Origin: Bacteroidia bacterium
GTDB lineage: Bacteria; Bacteroidota; Bacteroidia; Flavobacteriales_E; Vicingaceae
Direction of reading: 5' to 3'
Length of the DNA: 45,298 nt
Assembly: GCA_030426475.1 (NCBI GenBank)
Contig: JAUHYR010000013.1
Location: 1-45,298, forward strand
Below, in pieces: positions 1-45,298 of the stretch. The translations under genes and the position numbers were made by a program. The first letter of the stretch is position 1; each line of letters starts with the position of its first letter. Below the pieces are notes generated by a model. It worked only from the letters and a program-made list of their open reading frames with translations. It did not search any database and had not been told where the DNA came from.

Positions 1-650
1 ACGCTAGAAATAATGATTTCTACAATTCTGCTTGTTTTCTCTTCTATTACTCCTCTCATCACTTGTACTCCGTAGATAAAAATGAACATATAGATTAACA
101 AAGCAGCTCCTATACCTATTATCATACTTCCGGTATTAGAAGTTTGTTCTATACTTCCGTTTTCATTTTGTTTATGAGTTGTGATGTTTATTCCCGGGAC
201 TTCATTTTTTAAATCACTTCTAGTAATTCCACATTTTTGAAGTAAATAATCATCTTCAATTAAACCTTTTACTGAGCTTTTTAAAAATTGAATTGTACTT
301 ACACCAGGCTGTTTTCTATAATAGACTTGGACTTCCGAGTGAATAAAGTTTCTAGGAATATATAAAATAGAAGTATAATTTTCTTTGTAAAGATTTTCTC
401 TTGCGTCAGGTAAATTATCATAGTTATGATTAAACCCTACATCAGTTGTAGATTTTAATTCTCTCCCCAAAACTCCTGTTTCATCTACAACTTCTACAAT
501 TTGAAAATCTTTATCTTTTAATGCAATCCAAGCCGGAACAATCATAACGGCTGCCATTAAAATAGGCCCAAGAATAGTTAAAAGAATAAAAGATTTCTTT
601 TTTACTCTGGTAAGATATTCTCGCTTTATGATGAGCCATATTTTATTCAT
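1..650 (-). CDS. ABC-2 type transporter permease (NatB-like), 3' part outside the window
   Basis: Membrane subunit of an ABC exporter. Translation from the ATG at 650 gives 216 residues before the window edge. An N-terminal segment (MNKIWLIIKREYLTRVKKKS) precedes a membrane helix at about residues 24-45, then an extracytoplasmic stretch of about 130 residues, then a second helix (about 175-197) followed by an RGVIEEKTSRIVEI motif typical of NatB/YhaP-type ABC-2 permeases. The remaining helices should lie past position 1. The ATG overlaps the stop of the upstream ATPase gene by 4 bases (ATGA), so the two are translationally coupled and form one transporter. The substrate cannot be told from sequence; NatAB relatives export sodium, but this family is broad. 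Confidence 0.85.
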   Translation of the reverse strand, partial: MNKIWLIIKREYLTRVKKKSFILLTILGPILMAAVMIVPAWIALKDKDFQIVEVVDETGVLGRELKSTTDVGFNHNYDNLPDARENLYKENYTSILYIPRNFIHSEVQVYYRKQPGVSTIQFLKSSVKGLIEDDYLLQKCGITRSDLKNEVPGINITTHKQNENGSIEQTSNTGSMIIGIGAALLIYMFIFIYGVQVMRGVIEEKTSRIVEIIISS

Positions 651-1576
651 GCGGCAGATACTTCAGAGTTTATTTCGCTTACTTTTTTGATGAAAATATC
701 ATTCATACTAGGAAGAATTTCGTTCACAGAAATTATTTCTACTTGAGAAAGAACGTTTTGTAGCACTTGATTAATTTTGGATGATTCATCTAGTTTTATT
801 ATTACCGAATTGACGTCTTTTACAGTTTGTTTATCTATTATTTCTCCGGCAGTCCAAAGTGAATTTGTAAAGGCTATCATTTGACCTTTAAACTCAACTT
901 TCCATGTGTTGTCCTTAAATTCTTGCCTGATTTCGTTCACCTTACCGTCTAATATTTTCTTTGATCGGTTTATTAAAGCAATGTGGTCACAAATTTCTTC
1001 CACAGAGCTCATGTTGTGAGTAGAAAAAATAACGGTAGTGCCTTTTTCTTTAAGAGATAGTATTTCGTTTTTAAGGATTTGAGTATTTATAGGGTCAAAA
1101 CCGGAAAAAGGTTCGTCCAGAATAAGAAGTTTAGGCTCATGTAAAACGGTAACAATAAACTGAACTTTTTGTGCCATCCCTTTTGAAAGTTCTTCTACTT
1201 TTTTGTTCCACCAGTCAATGATATCAAATCGTTTAAACCATTCAATTAATTTTTCTTTAGCCACTTTTCTGTCCATTCCCTTTAACATGGCTAAATAAAT
1301 AGCCTGTTCGCCCACTTTCATTTTTTTGTATAAACCTCTCTCTTCCGGCAGATAGCCAATCATTTCAATATGCTTGGGTTGTAAAAGTTCATTGTTTAGA
1401 AAAACTTTACCGCTATCCGGTCCGGTAATTTGATTGATAATTCTTATGAGTGATGTTTTGCCTGCACCATTAGGACCAAGTAAGCCAAATATACTTTGTG
1501 GAGGAACCTCAATAGAAACATCATTTAAGGCGGTGTGATGCGCATAGGTTTTAACGATATGTTCTGTTCTTAGCAT
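647..1576 (-). CDS. ABC transporter ATP-binding protein (NatA-like)
   Basis: 309-residue ATPase subunit driving the permease encoded just downstream. Walker A GPNGAGKTS is at residues 34-42. The signature motif is LSKGM rather than LSGGQ, a common variant in this exporter class. Walker B is LLILDEPFSGFD, followed by the switch histidine in STHN. The C-terminal 80 or so residues after the nucleotide-binding domain match the DUF4162-like tail seen in NatA/YhaQ-type ATPases. It starts at an ATG 40 bases after dnaJ on the same strand, so it probably belongs to a grpE-dnaJ-ABC transcript. Substrate unknown. Confidence 0.9.
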   Translation of the reverse strand: MLRTEHIVKTYAHHTALNDVSIEVPPQSIFGLLGPNGAGKTSLIRIINQITGPDSGKVFLNNELLQPKHIEMIGYLPEERGLYKKMKVGEQAIYLAMLKGMDRKVAKEKLIEWFKRFDIIDWWNKKVEELSKGMAQKVQFIVTVLHEPKLLILDEPFSGFDPINTQILKNEILSLKEKGTTVIFSTHNMSSVEEICDHIALINRSKKILDGKVNEIRQEFKDNTWKVEFKGQMIAFTNSLWTAGEIIDKQTVKDVNSVIIKLDESSKINQVLQNVLSQVEIISVNEILPSMNDIFIKKVSEINSEVSAA

Positions 1577-1616
1577 AAGAAAGGGCTAATTTAAGAAAAA
1601 CTAAATATGAAAGAGA

Positions 1617-2771
1617 CTAACTAAAAAAAGAACCAACACAAATTACAAGAAGATGAAAATAGTCTTTTACTTTTTCAAAAAAACCTTTTTCTCCTTCGGA
1701 AGGATTGGGCTTAAAACTTCCTGATTCCATGGATTTTTCAAGAAAGTTTTTTTCTTCTTTGGTGATGTCTTTTGGAATATAAACGTGAACCTCAATTAAC
1801 TGGTCGCCTTTTCCATAGCCGTTTATATCAGGAATTCCTTTTCCTTTTAAACGAAGTATTTTACCCGATTGTGTTCCTTTTTCGAGCGTGATTTTTACTT
1901 TACCGTCAAGCGTAGGAATTTCAGCATGGGCACCAAGAATTGCTTCAGGAATGCTGATGTTGTGTCTGTAAACCACATGGTTTCCTTCTCGTTTAAATAT
2001 TTCGTGCGGGATTTCCTCAATGGCAACAATTAAATCACCGTTTACGCCATTAAAAGGTCCTTCATTTCCTTTTCCGGAAACAGATAATTGCATACCATCT
2101 TCAACTCCGGCAGGTATGTCTATTGAAATAACTTCTTCTTTTGTAATTTGTCCGTTTACATCAGCTTCTTTTGGTTTTTTAGTGATTTTTTGTCCTGTTC
2201 CTCTACAACTGTCACATGGTGCTGAAGTTTGCATTCTTCCTAAAAAAGTATTGCTCACTCTAGTTACTTGACCTGAGCCATGACAAACAGAACAATCACC
2301 AAATTCTACTCCCGATGCATTAACTAACTTTTTTACTTTAATCTTTTTGGTGGCTCCTTTTTGAATTTCTTCAAGAGTAAGCTTTACTTTTATTCTTAGG
2401 CTTGTGCCTTTATATCTTGCCCTACTTCTTCTTCCACCGCCAAAACCTCCAAATCCACCACCAAATGCTCCTCCAAAAATATCTCCAAATTGCTCAAAAA
2501 TATCGTTCATGTCCATACCGCCTCCACCAAAGCCACCTTGACCTTGACCAAATGCAGCATGTCCAAACTGGTCATACTGTTGCTTTTTTTGAGGATTGCT
2601 TAAAACCTCATAGGCTTCCGCTGCTTCTTTGAATTTTTCTTCGGCAGTTTTGTCATCCGGATTTTTGTCAGGATGATATTTCATGGCCAATTTTCTGTAA
2701 GCTTTTTTTATTTCATCAGCAGACGCACTTTTGCTAACTCCTAATATTTCGTAATAATCTCTTTTTGCCAT
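1617..2771 (-). CDS. dnaJ: molecular chaperone DnaJ (Hsp40), half-zinc-finger form
   Basis: Co-chaperone that delivers unfolded clients to DnaK and stimulates its ATPase. Domains: J domain with HPD at residues 33-35; Gly/Phe-rich linker (about 70-115); zinc-finger region; two beta-rich client-binding domains (about 205-340). Only two of the usual four CxxCxGxG repeats are present (C160/C163 and C186/C189). These correspond to repeats 2 and 3, which build zinc centre II; repeats 1 and 4 (centre I) are replaced by cysteine-free sequence. I recall the same loss in other flavobacterial DnaJ, so it is probably lineage-wide. The last 12 residues ([12 protein letters not shown]) extend past the usual FFEKVKDYF end. 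It follows grpE by 9 bases. Confidence 0.97.
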
Positions 2772-2780
2772 GATGAAATT

Positions 2781-3356
2781 TTATTGACCTACTACAACTT
2801 TAGAATAACGGATAACCTTATCATGAAGTTTGTAGCCTTTTTCTACTACATCAACCACTTTTCCTTTTAATTTTTCTTCAGGAGCAGGAATTTGTGTGAT
2901 TGCTTCTTGGGAGGTTACATCAAAATTATCTCCGGCCTTACATTCAATTGGTTTTAGACCATTTTGTGTTAGTGTATTGGCAAGTTTGTTATGAATGAGC
3001 TTTATGCCATCTATGTCAAATTTGTCAGATTGCTCATTAATTTGTTTGATTGCCCTGTCAAAATCATCTACAACAGGAAGTATAGCTTTAATAATTTCTT
3101 CTGAAGCAAATTTGATTAGCTCAATTCGCTCTTTTGCGTTACGTTTTCTAAAATTTTCAAACTCAGAATAAAGCCTAAGATGCTTGTCATTCAACTCATT
3201 ATATTTTTCTTCCCAGCTCAATTCTTTCTTTTCTTCCTTTTGTTCTGATTGATTTTCAGGGTTTTCTTCTTTCTTTTTTGACTTAAACATTTCTTCTTCC
3301 TGATTTAGTTGCTCTTTAGCCTTTTGTTCTTCTTCGTTTAATTTATTCTCTTCCAT
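2781..3356 (-). CDS. grpE: nucleotide exchange factor GrpE
   Basis: 191-residue exchange factor that releases ADP from DnaK. The first 55 or so residues are a highly charged Glu/Lys-rich disordered tail. Then comes the long dimerising coiled coil (EKYNELNDKHLRLYSEFENF), the family motif YSEFENFRKRNAKER, and the C-terminal beta domain ending GYKLHDKVIRYSKVVVG, which is the GrpE signature. It is first in a transcript with dnaJ. dnaK is not in the window. A candidate sigma-54-type promoter and an inverted repeat sit directly upstream, so heat-shock control may differ from the housekeeping promoters nearby. Confidence 0.97.
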   Translation of the reverse strand: MEENKLNEEEQKAKEQLNQEEEMFKSKKKEENPENQSEQKEEKKELSWEEKYNELNDKHLRLYSEFENFRKRNAKERIELIKFASEEIIKAILPVVDDFDRAIKQINEQSDKFDIDGIKLIHNKLANTLTQNGLKPIECKAGDNFDVTSQEAITQIPAPEEKLKGKVVDVVEKGYKLHDKVIRYSKVVVGQ

Positions 3357-3383
3357 GGTTGAAAATTTAGTGTTATTGGTTTA

Positions 3384-3398
3384 GCAATAATTCTGCCA
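3384..3398 (-). promoter_or_regulatory. candidate sigma-54 (-24/-12) promoter of grpE-dnaJ
   Basis: On the minus strand the sequence reads TGGCAGAATTATTGC. The GG and GC dinucleotides are exactly 12 apart, as in the RpoN consensus TGGCAC-N5-TTGC. Predicted transcription start would be near 3372, leaving a short leader before the grpE ATG at 3356. No TAnnTTTG element is evident between the ahcY terminator and grpE. Assignment is by pattern only. Confidence 0.5.
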
Positions 3399-3411
3399 TT
3401 GAAGTAATACA

Positions 3412-3422
3412 GACATTTTGTC
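3412..3422. promoter_or_regulatory. inverted repeat upstream of grpE promoter
   Basis: GACA-AAA-TGTC on the minus strand, embedded in CTGACAAAATGTCT, 13 bases upstream of the -24 element. Could be a site for an activator or repressor of the chaperone operon. Four-base arms alone are weak evidence; the position next to an unusual promoter is what makes it notable. Confidence 0.35.
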
Positions 3423-3440
3423 AGTTGGGCTGCAAATGTA

Positions 3441-3471
3441 ATAAAAAAGACCACCCTTTTGGAGTGGTCTT
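3441..3471 (-). terminator. Rho-independent terminator of ahcY
   Basis: An 8-bp perfect stem AAGACCAC/GTGGTCTT (arms 3447-3454 and 3464-3471) with additional inner pairing, followed on the minus strand by a T-rich run (3448-3441). It lies about 22 bases after the ahcY stop and separates ahcY from grpE. Confidence 0.85.
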
Positions 3472-3493
3472 ATACAGTAAATTATATTAGAAA

Positions 3494-4810
3494 TTAATAT
3501 CTGTAGTATTCCGGTTTGTATGGTCCTTTAACGTCAACACCAATATAATCAGCTTGGTCTTTGGTTAATTCTTCCAACTCAACACCAATTTTCGCTAAAT
3601 GTAAAGCAGCTACCTTTTCATCTAAATGTTTAGGAAGCATATATACTTTATTTTCGTAGTTTTTATGGTTCTTCCATAACTCTAACTGTGCTAAAGTTTG
3701 GTTAGTAAATGAATTACTCATTACAAAAGACGGGTGACCTGTCGCACAACCCAAGTTTACTAACCTACCTTCTGCCAAAAGAATAATGTCATTGCCATTT
3801 ACCGTGTATTTATCCACTTGTGGCTTGATTTCTTCTTTAGTATTACCATGATTAGTTTTTAACCATGCAACATCAATTTCATTATCAAAGTGACCGATAT
3901 TACATACAATGGTTTTGTCTTTCATTTTTTCGAAATGTTTTCCGGTAATAATGTCTTTGTTACCTGTAGCTGTTACAACAATATCTGCTAATGGAATAGC
4001 TCTTTCCATTTTAATTACCTGGTAACCGTCCATAGCAGCTTGTAAAGCACAAATTGGGTCAATTTCAGTTACAATTACTCTTGCGCCTGCACCTCTTAAT
4101 GAAGCAGCAGAACCTTTACCAACATCACCATATCCTGCAACTACTGCAACTTTTCCTGCAATCATTACATCTGTAGCTCTTCTGATTGCATCAACTAATG
4201 ATTCTTTACAACCATATTTGTTGTCAAACTTAGATTTAGTAACAGAGTCGTTAATATTAATAGCAGGCATAGGAAGAGTTCCTTTTTTCATTCTTTCATA
4301 AAGTCTGTGAACACCTGTAGTGGTTTCTTCAGAAAGACCTCTGATGTCTTTAACTAGTTCAGGAAATCTATCAAGAACCATATTGGTTAAGTCACCTCCA
4401 TCATCTAAAATCATGTTTAAAGGTTGTCCGTCTTTAAACGCATGAAGGGTTTGCTCAATACACCAATCAAACTCTTCTTCATTCATTCCCTTCCATGCAA
4501 ATACAGGAACACCTGCTTCAGCAATTGCAGCGGCAGCATGATCTTGAGTGGAGAAAATGTTACAAGAAGACCAGGTAACGTCAGCACCAAGGTGAACTAA
4601 TGTTTCAATTAATACAGCAGTTTGAATAGTCATATGAAGACATCCAGCTATTCTTGCACCTGCTAAAGGTTTGCTGTCGCCATATTCTTCACGAATCGCC
4701 ATTAAGCCCGGCATTTCGGCTTCTGCTAAATTAATTTCTTTTCTTCCCCATGCAGCTAAAGAAATATCTTTTACTTTGTAAGGTAATTTTTCAACTTGAG
4801 TGTTGCTCAT
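3494..4810 (-). CDS. ahcY: adenosylhomocysteinase (S-adenosyl-L-homocysteine hydrolase)
   Basis: Splits S-adenosylhomocysteine into adenosine and homocysteine, removing the inhibitory product of methylation reactions; NAD-dependent, cytosolic, tetrameric. 438 residues is full length. Visible features: N-terminal [15 protein letters not shown] substrate region (57-71), catalytic [11 protein letters not shown] segment (187-197), NAD-binding GYGDVGKG (226-233), and the C-terminal KPEYYRY end with the lysine and tyrosine of the cofactor-closing tail. Monocistronic: own TAACTTTG promoter upstream and hairpin terminator downstream. No SAH riboswitch-like structure fits in the short leader. Confidence 0.98.
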
Positions 4811-4848
4811 AAAATGTGTTTTAATTGTAAAGTTTTAATTTCGGACGG

Positions 4849-4880
4849 CAAAGTTACTAAACTAATTGCTTAAATACCAA
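4849..4880 (-). promoter_or_regulatory. Bacteroidota-type promoter of ahcY
   Basis: -7 element TAACTTTG (4849-4856, read on minus), with TTG 21 bases upstream (4878-4880). It matches the Bacteroidota consensus TTTG-N(17-21)-TAnnTTTG and gives a leader of roughly 30 bases before the ahcY ATG at 4810. Confidence 0.7.
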
Positions 4881-4890
4881 TGAATTTTTA

Positions 4891-5511
4891 ATGCCACTAA
4901 GCCTTACTAGAAATATAAACAAGCATAATGCTGTTTTAGTTTTATGGACGATTACAGAAAGCTTATCGGAAATGCTTGCTTTGGCAAAAGCTTCTACTAT
5001 TGATATTAGTGAAACAGATAAATTTAAGCTGGAGAGTAGAAAAAAGCAATTTATAGCCTCCAGGCTATTGGTAAATAAACTATGTTTAGATGTTACTAAA
5101 TTGAAATATACTTCTAATGGAAAACCTTATTTTAGTGATTCTACAAAGGGAATTTCTTTTTCTCATTCGGGAGATTATGTTGCTTGTATAGTGGCTAATG
5201 TTGAAGTGGGTGTCGATATACAAGTATATAATCCTAAATTAGAAAATATAAGAATCCGATTTTTGAGTGAGCATGAAAACAACGAAATTGACTCACTTGA
5301 AAAACTTCATGCTTACTGGTGCGCTAAGGAAGCATTATTTAAACTATATGCTAAAGGCAATGTTGAGTTTAAAACTGAGCTTTTAATCCAATCGTTTGAT
5401 TTATCTGAAAGGGGCAGTTTTTATGGCAAAATTTTAAAAGAAAAAAGTCTTGATGTTGAGCTTTTTTATGAAAAAACTCAAGATTATATGTTAGTTTACT
5501 GTACCGAATGA
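4891..5511 (+). CDS. 4'-phosphopantetheinyl transferase superfamily protein
   Basis: Transfers the phosphopantetheine arm of coenzyme A to a serine of an acyl or peptidyl carrier protein. 206 residues, as in Sfp/EntD-type or half-Sfp enzymes. The magnesium-binding motif GVDIQ (D109) and the downstream WCAKEALFK (E147, K150) are intact, and the FSHSGDY strand preceding the first motif is typical. It is divergent from ahcY (80-base spacer). The next gene, GGGP synthase, starts 15 bases after its stop, so the two are co-transcribed. The carrier protein served cannot be told. Confidence 0.9.
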   Translation: MPLSLTRNINKHNAVLVLWTITESLSEMLALAKASTIDISETDKFKLESRKKQFIASRLLVNKLCLDVTKLKYTSNGKPYFSDSTKGISFSHSGDYVACIVANVEVGVDIQVYNPKLENIRIRFLSEHENNEIDSLEKLHAYWCAKEALFKLYAKGNVEFKTELLIQSFDLSERGSFYGKILKEKSLDVELFYEKTQDYMLVYCTE

Positions 5512-5526
5512 TTAAGTTTGTACTGA

Positions 5527-6279
5527 TTGAAAACAGATAAGATATATCAATTAATAAGTCAAAATTCTAAGCAAGGGAAGAAAATGCTTTCTGTTTTGAT
5601 TGACCCAGATAAGTATGACTTACCCAGTTTGTTGAGATTGATTAAAATTTCAAATGAAGCCAATATAGATTTCTTTTTTGTTGGTGGGAGTCTCATGATT
5701 GGTGGAGAAATAAACCAAACTATTAAAGTTATTAAAGATAATTCAGACAAAAAAGTAGTGATATTTCCCGGCAGTCCTTTACAAATGAATCCAATGGCTG
5801 ATGGAATTTTGTTTTTATCATTAATTTCAGGCAGAAATGCCGAGCTTTTAATTGGACAACACGTTATAGCAACACCTTATTTGCAGAAAACTAATTTAGA
5901 AGTTTTACCAACGGGTTACTTATTGATAGATTGCGGTTCATCTACAACTGCTCAGTATATTAGCAACACTATGCCAATTCCATATGAAAAAAGTGAAATA
6001 GCTGCTGTTACAGCTTTGGCAGGAGAGTATTTGGGGTTAAAATTAATCTATTTAGATGGTGGAAGTGGAGCAAAAAATCCAATAAGTACTGAAATGATTT
6101 CGGCTGTGAAAAAAACTATCTCTATTCCATTAGTAGTTGGAGGTGGCATAAGGTCAGCCGATGAAGCTTTAAATGCTTACCAAGCTGGAGCGGATATGAT
6201 AGTAGTTGGAAATATATTAGAGAAAGATCCTAACTTACTTTTTGATATTGCAGATAAGCGTTACCATGAGTATTCCTAA
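5527..6279 (+). CDS. geranylgeranylglyceryl/heptaprenylglyceryl phosphate synthase family protein
   Basis: Joins a polyprenyl diphosphate to sn-glycerol-1-phosphate, the first ether-lipid step in archaea; Bacteroidota carry a related enzyme of unclear end product. 250 residues forming a TIM barrel: N-terminal VLIDPDK substrate loop, central LDGGSGAKNP, and C-terminal phosphate-binding VVGGGIRS and ADMIVVGN strands. The start is TTG at 5527. An in-frame TGA immediately precedes it and the next ATG (5584) would delete the first helix that family members have. It lies between a phosphopantetheinyl transferase and a NadR-kinase-like gene that overlaps its 3' end by 14 bases. Confidence 0.9.
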   Translation: MKTDKIYQLISQNSKQGKKMLSVLIDPDKYDLPSLLRLIKISNEANIDFFFVGGSLMIGGEINQTIKVIKDNSDKKVVIFPGSPLQMNPMADGILFLSLISGRNAELLIGQHVIATPYLQKTNLEVLPTGYLLIDCGSSTTAQYISNTMPIPYEKSEIAAVTALAGEYLGLKLIYLDGGSGAKNPISTEMISAVKKTISIPLVVGGGIRSADEALNAYQAGADMIVVGNILEKDPNLLFDIADKRYHEYS

Positions 6280-6733
6280 AATTGCATTTGAAAGTTTTAA
6301 TTCCGAAAAAAAAAGTAAACTAGCTAAAGCGGTTGCTCATCATTTTAAATCCTATTTAGTAAAAGATTACGCTCTTGAGTATCAAAAAATGGTTCAACGA
6401 GATTTGGTGTTGAGTGATATGAAAAGAGTTGCTCAAGGACAACTTAATTTAGAAAATGAATTTTTAGAAATGGGAGGGAAATTTCTTTTTTGTGAGGCTA
6501 CTATTTTTACTCATTATGTTTTTTGTCAAGAAAATTTTAGTGAAGCTCCTGCTTGGATTATTGAAAATTATAAGCAAAATGAATATGTTAAAAGATTTGT
6601 TTTTAAAGAAGAAGAGGAATTGTTTACTGAATTACCCAATATTGTAATTGAAGGAGGTAACTTTGAGGAGCAACTAGAGTTTTGTGTTGAACAAGTAGAT
6701 TATTTTTTCCCGCAATCACACCCTTTGTCGTAG
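6266..6733 (+). CDS. NadR-kinase-like (AAA_28 family) protein with degenerate P-loop
   Basis: 155 residues from the ATG at 6266, which overlaps the preceding gene by 14 bases. By eye it follows the nicotinamide-riboside-kinase/AAA_28 fold along its length: beta1 IPKIAFESFNSEKKSKLAKA, DYALEY (usual EYAREY), VAQGQLNLENE (usual IAKGQ...LE), KFLFCEA (usual LLFCDTD), and PAWIIENYKQNEYV (usual PWIxE...YDLYLL). The Walker A glycines are gone: the expected GxxxxGKST reads SFNSEKKSK. The aspartates after LLFC are also replaced. The family normally phosphorylates a ribonucleoside in NAD salvage; catalysis looks unlikely here. The C-terminal IVIEGGNFEEQLEFCVEQVDYFF is well formed, so it is not simply truncated. 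The 3' end overlaps the convergent gene by 34 bases. Confidence 0.65.
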   Translation: MSIPKIAFESFNSEKKSKLAKAVAHHFKSYLVKDYALEYQKMVQRDLVLSDMKRVAQGQLNLENEFLEMGGKFLFCEATIFTHYVFCQENFSEAPAWIIENYKQNEYVKRFVFKEEEELFTELPNIVIEGGNFEEQLEFCVEQVDYFFPQSHPLS

Positions 6734-7305
6734 TATATTTTTGTATTAGGCAGCATTTCTTTTAAGCGTAATTTTTCATCACGATAAATGTTAACTACCC
6801 GAATATCTAGTTTTTTTAAGGATGACATTTTTTTCATTTCATCGGGAAAGTATTCGATAAATGTTCCCCATGCGTCAAGATATTCCAGTTGGTTTAAATT
6901 ACCAATGGTTGTGGGTAAATAGGTAATATCAATTCTATTGATAATTAATTCTTTTAAGTGTATTAAATTACCTATTTCATTAGGTAAAGTGTCTATATCG
7001 TTTAATGAAATGTCTAAATACTGTAAATTTGTCAAAGTGCCTATTTCTTTGGGTAAAGATGGAATTTTGTTTTTGCTGATATTTAATGAATTCAGATTTT
7101 TAAATAAAAAAATCTCTTCAGGAAATTCGGTTAGTTTCTCTTTGCGTAACTCAAGTTTATAAACTTTATCAGGCTGCTTTAAAGCTTCCTCAAGTGAATA
7201 ATAGGTTTTAACGGTATCAATAGCAATAGAATCTAAAAGTTGTGATTTTCCTATAAAAGAGGAAATTATTAGCAGAAAAAATAGATATGTTTTAAGTGAA
7301 TTCAA
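6700..7305 (-). CDS. exported leucine-rich repeat protein
   Basis: 201 residues. An N-terminal signal peptide (about 1-22, ending near SSFIGKSQ) is followed by about five 23-residue leucine-rich repeats of the LxxLxxLxLxxNxIxxLPxEIGxL type (residues about 65-175), and a short tail with CDCGKK. Such proteins bind other proteins; no enzyme domain is present. The start is TTG at 7305, overlapping the ribF stop as TTGA; no ATG exists in frame nearby. It is second in a ribF transcript, and its end overlaps the convergent kinase-like gene by 34 bases. Partner unknown. Confidence 0.8.
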   Translation of the reverse strand: MNSLKTYLFFLLIISSFIGKSQLLDSIAIDTVKTYYSLEEALKQPDKVYKLELRKEKLTEFPEEIFLFKNLNSLNISKNKIPSLPKEIGTLTNLQYLDISLNDIDTLPNEIGNLIHLKELIINRIDITYLPTTIGNLNQLEYLDAWGTFIEYFPDEMKKMSSLKKLDIRVVNIYRDEKLRLKEMLPNTKIYYDKGCDCGKK

Positions 7306-8225
7306 ACGATATTTAGTGCGTAAAACTTGTCTCTTTCCAATTGAGACTTTAGTTCTTCAGTGTCTTTAAATTTCTTTTCGTCCCTAATCTTTTCTATCAA
7401 CTGAATTTCTATTTTTTTATTGTAGATGTCTTCATTAAAATCGAAAATATGAACCTCTATGGATTCATGCTTTCCATCTACTGTTGGTCTTTTTCCTATG
7501 TTCATCATTCCGCCAAAAAAAGTTCCGTCAATTTTCACTCTTACGGCATAAACTCCATTAGACGGCAAAATTTTATAATCCTCTTTGATGTAAATATTTG
7601 CAGTAGGATATCCAAGTGTTCTTCCCAATTGGTCACCTTTTATAACCTCACCGGTAAGCATAAAATCATAGCCTAAAAATGAATTTGCCGAAACGATGTC
7701 ACCGGATGTAATGGCGTTTCTAATTTTTGTAGAGCTAATATTAATATCATCAATTTCCTGCGCTTCAATTTCCTCTACTTCAAAACCATAGAGTGGCCCA
7801 AACTCTTTTAAATGCTCAAAAGAGCCTTCTCTGTTTCTGCCAAATCTGTGGTCGTAACCGATAACTAATTTAATAGTATGTAAATGATTCACCACAATAT
7901 CTCTTACAAACTCTAATGAGGATGTTCTTGAAAATTCTTTGGTAAAAGGGTGAATAATTAAGTGTTGAATGCCCGAACGCTCAATTAATCTGGTTTTTTC
8001 ATCTAGTGTATTAATCAATTTTATTTTTTCACTGTCCGGAAATAAAACCCATCTCGGGTGCGGAAAAAAAGTTAACAAAACCGATTCGGCATCGTTTTTT
8101 TGCGCAATTTCATTAACTCTGTTTAAAATAGATTGATGCCCCAAGTGTACTCCATCAAAAGTACCGGATGTTAACACAATTGGCTTTTCAGAATTGTATT
8201 CGGATATGTTGTGATAAATTTTCAA
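7302..8225 (-). CDS. ribF: bifunctional riboflavin kinase / FAD synthetase
   Basis: Converts riboflavin to FMN and FMN to FAD. 307 residues, normal length. The N-terminal nucleotidyltransferase domain has TFDGVHLGHQ (HxGH motif) and the SSTKIRNAI motif (ISSTKIR). The C-terminal flavokinase domain begins near residue 180 with GDQLGRTLGYPTANI (PTAN motif) and contains the SNGVYAVRV and GGMMNIGKRPTV strands. The start is TTG at 8225, with an in-frame TAG 21 bases upstream and no ATG between. A plausible -7 element TATTTTCG lies just upstream on the minus strand. An exported leucine-rich repeat gene follows with overlap. Confidence 0.97.
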   Translation of the reverse strand: MKIYHNISEYNSEKPIVLTSGTFDGVHLGHQSILNRVNEIAQKNDAESVLLTFFPHPRWVLFPDSEKIKLINTLDEKTRLIERSGIQHLIIHPFTKEFSRTSSLEFVRDIVVNHLHTIKLVIGYDHRFGRNREGSFEHLKEFGPLYGFEVEEIEAQEIDDINISSTKIRNAITSGDIVSANSFLGYDFMLTGEVIKGDQLGRTLGYPTANIYIKEDYKILPSNGVYAVRVKIDGTFFGGMMNIGKRPTVDGKHESIEVHIFDFNEDIYNKKIEIQLIEKIRDEKKFKDTEELKSQLERDKFYALNIV

Positions 8226-8248
8226 TCTGGAGTGCGAAAATAGCTAAT

Positions 8249-8315
8249 TCAAACGAAATTAAAATGTTTAACCAAGCTCTAATTATTAAAAATACTTCTC
8301 AAACGAAATTTCGTT
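8249..8315. repeat. 12-bp direct repeat and 14-bp palindrome between ribF and atpD
   Basis: TCAAACGAAATT occurs at 8249-8260 and again at 8299-8310, spaced 50 bases. The second copy is part of a perfect palindrome AACGAAATTTCGTT (8302-8315). The spacer lies between divergent genes, so this could be an operator for ribF, atpD or both. Confidence 0.5.
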
Positions 8316-8352
8316 GAAAACTTTCTAAATATTTAGTAGTTAAATTTCCTTT

Positions 8353-8376
8353 TTGAAACATAAATTTTTACTTTCG
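8353..8376 (+). promoter_or_regulatory. possible atpD promoter
   Basis: -7-like TACTTTCG at 8369-8376 with a TTG at 8353-8355, only 13 bases away (17-21 expected). The -7 element is convincing; the upstream element is weak. Confidence 0.4.
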
Positions 8377-8413
8377 CACCGATTTTTAAAACACAACATT
8401 AAAATTTACATAA

Positions 8414-9922
<1,509 letters not shown>

Positions 9923-9928
9923 TAAAAG

Positions 9929-10222
9929 ATGAACTTAGAAATTATTTCACCTAATAAAAAGTTGTATAGTGGAGAAGTTACATTTGTTTCTCTTCCGGGA
10001 ACCGATGGGTCTTTTGGTATTATGAAAAACCATGCTCCTTTAGTTTCTACACTTAAACAAGGAACGATTAAGATTTTACAAAAAGAATCAGGCAAGAATA
10101 AGTTTGATGATGAGTCAGCTGAGTTCAAGCATTCCTTAAAAGATGATAAGGAACTGACTTTTGAAGTAAAAGGTGGTGTTGTTGAAGTGAATAATAATAA
10201 GATTATAGTACTGGCTGATTAA
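9929..10222 (+). CDS. atpC: F1F0 ATP synthase subunit epsilon (short form)
   Basis: Central-stalk subunit. 97 residues comprising only the N-terminal beta-sandwich (MNLEIISPNKKLYSGEVTFVSLPGTDGSFGIMKNHAPLVSTL). The two C-terminal helices that inhibit ATP hydrolysis in E. coli epsilon (about 138 residues) are absent. A charged insertion (about residues 50-75, ESGKNKFDDESAEFKHS) sits in the sandwich. Short epsilon subunits are common in Bacteroidota. Co-transcribed with atpD. Confidence 0.95.
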   Translation: MNLEIISPNKKLYSGEVTFVSLPGTDGSFGIMKNHAPLVSTLKQGTIKILQKESGKNKFDDESAEFKHSLKDDKELTFEVKGGVVEVNNNKIIVLAD

Positions 10223-10244
10223 TATCTAACTGCTATTAAAAGAC

Positions 10245-10273
10245 AAGTCCTGCCATTTGGTAGGACTTTTTTT
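10245..10273 (+). terminator. Rho-independent terminator of atpD-atpC
   Basis: 10-bp stem AAGTCCTGCC/GGTAGGACTT with one G-T pair and an ATTT loop, followed by a run of seven T. It lies 22 bases after the atpC stop. Confidence 0.95.
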
Positions 10274-10303
10274 GTAAATTTACGTATCTACTTTTTTAAG
10301 CAC

Positions 10304-11122
10304 ATGCCAAAGTATTTAATCTATATTATTATTGGAGTTCCTGCCATTGCACTTGGCTTGGTATTGTTTATATATTTTTTTCAGGAGATGATGGTTTTTC
10401 ATCCTATTAAATTGGCACCTGATTATAAGTTTAGATTTGATGGAAAATATGAAGAGCGATTTTTTGAAGTTGGGGAAGGAGTAAAACTAAGTGCACTTCA
10501 TTTTAAAGTGGAAAATCCCAAAGGAGTGGTTTTTTATCATCATGGAAATGCAGGTTGTTTAGAGTCCTGGGGATATAAAGCTAAAGACTTTAATTCGTTG
10601 GGATATGATTTATTGGTGTATGACTACAGAGGATTTGGAAAAAGCACGGGAAAATTACCAACGGAAAAACAACTAATTGCTGATGCTAATTACATCTATA
10701 AACAACTAAAAAAGGATTACTCAGAAAGTCAAATTGTGTTGTATGGAATATCATTAGGAAGCGGAATAGCAGCCAAATTGGCACAAGAACATCACCCTTG
10801 TAAATTAATTTTAGAAACGCCTTATTATGGTTTTTATGAAGTAGCTAAATTTCATTTTCCCTATTTACCGGCTCGCTTGTTATTGAGATACCATTTAAAA
10901 ACGCATAAATATTTAGAAAAAGTAGATTGCCCTGTTTTTGCTATTCATGGTACTAATGATTTAGTTGTACCCTATTCACATAGCCAATTACTAAAAGAAA
11001 AGTTTCCAAGCATTGATTTACTAACCATTGAAGGTGGCTCACATAGCGATTTAAATACTTATCCGGAATATCATAAAAAGATGAGTGATATTCTTTTTAA
11101 CTCGTCTCCAAATCAAAAATAG
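10304..11122 (+). CDS. membrane-anchored alpha/beta hydrolase
   Basis: 272 residues. An uncleaved N-terminal membrane helix (about 3-27) is followed by an alpha/beta hydrolase domain of the ABHD13/BAAT-like group. The oxyanion motif is HHGNAG; the nucleophile elbow is YGISLGSG (serine nucleophile); the acid is in IHGTNDLVVP; and the catalytic histidine is in EGGSHSDL. Substrate unknown; relatives are esterases or thioesterases. A TTTACGTATCTAC element just upstream may be part of its promoter. The 3' end overlaps the convergent DUF1015 gene by 26 bases. Confidence 0.85.
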   Translation: MPKYLIYIIIGVPAIALGLVLFIYFFQEMMVFHPIKLAPDYKFRFDGKYEERFFEVGEGVKLSALHFKVENPKGVVFYHHGNAGCLESWGYKAKDFNSLGYDLLVYDYRGFGKSTGKLPTEKQLIADANYIYKQLKKDYSESQIVLYGISLGSGIAAKLAQEHHPCKLILETPYYGFYEVAKFHFPYLPARLLLRYHLKTHKYLEKVDCPVFAIHGTNDLVVPYSHSQLLKEKFPSIDLLTIEGGSHSDLNTYPEYHKKMSDILFNSSPNQK

Positions 11123-12329
11123 TCAGTCCGCTTCTTAGTTTGGGTTCTACCCAAGTAGTTTTGGGTGGCATGTGTAAGTTGTTGTCAGCAACTGATTTTA
11201 TATCTTCTAATGTAGCAGGGTAGAGAATAAAAGCTGCTTTTGCTTTGCCTTTTTTTATTAATGAATTATACTTTTCTAATGGCTCTGTACCATTCACAAA
11301 ACTTATGTCAGGATGATTTTTTAAGTCTTTAATATCTAAGATTGGCGATAATATATAGTCTGTTAAGATTTGTGCATCTAATCTTTTTACCGGATTGTTT
11401 TTTTCTATAATCTCAGCTTTGGGTAAAAGAAGATAATCGCCTGTTTTTAGCTTTAAAATAATTTGATGAACCTGCTTAGGCTTTTGATTGTTATCCGGAA
11501 GTTTTTCAACTATAAAATTTTCTTCCAGCCGATTTAAAAATTCATCCTCCGAAAGTTGATTGAGTGATTTTACGACTCTGTTGTAATCAAATATTTTTAA
11601 TTGATTTTTTGGTACGCAAATACTCATAAAAAAGTGCGCATTATTATCTTCAGCTAAGTGATTGTTTTCAACGGAGTAAAGCAATGAAGATGCGCTTCTG
11701 TGGTGTCCATCAGCAATGTAAGATGTTTTTATTTGTTCGCTGTAGATGTTCTCAATTTGTTTTAAAGTTGCTTCATTATCTATTTTCCACAGAATATGGC
11801 GAACATTATCAGTAGTAGAAAAATCGTAAATAGGTTTAGTGCTTTCTGTTTGGTCAAGTATTTTATCTAAATCTAAATTATTGTCATGCGTAAGACACAC
11901 GGGTTCGGCATGAATTTTAACTACGTCTGTATATTCCTTTAATTTTCTTTCTCTAACGGTAAGTGTAGATTCATGTATTTTTATTTTACCATCCTGGTAA
12001 TCTTTCGCACTACTGCAGCCGATTAGTCCTCTACAGCTAAATCCTTCTTTTATTTGTTTGTATAGGTAGAAACTTTTCTGCTGGTCTTGAATAAGAAAAT
12101 GCTCATTAATAAACTCTTCAAATTTATTACGAATGGCTTTTAGTTTAGCTTTTCCTTGTATTTTTTTAGTTGCATTAAAGTCAGGGTTTATGACATGCAA
12201 AAAGCTAAAAGGGTTACTCTCTAACTTTTGAGTTAAATCTTTTTTAGAATAGGTAATGTAAGACCTTGATGCAATTAAATGAACTTTATCAGTAGCAGGC
12301 CGGTAAGCTTTAAATGCTCTAAACTTCAT
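11097..12329 (-). CDS. DUF1015 family protein
   Basis: 410 residues, full length for DUF1015: N-terminal FRAFKAYRP, LIASRSYITYSKKDLTQKLESNPFSFLHV, and the central YIADGHHRSASSLLY motif with a conserved DGHHR that looks like an active or binding site. No signal peptide. The biochemical role is unknown to me. It is third in a serC-serA-DUF1015 set and overlaps the serA stop by 11 bases, so a role linked to phosphoserine or serine metabolism is a reasonable inference. Confidence 0.9.
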   Translation of the reverse strand: MKFRAFKAYRPATDKVHLIASRSYITYSKKDLTQKLESNPFSFLHVINPDFNATKKIQGKAKLKAIRNKFEEFINEHFLIQDQQKSFYLYKQIKEGFSCRGLIGCSSAKDYQDGKIKIHESTLTVRERKLKEYTDVVKIHAEPVCLTHDNNLDLDKILDQTESTKPIYDFSTTDNVRHILWKIDNEATLKQIENIYSEQIKTSYIADGHHRSASSLLYSVENNHLAEDNNAHFFMSICVPKNQLKIFDYNRVVKSLNQLSEDEFLNRLEENFIVEKLPDNNQKPKQVHQIILKLKTGDYLLLPKAEIIEKNNPVKRLDAQILTDYILSPILDIKDLKNHPDISFVNGTEPLEKYNSLIKKGKAKAAFILYPATLEDIKSVADNNLHMPPKTTWVEPKLRSGLTIFDLETS

Positions 12330-13287
12330 GCTGAAGCGGTAATGCCTCCATAATTAAATCCGCTAATTCAGTACCGATTCTGTCTTGTGCTTCAACAGTA
12401 GCTGCACCAATGTGAGGCGTTAATGAAATTTTTGGATGTTTTAACAAAGCTTCGTTTGGAGTGGGTTCATTTTCAAAAACATCTAATCCAGCGCCTGCCA
12501 CTTTACCGCTGTCTAAGGCTTTTATTAATTCAGTTTCATCAATTACGCCACCTCTGGCAAGATTAATTACAATAACGCCATCTTTCATTTTTGAAAATTC
12601 TTCAGAGCCGATTACTGCTTTTCCATCTGCTTGTTTTGGAACGTGAAGGCTAATAAAATCTGATTTTGAAATTACGTCTTCAAATGATGAACCGTTTAAA
12701 GAAACGCTAATGTCTTTATTATTGATAGAAATTGTAATTTCAGCTTTCTCTACAAAATGATCATGGAAGATAACATTCATTCCCAGCCCCAATGCGTAAC
12801 TAGCTAATGATTGACCGATTCTTCCAAAACCTATGATACCAATTGTTTTGCCTCTTAGTTCAATTCCTTTTCCGTATTTTTTCTTTAAATCTTTGAATTT
12901 TTCTAATCCGTTTGTTGGCATTTGTCTGTTAGCATCATACACACCTCTTGAAAGTGAAAATAAGTGTGAAATGGCTAATTCTGCGACAGATTGAGAAGAT
13001 GATGCAGGAGTGTTTTTAACGGTTAGTCCTTTTTCTTTAGCATAAGCTACATCAATGTTGTCCATTCCAACACCGCCTCTGCCTATGAATTTTAAATTTG
13101 GACAAGCATCAATTAAATCCTTTCTTGCTGTTGTGGCACTTCTAACTAACAAAGCCGATATGTTATTTTCATTGATGTAATTTACTAGGTTGGCTTGTTC
13201 AACTTTATCGGTAATAACAGTGTATCCGTTTGCTTCTAATTTTTCTTTTCCTGATGGGGAAATTCCATCATTCGCTAAAATTTTCAT
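12319..13287 (-). CDS. serA: D-3-phosphoglycerate dehydrogenase, short form
   Basis: Oxidises 3-phosphoglycerate to 3-phosphohydroxypyruvate, first step of serine synthesis, NAD-dependent. 322 residues: only the catalytic core, without the C-terminal ACT regulatory domain of longer SerA. Rossmann motif GIIGFGRIGQ; catalytic Arg in NLARGGVIDE; Glu in DVFENEPTPNEALL; His in LTPHIGAATVEA. The assignment as SerA rather than another 2-hydroxyacid dehydrogenase rests on serC being 19 bases upstream. The missing ACT domain suggests no direct serine feedback. Confidence 0.93.
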   Translation of the reverse strand: MKILANDGISPSGKEKLEANGYTVITDKVEQANLVNYINENNISALLVRSATTARKDLIDACPNLKFIGRGGVGMDNIDVAYAKEKGLTVKNTPASSSQSVAELAISHLFSLSRGVYDANRQMPTNGLEKFKDLKKKYGKGIELRGKTIGIIGFGRIGQSLASYALGLGMNVIFHDHFVEKAEITISINNKDISVSLNGSSFEDVISKSDFISLHVPKQADGKAVIGSEEFSKMKDGVIVINLARGGVIDETELIKALDSGKVAGAGLDVFENEPTPNEALLKHPKISLTPHIGAATVEAQDRIGTELADLIMEALPLQHEV

Positions 13288-13306
13288 GATTAAATTCTTT
13301 TATAGA

Positions 13307-14380
13307 TTAACCTAATTTATTTTCTAATTCTTTCATAACATCAACCAATGCCTGAACACTTTCCAGCGATAAAGCATTATACATTGATGCTCTGTAACCG
13401 CCAACTGAACGATGACCTTTAATTCCACTAATGTTTGCAGATTTCCACATTTCATTAAAAGCATTTGTATGAGCTTCATCTTTTAATACAAAAGTGGCGT
13501 TCATGTTTGAACGGTCTTCTTTTGCTGTTGTTCCTTCAAATAGAGCGTTTCTGTCTATTTCGTTGTACAGTAAATCAGCTTTTTGTTGATTGATTTTTTG
13601 AATGGCTTCAACTCCGCCTAAATCTTTTAACCATTGTAGTGTAAGCATTGATACATACACGGCAAAAACAGGAGGCGTGTTAAACATGCTGTCTTTTTTA
13701 ATGTGTGTTCTAAAATCAAGCATGGTAGGAATGTTTCTACCGTTTTTACCTAATAAATCTTCTTTTATGATATAAACGGTTGTACCTGCAGGACCCATAT
13801 TTTTCTGTGCTCCAGCATATATCATGGCAAAATCAGAAACATTAACTTTTCTACTAAAAATGTCGGAGGACATATCGCAAATCATCGGAACAGGACTTTT
13901 TGGAAATTCTTTAACCTGAGTTCCAAAAATAGTATTGTTTGAAGTGATATGAAAGTAATCTACATTATTAGGAATTTCATATCCCTTAGGAATGTAATTG
14001 AAGTTTTTATCTTCTGAGGAACCTAAAATATTAACGTTTCCAAATGCTTGGGCTTCTTTAATGGCATTATTAGCCCAAGTTCCTGTTTTGGTGTAGGCAG
14101 CACTACCATTTTCTTTCATGTAATTAAACGGAACTTTTAAAAACCCTAAGCTAGCTCCGCCTTGTAAAAACAAAACTTGATACCCTTCGGGTACGCCAAG
14201 CAATTCCTTAACGAGAGCTCTTGCATTTTCCATTACCTCTACAAAATCTTTACTTCTGTGAGAGATTTCTATTAATGATAAGTCAAGATTATTGAAGTTT
14301 ACTATTGCCTCAGAAGCTTTTTTTAATACTTCTTGAGGTAATACGCATGGTCCCGCACTGTAATTATGAACTTTTGGCAT
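13307..14380 (-). CDS. serC: phosphoserine aminotransferase
   Basis: PLP enzyme converting 3-phosphohydroxypyruvate and glutamate to phosphoserine. 357 residues, normal. N-terminal HNYSAGPCVLP signature, FLQGGAS phosphate-binding turn, and Schiff-base lysine in YAGAQKNMGPAG. Near the C-terminus, GHRSVGGYRASMYNA is the standard SerC substrate-binding segment. First gene of the serC-serA-DUF1015 transcript, with a good promoter just upstream. A phosphoserine phosphatase is not in the window. Confidence 0.98.
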   Translation of the reverse strand: MPKVHNYSAGPCVLPQEVLKKASEAIVNFNNLDLSLIEISHRSKDFVEVMENARALVKELLGVPEGYQVLFLQGGASLGFLKVPFNYMKENGSAAYTKTGTWANNAIKEAQAFGNVNILGSSEDKNFNYIPKGYEIPNNVDYFHITSNNTIFGTQVKEFPKSPVPMICDMSSDIFSRKVNVSDFAMIYAGAQKNMGPAGTTVYIIKEDLLGKNGRNIPTMLDFRTHIKKDSMFNTPPVFAVYVSMLTLQWLKDLGGVEAIQKINQQKADLLYNEIDRNALFEGTTAKEDRSNMNATFVLKDEAHTNAFNEMWKSANISGIKGHRSVGGYRASMYNALSLESVQALVDVMKELENKLG

Positions 14381-14421
14381 TAGAATGATTTTTTAGATTA
14401 ATATGGTAGTTAATTGTGTTG

Positions 14422-14452
14422 CAAATATAGGGCTTACAAAAGACTTTTTAAA
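14422..14452 (-). promoter_or_regulatory. promoter of serC-serA-DUF1015
   Basis: -7 element TATATTTG (14422-14429, minus strand) with TTTA (for TTTG) exactly 19 bases upstream (14449-14452). Good fit to the Bacteroidota consensus. The upstream element overlaps the last bases of the threonine aldolase gene. Confidence 0.65.
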
Positions 14453-15464
14453 GGCTGTTAGCAAGTTGTTTGCAAGTATATTCTACCATTTCGTCCGTAA
14501 TATCTAAATGGGTAACCATTCTTACCGAATCGGGTGTAATGGGGTAAGCTAAAATTCCTTTCTCTTTAAGCTTTTCAACTTGTTGTTTAGCGATATTTCC
14601 TTCTAACTGATAAATAACAATATTGGTTGGTGGTGTTTCAATATGTTTTACAAAAGGTAAGTTTTTAAGTGTGTTAGCTATTTCTTTAGCTTTTTTATGA
14701 TCATCTTTTAATCGGCTTATATTGTTGTCAAGAGCGTAAATTCCGGCTGCTGCCATAAAGCCACCCTGACGCATTCCGCCACCAAATATCTTTCTAATTC
14801 TACGAGCTTTTTTTATAAAATCTTTATTACCCAACAATACACTTCCTACGGGACATCCAAGACCTTTTGACAGACAAACCGAAACAGAGTTATAATAATT
14901 AGATAACTCATTTGGTTGAACACCTGTTTCCACTAAAGCGTTAAAAATTCTAGCACCATCTAAGTGTAATGGTAAATTGTATTGATTACATAAATCTTTT
15001 ATTTTTTTAACTTCTTCAATATCATAGTAATTTCCTCCACCTCTGTTGCAAGTATCTTCTAAGCTTACTAATTGTGTTTCTGCTTTATGAACATCATCTG
15101 GGTTAATACATTCTTCAATTTGATTGGCTGTAAGTAAACCATCTTTTGAATGAATGAGTCTCGCACTAAGCCCTGAGTTAAAACCAATTCCACCGCCTTC
15201 ATATTGATAAATATGATATCTAAAATCACAAATAACTTCACCCGGAGGGTTGGAATGAACTTTAATGGCAATTTGGTTGGTCATTGTTCCGGAAGGGCAA
15301 AACAATCCTGCTTCAAATCCAAAAAGTTGTGCTGATTTTTCTTCTAGTTTATTTATTGTGGGATCTTCAACAAAAACATCATCCCCAACTTCAGCCGAAA
15401 ACATGGCTTCAAGCATTTCTTTTGTTGGCTTGGTAACCGTATCACTTCTTAAATCTACTATCAT
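14448..15464 (-). CDS. low-specificity L-threonine aldolase
   Basis: PLP enzyme splitting threonine or allo-threonine into glycine and acetaldehyde. 338 residues. N-terminal DLRSDTVTKPT signature, VGDDVF, the LSLEDTCNRGGG-type segment, PLP-binding LHLDGARIFNA aspartate, and Schiff-base lysine in CLSKGLGCPVGSVL. Cytosolic. Adjacent to, but separately promoted from, the serine synthesis genes; acting together they would give two routes to one-carbon donors. It follows the T9SS protein gene by 36 bases on the same strand, with a hairpin between. Confidence 0.93.
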   Translation of the reverse strand: MIVDLRSDTVTKPTKEMLEAMFSAEVGDDVFVEDPTINKLEEKSAQLFGFEAGLFCPSGTMTNQIAIKVHSNPPGEVICDFRYHIYQYEGGGIGFNSGLSARLIHSKDGLLTANQIEECINPDDVHKAETQLVSLEDTCNRGGGNYYDIEEVKKIKDLCNQYNLPLHLDGARIFNALVETGVQPNELSNYYNSVSVCLSKGLGCPVGSVLLGNKDFIKKARRIRKIFGGGMRQGGFMAAAGIYALDNNISRLKDDHKKAKEIANTLKNLPFVKHIETPPTNIVIYQLEGNIAKQQVEKLKEKGILAYPITPDSVRMVTHLDITDEMVEYTCKQLANSL

Positions 15465-15474
15465 TTTTCAAAGA

Positions 15475-15502
15475 AAAAGAAAAATAGTAGGATTTACTAT
15501 TT
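15475..15502 (-). terminator. probable terminator after the T9SS protein gene
   Basis: 8-bp stem AAATAGTA/TACTATTT with a 5-base loop (arms 15482-15489 and 15495-15502), overlapping the stop codon and followed on the minus strand by TTTCTTTTTC. AT-rich, so weak. Confidence 0.5.
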
Positions 15503-16451
15503 AGTGATTAATAATTTTTTTGGAAGCTAAATGATAATTGGAATTGGGGTAAAGAACAAGGAAATAACTTCCTTTTGCCGTAATACCCAATTCTTCTTTT
15601 GATATTTTATATGTATCTCCACCGTTAAGTGTCAGTTCGGAAACATATTCTCCTAAAATATTATATATCTGTAATGTAAGATAGTCATAGGAGCCGTCAA
15701 CTGAAATATTAATGTCATCTCTAAAAGGGTTCGGATAAAAGCTAAAATCAAATTCATTGTAGTTAACTGATACAACGCCTTCATTTTTAGTTACTGAATT
15801 AAAGTCAACAGACTTAAGTCGGTAATAATTTGTACCTATTGTTGGGTTTTTGTCAACGCAACTATATGATAATGTTGTATTGGAGTTTCCTGCTCCATCT
15901 ACTTTAGCTAAAAACTGAAAATCATATCCATTGACTGAAGATTCAATAATAAAATGAGAATTATTGACTTCTGAGATAGTTTCCCATTTTAAATCAACTT
16001 GAGAGCCATTTAATTTTCCGGTAAAACTTAGAAGGCTGATATCTAATACTGTTGTTCCACCCATAGGACCATCTCCTGATTTCCAAACCACATTTCCACA
16101 TATTCGTATTCTATTCGACTGGCTTGATCCACTTGTGGGTCCTAGCGGAATTAGCCAACCAGTAGAACTAATATATACAGATGAACCACAGGGTAATTCT
16201 AATTTTTGTCCACTGTTAAAAACTAGAGAATCATTAACAATTAATGTTACCTTTGAACAGCTATTAAGATTAACGGAACTGGTAATAGTGACTATATGAT
16301 TTATAATTATTGTATCATAGCAACCAGGTACAGCCCCACAAGCCCAAGTAGCTATGTTACTCCAGTTGCCATCAATCTGAGAACGACATATAGTTGCATT
16401 TATTGAATGGGTGAAAAAAAGAAAAAGAATTAGGTGAAAATACTTACGCAT
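15501..16451 (-). CDS. secreted protein with T9SS type A sorting domain
   Basis: 316 residues. Signal peptide (about 1-19), then a short beta-rich domain with GNWSNIATWACGAVPGCYDT, an N-terminal motif seen in many Bacteroidota surface proteins. A linker domain resembling fibronectin-type strands follows (KLNGSQVDLKWETISEVNNSHFIIE). The C-terminal 80 residues are a type IX sorting domain (FSFYPNPFRDDINI ... YLTLQIYNILGEYV ... GSYFLVLY). It is therefore expected to cross the outer membrane through PorU/PorV-type T9SS and be anchored or released. No enzymatic domain seen. A TACGTA-like element lies in the divergent promoter region. Confidence 0.88.
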   Translation of the reverse strand: MRKYFHLILFLFFTHSINATICRSQIDGNWSNIATWACGAVPGCYDTIIINHIVTITSSVNLNSCSKVTLIVNDSLVFNSGQKLELPCGSSVYISSTGWLIPLGPTSGSSQSNRIRICGNVVWKSGDGPMGGTTVLDISLLSFTGKLNGSQVDLKWETISEVNNSHFIIESSVNGYDFQFLAKVDGAGNSNTTLSYSCVDKNPTIGTNYYRLKSVDFNSVTKNEGVVSVNYNEFDFSFYPNPFRDDINISVDGSYDYLTLQIYNILGEYVSELTLNGGDTYKISKEELGITAKGSYFLVLYPNSNYHLASKKIINH

Positions 16452-16463
16452 TTAAATTTTAAA

Positions 16464-16482
16464 TAGGTATTTATACGTAAAG
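16464..16482. promoter_or_regulatory. TACGTA-containing element between divergent genes
   Basis: Reads CTTTACGTATAAATACCTA on the minus strand: TACGTA followed by TACCTA ten bases on. Located between the T9SS protein and the divergent exported protein. Related TTACGTAT strings occur at 10280 and 20520. Function unproven. Confidence 0.3.
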
Positions 16483-16497
16483 TTAATGATTTGATAC

Positions 16498-17235
16498 ATG
16501 AAACCGAATAAAATTTTTATAAAAGCTAACTATTTACTAGTATTTAGTCTTTTATTATGTTACAATTTATTTTCTCAAAATAATGATTCTCTTTTTCATC
16601 ATGATAAGAAATATATAGCTGAAACAGGACCAAGTTCCAGAACATACGGTTGGTGGTATATTGCTTATGGGTTTAAAGTTGGTGAAAATGAAGGTGTTGG
16701 TGCTGATTTAATTTATGGAAAGTCGTCTGAATTTTTATTGGGATATCGTTTTAAGCAGAGAATTACTAATTGGCTTCATGTTGGTGCACAGATAGGGTAT
16801 TATTATCAGGCATTTCATTTAAAGCAAGATTCTGCCAAATTTTTCCCAAATAGAGTTTTACATGATAGAGAAAAGTTAATCCTAAATAATCTTGATTTTT
16901 CTCCTTACTTAAGAATTACATTTCATAAAAAGAGGGGAATTCAAATGGGGAAGGTGTTAGATATTGGTGGCTATGGCGGGTGGACATACCGGACAAAACA
17001 TCAGGCGCATAATAAGTACAGTGTAGCAACTCCTGCAGGAGGTTCTAAAACAGATGTATTAAACAGAGGTTTGGTTTATATTCAAGACTATCATTATGGG
17101 TTGACTGCCAGAATGGGAATAGGGCATGTTTTAATTTATGCTAATTATCGACTGTCGGATATGTTTTTACCCTCATATATTTATCCCGAGTTAAGTAGAA
17201 TAAGTGTGGGAATTGAAATTGGGTTACATGAGTAA
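16498..17235 (+). CDS. exported protein, possible outer-membrane beta-barrel
   Basis: 245 residues, not recognised as a named family. Signal peptide about 1-26 (ending NLFSQ). The mature part alternates aromatic and small residues in short strands (YGWWYIAYGFKVG, GVGADLIYG, EFLLGYRFKQRI, LHVGAQIGYYYQAF, YGLTARMGIGHVLIYANYRL, RISVGIEIGLHE), the pattern of a small barrel of about 8-10 strands with a C-terminal strand at the very end. Divergent from the T9SS cargo gene. The 3' end overlaps aroA by 12 bases. Confidence 0.7.
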   Translation: MKPNKIFIKANYLLVFSLLLCYNLFSQNNDSLFHHDKKYIAETGPSSRTYGWWYIAYGFKVGENEGVGADLIYGKSSEFLLGYRFKQRITNWLHVGAQIGYYYQAFHLKQDSAKFFPNRVLHDREKLILNNLDFSPYLRITFHKKRGIQMGKVLDIGGYGGWTYRTKHQAHNKYSVATPAGGSKTDVLNRGLVYIQDYHYGLTARMGIGHVLIYANYRLSDMFLPSYIYPELSRISVGIEIGLHE

Positions 17236-18429
17236 ATTTATATCTTCCCAAAAATTCGGATAAGATTTATTTACTACTTCCGGGTTTTTAATTTCTATTT
17301 CATTGAATGTAAAACTTAAAGGTGCTAAGCACATAGCCATTCGGTGATCGTTATAAGTTTCAAATGGAATAGTAGGAGGTAAAATACCATTATTAATTAT
17401 CTCTAAAGTCTCTGATGTTGCATGAGTAATAAGTCCTATTTTTTTTAATTCGTTTTCAAGAGCAATTACCCTTTTACTTTCTTTTATGTTGAGTGTTTTT
17501 AATCCTTTTAGTAAAGATTTTTTACATAGAATAGCGCTTGTTACTGCAAGTGTTTGCGCCAAATCAGGGCAATTTGAAAAGTCGTATTCAAACTCTTCGG
17601 GACAGTTATTATTTACTTTTTCTATCATTACTCCATCAGCTATAAATTTTGTTTCGACTCCAAAATCTTTATAGATATCTTTAACTACTAAATCTCCTTG
17701 TAAACTATCTTTATGTAAACCAAGTAGAGTTATTTTACTACCAATATCAGAAAATGCTAAAAAGCTATACCAATAAGATGCAGCACTCCAGTCAGATTCA
17801 ACTGAAAATTCTTTTGCACTATAATATTGTTTAGAAATAGTAATAGATGAACTATTTTGTAAGTACTTAACTCCAAAATAATTTAGCATTTTTAAGGTCA
17901 TATCAATATAGGCTTCTGAAACTTTTTCTGTTTCAAAATTAATTTGTAGTCCGTTGGGAAGGATTGGAGCTATTAATAAAAGAGCCGAAATATATTGACT
18001 GCTTACATTGGCTGGTAAACTAATTTTATTTCCTGAAATTTTACTTGATATAATTTCGATAGGAGGGAAGCCCTCACTTTCAAGGTAATTTATTTCTGCA
18101 CCAATGCTTTTTAAAGCATCCACTAAAATTTCAATTGGTCGCTGCTTCATTCGGTTGCTACCGCTAATAATTTTATTTTGTTGAGTAGCTATAAAATATG
18201 CAGTTAAAAACCGCATACAGGTTCCGGCATGATCGATATCAATTGTTTTTCCAGAATTATTTAACGCATTAAGCATTAGTTGAGTGTCTTCAGCAACAGA
18301 AAGGTTGTGTATTTTAAAAGACTCTTTGCAAAGCGCTTGTATAACTAATGCTCTGTTGCTAATGCTTTTAGAAGCGGGCAGATTGATTTTACTATTTATT
18401 TTTTTGCTTTTTGGTGAGTGAAGAATCAT
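17224..18429 (-). CDS. aroA: 3-phosphoshikimate 1-carboxyvinyltransferase (EPSP synthase)
   Basis: Sixth shikimate-pathway step: shikimate-3-phosphate plus PEP gives EPSP. 401 residues, slightly short of the 427 of E. coli. Visible: LPASKSISNRALV (K21), HAGTCMRFLTAYF (68-78), QRPIEILVDAL, SSQYISALL, SDWSAASYWY, FSNCPDLAQTLA (catalytic Asp), IKESKRVIALENEL, and DHRMAMCLAPLS. The glyphosate-contact motif has Phe where E. coli has Pro101, and Cys for the second Ala, typical of Bacteroidota-type enzymes. Its ATG overlaps the aroB stop (ATGA), so aroB-aroA are coupled. Confidence 0.96.
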   Translation of the reverse strand: MILHSPKSKKINSKINLPASKSISNRALVIQALCKESFKIHNLSVAEDTQLMLNALNNSGKTIDIDHAGTCMRFLTAYFIATQQNKIISGSNRMKQRPIEILVDALKSIGAEINYLESEGFPPIEIISSKISGNKISLPANVSSQYISALLLIAPILPNGLQINFETEKVSEAYIDMTLKMLNYFGVKYLQNSSSITISKQYYSAKEFSVESDWSAASYWYSFLAFSDIGSKITLLGLHKDSLQGDLVVKDIYKDFGVETKFIADGVMIEKVNNNCPEEFEYDFSNCPDLAQTLAVTSAILCKKSLLKGLKTLNIKESKRVIALENELKKIGLITHATSETLEIINNGILPPTIPFETYNDHRMAMCLAPLSFTFNEIEIKNPEVVNKSYPNFWEDINLLM

Positions 18430-19481
18430 TTTAAAGCAATGTAGTATTCTAGAGCATTGATAATTTGTTCAATTTCAATTTCATGGTTAAAGCTGGCCTC
18501 ACCAATTTTATTTAATAAGGTAAAGTTGATTTTATTAGAGCTATTCTTTTTATCGTTTTTCATTAGCTCAATTAACCGATGAAAATGAATGGTTTCTAAG
18601 AAATTATATTTAGAAAAGTGATTAGAAACATTTTTTTCTATCATTTCAAATTCATTGTCACTTAAGGTATTGAATTGATTAGAAAGATAACTTTCGCATA
18701 TCATTCCAATGGCTACGGCTTCTCCATGTAATAATGAATAATCTGGGTTCTCAAGTGAAAAGGATTCTATTGCATGACCAATAGTATGGCCAAAGTTTAA
18801 TATTTTTCTTTCACCTTTTTCGAACATATCTGATGCTACAATTTTGTTTTTTATTTGAACGGAATGTTCTATTTCTTTTTTGGATAGTTTTTGAGAATTA
18901 ACTTTTATAAGTTTTTCCCAATAATCCTTATCTGATATTAGTGCGTGTTTTAGCATTTCCGCAAATCCGGATTTTAAATGATTTTCGGGTAATGTGGATA
19001 AAAATCCGGGAAAAATGATAGTCTTTTTGGCTTGTGAAAATGTGCCAATCATGTTTTTTTGTTGATTTAAATCAACTCCTGTTTTTCCGCCAATAGAGGC
19101 GTCTACTTGAGCAAGCAGGGTAGTAGGTATATTAATAAATGGTATTCCTCTTTTGTAAGTAGAGGCTATAAAACCTCCCATATCACAAATAACACCTCCT
19201 CCTAAATTTATAAATAAAGTATTTCTGTTGGCATTAAATTGAGATAGGGTTTCCCATATTTGATAGCAAATGGAGATATTTTTGTTTTGTTCTCCGCTTT
19301 CAATTTCAATAATTTCGGCTTTTGATAGAGAAGGATTTTCATTAATTAATAGTGGCCAACAATATTTTAAAGTGTTTTCATCAACCAATACCACCACATC
19401 ATTTTCAATAATGTTGAAAGGTTCGAGTATCTGCTCAACTTCGCTGAGCTTGGTAATGAATATATAGTCGTTTTTATCCAC
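18426..19481 (-). CDS. aroB: 3-dehydroquinate synthase
   Basis: Second shikimate step, converting DAHP to 3-dehydroquinate with NAD and a divalent metal. 351 residues. NLGGGVICDMGGF dinucleotide motif; RGIPFINIPTTLLAQVDASIGGKTGVDL; metal ligands in GFAEMLKHALI, FGHTIGHAIES and LLHGEAVAIGM. The start is GTG at 19481 (MDKNDYIF); no ATG is suitably placed. First gene of an aroB-aroA pair; the other shikimate genes are elsewhere. Confidence 0.97.
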   Translation of the reverse strand: MDKNDYIFITKLSEVEQILEPFNIIENDVVVLVDENTLKYCWPLLINENPSLSKAEIIEIESGEQNKNISICYQIWETLSQFNANRNTLFINLGGGVICDMGGFIASTYKRGIPFINIPTTLLAQVDASIGGKTGVDLNQQKNMIGTFSQAKKTIIFPGFLSTLPENHLKSGFAEMLKHALISDKDYWEKLIKVNSQKLSKKEIEHSVQIKNKIVASDMFEKGERKILNFGHTIGHAIESFSLENPDYSLLHGEAVAIGMICESYLSNQFNTLSDNEFEMIEKNVSNHFSKYNFLETIHFHRLIELMKNDKKNSSNKINFTLLNKIGEASFNHEIEIEQIINALEYYIALK

Positions 19482-19583
19482 TTTTAGAAAGGCTAAATAT
19501 AGATTAAATTATATAGCTTATAATAAGTTTTTCAATGATTTAACTATTCTTTTTAAATTTCGGCCAAAATAAAAATATAGAAA

Positions 19584-20000
19584 ATGGGATTTATTAAAGA
19601 GTTTAAAGAGTTTGCCATGAAAGGCAATTTGGTTGATTTGGCTGTTGGTTTTGTGATGGGTGCTGCGTTTAAGGAGGTTGCCAATTCATTTATTCAAGGT
19701 ATGGTGATGCCTGTTGTAAGTTTAATTCAGGGCAAAAATATGGGGCAATGGAAGATGATTTTGAAAAAGGCTCAAATTGATGCTGAAGGAAATGAAGTTG
19801 CTGCTGAAGTTGCTATAAAATACGGAGATTTTATTGGGGTAACACTTGAATTTATAATTGTGGCGTTTTTTATGTTTCTAGTAATTAAGGCAATAAATAA
19901 AATGAAGAGGAAAAAAGAGGAGGCGCCATCTGCTCCGCCTGAGCCAACTAAAGAAGAAGTATTACTAACGGAAATAAGAGATTTGTTGAAATCAAAGTAA
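19584..20000 (+). CDS. mscL: large-conductance mechanosensitive channel MscL
   Basis: Inner-membrane pentameric channel that opens under osmotic downshock. 138 residues. N-terminal GFIKEFKEFAMKGNLVDLAVGFVMGAAF (amphipathic helix and TM1), periplasmic loop about residues 45-85, TM2 (GVTLEFIIVAFFMFLVIKAINKM) and a charged cytoplasmic helix ending LLTEIRDLLKSK. All family hallmarks are present. Single gene with its own spacer and a following hairpin. Confidence 0.98.
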   Translation: MGFIKEFKEFAMKGNLVDLAVGFVMGAAFKEVANSFIQGMVMPVVSLIQGKNMGQWKMILKKAQIDAEGNEVAAEVAIKYGDFIGVTLEFIIVAFFMFLVIKAINKMKRKKEEAPSAPPEPTKEEVLLTEIRDLLKSK

Positions 20001-20027
20001 AAGCTCTGTAAAATATCACAGAGCTTT
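20000..20027. terminator. bidirectional terminator between mscL and convergent gene
   Basis: 10-bp perfect stem AAAGCTCTGT/ACAGAGCTTT with an 8-base loop, between two converging genes. The tail is T-rich on the minus strand and shorter on the plus strand. Confidence 0.75.
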
Positions 20028-20032
20028 AAAGA

Positions 20033-20449
20033 TTATTTATTAATATTTTCGAATACAGTCGTATTGTAAGGAGTTAAGCATTTGTAATAAATTCCGTATC
20101 CCTTTTTCGTGAAAATAATTACATCTTTTTTGGTTTTACTAAACGAGTAGGTATATACATTGCCTACTTCACTGGCAACGGTGTAAACCATTGCTCCGGT
20201 TTCATCTTCAGACCTTTTAATTATTTTATATAGTGAGGTAATATTGTCAGTAGCGTGTAAAAATTCATTGTTATTGATAAACATAAAAAAGCTACACATA
20301 GTTTTGGTTTCATGTTCTTTTGTGATTTGGTAATTTTCATCTAAATCAAAATTTTGGCTGGACACTATTGGCCATACTTCACCAACTTGACTAAATACAG
20401 ATGTACCGCTAAAAATGAATAGGCTAAGGAATAGATAGATTGTTTTCAT
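20033..20449 (-). CDS. small exported protein of unknown function
   Basis: 138 residues. Signal peptide about 1-20 (SGTSVFSQ). The mature part is about 118 residues, mixed alpha/beta, with single cysteines near residues 52 and 124 that could form a disulfide. I do not recognise a family. Its upstream spacer (20450-20546) carries a cluster of TACG/TACGTA half-sites. The 1685-residue gene ends only 97 bases upstream on the same strand. Confidence 0.75.
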   Translation of the reverse strand: MKTIYLFLSLFIFSGTSVFSQVGEVWPIVSSQNFDLDENYQITKEHETKTMCSFFMFINNNEFLHATDNITSLYKIIKRSEDETGAMVYTVASEVGNVYTYSFSKTKKDVIIFTKKGYGIYYKCLTPYNTTVFENINK

Positions 20450-20508
20450 AATAAATATAAATTGATTTTAAATTTTTGGTAAAAGTAAAATATGAATGGT
20501 AGGAAATA

Positions 20509-20536
20509 TATACGCAGACTTACGTATTCGTAAAAC
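20509..20536. promoter_or_regulatory. cluster of TACGTA-like half-sites upstream of small exported gene
   Basis: On the minus strand: TTTACGAATACGTAAGTCTGCGTATAT. Contains TACGAA, TACGTAA and CGTATA in 25 bases. It also holds a short hairpin (TTACG-TATT-CGTAA). Possible regulator site; not proven. Confidence 0.3.
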
Positions 20537-20546
20537 AGTAAATTTA

Positions 20547-23500
20547 TTATTTACCTAGAGTTTCAGTGTTCCAAAGGGCTTCGGTAATGTTTCTGTCGTT
20601 TTTAGTATAATATACTCCACCCCATGTATAGTGTATTTTTTTATAAACGTCAGCTTTTTCTCCTTTAACTACAATTCTTTCTAAAATAATAGCATTTCCT
20701 TCTTCGTATTTCTTTTCTGTAACTCCTTGCGGACTTACTTTAGCTAAATCACTATTTTTAGGTTGTTCTTCACCTCTATAGTAAGTTAAGTTAACGTTTT
20801 CAAGGGTTTTTGCTTTATTTCTATCTATTAATTCATTTTGATAAGCGTCAATGTCTGCCTGTCTGGCAGCTATATAGTTGTATTGGCTTTGATATTTTAT
20901 ACTTCTTGCGGCAGCTTCTGATGCCAGTTGCTTGGCGTAATCTAACAACTGCTGGTTATAGTCTTGTGTTTTTTGTTGATGTTCTTTTATTTTTTGTTGT
21001 TGTGCTTCTTGATATGCTTTTTCTTGTTCTTCAACTGTTCTGTCACCTTTTTTTGCGTTGTCTCTTAAATTTTTAGCCATTCTTTGTTGGTCAATTCTTT
21101 GGTCAACAATTTTTTCAGCATTGGTTTTAGTTTTGTTGAAATTAACCTGAATAAGGTCTTGTTGTTGCTTATCTACTGAAGCCTGTAGTTTCTTTACACT
21201 TTCTTCTTTTTGTTCCCAAAGTTGATATTGATAAGCCACTTTGTCGGCAATGTCTTTTTGCATTTTTTCAACTTGTCTTTGATTGATTTCTTGTTGCGTT
21301 TGATGTTTGTCAATCATAGCTAACTTCATCTCTTGTTGTTCGTCTTGAACTTCAAAGAAATAGTTGTCTTTTTCTTTATGGCGTTCTCTGGTTTCTGCTA
21401 AAAATTCTTGCCAACTTTTTTCTTGTTGCTCCATTAATTTTACAGCATTATTTGTTTTTCGTTGTTGTGTAGCAATCAAATCATTTTGCTGTTCTGTGAC
21501 ATTCTTTTGCATCTCAACAACTACCTTATCATTTTCTAGCATTTTCTTGTATCTGTCCTCTCTGAGCTGGTCATATTTTTCTTGAATCTCTTTTAACTCT
21601 TTTTCGGCCGCTTTTCTTTGCTGTCTGCTTTTTTCCATGCGTTGTTCTTCCAATTCCTTTACTCTTTGAGAGAAATCTTCATGTTGCTGAACTTTTCTTG
21701 TATGTTCTTTAAACTGAGCTTGTGTTTCTTTTATGATTTGTTCGTTAACGGCAAGTAATTCATCAAAATTGTTTTTTCTTCTGTCTTCAGCATTCTTAAT
21801 CATATCTTGCTGTTGCTGATTTTGAGCATCAATGTATGCTTGCATTGATTTTGTTTTTTCTTCTTCACGTTTTTTAGCAAGGTCAGCCAGCATTTTTTCA
21901 ATTTCTTTTTCTTGCTTATCGTCCACAGATTTGCTTGGGCCATAGTCAATTACCACATTGTCGTTAGTATTAGTATTGGTATTTTGCTTGTTGTCTTTTT
22001 GTGCAAGAAGCATATTGATTTTATCAATTCTATTTTTCGGATAAACTTCTGCCGGCTTAAGTTTTAAAGCTTCTTTGTAGTAAAAAATAGCACTATTGTA
22101 ACTTTCAGAATCAAAGGCACCGTCAGCTTCAGCAATCATATTATTATAATTATCGTCTAAAAGTTTTTTCTCTGCTTCTGATTTTTGTTGTGCTAGTTTT
22201 TCTGCTTCTATTTGTGCCAGAATCTTTTCAATTTCTGAAATTTTAGCCGGAGGATATTTCTCTAGTGGCTTTAAATTATTTGCCTGAGTATATATTGAAA
22301 TGGCATTTTGGTATTCTTTATTACTAAAAGCTGCATCGGCTTGAGTGATTAAGTTTTTGTATTGTTCATTTAAAGCCTTTTCTTGCTCAGTTAGTTGTTG
22401 ATTGGCTAATTTTTCTGCTTCAATTTCAGCAAGTATTCTGTCAATTTTAACTATCTGATCTTTTGGATACTGCTCATTAGGTTTTATTCCCAGTGCTTCT
22501 TGATATTTACTTTTTGAATCTTCATAATTTTTAGCACCAAAGGAACCGTCTGCTTTTACAATAAGTTGACGATACTCTTCGTCCTTTTTTGCCATTTCAA
22601 TTTCAATCTTCTCTTGGTTATTTTGTTGGTTGGCAAGATCTTTTAAAATTTGCTCAATTTCAGTTATTTTCTGTTTTGGATAATCTTTATCGGGCATTAC
22701 AGATGAAGCGAGAACATAGCTTCCTTTTGCTTTGTCGTATTCTTTTTTAGCGAATTCTTCGTCAGCTTGTGCAATCAATGCTTGATAATACTCTCTTTTC
22801 TTTTGTTCAGCTTCTGCTGCTAATTTATCCTCTTTTTCCTTTTTAGCAATTTCCTCTAATTTCTTATTGATTTCGTCAATCTTTTGTTTCGGATAAGATT
22901 CTTTAGGCTTAACGTCTAATGCAAATTGATAGCCTTTCTTCGCTGCTTCGTAATTCTCATTTCCAAAATCAATATCCGCTTTAGCTATTAGGTCGTTATA
23001 TTGTTTTTCCAATGTTTCTTTTTCGGCTTTTTCAGCAGCTATTTTTGCTAAAATTTTATCTATCTCTTCAATTTTGGTTTTTGGATAAACTTCAATTGGC
23101 TTAATGCCAAGGGCAGAGTTGTAATTTTCTTTTGCCTTTTCATACTCACTACTTGCAAAGAAATCATCTGCTTTGGCAATGAAATCTTTGTATTGCTGTT
23201 CTTTTTCTTTTGCGGCTAATTCTTTTTCTTTTTGTGCTTCAAGTTCCTTTTGTTTTTCAGCCAAAATTTTATCTATTTCTTCAATTTTGGTTTTAGGGTA
23301 CTGCTCATCGGGTTTTACTACCAATGCCTTTTCATAAGCTGATTTAGCTAATTCATATTCCCAATTTCCAAAGTTTCTATCTGCCTCTTGAATATATCTG
23401 TTATAATCTTCATCTTTTTTTGCCATTGTAATAGCAATTTCTTCTTCCTCTTTTTTCTTAGAAATTAAGGCTTCAATTTCTTTTATTTTATCTTTCGGAT

Positions 23501-25604
23501 ATTGTTCGGTTGATTTAACCGCTAATGCTTCATTGTATTTATCTTTTGCCGATTCTAAGTTTTGCGCAGCTAATAATCTATCAGCTTCTGTTATGATGTT
23601 TTTATATTTTTCATCTACCGCTAGATTAGCAAGCAAGTCATCAATTGCCTTTATTTTGTCTTTCGGGTATTTCTCTTCAGGTTTTAGCTTTGCTGCTTCT
23701 TGGTAGGAAGATTTAGCTTTGTCGTAATTTTTATCACCAAAATCGGCATCTGCTTGTGCAATAAGTGAATTGTACTTTTCTGTTAACTCCTTTTCAGCTT
23801 TTTCTTTAGCAGCCAGTTCAGTCAGGATTTTCTCAATTTCTAAAATTTTATCTTTAGGATATTGTTCTTTTTCTTTTACATCTGAAGCAAATTGATAAGA
23901 GCTTTTTGCTTCTTCATAGTTTTTATCTTTGAAAAACTGGTCTGCTTTTGCAATTAAGTCAGTATACTGCTTGTCAAGCTCTTCTTGTTCTTTCTGTTTG
24001 GCTGCAAGTTCAGCTAATATCTTGTCTATTTCAGTCAGTTTATCTTTTGGGTATTGTTCGTTTTCTTTTAAATTGGATGCTTGGGTAAAGAAGTTTTTAG
24101 CTTCTTCATAATTTTCATTTTTGAAAGAAAAATCACCTTTGCCAATTAATTCGTTGTATTGCTTTTCTTTTTCTTGTTCGGCTTTTTCATTAGCTGCTAT
24201 TTCGGCAAGTTTAGCATCTATTTCAGAAATCTTTGTAACAGGATATTGTTCCTTTGGTTTTAGATTTAATGCATTTTGGTACTCTGATTTGGCTTCATTC
24301 CATTTTTCACTGGCAAGCAATTGATCAGCTTTAGCTATTATTCCTTTGTATTGTTCGTCAAGGGCTTTTGCATTGGCTAATGCATCATCTATTTCTTTGA
24401 TTTTAGTTTTCGGATAGGATTCTTCCGGCTTTATTTTTTCGGCTTCTTGGTAGGCTGATTTTGCCAATTCCCATTCTTGTGTGCTAAATAACTTATCTCC
24501 TTGCGCAATAGCAGCTTGATATTCTTTTTCTCTTTTTTCTTTTTCTAATTTTTCTTTGTTAAGTTCAGCAAGAATGGCTTCAATTTCAGCCAGCTTGTCT
24601 TTTGGATACTGTTCATTTGATTTAATGCCAAGTGCACTGTTAAAATTACTTTTTGCTTCCTCATACTTTTTTGCAACTAAAGCAGCATCTCCTTTTGATA
24701 TGTAATTTTTATAATCGGCCTCTAACTGTTGTTGTTGAGCTAAGAGTGTTTCAATTTCTTTTAGTTTGTTTGCCGGGTATTCGTCTCTTGGTTTTACTGC
24801 TAATGCTTCATTGTAAGCTGCTTTGGCATCGGCATACTTTTGTTCGTTAAAGGCCTTATCTGCTTTGGCAATAATCTGTAAGTACTGCTCTTGAGCAGCA
24901 GCATTTTTATCCAATATTTTTTGAATTTCATCCAGCTTAGTTTGTGGATAAGTTTCGTTTGGTTTTACGGTTTTTGCTTTATTGTATTCTGTTTTTGCCG
25001 TTTGCCAATCTTGCTTAGAGTAAGCTTTGTCGGCAGCAGAAATAGCTGCCGCATATTCTGCTTCTCGTTTTTTTCGCTTTTCTTCTTCTTCTTTTAGTCT
25101 GGCTGCTAATTCATCTTTTAGCCTGTCAATTTCCTTCTGGATGGATTTGGTATATTCTACATCATAATCAAAATAGCCAACGTTAGGGTCAAATCTAATT
25201 TTTGCTAATGGCTGTTTTAGAATAGAAACATCTAATCCCGGAATTTCTTCAAATAAATTCATTTCCATAGGGAATTCAAATCCGTATTTTGCATCTTCAG
25301 GGTTTACCCCTTTTGTTGAAACAAAAATGTTTTTGGAGACATGCCCGGGTTTAGTGAAATTTAATTTGTAATCTCCATCAGGATCAAGAGGAATGGTGAA
25401 TTTCCCATCAGAAGGAGTAGTGATGGTGTTTACAAGTTTTCCGTTTCTGTAAACTTCAATAACAGCACCTTCCATACGCTTCTTATCTTCTTCTTTTTTC
25501 ACCATACCCACAACGTCCAGTTTCCATTGAGAAAATAGGGTGGCAGGCGCCAGAAAAAGCACTGACAACAAGCTGATTGTTAATATCTTGTTAATAACTC
25601 TCAA
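20547..25604 (-). CDS. giant exported protein of TPR-like repeats and coiled coil
   Basis: 1685 residues, about 190 kDa. Signal peptide (1-25, ATLFSQ), then a carboxypeptidase-regulatory-like beta domain (about 28-100: VGMVKKEEDKKRMEGAVIEV ... GKFTIPLDPDGDYKLNFTKPGH). A linker coiled coil leads to 16 degenerate repeats (residues 184-1209), each opening YxxLIAKADxxF and containing the helix pair YxxAKxxYxxALxxKPxEQYP followed by KxxEIxxILA, then a charged helix. Residues about 1210-1610 are Gln/Glu/Lys-rich coiled coil with three copies of a QQxDLI motif. The end (about 1615-1685) is a small folded domain (ERIVVKGEKADVYKKIHYTWGGVYY). The start is TTG at 25604 because an in-frame TAA lies two codons upstream. 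No catalytic motif and no T9SS domain; probably periplasmic scaffold. The named function is unknown. Confidence 0.85.
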   Translation of the reverse strand: MRVINKILTISLLSVLFLAPATLFSQWKLDVVGMVKKEEDKKRMEGAVIEVYRNGKLVNTITTPSDGKFTIPLDPDGDYKLNFTKPGHVSKNIFVSTKGVNPEDAKYGFEFPMEMNLFEEIPGLDVSILKQPLAKIRFDPNVGYFDYDVEYTKSIQKEIDRLKDELAARLKEEEEKRKKREAEYAAAISAADKAYSKQDWQTAKTEYNKAKTVKPNETYPQTKLDEIQKILDKNAAAQEQYLQIIAKADKAFNEQKYADAKAAYNEALAVKPRDEYPANKLKEIETLLAQQQQLEADYKNYISKGDAALVAKKYEEAKSNFNSALGIKSNEQYPKDKLAEIEAILAELNKEKLEKEKREKEYQAAIAQGDKLFSTQEWELAKSAYQEAEKIKPEESYPKTKIKEIDDALANAKALDEQYKGIIAKADQLLASEKWNEAKSEYQNALNLKPKEQYPVTKISEIDAKLAEIAANEKAEQEKEKQYNELIGKGDFSFKNENYEEAKNFFTQASNLKENEQYPKDKLTEIDKILAELAAKQKEQEELDKQYTDLIAKADQFFKDKNYEEAKSSYQFASDVKEKEQYPKDKILEIEKILTELAAKEKAEKELTEKYNSLIAQADADFGDKNYDKAKSSYQEAAKLKPEEKYPKDKIKAIDDLLANLAVDEKYKNIITEADRLLAAQNLESAKDKYNEALAVKSTEQYPKDKIKEIEALISKKKEEEEIAITMAKKDEDYNRYIQEADRNFGNWEYELAKSAYEKALVVKPDEQYPKTKIEEIDKILAEKQKELEAQKEKELAAKEKEQQYKDFIAKADDFFASSEYEKAKENYNSALGIKPIEVYPKTKIEEIDKILAKIAAEKAEKETLEKQYNDLIAKADIDFGNENYEAAKKGYQFALDVKPKESYPKQKIDEINKKLEEIAKKEKEDKLAAEAEQKKREYYQALIAQADEEFAKKEYDKAKGSYVLASSVMPDKDYPKQKITEIEQILKDLANQQNNQEKIEIEMAKKDEEYRQLIVKADGSFGAKNYEDSKSKYQEALGIKPNEQYPKDQIVKIDRILAEIEAEKLANQQLTEQEKALNEQYKNLITQADAAFSNKEYQNAISIYTQANNLKPLEKYPPAKISEIEKILAQIEAEKLAQQKSEAEKKLLDDNYNNMIAEADGAFDSESYNSAIFYYKEALKLKPAEVYPKNRIDKINMLLAQKDNKQNTNTNTNDNVVIDYGPSKSVDDKQEKEIEKMLADLAKKREEEKTKSMQAYIDAQNQQQQDMIKNAEDRRKNNFDELLAVNEQIIKETQAQFKEHTRKVQQHEDFSQRVKELEEQRMEKSRQQRKAAEKELKEIQEKYDQLREDRYKKMLENDKVVVEMQKNVTEQQNDLIATQQRKTNNAVKLMEQQEKSWQEFLAETRERHKEKDNYFFEVQDEQQEMKLAMIDKHQTQQEINQRQVEKMQKDIADKVAYQYQLWEQKEESVKKLQASVDKQQQDLIQVNFNKTKTNAEKIVDQRIDQQRMAKNLRDNAKKGDRTVEEQEKAYQEAQQQKIKEHQQKTQDYNQQLLDYAKQLASEAAARSIKYQSQYNYIAARQADIDAYQNELIDRNKAKTLENVNLTYYRGEEQPKNSDLAKVSPQGVTEKKYEEGNAIILERIVVKGEKADVYKKIHYTWGGVYYTKNDRNITEALWNTETLGK
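21978..25055 (-). repeat. 16 tandem TPR-like protein repeats with 7-residue length steps
   Basis: Counting from the initial Tyr of one repeat to the next gives 57, 57, 64, 57, 64, 64, 64, 56, 67, 71, 64, 71, 71, 71 and 71 residues. Thirteen of fifteen are 50 plus 7, 14 or 21. The first 50 positions align without gaps; all length change is in the linker helix. The repeats are diverged at DNA level and are not a microsatellite. Confidence 0.9.
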
Positions 25605-25734
25605 AACTTAGATAGAATACGCAACATACAAATATCGGTAATTGATTTCAATTGACCTAATTTAGATGTTGTTAACACATTTTTTCCATAAAATATTAAA
25701 CGGAAAACACGATGCGAAATTGTAAGGAATTTAA

Positions 25735-27099
25735 TTAAAACTCTATGACCTGTTCTACGTCTTTTGCAACAATGTAGTTACGAATCATCTGGCCGATAAA
25801 ATTATCGTGCTTTTGCGGTTGAATAAATGTCTTTAGTAGTTTAACATCCTTACTAATATGTTTAGAAGGGATATATCCAAAGCCTTTATACTTATTCCTT
25901 TCAACAAGCACAATAGCCTTTTCTTCTGAGTTTCTTCCTTTATCAATTACAAAAAAGTTAGGTGCCTTAAAACTTAAAGATTGTAAAGCTTTATCTACTC
26001 TTTTATTATATTCTTTTGGATTTTCTTCGTTTACACAGGCTCCTTTGCAGCTTCCTATGCCGTAATTATAACAGCCTCCTTTGGTTTTATAAACATTGCA
26101 CAATTTCGGACATAGATGGTATTTGTCAATTACCTTAGCTAGAGAACTTTTAGCGAAATCAAGAGAGGTAAACATTATTTTTTTATTTTCAGAATTGATA
26201 ATGTCCCCTGCCTCTAAATTAATATAGCCTTCTTTGTTAAAATAGGAACGAATACCATAACTGAATAAATCCTTTTTGCCAACTTTATTATGCATTGGAT
26301 TTTTTTGAGAAATTATTTCATGTTGCTTTAAAAAACCAATGAGTTCACTACCCGTTTCATCGTAAGAAATATAACTGGATATTTCTTTCAAAATTTGATT
26401 TGCCCATTGATTTTTTTCATCAAACAGGTCAGAGATGGATTGCTGTAAATTATTACTAATACCACAATAAACCAGGTGATGGTTTTTATTGAATAATTTA
26501 TACAAAGCTTCCTTTTTGGGAAGAGACTGGATAGTAGAGTCGCTTATTTTAATTTGAGCTTCTTCTTTTATACCTATTATTTCTCCTTCAATTTTTTCTT
26601 TATAAATGAGCTTAGTTAGTTTTTGATAAAGCTCAATTAAAGCTTTACAATGGGAGTCTGACTTTTTTTGATTTTCAATTTTAACTTGAAAAGCCATACA
26701 TACATCTATAAAGTCAAATTCTTTAATTTCAGGAAATATTTTTTCAACCAATGACTGAATAGATAAATAAGAGCATTTAAAATCAAATCCTAATTGTTCA
26801 AATTCTCCTTTTAAAATAGTATATATGTTTTCTGTTTCAAAGCCAATTAAAATCTTGTTTTCAGTCAGTTGAATAATGCGTTTTGCTAATTGATAAAACT
26901 TAGGAGAGCGAACAATATCATGGTTTTTAAGAAATAAATCTTCTTCTTCCTCTTGGCTTAATTTACTTTCAGGGTTTATTTCAGTAATCAACTCTTCGCC
27001 ATCTTCTGAGTATATGGCAATATCAACCAATTTCTTTTGGCCGTTTCTTAAAATAGTTTTTATGTAGATAAACGAATTCAAGCCTGCAAAGATAAGCAT
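25735..27099 (-). CDS. DnaQ-like exonuclease / GIY-YIG fusion protein, probably catalytically dead
   Basis: 454 residues matching the Bacteroidota proteins that join a DEDDh exonuclease domain, a GIY-YIG (UvrC/Cho-like) domain and a cysteine-containing C-terminal region. Exonuclease part (1-165): where DxExTG is expected the sequence has AGLNSF, and the HNxxFD block reads GFETENIY, although the flanking KFYQLAKRIIQLTENKILIG and LKGEFEQLGFDF are clear. GIY-YIG part (about 193-265): GIY is ALY, YIG is YCG, and the catalytic Arg position is Ser (NLQQSI), while ETGSELIGFLKQHEI is preserved. C-terminal part: five cysteines (330, 334, 343, 351, 355) in CPKLCNVYKTKGGCYNY and CKGAC, as in active relatives. 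Not truncated or frameshifted. Divergent from deoC. Confidence 0.75.
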   Translation of the reverse strand: MLIFAGLNSFIYIKTILRNGQKKLVDIAIYSEDGEELITEINPESKLSQEEEEDLFLKNHDIVRSPKFYQLAKRIIQLTENKILIGFETENIYTILKGEFEQLGFDFKCSYLSIQSLVEKIFPEIKEFDFIDVCMAFQVKIENQKKSDSHCKALIELYQKLTKLIYKEKIEGEIIGIKEEAQIKISDSTIQSLPKKEALYKLFNKNHHLVYCGISNNLQQSISDLFDEKNQWANQILKEISSYISYDETGSELIGFLKQHEIISQKNPMHNKVGKKDLFSYGIRSYFNKEGYINLEAGDIINSENKKIMFTSLDFAKSSLAKVIDKYHLCPKLCNVYKTKGGCYNYGIGSCKGACVNEENPKEYNKRVDKALQSLSFKAPNFFVIDKGRNSEEKAIVLVERNKYKGFGYIPSKHISKDVKLLKTFIQPQKHDNFIGQMIRNYIVAKDVEQVIEF

Positions 27100-27168
27100 T
27101 CAATAAGATGGAGGAAGTAAAGCTTAATCTATATTCCCTGTAGGAAAGATATTTACCAAAATTTCCGA

Positions 27169-27176
27169 TATATTTG
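27169..27176 (+). promoter_or_regulatory. -7 promoter element of the deoC gene set
   Basis: TATATTTG, exact match to TAnnTTTG, 17 bases before the deoC ATG. No clear TTTG at the expected upstream spacing. Confidence 0.5.
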
Positions 27177-27193
27177 GACTTTCATAACATTAG

Positions 27194-28108
27194 ATGAAAT
27201 CAAAAAACAAAATAAGACCAAATTTTTCTTTATCAAAAAGAGTTGACCAAGTTGGTGTAATTGAACGGACAGATAGGTTTAAAACCCGAAGTATAAAGAC
27301 AGAGTCTAAAGTAGAAGATCTAAAAACGGTTTTAAGTATGATTGACTTAACTACTTTAGAAGGTGCTGATACTGAAAATAAAGTGCGACAGCTATGCACA
27401 AAAGCGATGCATTTACATGAGAATTATTCTGATTTGCCAACGGTTGCCGCAGTTTGTGTTTATCCAACACTTGTTAAAGTTGCAAAAGAATCGTTAAAAG
27501 GTTCAGGAGTAAAAGTTGCTTCAGTTGCTACAGCATTTCCTGCAGGTCAATCAACTTTAGAAGTAAAAATTGCTGATACAAAATATGCAGTTGATAATGG
27601 TGCTGATGAAATTGATATGGTGATTTCAAGAGGTAAATTTCATGAGGGAGAATACAATTTTGTGTTTGACGAAATAGCAACAATTAAAGAAGCTTGCGGA
27701 AAAGCCAGACTAAAAGTTATATTAGAAACAGGTGAGTTGGGAACTTTTGATGCTGTGAGGAGAGTTAGTGATATTGCTATGTATGCCGGAGCTGATTTCA
27801 TTAAAACATCTACCGGAAAAATATCGCCAGCTGCAACTATGCCGGTTGTGCTGTGTATGTTAGAGGCAATTAGAGATTATTATTTTGAGACAGGAAGAAT
27901 GGTAGGAATGAAACCTGCCGGTGGAATTTCTACTGCAAAATCTGCATTACATTATTTAGTTATGGTAAAAGAAGTAATGGGAGAAGATTGGTTAAATAAT
28001 CATTGGTTTAGATTTGGCGCAAGCCGATTGGCTAATGATGTATTAATGCAATTGGTAAAACAAAAAACAGGAAACTATCAATCATCCGATTACTTTTCAA
28101 TTGATTAA
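27194..28108 (+). CDS. deoC: deoxyribose-phosphate aldolase, long form
   Basis: Cleaves 2-deoxyribose-5-phosphate to glyceraldehyde-3-phosphate and acetaldehyde. 304 residues, the longer class with an N-terminal extension of about 45 residues before the TIM barrel (SMIDLTTLEGADTENKVRQLC). Visible motifs: VAAVCVYPTLV, GADEIDMVISRGKF, LKVILETGEL, Schiff-base lysine in ADFIKTSTGK, and MKPAGGIST with the second active lysine. First gene of a run with two aldehyde-dehydrogenase-like genes (4-base gap to the next), which would oxidise the acetaldehyde product. Confidence 0.97.
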   Translation: MKSKNKIRPNFSLSKRVDQVGVIERTDRFKTRSIKTESKVEDLKTVLSMIDLTTLEGADTENKVRQLCTKAMHLHENYSDLPTVAAVCVYPTLVKVAKESLKGSGVKVASVATAFPAGQSTLEVKIADTKYAVDNGADEIDMVISRGKFHEGEYNFVFDEIATIKEACGKARLKVILETGELGTFDAVRRVSDIAMYAGADFIKTSTGKISPAATMPVVLCMLEAIRDYYFETGRMVGMKPAGGISTAKSALHYLVMVKEVMGEDWLNNHWFRFGASRLANDVLMQLVKQKTGNYQSSDYFSID

Positions 28109-28111
28109 GAG

Positions 28112-29569
28112 ATGAGTAAAAAAACAAAAGATAAAAACTGGAATTATTCTCCAGCACCTGAAAGTTCAAGTAGTGCAACTATTGAAAAAAGATACAATCT
28201 TTTTATCAATGGAAAATGGGTAAAACCTTCTAATGGGAAGTATTTTAAAACCATTAATCCCGCAAATGAATCTGTATTATCAGAAGTTGCTGAAGCAAAT
28301 GAAAAAGATGTAGATATTGCAGTAAAGGCAGCTAGAAAAGCCTATGACAAAACATGGAGTAAAATTTCTGCAAAGGAACGTGCAAAATACATTTACAGAA
28401 TTGCTAGAATGATTCAAGAGCGTGCCAGAGAATTTGCAGTAATTGAGTCAATGGATGGTGGTAAACCAATCAGAGAATCTAGAGATGTTGATGTGCCGTT
28501 AGCAGCTAATCATTTCTTTTATTATGCAGGTTGGGCAGACAAATTAGAATATGCTTTTCCAATGCGTAAGCCTAAAGCTTATGGCGTAGCCGGACAAATT
28601 ATTCCTTGGAATTTTCCTTTGCTAATGGCTGCATGGAAAATAGCTCCTGCACTTGCAACCGGAAATACAGTGGTTTTAAAACCTGCTGAAACAACACCTT
28701 TAACCGCATTAAAATTAGCGGAGATTATTCAGGAGGCTGAATTGCCTGATGGGGTTGTAAATATTATTACGGGAGCAGGAAAAACAGGAGCAGCAATAGT
28801 TAATCATCCGGATATTGATAAAATTGCTTTTACGGGTTCTACTAACGTTGGAAAAATTATACAACAAGCAATTGCCGGGACAAACAAAAAAGCAACGCTT
28901 GAATTGGGAGGAAAAGCAGCCAATATCATATTTGAAGATGCCCCAATTGATCAAGCTGTTGAAGGAATTATTAATGGAATTTATTTTAATCAAGGTCATG
29001 TATGTTGTGCAGGATCAAGACTGTTTGTTCAAGAATCGGTTTATGATGAAGTAATCAGAAAACTAAAGTGGAGAATGAAAAGCTTAATTGTTGGTGACCC
29101 AATGGATAAGAATACAGATATAGGTGCAATTAATTCTTCAGAGCAATTAAAAACCATTGAGAAGTATATTGCCATTGGTAAAAAAGACGGCAACCAAATT
29201 TTTCAATCAGAATGTTTTTTACCTAAAAAAGGATTTTGGTGCAAGCCTACTTTGTTTGAAAATGTAGCGCAAAGCGATAGAATTGCTCAGGAAGAAATTT
29301 TTGGACCTGTGCTAGCTGTACAGACATTTAGAACTGTGGATGAAGTTATTGCAAAAGCTAATAACACACCATTTGGTTTGTCAGCAGGAGTGTGGACAGA
29401 TAAAGGAAGTAAGATTTTTAATGTTACTTCTAAAATGAAGGCCGGAGTGGTTTGGGCAAATACATACAATAAGTTTGATCCTACTTCACCTTTCGGAGGA
29501 TTTAAAGAAAGTGGTTACGGAAGAGAAGGTGGATTGCATGGTCTTTCAGCTTATTTAAAATTTGATTAA
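28112..29569 (+). CDS. aldehyde dehydrogenase (ALDH superfamily)
   Basis: NAD(P)-dependent oxidation of an aldehyde to the acid; by context probably acetaldehyde from deoC. 485 residues, full length. IIPWNFPLLMAAWKIAPAL with cofactor-binding KPAETTP; TGSTNVGK Rossmann turn; catalytic E264 in LELGGKAA; catalytic C298 in NQGHVCCAGSR; EEIFGPVLAV; and the final FGGFKESGYGREGG. An extra N-terminal segment of about 25 residues precedes the domain. It lies 4 bases after deoC and 40 before the pseudo-ALDH gene. Confidence 0.95.
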   Translation: MSKKTKDKNWNYSPAPESSSSATIEKRYNLFINGKWVKPSNGKYFKTINPANESVLSEVAEANEKDVDIAVKAARKAYDKTWSKISAKERAKYIYRIARMIQERAREFAVIESMDGGKPIRESRDVDVPLAANHFFYYAGWADKLEYAFPMRKPKAYGVAGQIIPWNFPLLMAAWKIAPALATGNTVVLKPAETTPLTALKLAEIIQEAELPDGVVNIITGAGKTGAAIVNHPDIDKIAFTGSTNVGKIIQQAIAGTNKKATLELGGKAANIIFEDAPIDQAVEGIINGIYFNQGHVCCAGSRLFVQESVYDEVIRKLKWRMKSLIVGDPMDKNTDIGAINSSEQLKTIEKYIAIGKKDGNQIFQSECFLPKKGFWCKPTLFENVAQSDRIAQEEIFGPVLAVQTFRTVDEVIAKANNTPFGLSAGVWTDKGSKIFNVTSKMKAGVVWANTYNKFDPTSPFGGFKESGYGREGGLHGLSAYLKFD

Positions 29570-29578
29570 TGAGATAAT
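29566..29578 (+). repeat. 13-bp string shared by two spacers
   Basis: TTAATGAGATAAT also occurs at 38296-38308. Both are in AT-rich spacers after a stop codon. It may be chance or part of a degenerate spacer family. Confidence 0.3.
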
Positions 29579-29609
29579 AAGCCAATTTTATAATTAGATA
29601 ATTAAAAAG

Positions 29610-30488
29610 ATGCGTTTGGAAGTATTAAAAACATATAAAATATACATTGGAGGGAAGTTCCCAAGAACTGAATCCGGTAGATATTATAAACTAAAAGTTG
29701 CAAATAAAACTATTGCTAATGTTTGCCAATGTTCCAGAAAGGACTTTAGGGAAGCGGTTGTTGTAGCTAGAAAAGCACAAGAAGGATGGAACGAGAAATC
29801 TGCTTTTAACAGAAGTCAGATTTTGTACAGAATTGCTGAAATACTTGAAGGAAGGAAAACTCAATTTATTGAAGAAATGCAATTAATGGGCATTTCAAAA
29901 AGTGTTGCAGAAAAAGAAGTTGTTTTTTCTGTAGATAGACTAGTTTATTTTGCAGGATGGTGTGATAAATATCAGCAAGTATTTAGCGGTGTCAACCCTG
30001 TTGCATCCTCACATTTCAATTTTTCTGTTAACGAACCTATGGGTGTTATAGTATCATTTGCTCCTGAAAGTTCACCACTTTTGGGATTGGTTTCTGTTAT
30101 TGCGGCACAAATTTCTGGAGGAAATTCATCAGTTGTTTTAGCTTCAGAAAAATACCCTTTAACTGCTATTACTTTTGCTGAAGTATTAAACTCATCTGAT
30201 GTTCCGGGAGGAGTGGTAAATATCTTAACAGGCTTTAGAAAAGAATTAGTAGAGCATTTTTCAACTCACATGGATGTTAATGCAATTGTATATTGTGGAA
30301 CTGATAAAAAGGAAATTGAATTGATTCAAAAAAATGCGGCAACCAATATGAAAAGAGTGAGTATATATGCTGACAAAGAAGTACTAGCGGATGAATTTGA
30401 AAATCCTTACGAAATATTGAAATTACAAGAAGTAAAAACTACCTGGCATCCTATTGAAAAAATTGGAGGTGCTTCACCCTCTTACTAA
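29610..30488 (+). CDS. pseudo-aldehyde dehydrogenase (N-terminal ALDH domain only)
   Basis: 292 residues aligning with the N-terminal cofactor-domain half of the neighbouring ALDH (YIGGKFPRTESGRYYK, AFNRSQILYRIAEILE, LVYFAGWCDKYQ, NEPMGVIVSFAPESSPLLGL, VPGGVVNILTG). Key residues are replaced: PWNFP is APESSP and KPAE is LASEK. The ELGG glutamate region reads MKRVSIYADKE, and the chain ends (WHPIEKIGGASPSY) before the catalytic cysteine would occur. The end is well formed, so this is unlikely to be a broken gene. ALDH16 proteins carry an active ALDH domain followed by a shorter non-catalytic one; this pair looks like a two-gene version. Likely a structural partner of the upstream ALDH. Confidence 0.8.
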   Translation: MRLEVLKTYKIYIGGKFPRTESGRYYKLKVANKTIANVCQCSRKDFREAVVVARKAQEGWNEKSAFNRSQILYRIAEILEGRKTQFIEEMQLMGISKSVAEKEVVFSVDRLVYFAGWCDKYQQVFSGVNPVASSHFNFSVNEPMGVIVSFAPESSPLLGLVSVIAAQISGGNSSVVLASEKYPLTAITFAEVLNSSDVPGGVVNILTGFRKELVEHFSTHMDVNAIVYCGTDKKEIELIQKNAATNMKRVSIYADKEVLADEFENPYEILKLQEVKTTWHPIEKIGGASPSY

Positions 30489-30494
30489 ATTTAT

Positions 30495-30935
30495 ATGGCA
30501 ACCGATTTACTTGTAAAAAGGCATCTTGCCAAAACAATGACATGGAGAATTGTTGGAACAATTGATACCATGATAATTGGTTGGTTAGTATCAGGAAATG
30601 CATTAGTCGGTTTATCTATTGGGGGCACTGAAGTAATTACAAAAATGCTTTTGTATTTCCTGCATGAAAGAGCTTGGTTTAAATATGGATATAAGAAAGA
30701 CAGTAAGGGGAATAACATTATGTCCATTAAACGGCATATTGCTAAAACTATTACCTGGAGAATAGTGGGGACAGTTGATACCATGTTGATTGCATGGATT
30801 ATTTCAGGAGATCCAACGACCGGTTTGAAAGTAGGGGGAATAGAAGTAATTACAAAAATGACACTCTATTATTTACATGAAAGGGTTTGGCATAAATATA
30901 AATTTGGTTTAGAAAATTTAGATAAAAATGGTTAA
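30495..30935 (+). CDS. tandem DUF2061 membrane protein
   Basis: 146 residues made of two copies of DUF2061. Each has KRHLAKTMTWRIVGTIDTM-type opening, two hydrophobic helices, GGTEVITKMLLYFLHERAW and a basic end (copy 1 about 7-65, copy 2 about 77-137). The halves remain similar at DNA level, so the duplication is internal and not ancient. Small inner-membrane protein of unknown activity; DUF2061 genes are often found beside sulfate-assimilation genes, and here cysQ overlaps its end by 8 bases. Confidence 0.88.
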   Translation: MATDLLVKRHLAKTMTWRIVGTIDTMIIGWLVSGNALVGLSIGGTEVITKMLLYFLHERAWFKYGYKKDSKGNNIMSIKRHIAKTITWRIVGTVDTMLIAWIISGDPTTGLKVGGIEVITKMTLYYLHERVWHKYKFGLENLDKNG

Positions 30936-31734
30936 CGAATTACATTTTTTAACGGCAATTAATGCATCTATTGAAGCAGGTTTGGCAATTCTTAAAGTTT
31001 ACGAAAGTACCATAGAAGTTGAACTTAAAGACGATAAATCACCCCTTACCCAAGCTGATAAAACTTCACATTTAGTGATTAAAAAAGCCTTAGAAGGAAC
31101 CTACCCGATTTTAAGTGAAGAAGGAAGAGAAATCAATTTTGAAGAACGTAAAAACTGGAAACAATTTTGGCTGGTTGACCCATTAGATGGTACCAAAGAG
31201 TTTATCAAAAGAAACGGGCAGTTTACAGTAAACATTGCTTTTATTGAAAATGGTTTTCCTTCAGCCGGAATAATTTATGTGCCGGTTACCAAGGAATTAT
31301 TTTTTGCTTTTGAAGGAAAAACTTACAAAGCAGATAATATTAGTTCTCCATTTCAATCATTATCTGATGCTACTAAAAATGCTATCATTTTAAACGGAGC
31401 ATACAGCGGAAAAGTAAAAGTAGTAGCTAGCCGTTCACACATGAGTGCTGAAACCGAAGAAGTCATTAATTCATTAAAAACAAAACACGGAGAAGTAGAA
31501 GTGGTTTCTGCGGGTAGTTCATTAAAGTTTTGTTTAGTGGCAGAAAATAAGGCTGCATTTTATCCAAGATATGCTCCAACTATGGAGTGGGACACCGGAG
31601 CAGGACAAGCCATTGTAGAAGCTGCAGGCGGCAAAGTGATTGACTATACCACCCAACAACGCAAAAGCTATAACAATGAAAACTTGTTAAATAATTGGTT
31701 TTTGGTTATGACTAAAGGGTTTGAAATAAACTAG
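30928..31734 (+). CDS. cysQ: 3'(2'),5'-bisphosphate nucleotidase CysQ
   Basis: Removes the 3'-phosphate from PAP/PAPS, recycling the by-product of sulfate activation; magnesium-dependent member of the inositol-monophosphatase fold. 268 residues. Metal site motifs: LSEEGREI (E of helix pair), WLVDPLDGTKEF, and C-terminal EWDTGAGQAIVEAAGG. Salt-sensitive CysQ group by length. The start overlaps the tandem DUF2061 gene. The sulfate adenylyltransferase genes are not in the window. Confidence 0.96.
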   Translation: MVNELHFLTAINASIEAGLAILKVYESTIEVELKDDKSPLTQADKTSHLVIKKALEGTYPILSEEGREINFEERKNWKQFWLVDPLDGTKEFIKRNGQFTVNIAFIENGFPSAGIIYVPVTKELFFAFEGKTYKADNISSPFQSLSDATKNAIILNGAYSGKVKVVASRSHMSAETEEVINSLKTKHGEVEVVSAGSSLKFCLVAENKAAFYPRYAPTMEWDTGAGQAIVEAAGGKVIDYTTQQRKSYNNENLLNNWFLVMTKGFEIN

Positions 31735-31762
31735 TTTACGTTTTTTCTAATAGACAAATTAT

Positions 31763-31770
31763 TATCTTCG
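31763..31770 (+). promoter_or_regulatory. -7 promoter element of ettA
   Basis: TATCTTCG, a TAnnTTTG-like element 21 bases before the ettA ATG. The upstream element is not clear. Confidence 0.4.
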
Positions 31771-31791
31771 TACTCCCAATTTTTTACAACT

Positions 31792-33474
31792 ATGTCAGAC
31801 GATAAAAAAGTAATATTTTCCATGTCGGGAGTGGGTAAAACCCTCAACACCGGAAAGCAGATTTTAAAAAACATTTACCTGTCGTTTTTCTACGGAGCCA
31901 AGATTGGTATTATCGGTTTAAATGGTTCGGGTAAATCTACCTTAATGAAAATCATTGCCGGAATTGAAAAGTCCTATGAAGGCGATGTGGTTTTTTCTCC
32001 GGGTTATACTGTTGGTTATTTACCTCAAGAACCTGAATTAGACCCTAGTAAAACTGTTCGTGAAATTGTAGAGGAAGGAGCTAAGGAAGTGGTAGAAGCT
32101 TTAAGAGCTTATGAAGCGGTAAACGAAAAATTTGCAGACCCTGCTGTGATGGATGATCCTGAAAAGATGGAAAAACTCATCAATGAACAATCAAAACTGC
32201 AAGATAAAATTGAACAACTGGGCGGATGGGATTTAGATGTAAAGTTAAACAGAGCCATGGACGCATTGCGTTGTCCGGATGCAGACAGAACCATTGAAAA
32301 CTTATCGGGTGGGGAAAAACGTAGAGTTGCGCTTTGTAGATTGTTATTACAAAAGCCTGATATTTTACTGTTAGATGAGCCTACCAACCACTTAGATGCC
32401 GAATCTATTTTTTGGTTAGAAAAACATTTGGAACAATATGAAGGAACTGTAATTGCCGTAACGCATGACCGTTATTTCTTAGATAATGTTTCTGGCTGGA
32501 TATTAGAGTTAGATAGAGGGGAAGGTATTCCTTGGGAAGGAAATTATAGTGCTTGGTTAGAGCAGAAATCGAAACGATTAGCGCAAGAAGAAAAACAAGA
32601 AAGCAAAAGAAGAAAGACATTAGAGAGAGAGCTAGAGTGGGTAAGAATGAATCCGAAAGGGCGTCAGTCTAAAGCTAAGGCAAGAATTAACAATTACGAA
32701 AACTTACTTAAGCAAGGAACAAAAGAGAAAGAAGCTAAATTGGAAATTTTTATTCCAAATGGTCCTAGACTGGGAAATGAAGTAATTGAAGCCATAAATA
32801 TTTCTAAAGCTTATGGAGATAGAGTATTGATTGAAAATCTATCGTTTAAGTTACCACCTGCCGGAATAGTAGGTATTATTGGTCCGAATGGTGCCGGTAA
32901 AACTACTTTATTCAGAATGATAATGGGAGAGGAAAAGCCTGATGCGGGAGAGTTTAAAGTGGGAGAAACCGTTAAGGTGGGTTATGTTGACCAAAACCAT
33001 AAAGAAGTTGACCCTGAAAAAACAGTTTGGGAAGTAGTGTCGGGCGGACATGAAGTAGTTGAGGTTGGCGGACAAAGCTTTATTTCAAGAGCCTATGTAT
33101 CTAAGTTTAATTTTTCAGGTACTGACCAAAACAAAAAAGTAGGCGTTTTATCGGGCGGTGAAAGAAACCGTTTGCACTTGGCCATGACTTTGAAAACCGA
33201 AGCGAATGTATTGTTACTGGATGAGCCTACCAATGATATTGACGTAAACACATTAAGAGCGTTAGAGGAAGGTTTGGAAAACTTTGCAGGCTGTGCCGCT
33301 GTAATTTCTCACGATAGATGGTTTTTAGACAGAATTTGCACTCATATTCTGGCGTTTGAAGGCGATGCTAATGTATATTTCTTTGAAGGCGGTTTTTCTG
33401 ATTACGAAGAAAACAGAAAGAAAAGATTGGGTGAAGAAATAACTAAGTTTAAGTACAAGAAGTTAGTGAAGTAA
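31792..33474 (+). CDS. ettA: energy-dependent translational throttle protein EttA (ABC-F)
   Basis: Ribosome-bound ABC-F ATPase gating the first elongation step in response to energy state. 560 residues, full length. Two ABC domains without membrane parts: Walker A GLNGSGKST and GPNGAGKTT; signatures LSGGEKRRVAL and LSGGERNRLHL; Walker B LLLDEPTNHLD and LLLDEPTNDID. The arm and linker region between (SKRLAQEEKQESKRRKTLERELEWVRMNPKGRQSKAKARI) is characteristic of EttA. Own promoter; convergent with a lipoprotein gene 4 bases past its stop. Confidence 0.96.
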   Translation: MSDDKKVIFSMSGVGKTLNTGKQILKNIYLSFFYGAKIGIIGLNGSGKSTLMKIIAGIEKSYEGDVVFSPGYTVGYLPQEPELDPSKTVREIVEEGAKEVVEALRAYEAVNEKFADPAVMDDPEKMEKLINEQSKLQDKIEQLGGWDLDVKLNRAMDALRCPDADRTIENLSGGEKRRVALCRLLLQKPDILLLDEPTNHLDAESIFWLEKHLEQYEGTVIAVTHDRYFLDNVSGWILELDRGEGIPWEGNYSAWLEQKSKRLAQEEKQESKRRKTLERELEWVRMNPKGRQSKAKARINNYENLLKQGTKEKEAKLEIFIPNGPRLGNEVIEAINISKAYGDRVLIENLSFKLPPAGIVGIIGPNGAGKTTLFRMIMGEEKPDAGEFKVGETVKVGYVDQNHKEVDPEKTVWEVVSGGHEVVEVGGQSFISRAYVSKFNFSGTDQNKKVGVLSGGERNRLHLAMTLKTEANVLLLDEPTNDIDVNTLRALEEGLENFAGCAAVISHDRWFLDRICTHILAFEGDANVYFFEGGFSDYEENRKKRLGEEITKFKYKKLVK

Positions 33475-33478
33475 AAAA

Positions 33479-33928
33479 CTAGTAATCATAATTCAAGCTT
33501 TCTTCAATATAGCCACCAAGTATAATAGTATCATTTTTTAATATTAGAAAATCTTCAATAACATTAGGCTTAATTTGAAGTGTGTCTTTGTAATTATAGT
33601 TTCTGATATCTTTAGGGATATTATCTAACTTAACTTTCATGAAACTGCTGTCAATATTTAAGACTTTACACCACATATGTTCTGTTATTTTGTCTTCTGT
33701 AAAGCTAGTTCTAATAAAAAAGGAAAACGAACTATCTTTACTGAATTGGAGATACATAATATTAAATGAGTCTAATTTTTCTTGAGTAAATTTGATAGCT
33801 CCTTTTACCTTTGGAGAGCTATAATCAACAGTAGTTACATTTTCTAAATCCCAGTTATCGCTTGTATTTTTTTCTTCACACGAACTAGTTATTGCAATTA
33901 CTAATATTGATAAAAAAACATATTTCAT
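33479..33928 (-). CDS. small lipoprotein of unknown function
   Basis: 149 residues. Lipoprotein signal peptide with lipobox AITSSC (Cys17). The mature part is rich in Asp, Lys and Phe, with no motif I recognise; LDSFNIMYLQFSKDSSFSFFIRTSF suggests beta strands. It follows the AcpH-like gene by 21 bases on the same strand, so they may share a transcript. Confidence 0.75.
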   Translation of the reverse strand: MKYVFLSILVIAITSSCEEKNTSDNWDLENVTTVDYSSPKVKGAIKFTQEKLDSFNIMYLQFSKDSSFSFFIRTSFTEDKITEHMWCKVLNIDSSFMKVKLDNIPKDIRNYNYKDTLQIKPNVIEDFLILKNDTIILGGYIEESLNYDY

Positions 33929-33949
33929 ACTCTAAAGCTTAAGTATTAA

Positions 33950-34525
33950 TTAAATTCTTTCATTTACAACCGCAACTAAATCCTCAAAAAAAAGCTGAAA
34001 TTCTTTCTCGTAAAGTGAGTAATCTTTCTTTAAGTCAATAACCGCTAAATGCATATTGTTCTTAAAACTGGCTCTTCTACTCATGCCTGTTAATGCTCTG
34101 CCAATACCAATAAAACTAGCATATCCGCTTAGCCAGTCAAACTGTTTCATATATCGGAATATATGCTTTGATTGCTCAGTAAAATGATGCTTTTGACTGT
34201 CTAATTCCTTGTAAGTTTCTGCTACGTATTTTTTTAATGTCAAATGATGGTATTCTTGCCAGTTTTTAGCTAAAAAATGGTCGTAAAATACATCAGCAAC
34301 TACAGGGCTGTATTTCCTGAACTTTGGGCGTAATCTGATTTTGGTTTCTTCTACTATGGGATGATTATCGGTAAAATCATCAATAAAACGGTGTAACAAA
34401 ATTCCTTTTTGAATGTCTAGCGGAAAGTGTTGATAAGCTTTACCCTTTACCGTGTCTGCGATAAAATTTCCTACTTTAAGCGAAGTATTGTCGCCACTAA
34501 GGTATAGATGTGCTAAAAAATTCAT
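33950..34525 (-). CDS. acyl carrier protein phosphodiesterase (AcpH) family protein
   Basis: 191 residues of the AcpH/DUF479 family, whose E. coli member removes phosphopantetheine from acyl carrier protein. N-terminal MNFLAHLYLSG, GNFIADTVKG, HRFIDDFTDNHPIV and VVADVFYDHFLAKNW provide the His/Asp metal ligands of an HD-like helical fold. This would oppose the phosphopantetheinyl transferase at 4891, though the genes are 29 kb apart. Normal length, ATG start. Confidence 0.9.
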   Translation of the reverse strand: MNFLAHLYLSGDNTSLKVGNFIADTVKGKAYQHFPLDIQKGILLHRFIDDFTDNHPIVEETKIRLRPKFRKYSPVVADVFYDHFLAKNWQEYHHLTLKKYVAETYKELDSQKHHFTEQSKHIFRYMKQFDWLSGYASFIGIGRALTGMSRRASFKNNMHLAVIDLKKDYSLYEKEFQLFFEDLVAVVNERI

Positions 34526-34533
34526 TACTGCAA

Positions 34534-34557
34534 ATTAACACATTAACCAATTAACAA
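34534..34557. repeat. three 8-bp tandem units ATTAACNN
   Basis: ATTAAC at 34534, 34542 and 34550, period exactly 8, in the divergent spacer before the M61 peptidase gene. Could be regulatory or degenerate filler. Confidence 0.4.
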
Positions 34558-34578
34558 ACCATTTTACCACTAATCCTT

Positions 34579-34614
34579 TTGTATATACAACTTTTAAATA
34601 TCCTGCTAACTTTG
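34579..34614 (+). promoter_or_regulatory. promoter region of the M61/two-component operon with palindrome
   Basis: Strong -7 element TAACTTTG at 34607-34614. A perfect palindrome TTGTATATACAA (34579-34590) lies 16 bases upstream, around where the -33 contact is expected, and could be an operator. Confidence 0.45.
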
Positions 34615-34632
34615 GGTTAAAATTAGAATGAT

Positions 34633-36462
34633 ATGAAAAGAATCGGATTGATAGTATTTTTATTAGTAGCGGTAAATATGTTTAGTCAGGACAAATATGT
34701 TTATGAACTGAATATTTCTAAAATCGATAATGACCAGGTAGAAGTAACACTTTATACACCAAAAGTTAAAGAAGACCAAGTGTTTTTCCGATTGCCTAAA
34801 ATAGTTCCCGGCACTTACGAAATTTATGATTTTGGCCAATATGTTTCAAATCTTAAAGCAGTAGATGAGGCAGGTAATGAAATGGATTTAGAAAAAATAG
34901 ATATGGATAGTTGGGCAATTAGTAACCCTAAAGAGTTATATCAAATTACCTACACTATTGATGATACTTGGGACGATACTAAAGCAGACAAAAAAGTATT
35001 TGAACCTGCCGGAACTAATATTGATACCAATAATATCTTAATCAATACGCATGGTTTTTTTGGTTATTTAGACGGATATGAAAAGCTTCCATTTGAGCTA
35101 AATATTACTCATCCTAAAACATATTACGGTTCTTCTGCCATTATGAATGTGAAATATTCTGATACTAAAGATGTATTTACGGTTAGCAACTATCATGAAT
35201 TGGTTGACCAACCAATTATGTATAATGTGCCTGATACCACTATCATGAAAATAGGAAATACAGATGTTTTAATTTCTGTTTTTTCTCCCAACAAGGTTTT
35301 AAAATCTAAAGAAATCAAGCCTTATTTAGATGATATTTTAAATGCCCAACAAAAATATTTAGGAACACTTCCGGTTAAAAAATATGCTTTTTTACTTTAC
35401 TTTTTTGATGCGTCACAAGGTTTTGAAGGCGGTGTTGGGGCGCTAGAACATTCTTATTCTTCGGTATATTATTTACCCGAAACAGAAATAAAAAACATTG
35501 CTCCAATGATTGCTGATGTGGCTGCTCATGAGTTTTTTCATATCGTAACACCGCTAAATGTACATTCAGAAGAAATCCACTATTTCGATTTTTATCGTCC
35601 TCAAATGTCAAAACATCTATGGCTGTATGAAGGGGTCACGGAGTACTTTGCTCACCATGTACAAGTTCAATATGGTTTAAAGTCGGTAGAAGATTATATC
35701 GACCAAATTATGGCGCAGGTGCAAGAGTCGAAAAATTATAACGAAGAGCTTTCATTTACTAAAATGAGTAAATACTGCCTGGAAGATTATCAAAACGAAT
35801 ATGGAAATGTTTACCAAAAAGGTGCTTTAATTGGTTTATGTGTAGATATTTTACTTAGACATTATTCTGACGGAAGTTATACATTGGAGAATTTATTAGA
35901 TACGCTTTCAAAAGATTTTGGAAAAAATAAACCGTTTAAAGACGATGAGTTGTTTGAATACATTGCAGATAAAACATATCCCGAAATGTTGGAGTTCTTT
36001 AGAAATCATGTGGAAGAGCCTGCTCCGCTTCCGTTAGTTGAAGTGTTAGACTATGTGGGAATTCGTTATTTAGAACCTAGAATGGAAAAGGGGTTGAGTC
36101 TTGGAGGAATTTCAATGGGGCTTAATTTAGAGTACGAACGACCAATGGTAATAAGTACCGAAGATATGAATGAGTTTGGTAAGGCAGTGGGTTATCAAGA
36201 GGGAGATGTAATTCTTAAGGTTAACAAAGAAAAACTGGATTTGGCTAATATGGTTAACGTAATTGAAGATTTTTATGCTAACGTTCAACCGGGTGATGTA
36301 GTTAAAATACAGCTGTTAAGGAAAGAAGGCGATAAAATGAAAAAGAAGAAAATCAAATTGAAAATATTTGAAGTGGATGTACTATCAAAACCCACAATGG
36401 AAATTATTGAAACACCAACTCCTGAACAATTAAAACTTCGAAAAAACTGGTTAAACCAATAA
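34633..36462 (+). CDS. exported M61 family metallopeptidase with PDZ domain
   Basis: 609 residues. Signal peptide (1-18, VNMFSQ). N-terminal beta domain of the M61 glycyl-aminopeptidase family; zinc site HEFFH at 299-303 with the third ligand in LYEGVTEYF (E333). A C-terminal PDZ domain is at about 500-590 (AVGYQEGDVILKVNKEKL). Expected to act in the periplasm on peptides. It is the first gene of a run: the sensor kinase starts 4 bases after its stop and the response regulator follows. A second M61 gene at 39647 lacks a signal peptide. Confidence 0.93.
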   Translation: MKRIGLIVFLLVAVNMFSQDKYVYELNISKIDNDQVEVTLYTPKVKEDQVFFRLPKIVPGTYEIYDFGQYVSNLKAVDEAGNEMDLEKIDMDSWAISNPKELYQITYTIDDTWDDTKADKKVFEPAGTNIDTNNILINTHGFFGYLDGYEKLPFELNITHPKTYYGSSAIMNVKYSDTKDVFTVSNYHELVDQPIMYNVPDTTIMKIGNTDVLISVFSPNKVLKSKEIKPYLDDILNAQQKYLGTLPVKKYAFLLYFFDASQGFEGGVGALEHSYSSVYYLPETEIKNIAPMIADVAAHEFFHIVTPLNVHSEEIHYFDFYRPQMSKHLWLYEGVTEYFAHHVQVQYGLKSVEDYIDQIMAQVQESKNYNEELSFTKMSKYCLEDYQNEYGNVYQKGALIGLCVDILLRHYSDGSYTLENLLDTLSKDFGKNKPFKDDELFEYIADKTYPEMLEFFRNHVEEPAPLPLVEVLDYVGIRYLEPRMEKGLSLGGISMGLNLEYERPMVISTEDMNEFGKAVGYQEGDVILKVNKEKLDLANMVNVIEDFYANVQPGDVVKIQLLRKEGDKMKKKKIKLKIFEVDVLSKPTMEIIETPTPEQLKLRKNWLNQ

Positions 36463-36466
36463 TAAT

Positions 36467-37510
36467 TTGATTCAGAAAAAGCTGATATATTGGGCATTTC
36501 AAGTGGCAGGATGGAGTGCCTATGTTACGCTTATTGGTATTTTAATTGGTTTAAATCCTGAAAACGGTAATATAAATGAAACACAGTTTTATCTTAACCT
36601 ATCTTCTATTTTTATAATAGGAATTGGGCTTTCTCAGTTGTTTCGTTTTGTATTAATAAAGTTGGGCTGGCTTGAATTAAAGTTTCTTTCTGTTATTCCA
36701 AGAGCCATAGCTTTGGCAGTAGTTTTTGGAACAGCAGCTCATTTTTTACAGTCATTTACTTCAGATGTTTTAATAGCTAAAACCTCATATTTTTTTGAGT
36801 GGGGCGATGCTATTCAAAAGATAATTAACTGGAGCGTGCTTTTCACTTTGTGGTCTTTAGTTTATTTTTTAGTGCATTTTATTACCAATTATCGGCAAGA
36901 AGAAATCAAAAATTTAAAATGGGAAGCGGCTAAAAATGAAATAGAATTAAATCAGCTAAAGTCACAACTTAATCCGCACTTTATTTTTAATGCCATGAAC
37001 TCTATTCGCGCATTAATAAGTGAAAATCCTAATAGCGCTAAAGACGCTGTAACTAAACTTTCTAATATTTTACGGAATTCTCTATTATTAAACAGAAAGC
37101 GTTTTATCTCTCTTCAAGATGAACTGGAATTAGTAAAAGATTATATCTCTTTAGAAAAAATTAGATATGAGGATAGGTTAACTGTAGTTTATGAAATAGA
37201 TGAAAATTGTTTGCCGATAAACGTCCCACCATTAATGATTCAGACGATAGTAGAAAATGCTATAAAGCACGGAATATCAAAACTCCCTAAAGGAGGCGAA
37301 CTCCATTTAAAAGCAAAAATAGAATCAAACTTTTTGGCAGTGGAAGTAACCAATACAGGTAATCTAAGTAATAAATTAAGTTCATCGGGTTTTGGAATAG
37401 AAAACACCAATCACAGATTAGAAATTTTATACGGAAAAGAAGCAAGTTTTATGCTTACTCAAAAAAACGAAAATATTGTTGCTGCAATTTTAAAAATACC
37501 ATTAACTTAA
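36467..37510 (+). CDS. LytS/YehU-type sensor histidine kinase
   Basis: 347 residues. Four predicted membrane helices (about 5-28, 42-64, 74-97, 118-140) without a large periplasmic domain, then the His_kinase region LKSQLNPHFIFNAMNSIRALI with phospho-accepting H171, and the ATPase domain with N-box PLMIQTIVENAIKHGI and a G-box FGIENTNHRLEILYG. The start is TTG at 36467, 4 bases after the peptidase stop, with an in-frame stop at 36452. Paired with the LytTR regulator 10 bases downstream. Input signal unknown; it may be sensed in the membrane. Confidence 0.93.
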   Translation: MIQKKLIYWAFQVAGWSAYVTLIGILIGLNPENGNINETQFYLNLSSIFIIGIGLSQLFRFVLIKLGWLELKFLSVIPRAIALAVVFGTAAHFLQSFTSDVLIAKTSYFFEWGDAIQKIINWSVLFTLWSLVYFLVHFITNYRQEEIKNLKWEAAKNEIELNQLKSQLNPHFIFNAMNSIRALISENPNSAKDAVTKLSNILRNSLLLNRKRFISLQDELELVKDYISLEKIRYEDRLTVVYEIDENCLPINVPPLMIQTIVENAIKHGISKLPKGGELHLKAKIESNFLAVEVTNTGNLSNKLSSSGFGIENTNHRLEILYGKEASFMLTQKNENIVAAILKIPLT

Positions 37511-37520
37511 ACTTCACACC

Positions 37521-38237
37521 ATGGATGTATTTATCATAGATGACGAACGTTTGGCCAGGCAAGAGCTTAGAGAAATGCTGGCAAATTATAAGCAAGTCAA
37601 TATTTTGGCTGAGTTTGATAATTCCGAAGAAGCTATAGAAGCTATTAATGCTCAAAAGCCGGATTTAATATTTTTAGATATTCACATGCCTGGTAAAGAT
37701 GGTTTTGCGCTTTTGCAGTCGTTAAACTATGTGCCAAATGTCATTTTTGTTACCGCTTATGATGAATATGCTTTAAAAGCTTTTGAAGTAAGTGCGCTTG
37801 ATTATTTGGTAAAACCTGTTGAACAAGCAAGACTAAAAGCTGCCATAGAAAAAATAGAGTTGTTATTAGAAGCAAATCCGTCAGCTTCAAATAATGATTT
37901 ACTGGATGAAAACGACCAAGTTTTTGTAAAAGATGGGGAAAAATGTTGGTTTGTACAGCTAAAAGACATAAGGTTGTTTGAGTCAGAAGGGAATTATGTA
38001 AGAGTGTATTTTGAAAATTATAAGCCGTTAATTCTTAAATCACTAAATAATTTGTCTGAACGACTTAATGAAAAGAATTTTTTTAGAGTAAGTAGAAAGC
38101 ATATTGTCAACCTAAAATGGATTGATAAAATTGAAAATTGGTTTAACGGTGGTTTAATGGTTACTTTAAAAGACGGCACTAAAATAGAAGTATCCAGACG
38201 TCAATCGGCTAAGTTTAAAGAAATGTTGAGTCTTTAA
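37521..38237 (+). CDS. LytTR-family response regulator
   Basis: 238 residues. Receiver domain 1-120 with acidic pair DDE (7-9), phospho-acceptor D53 in LIFLDIHMPGKDGF, and Lys in LDYLVKPVE. LytTR DNA-binding domain about 130-236 (VFVKDGEKCWFVQLKDIRLFESEGNYVRVYF ... FFRVSRKHIVNLKWIDKI). Typical target sites are imperfect direct repeats; none could be assigned here. Cognate to the preceding sensor kinase. Confidence 0.96.
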   Translation: MDVFIIDDERLARQELREMLANYKQVNILAEFDNSEEAIEAINAQKPDLIFLDIHMPGKDGFALLQSLNYVPNVIFVTAYDEYALKAFEVSALDYLVKPVEQARLKAAIEKIELLLEANPSASNNDLLDENDQVFVKDGEKCWFVQLKDIRLFESEGNYVRVYFENYKPLILKSLNNLSERLNEKNFFRVSRKHIVNLKWIDKIENWFNGGLMVTLKDGTKIEVSRRQSAKFKEMLSL

Positions 38238-38373
38238 TTTAGTAAATAGTTAATTAGCCAAAAGGCAAAAGATGATTAGCTAATGTAATAATGATTTAAT
38301 GAGATAATTTTGGTTTTAAAACAAATAAGTGATTAATTCTGAATTCTGAAAACTCAAAACTGAACTCTGAAAT
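38238..38373. other. AT-rich spacer with degenerate word-like repeats
   Basis: 136 bases without a gene. Contains TTAATTAGCC and GATTAGCTAAT variants, TTAATGAGATAAT (shared with 29566), and a run ATTCTGAATTCTGA followed by AAACTCAAAACTGAACTCTGAA. Each is a set of near-copies of a 6-8 base word. No hairpin terminator was seen. Confidence 0.4.
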
Positions 38374-38754
38374 ATGAAAAAAATAATAAACACAAAAAAT
38401 GCTCCTGCACCAATTGGTCCATACAATCAGGCTGTAATAGCTGGTAATACTTTATATACCTCCGGGCAAATAGCTATTGACCCTAAAACCAATGAGTTGT
38501 TAATCGACAATATTCAGGATGAAACAAAGTTGGTGTTAGAGAATTTAAAAGCCATTGTTGAAGAAGCGGGTTTTAAAATGACAGATGTGGTAAAGTGCAC
38601 CATTTTTATTTCTGACATGAATAACTTTTCTGCTATTAATGAGGTATATGCGACCTACTTTACAGAAAGCCATCCTGCAAGAGAATGTGTAGAAGTGAGA
38701 AGATTACCGAAAGATGTAAACGTTGAAATTTCGGCTATAGCAGTGAAGTTTTAA
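38374..38754 (+). CDS. RidA family protein (reactive enamine/imine deaminase)
   Basis: 126 residues, full length. Hydrolyses 2-aminoacrylate and similar imines released by PLP enzymes. Motifs: [22 protein letters not shown], and the C-terminal [23 protein letters not shown] with the Arg that binds the substrate carboxylate. Trimeric cytosolic protein. The substrate would arise from serine and threonine dehydratases. Its stop overlaps the convergent membrane-protein gene by 4 bases. Confidence 0.95.
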
Positions 38755-39104
38755 ATAGCAAAAAATTTCTCAAAAACTTCACTTCCAAAAACACCGGCAA
38801 ATGCTAATATAAAATAGATGCCTATAAATAGTAAATATAGTGAGGACATACAAAGTCCTATAATTGCACAAACCTTTCCTGCTTTAAGATTTGAAAAAGA
38901 AGCTTCAGTATATTTTTCTGGGTTTTCTATATAAAGTTTATTATCACCTTTTGCCAGAACTAAAGCTATTATTCCACAAGTAATGCCTAAAAAACCAATA
39001 CAAAAATAACAGAAGCATAATACAATTGAGCATATACCTAATATCAATATTGCAGTTGAATTGGGTAAAGCTTTTTGTGTTCCGTCTAAAACTTTTTCAT
39101 CCAT
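38751..39104 (-). CDS. small membrane protein (DUF4190-like / CCC-motif type)
   Basis: 117 residues with two or three hydrophobic helices (about 17-48 and 75-105). Helix 1 carries CFCYFC, and [19 protein letters not shown] follows, as in small Bacteroidota CCC-motif or DUF4190-like membrane proteins. A further cytoplasmic stretch has [23 protein letters not shown]. Role unknown. It lies 58 bases after the next membrane-protein gene, separated by a terminator. Confidence 0.7.
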
Positions 39105-39109
39105 AGAGT

Positions 39110-39144
39110 AAAAATAAAAAAGGCTGTGAATTTCACAGCCTTTT
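39110..39144 (-). terminator. Rho-independent terminator of the DUF5684-like gene
   Basis: Stem AAAAGGCTGTGA/TCACAGCCTTTT with a 3-base loop (39118-39144), followed on the minus strand by a T-rich tail. Strong stem; the plus strand also has a short T-run. Confidence 0.9.
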
Positions 39145-39162
39145 AATTAAAATATCTAAAGG

Positions 39163-39543
39163 TTAAGCTTTTGCTTCTCCAGAGTCTAAAACACCATCAG
39201 AACCTGAAGTGTTTGTAGCTCCTTGATATTGAGCATCACCAAATGCTAAAATTGGTAAGAATACAATTCCTAAAAGGATAATTCCAATTAAGAAACCAGT
39301 GTCTTTTCCGAATTTTTTACAAATTAAATTCCAGCACCAAATACCAAATACAATGTTTACGTAAGGGATTAAAAGTAATATAGTCCACCAACCTGGTTTG
39401 CCGGCAATTTGAGTCATAATATAAAGGTTGTATATTGGAACTATAGCTGCCCAGCCTGGTTGTCCAGCCTTAACAAAAATTTTCCACATACTTGCAATCA
39501 TCAATACGATAATTGCCAAATAAACAATAGCAATAACAATCAT
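39163..39543 (-). CDS. DUF5684 domain membrane protein
   Basis: 126 residues, four hydrophobic segments (about 3-25, 35-48, 50-70, 80-100). AGQPGWAAIVPIYNLYIM and the following AGKPGWWTILLLIPYVNIVFGI are the hallmark duplicated GxPGW motifs of this family. C-terminal tail hydrophilic (DAQYQGATNTSGSDGVLDSG). Function unknown; related segments occur next to some signal peptidases. Single gene with its own terminator. Confidence 0.8.
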   Translation of the reverse strand: MIVIAIVYLAIIVLMIASMWKIFVKAGQPGWAAIVPIYNLYIMTQIAGKPGWWTILLLIPYVNIVFGIWCWNLICKKFGKDTGFLIGIILLGIVFLPILAFGDAQYQGATNTSGSDGVLDSGEAKA

Positions 39544-39646
39544 AGTTTTTAGTTTTAAGATTTAGAAGCCAAATCAACAACAATAATTTTTTGGGTACAA
39601 ACATTTTTTCTAAAAAATATTAACAATTGTTAACAAACTTGTCTCG

Positions 39647-41362
39647 TCAATTTGACCACTTATCGAAATTATTATTTGTTTCATCATTTGTTTTTCCATG
39701 CTTTTCAACAGAATACTTCTTATAATAAGAATTATTTTTGTCTATTGTTAATAGTATGTTTTTTTGTCCTTCATAGGGCTTGTTTACCCCAAGCGTTACT
39801 TCTTTTTCGTCTTTAAAATACTCGCACCAGCTATTGAAGTCATTATGAATGGTTTTATTATTGATGCTTACGATTTCGTCTCCCCAGCTAAGTCCTATTT
39901 TTTCGGCATTGCAATCAGGGTAAAGTGTATTTACTATTGTTTTTCCATTCTGCTCTATGGTTTTAATTCCCATAAATGTTTCTGCAAAGTTGATGCTTTC
40001 TTCTTTTAGTTCAAGCCCTAAATAACTTAAAGCATTTTTTAAGTAAGGAGAGAAATCACTAACTCCATAATAAAGGTTTTCAAATAACTCGGCAATTTCT
40101 TCTCTCGCAAGTTTGGTTACTTCAGTAATAAAATCAGCTTCACTTACTCCTTTATTTTTCTTGGCATATTCAAAATAGAGAGTTCTCATTAAATCGTCTA
40201 AACTTTTTTCATTATTTGATTTTTTTCTAATCCAAACATCAGTAATAAAAGCACATAAAGCACCTTCGGTATATATAGAAACTTTTCTGTTTGGAATTCC
40301 TTTATTATAACCGTCTAGCCATGTATCGAATGAGGAATTGGCAACGCTTAAATTAAATCTTCCAAAATTGGAATAGTGGCGCTCCAGTAGTTGGTCAAAT
40401 GTTTTTTTATACTGTTCAAAACTGAATGTTTTTGAGCGGAGCAAAAACAAATCTCCATAATAAGTGGTAATACCTTCTGCCAAATATCCAAGTCTAGTAT
40501 AATTTTCTTTGGAGTAATCGTAAGGCATCATTTCTATGGGGCGAATTTTTTTAATATTCCAGGCATGGAATAGTTCATGAGAACTTACTCCCAGCAATTC
40601 TTCATACCAACCCTTCATTAAATCATGTGATGGTCCCAAAGCAATTACGGTTGAATTGCAATGCTCAACACCATGGTAAAATCTAGCGGGCAAAATTTCA
40701 AACATGAAGTGATAGTCTTCAAAAGGAAACTCCTTCATGGTTTTTAACTGGCTCTCTGTAAAAGGGATGAAGTCATTTTTAATTCTCTCAAAGTTTGGTT
40801 TGGCGTCTCCCTGAAACCACAAATGAAAAGTGGTGTTGTTTACTTCATAAGAATCATGAATTATGTTAGGCGATGCAATCACAGGACAATCCACCAACTC
40901 ATGGAAGTCGTTTGCAACAAAAGCATTTTTGCTACTTGATTTTAACCCTGTTGCAACTATAAAATTTTCAGGAATGTTAAGTGTTAAAGAGCATTTGTCT
41001 TCCATTTTTTCTTTTACATATAGGAATAAGTTTACACCATTAAAGTATAGGTGGTCTTCTCCTATATAAGATGATCCGGCATTAATTTCATTGGCGTAAT
41101 AGGTGTATTCTACTCTAATTCTTTTGCAATTTTTGGTGTCTACATTCCAGCAGTCTTTACTTGTTTTTTTGAAATTAAGTTCTTCGCCATTTTCATTATA
41201 AGCTTTCCATTTTCCTATGTTTTTAGCAAAATTGCCTAGCTCATATCTTCCCGGTCGCCATGCCGGTAAATGAATTTCGGTAAAATCTGAATTTACCTCA
41301 GTTTCAAATTTAATATGGATAAAATGTTTATTGGGTTCTTGGTAAGTAATCGTATAGTTCAT
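39647..41362 (-). CDS. M61 family metallopeptidase with PDZ domain, no signal peptide
   Basis: 571 residues. M61 N-terminal beta domain (IHLPAWRPGRYELGNFAKNI), zinc motif HELFH at 262-266 and third ligand in YLAEGITTYYGDL (E296), followed by the M61 helical domain and a PDZ domain at about 455-545 (IKTIEQNGKTIVNTLYPDCNAEKIGLSWGDEIVSINNK). Closer to the M61 consensus than the exported paralogue at 34633. It has no signal sequence, so it is expected in the cytosol. Own promoter region (-7 TAAATTTG at 41406-41413, minus). Confidence 0.93.
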   Translation of the reverse strand: MNYTITYQEPNKHFIHIKFETEVNSDFTEIHLPAWRPGRYELGNFAKNIGKWKAYNENGEELNFKKTSKDCWNVDTKNCKRIRVEYTYYANEINAGSSYIGEDHLYFNGVNLFLYVKEKMEDKCSLTLNIPENFIVATGLKSSSKNAFVANDFHELVDCPVIASPNIIHDSYEVNNTTFHLWFQGDAKPNFERIKNDFIPFTESQLKTMKEFPFEDYHFMFEILPARFYHGVEHCNSTVIALGPSHDLMKGWYEELLGVSSHELFHAWNIKKIRPIEMMPYDYSKENYTRLGYLAEGITTYYGDLFLLRSKTFSFEQYKKTFDQLLERHYSNFGRFNLSVANSSFDTWLDGYNKGIPNRKVSIYTEGALCAFITDVWIRKKSNNEKSLDDLMRTLYFEYAKKNKGVSEADFITEVTKLAREEIAELFENLYYGVSDFSPYLKNALSYLGLELKEESINFAETFMGIKTIEQNGKTIVNTLYPDCNAEKIGLSWGDEIVSINNKTIHNDFNSWCEYFKDEKEVTLGVNKPYEGQKNILLTIDKNNSYYKKYSVEKHGKTNDETNNNFDKWSN

Positions 41363-41405
41363 TTTAATGTGTTTAATAATAAATCGGTCTATGACTGTTT
41401 GGTTA

Positions 41406-41413
41406 CAAATTTA
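41406..41413 (-). promoter_or_regulatory. -7 promoter element of the second M61 gene
   Basis: TAAATTTG on the minus strand, exact match to TAnnTTTG, about 44 bases before the ATG at 41362. No clear -33 partner. Confidence 0.45.
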
Positions 41414-41456
41414 ATAACTCCTAAATTAGCCGACCTTTAAATTAAAAAATATACAG

Positions 41457-42845
41457 ATGAATTACGATATTATTGTTTTAGGTAGTGGTCCGGGAGGATA
41501 TGTAACTGCCATTAGAGCATCTCAATTAGGATTTAAAACAGCTATTATAGAAAGAGCTGAGCTTGGCGGTATTTGTTTAAATTGGGGATGTATTCCTACT
41601 AAAGCATTACTAAAAAGTGCGAATGTATTTGAATACATTAATCATGCTTCTGATTATGGTATTGCTGTGGGAAACTCTAAAGCAGATTTTTCAGGCATGG
41701 TAAAAAGAAGTAGAGATGTTGCCAATGGAATGAGTAACGGTATTCAATTCTTAATGAAGAAGAATAAGATTGAAGTAATAAAGGGAACAGGAAAAGTTAA
41801 GCCCGGTAAAAAAGTTGAGGTAACTGACGATAAAGGAAAGAAAACAGATGTTTCTGCCTCACATATTATTATAGCTACGGGAGCTCGTTCAAGAGAATTG
41901 CCTAATCTTAAACAAGATGGCAAAAAAATAATTGGGTATAGAGAAGCAATGACATTACCAAAACAACCTAAGAAAATGGTGGTAGTAGGTTCAGGGGCAA
42001 TAGGTGTGGAGTTTGCTTATTTTTATAATGCAATAGGAACAGAAGTTACCGTTGTAGAATATATGCCAAATCTAGTTCCCATTGAGGATGAAGAAGTTTC
42101 AAAACAGTTAGAAAGAAGCTTTAAAAAACAAGGAATTAAGGTAATGACTGATTCTTCTGTAGAATCGGTGGACACCAAAGGAACCGGTTGTAAAGTAAAA
42201 GTTAAAACCAAAAAAGGGGAGGAGACTATTGATTGTGATATCGTTCTTTCAGCAGTTGGTATTCAGGCAAATATTGAAAACATTGGCTTAGAAGATGTTG
42301 GTATTATTACCGATAAAGGTAAGATAGTGGTAAATGAATATTATCAAACTAATATACCGGGATATTATGCAATTGGAGACTGTGTGCCCGGTCCGGCATT
42401 GGCTCACGTAGCTTCTGCCGAAGGAATAACTTGTGTAGAGAAAATAAAAGGAATGCATGTTGAACCAATTGACTACAATAATATTCCTGGATGTACGTAT
42501 TGCTCACCTGAAATAGCTTCAGTTGGATTAACTGAAAAGGCTGCTAAAGATAAAGGAATAGAAGTGAAGATAGGAAAGTTTCCTTTCTCTGCTTCCGGTA
42601 AGGCAAGTGCTGCAGGTGCAAAAGATGGTTTCGTAAAACTTATTTTTGATGCAAAATATGGAGAGTTGTTAGGCGCTCACATGATTGGCGCAAATGTAAC
42701 CGAAATGATAGCTGAAATAGTTACTGCTAAAAAGCTAGAAACTACTGGTCATGAGATTATTAAAGCTATTCACCCACACCCTACAATGAGTGAGGCAGTA
42801 ATGGAAGCAGCCGCAGCTGCTTATGGCGAAGTAATTCATATGTAA
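41457..42845 (+). CDS. lpdA: dihydrolipoyl dehydrogenase
   Basis: E3 component of pyruvate/2-oxoglutarate dehydrogenase and the glycine cleavage system; reoxidises dihydrolipoamide with NAD. 462 residues. FAD motif VLGSGPGGYVTAI (8-19), redox disulfide C40/C45 in GGICLNWGCIPTK, NAD motif VVGSGAIGVEFAY, second FAD contact YAIGDCV, and catalytic HPHPTMSEAVMEAA. Monocistronic with a strong terminator. The lpdA partner genes are elsewhere. Confidence 0.97.
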   Translation: MNYDIIVLGSGPGGYVTAIRASQLGFKTAIIERAELGGICLNWGCIPTKALLKSANVFEYINHASDYGIAVGNSKADFSGMVKRSRDVANGMSNGIQFLMKKNKIEVIKGTGKVKPGKKVEVTDDKGKKTDVSASHIIIATGARSRELPNLKQDGKKIIGYREAMTLPKQPKKMVVVGSGAIGVEFAYFYNAIGTEVTVVEYMPNLVPIEDEEVSKQLERSFKKQGIKVMTDSSVESVDTKGTGCKVKVKTKKGEETIDCDIVLSAVGIQANIENIGLEDVGIITDKGKIVVNEYYQTNIPGYYAIGDCVPGPALAHVASAEGITCVEKIKGMHVEPIDYNNIPGCTYCSPEIASVGLTEKAAKDKGIEVKIGKFPFSASGKASAAGAKDGFVKLIFDAKYGELLGAHMIGANVTEMIAEIVTAKKLETTGHEIIKAIHPHPTMSEAVMEAAAAAYGEVIHM

Positions 42846-42869
42846 TTAATTATATATTAAAATAAAATT

Positions 42870-42896
42870 AAGCCCCTATTCCAAGGGGCTTTTTTA
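42870..42896 (+). terminator. Rho-independent terminator of lpdA
   Basis: Stem AAGCCCCT/AGGGGCTT with a 6-base loop and T-run to 42895. The T-run overlaps the stop codon of the convergent YiiX-like gene. Confidence 0.93.
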
Positions 42897-43547
42897 GTTG
42901 CTAAAAACTGTTTCAAGTAGCGGAGATTCAAAAATAGCGGCAGGTGAAATAACATTTTCTTCATAAGGTATTTTGTTACCGTACCGCTCTTTAAGTTTTT
43001 CTTTAACAGCAGGATGTGATAAATCAAACTCTTTTAGTTTTTGAAGCTTTCCAATTTCTACTCCTAAAGCGTTTTTATAAATCTTCCAAACTAATTCTGA
43101 GCAATAAATTTTATCGTCAGACCATTCAAAATAGAGATCGTAGTTTTTTCCTATTTGCTTTTCTCCGTATTGTTTCATTTTTTGTATTGCATCGGTAGTG
43201 ATTAATTTTTCGGAATCAATTAAGCGTTTCACGACATAGTGTTGATTATCGCCTCTTTCAATAAACTTTTGCAGGGGAGTTATTTTAACTGGTTGAATAG
43301 CCTCATAAACAAAGAACTCTCCCTTTTTTTCAAAAATAATTCCAACATGGCTGTATTTTGAGTGTGTAGCTAATTGAATCGCTAAACTTTGTCCGGATGT
43401 GGAGCTTTGAAAAATAATATCACCATTTTTGAATTCAATTTTTTCGTTAGAAAAATCGATAGATAAATTATGTTGTTCTGTATTTGTTTCAACACTATTA
43501 CATGAAATAAATAATGTTAAGAGTAAGAGTGGATAGAGTAGTTTCAT
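42894..43547 (-). CDS. YiiX/YebB-like cysteine hydrolase, lipoprotein
   Basis: 217 residues. Lipoprotein signal with lipobox LFISC (Cys16). NlpC/P60-related permuted papain-like fold of the YiiX group: KNGDIIFQSSTSGQSLAIQLATHSKYSHVGIIF supplies the histidine (SHVG), and YCSELVWKIYKNALGVE the catalytic cysteine. In papain-like permuted enzymes the His precedes the Cys, as here. Probably acts on a peptide or lipid amide at the cell envelope; substrate unknown. Confidence 0.88.
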   Translation of the reverse strand: MKLLYPLLLLTLFISCNSVETNTEQHNLSIDFSNEKIEFKNGDIIFQSSTSGQSLAIQLATHSKYSHVGIIFEKKGEFFVYEAIQPVKITPLQKFIERGDNQHYVVKRLIDSEKLITTDAIQKMKQYGEKQIGKNYDLYFEWSDDKIYCSELVWKIYKNALGVEIGKLQKLKEFDLSHPAVKEKLKERYGNKIPYEENVISPAAIFESPLLETVFSN

Positions 43548-43629
43548 AATATTATTTTTTATGAAACTACGAGAAATAGTACTTTAAATTATGAAGCCTA
43601 GATAATTATTATGATTTTTTAACAAGAAA

Positions 43630-43685
43630 AAAGCTGCCACTATGGAAATTTGCTTAGATGAATTTGGATGAGAAGAGTGGCAGCT
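43630..43685 (-). terminator. long-loop hairpin after the truncated gene
   Basis: 10-bp perfect inverted repeat AGCTGCCACT/AGTGGCAGCT (43632-43641 and 43676-43685), loop of 34 bases containing a smaller 5-bp pairing, followed on the minus strand by TTTTTTCTTG. It sits about 15 bases after the stop of the minus-strand gene at 43700, so a terminator is likely; the large loop is unusual. Confidence 0.6.
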
Positions 43686-43699
43686 ATGCACAAGATGAA

Positions 43700-45298
43700 C
43701 TATTCCTTAATAAATTTTGAAATTTGCTGATTATATAAATCTTTTATAAAGTATAAACCTGAAGTTAGGTTTTTAATATTTATGCTAGAGGTATTTTGAT
43801 AGGTATTGATTATTTTACCTGTAATGTCAGATATAATATAACTAGACACCTTATTTGTATTTATAACCGTTGTGGCAGGATTTGGATAAAGAGTCATTTT
43901 ATAATTTTCTTTATCTAATTCATAAATTTCAGTTGTTAAACCCGATACGGAAAATATAGTAATGCTACCACTTATTTCATTAGAAACTAATATTAATGCT
44001 TGGTTATTTGGAGATTCATTTGATGGAATGAATAAAATATTTTCCGGTCCCATGTCATCACTCACATTAGCGGCAATTGAGAAATCTCTTTTTGTTACGT
44101 AAGTAATAAAAGAGGGTGAGTTAGGGTTGGAGATATCGTATACCATAAACCCTCCCATTCTTTCTAAGCCAATTAGAGCATATATTTTATTACCGTCTTT
44201 AATGAGTTCAATTGCTTCCGGTTCACATCCTTTATTATCACTTCTTTTGTCAAATGAGTTGTTATCATCATTATTTGAGTTGAAATTGTTTGAATAAGGG
44301 CTATTTATTAAAATTTGCTCAAAATCACTTCCACTATCAAATATTAAATTTCCATTATCGTCCCAAATTGAAAATGATCTTGTTCCGAATACATAAAGGC
44401 TGTCATAATCGTTGTCATTATCTGAATCTCCAAGCGTATTTGTAACAATGAGCCTTCCTAATGAAGAATCGTTTTGTAAAATGGCTGCGTTTGGAAAAGC
44501 TGATATATCTAAATTAAGTGAACTGATTTTTACTTCTTCAGAAAAGGCAGAATAGTCTCTTGAGTCACCTTCATTGGCAGAAACTATATAATTAGTTGAA
44601 CCAATACTAAATGACTTAATCGCATCTGGCTGATACATTCCAAAAAGCTTATCGTATTTTCTGATTTTAGCAATATTGTCTTTATCACTTGGGTCTAGTT
44701 CATTTCCACTAAGCCCATGATTTTTAAATCCTAAACCTTTTATACCTATAATTGAATCAGTAACTAAGTCAATAATAGCAAAAGCATTATTCTCTTGAAG
44801 AGAGACCCAAGCTTTTTTTGAATCCTCAGAAACAGCTACATATTCAGGTTCAAAGTCTTGAGCAGGTGTTGAACTTCCATTATTACCAAATACTCTAGTT
44901 GATTTATCTAAATTTTGAGAATTATAGTAAGTAAAATCTAAGGTTTTTACATGCGATGAATTGATGTTTGATATATTTCCTGAAACATCAATTATACTAA
45001 CAGATCCAAGTGGGTCAACACTATAATTGTCATCCGGTTCTCCTTCATTTGCAGTTATGACCTTTTTCCCATCTTTGGTAAAAGTTATCATGTCGGGCAT
45101 TGCTCCAACCACTACCTGATTTATATAAGTTCCTGCTGAATCAAAAAATACAACTTTTCCATTCATTTGAGGGTTTGAATTTTCTACCGCTGCCGCTATA
45201 ATTCCATTGTAACATGCGACACTATTTGCTCCGGAACCATAATTTGATAAATCAATAGATTTAATTAATACTGGAACGAGAGGGTTGCTTATATCTAC
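43700..45298 (-). CDS. choice-of-anchor I family protein with T9SS sorting domain, N-terminus outside window
   Basis: 532 residues are visible; the reading frame is open to the window edge (VDISNPLVPVLIKSIDLSNY...), so the true start is beyond 45298. Repeated beta-propeller-like blades: VGAMPDMITFTKDGKKVITANEGEPDDNY, FEPEYVAVSEDSKKAWVSLQENNAFAIIDL, and IVSANEGDSRDYSAFSEE. These mark the choice-of-anchor I family (calcium-binding-type phytase/alkaline phosphatase-like surface proteins). The last 75 residues are a T9SS sorting domain (MTLYPNPATTVINTNKVSSYIISDITGKII ... SGLYFIKDL). Secreted through T9SS. Followed by a long-loop hairpin. Confidence 0.88.
   Translation of the reverse strand, partial: VDISNPLVPVLIKSIDLSNYGSGANSVACYNGIIAAAVENSNPQMNGKVVFFDSAGTYINQVVVGAMPDMITFTKDGKKVITANEGEPDDNYSVDPLGSVSIIDVSGNISNINSSHVKTLDFTYYNSQNLDKSTRVFGNNGSSTPAQDFEPEYVAVSEDSKKAWVSLQENNAFAIIDLVTDSIIGIKGLGFKNHGLSGNELDPSDKDNIAKIRKYDKLFGMYQPDAIKSFSIGSTNYIVSANEGDSRDYSAFSEEVKISSLNLDISAFPNAAILQNDSSLGRLIVTNTLGDSDNDNDYDSLYVFGTRSFSIWDDNGNLIFDSGSDFEQILINSPYSNNFNSNNDDNNSFDKRSDNKGCEPEAIELIKDGNKIYALIGLERMGGFMVYDISNPNSPSFITYVTKRDFSIAANVSDDMGPENILFIPSNESPNNQALILVSNEISGSITIFSVSGLTTEIYELDKENYKMTLYPNPATTVINTNKVSSYIISDITGKIINTYQNTSSINIKNLTSGLYFIKDLYNQQISKFIKE

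Follow-up and report, generated by a model that had tools for sequence, protein, structure and literature searches.

What sets the distance between the repeats of a protein when that distance seems to grow in steps of exactly seven residues? The question is raised by a gene in a 45,298-nucleotide stretch of DNA (the window) from a bacterium of the family Vicingaceae, class Bacteroidia. A sequence-only reading had answered it with heptads: linker helices would keep coiled-coil phase between TPR hairpins and so form a stiff rod. The open reading frame, which is free of internal stops, divides as follows.

20547..25604, minus strand: whole gene, 1685 residues, TTG start
25530..25604, minus strand: N-terminal signal peptide MRVINKILTISLLSVLFLAPATLFS, assigned by eye from the sequence
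25107..25529, minus strand: N-terminal end domain FEFPMEMNLFEEIPGLDVSIL...YTKS, a carboxypeptidase-regulatory/transthyretin-like beta domain with a conserved extension
22002..25064, minus strand: 16 TPR-helix repeats, each with a 52-residue gapless core, spaced 56-71 residues apart
20811..21920, minus strand: helical tail of about 370 residues, hydrophobic period 3.60
20550..20756, minus strand: beta-rich C-terminal end domain of about 69 residues, conserved across about half of the class genomes sampled

We anchored the repeats on the motif YPxxK[IL] and obtained 16 of them, with start-to-start spacings, from the N to the C terminus, of 57, 57, 64, 57, 64, 64, 64, 56, 67, 71, 64, 71, 71, 71 and 71. 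This reproduces exactly what had been read from the sequence: 13 of the 15 spacings are 57, 64 or 71, and the exceptions are 56 and 67. The core, previously put at 50 residues, is gapless over 52 in all 16 repeats. A naive binomial calculation gives a chance of about 3e-10 that 13 of 15 spacings fall in one residue class, but this figure is too favorable, since the length of a tandem repeat is copied along with it, and homologues provide the real test. Much of the strict seven-residue step in the giant protein can be the shared ancestry of duplicated repeats. DNA slippage was also considered as the origin of the steps and rejected: self-similarity of the spacer DNA at seven codons (21 nt) was not above that at other shifts, which excludes recent slippage only.

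Among 72 homologous ORFs, the spacings form the set 53, 56-57, 60, 63-64, 67-68, 71, 74, 78 and 81, with some members also showing 69, 70, 65 and 62. In the protein's own family, 57, 64 and 71 dominate and the main exceptions are 60, 67 and 68. Elsewhere the dominant length is 60, 64, 67, 68, 71 or 81, in patterns that include 67 combined with 71, runs of 60 or of 56, and 64 or 81 alone. Periodicity was scored with one vote per family and length, giving 65 votes from 13 families that are not fully independent of each other. The best period was 3.6 residues (R 0.52, scan-corrected P at most 0.0002), and the same period emerged when the own family was left out (R 0.57, scan-corrected P at most 0.0002). 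Period 7 was absent across families (R 0.07), whereas the own family alone gave R 0.77 at that period. The enrichment for 1 modulo 7 that the heptad reading foresaw in homologues is not found outside the own family, where R is 0.04 at 7 against 0.57 at 3.6. Together, these results imply that the quantum of length is the turn of the alpha-helix and that the seven-residue step is a habit of one family.

Across homologues, most differences in spacer length amount to whole helix turns (3-4, 7 or 11 residues), with a period of 3.6. Between orthologue pairs, 1446 linkers were unchanged; the changes were mostly of 7 (130), 4 (94) or 3 (36) residues, and changes of 1-2 residues were few (39), although the events behind these pair counts are not independent. 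Between the N-terminal domain and the first repeat lie mainly 22, 26, 30 or 33 residues, which agrees with the turn rule in the few lineages concerned. The claim that linker length is constrained to hold phase between TPR hairpins therefore survives in part: the constraint recurs in other families, but heptads and coiled coil do not stand as its cause. As a separate observation, almost every member of the own family, for example at loci L007, L012 and L112, has repeats that lengthen from the N to the C terminus (57, then 64, then 71), and this rise persists despite differing repeat numbers.

Between the YP motif and the following helix A, proline and glycine are nearly absent from the spacers; the additional residues are K, E and A, and large hydrophobics account for 12-15%. 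Charge pairs at i to i+4 have opposite signs in a fraction of 0.86-0.99, compared with 0.55-0.57 after shuffling, and salt bridges from i to i+3 and from i to i+4 are the signature of single alpha-helices (PMC12203971). The spacers look like single alpha-helices rather than coiled coil. Like single alpha-helix (ER/K) spacers such as that of drebrin (PMC12203971), they are E/K-rich, with opposite charges at i to i+4 and no hydrophobic seam; unlike it, they are short, at 5-19 residues beyond the core, recur many times and are joined end to end with TPR helices. Coiled-coil linkers, as originally proposed, are unsupported because the hydrophobic a/d positions are missing in the spacers.

The protein had also been said to end in about 400 residues of plain coiled coil. 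Instead, it has about 370 helical residues with a period of 3.60, not 3.5, and beyond them the conserved C-terminal beta domain of about 69 residues, which had been missed. Over the tail (about 369 residues), the power of large hydrophobics was 20.9 at period 3.60 and 1.4 at 3.5. Most tails of the own family likewise peak at 3.60, with one subgroup mostly at 3.63-3.66. AlphaFold draws the tail, with low confidence, as a single helix of 370 residues. Such a period is what a nearly straight helical bundle would show, and it does not match a plain heptad coiled coil.

Both ends of the protein carry conserved domains. The N-terminal domain scored 31.9 bits with the Pfam carboxypeptidase regulatory-like model (PF13620), just under the cut-off of 32.3, and its predicted structure matched the transthyretin-like domain of carboxypeptidase D over 81 residues at 2.0 A. 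The fold of this beta domain is shared with the PF13620 domain; the sub-threshold score and a conserved extension of its own, present throughout the protein family, set it apart. Of the N-terminal features that had been described, the domain is thus supported by a structure match, and the signal peptide stays an assignment by eye, with its hydrophobic stretch also found in homologues. At the other end, no type 9 C-terminal sorting domain (for example, Por_Secre_tail) was matched by Pfam; the C terminus is the family's own domain, for which a PDB sequence search gave no solved relative. The same search returned only generic TPRs for the repeats, which reached 66.5 bits with TPR_2 (PF07719; cut-off 27), and matches in a viral fold library were generic TPR and carboxypeptidase-like. 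The signal peptide seen by eye and the absence of a type 9 sorting domain are the grounds on which we predict the protein to be exported and probably periplasmic.

The giant gene and its relatives are no quirk of a single genome. Relatives are encoded in 44 of 46 genomes of the own family, Vicingaceae (32 of 32 complete ones), and the named ones come from Flavobacteriales MAGs, one of them labelled Vicingaceae. Across the wider class, 192 of 395 sampled genomes encode the N-terminal domain, and 94 of 198 encode the C-terminal one. At the loci at hand, 66 of the 80 ORFs carrying one end domain carry both, the C-terminal domain always lies at most 15 residues from the protein end, and the middles between them range from 189 to 2019 residues and from 0 to 24 repeats. 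About half of the class therefore has these two caps around middles that vary. A literature search found no relevant named TPR, heptad or periplasmic family.

How might the repeats be arranged? An AlphaFold2 model of residues 25-675 (mean pLDDT 87, pTM 0.39) shows the beta domain, followed by alternating long helices (35-43 residues) and short ones (14, helix B). In a model of residues 657-1685 (mean pLDDT 70, pTM 0.25), the 71-spaced repeats have helices of about 50 residues, with pLDDT falling to 58-69 in mid-linker. These low pTM values and mid-linker scores leave the geometry between nodes as a prediction. Taken singly, a node superimposes over 50-57 residues on solved TPRs at about 1 A (Cpr7, 57 residues at 1.0 A). 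When several nodes are aligned together, most fits fail at about 25-55 A, in models with low pTM; global Foldseek superpositions, with TM-scores of about 0.1, were uninformative. The helix A/B hairpin and the TPR consensus are common to this protein and to TPR proteins (PF07719), including the envelope structure matches PilF, NlpI and BamD. However, ordinary TPRs stack every 34 residues, whereas here there is one hairpin per 57-71 residues, with predicted continuous helices between. In spectrin-type three-helix repeats, too, the last helix of a unit runs on into the first of the next; the giant protein differs from these in its TPR hairpin nodes, short middle helix and variable unit length. 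The stiff rod that had been proposed keeps its predicted continuous linkers and its predicted extended, exported form, but loses its heptad, coiled-coil basis.

The protein has two conserved caps and a middle of 16 single TPR hairpins, each comprising helices A and B and the start of the next helix. We favor the reading, with a probability of roughly 0.6, that it is exported, probably to the periplasm, and forms an extended scaffold whose TPR nodes are turn-phased. In each node, the third helix is predicted to continue unbroken through the charged spacer into helix A of the next node, so that nodes would sit on long helices in a spectrin-like topology, without stacking into a TPR superhelix. 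Nodes that do not touch would fold well at any spacer length, yet whole turns are kept, suggesting that rotation between neighbors matters. Selection may therefore keep the relative rotation of neighboring TPR faces, and a lateral partner, either another copy or an elongated ligand, would meet the docking faces of the rod in fixed register. Lineages could alter the reach of the rod by adding turns or repeats with the register unchanged; the 370-residue tail may self-associate into a helical bundle that is nearly straight, and the end domains may anchor or dock. A rough straight-line upper bound for the fully extended length is about 65 nm for the repeats and about 55 nm for the tail. Because a periplasm is narrower than this, the rod would not span the envelope but run along it or fold back.

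A wider proposal is more tentative, and we put it somewhat short of an even bet: that there is a class-wide family of envelope rods, with module spacing under selection for steps of one alpha-helix turn across a dozen bacterial families. The repeated single-alpha-helix spacers would then make a length-adjustable, phase-locked ruler, which in the own family would end in a straight helical bundle of unusual length (period 3.60). What most likely replaces the heptad reading is helix-turn phase with single-alpha-helix spacers, in a TPR protein of unnamed cap architecture. The conserved N- and C-terminal caps and variable middle make this a widespread architecture, found in about half of the sampled class genomes, and it provides a natural, many-times-repeated test case of helical phase versus insertions between repeat modules. 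Protein designers gain a ready set of turn-quantised spacers.

Spacing could, alternatively, be free of selection. The classes 57, 64 and 71 would each have arisen once and spread by tandem duplication, with the modulo-7 pattern as shared ancestry. The order of the classes along the protein, and its retention between orthologues in the 1446 unchanged linkers, speak for this. We nevertheless think it unlikely, because the quantised lengths differ from family to family and orthologue changes are mostly of 3, 4, 7 or 11 residues, rarely of 1-2 or 5-6. It is less likely again that the linkers pair as coiled coils whose phase fixes their length in heptads. Although 1 modulo 7 describes 13 of the 15 spacings and most of the own family's (R 0.77 at 7), other families lack period 7, the linkers have the charge pairing of single alpha-helices in place of a/d hydrophobics, and the tail has no power at 3.5. 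An ordinary compact TPR solenoid with helical insertions, acting as a generic protein-interaction domain, is about equally improbable: the TPR_2 score of 66.5 bits and the fit of each node to solved TPRs at about 1 A would be expected of it, but not the continuous 35-50-residue helices between nodes in the models, nor the failure of most multi-repeat alignments at about 25-55 A.

We give slightly less weight still to a role in the gliding or type 9 secretion track, or in its scaffold. In its favor, GldJ and GldM are present in the genome, and gliding Bacteroidota are known to have envelope filaments (PMC9870892, PMC12635249). However, the published track model contains GldK, GldN and GldJ, not a TPR rod (PMC12635249), and the neighbors of the giant gene are not gliding genes. 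Co-distribution with gliding genes says nothing here, because GldJ and GldM are near-universal in the class and the end domains occur in about half of it.

The scaffold reading that we prefer gains nothing from the gene neighborhood, which is not conserved between the window and sister loci: aroB, mscL and deoC in the former, and folP, an ABC permease and tpiA in the latter, are all housekeeping genes. At six sister loci, a gene for a secreted protein of about 330 residues overlaps the giant gene or follows within about 80 bases (L007:13094-14080, L008:8673-9662, L010:12869-13915, L011:12875-13885, L013:12908-13903 and L015:10991-11983). It is a possible operon partner, and is absent beside the giant gene in the window. 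The one copy searched had no Pfam or PDB match; by eye, the C-terminal part appears to resemble a LecA-type lectin.

Several minor observations concern the rest of the window and other loci. A 292-residue ORF at 29610-30488 of the window matches aldehyde dehydrogenase over its N-terminal half only (profile 16-233 of 461), and comes directly after deoC and a full-length aldehyde dehydrogenase to which it is 31% identical. Two divergent M61 glycyl aminopeptidase paralogues, with 22% identity, lie at 34633-36462 and 39647-41362. A 903-residue paralogue of the giant protein in the same genome (G000, contig C112, L136:8125-10836) has the same N-terminal domain and repeats, with spacings mostly of 64, and adjoins a PD40-OmpA protein and a type 9 secreted protein. 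Finally, in one genome several proteins with the N-terminal cap are clustered on one strand (L092:6669-16027), and at least one of these has both caps without TPR repeats.
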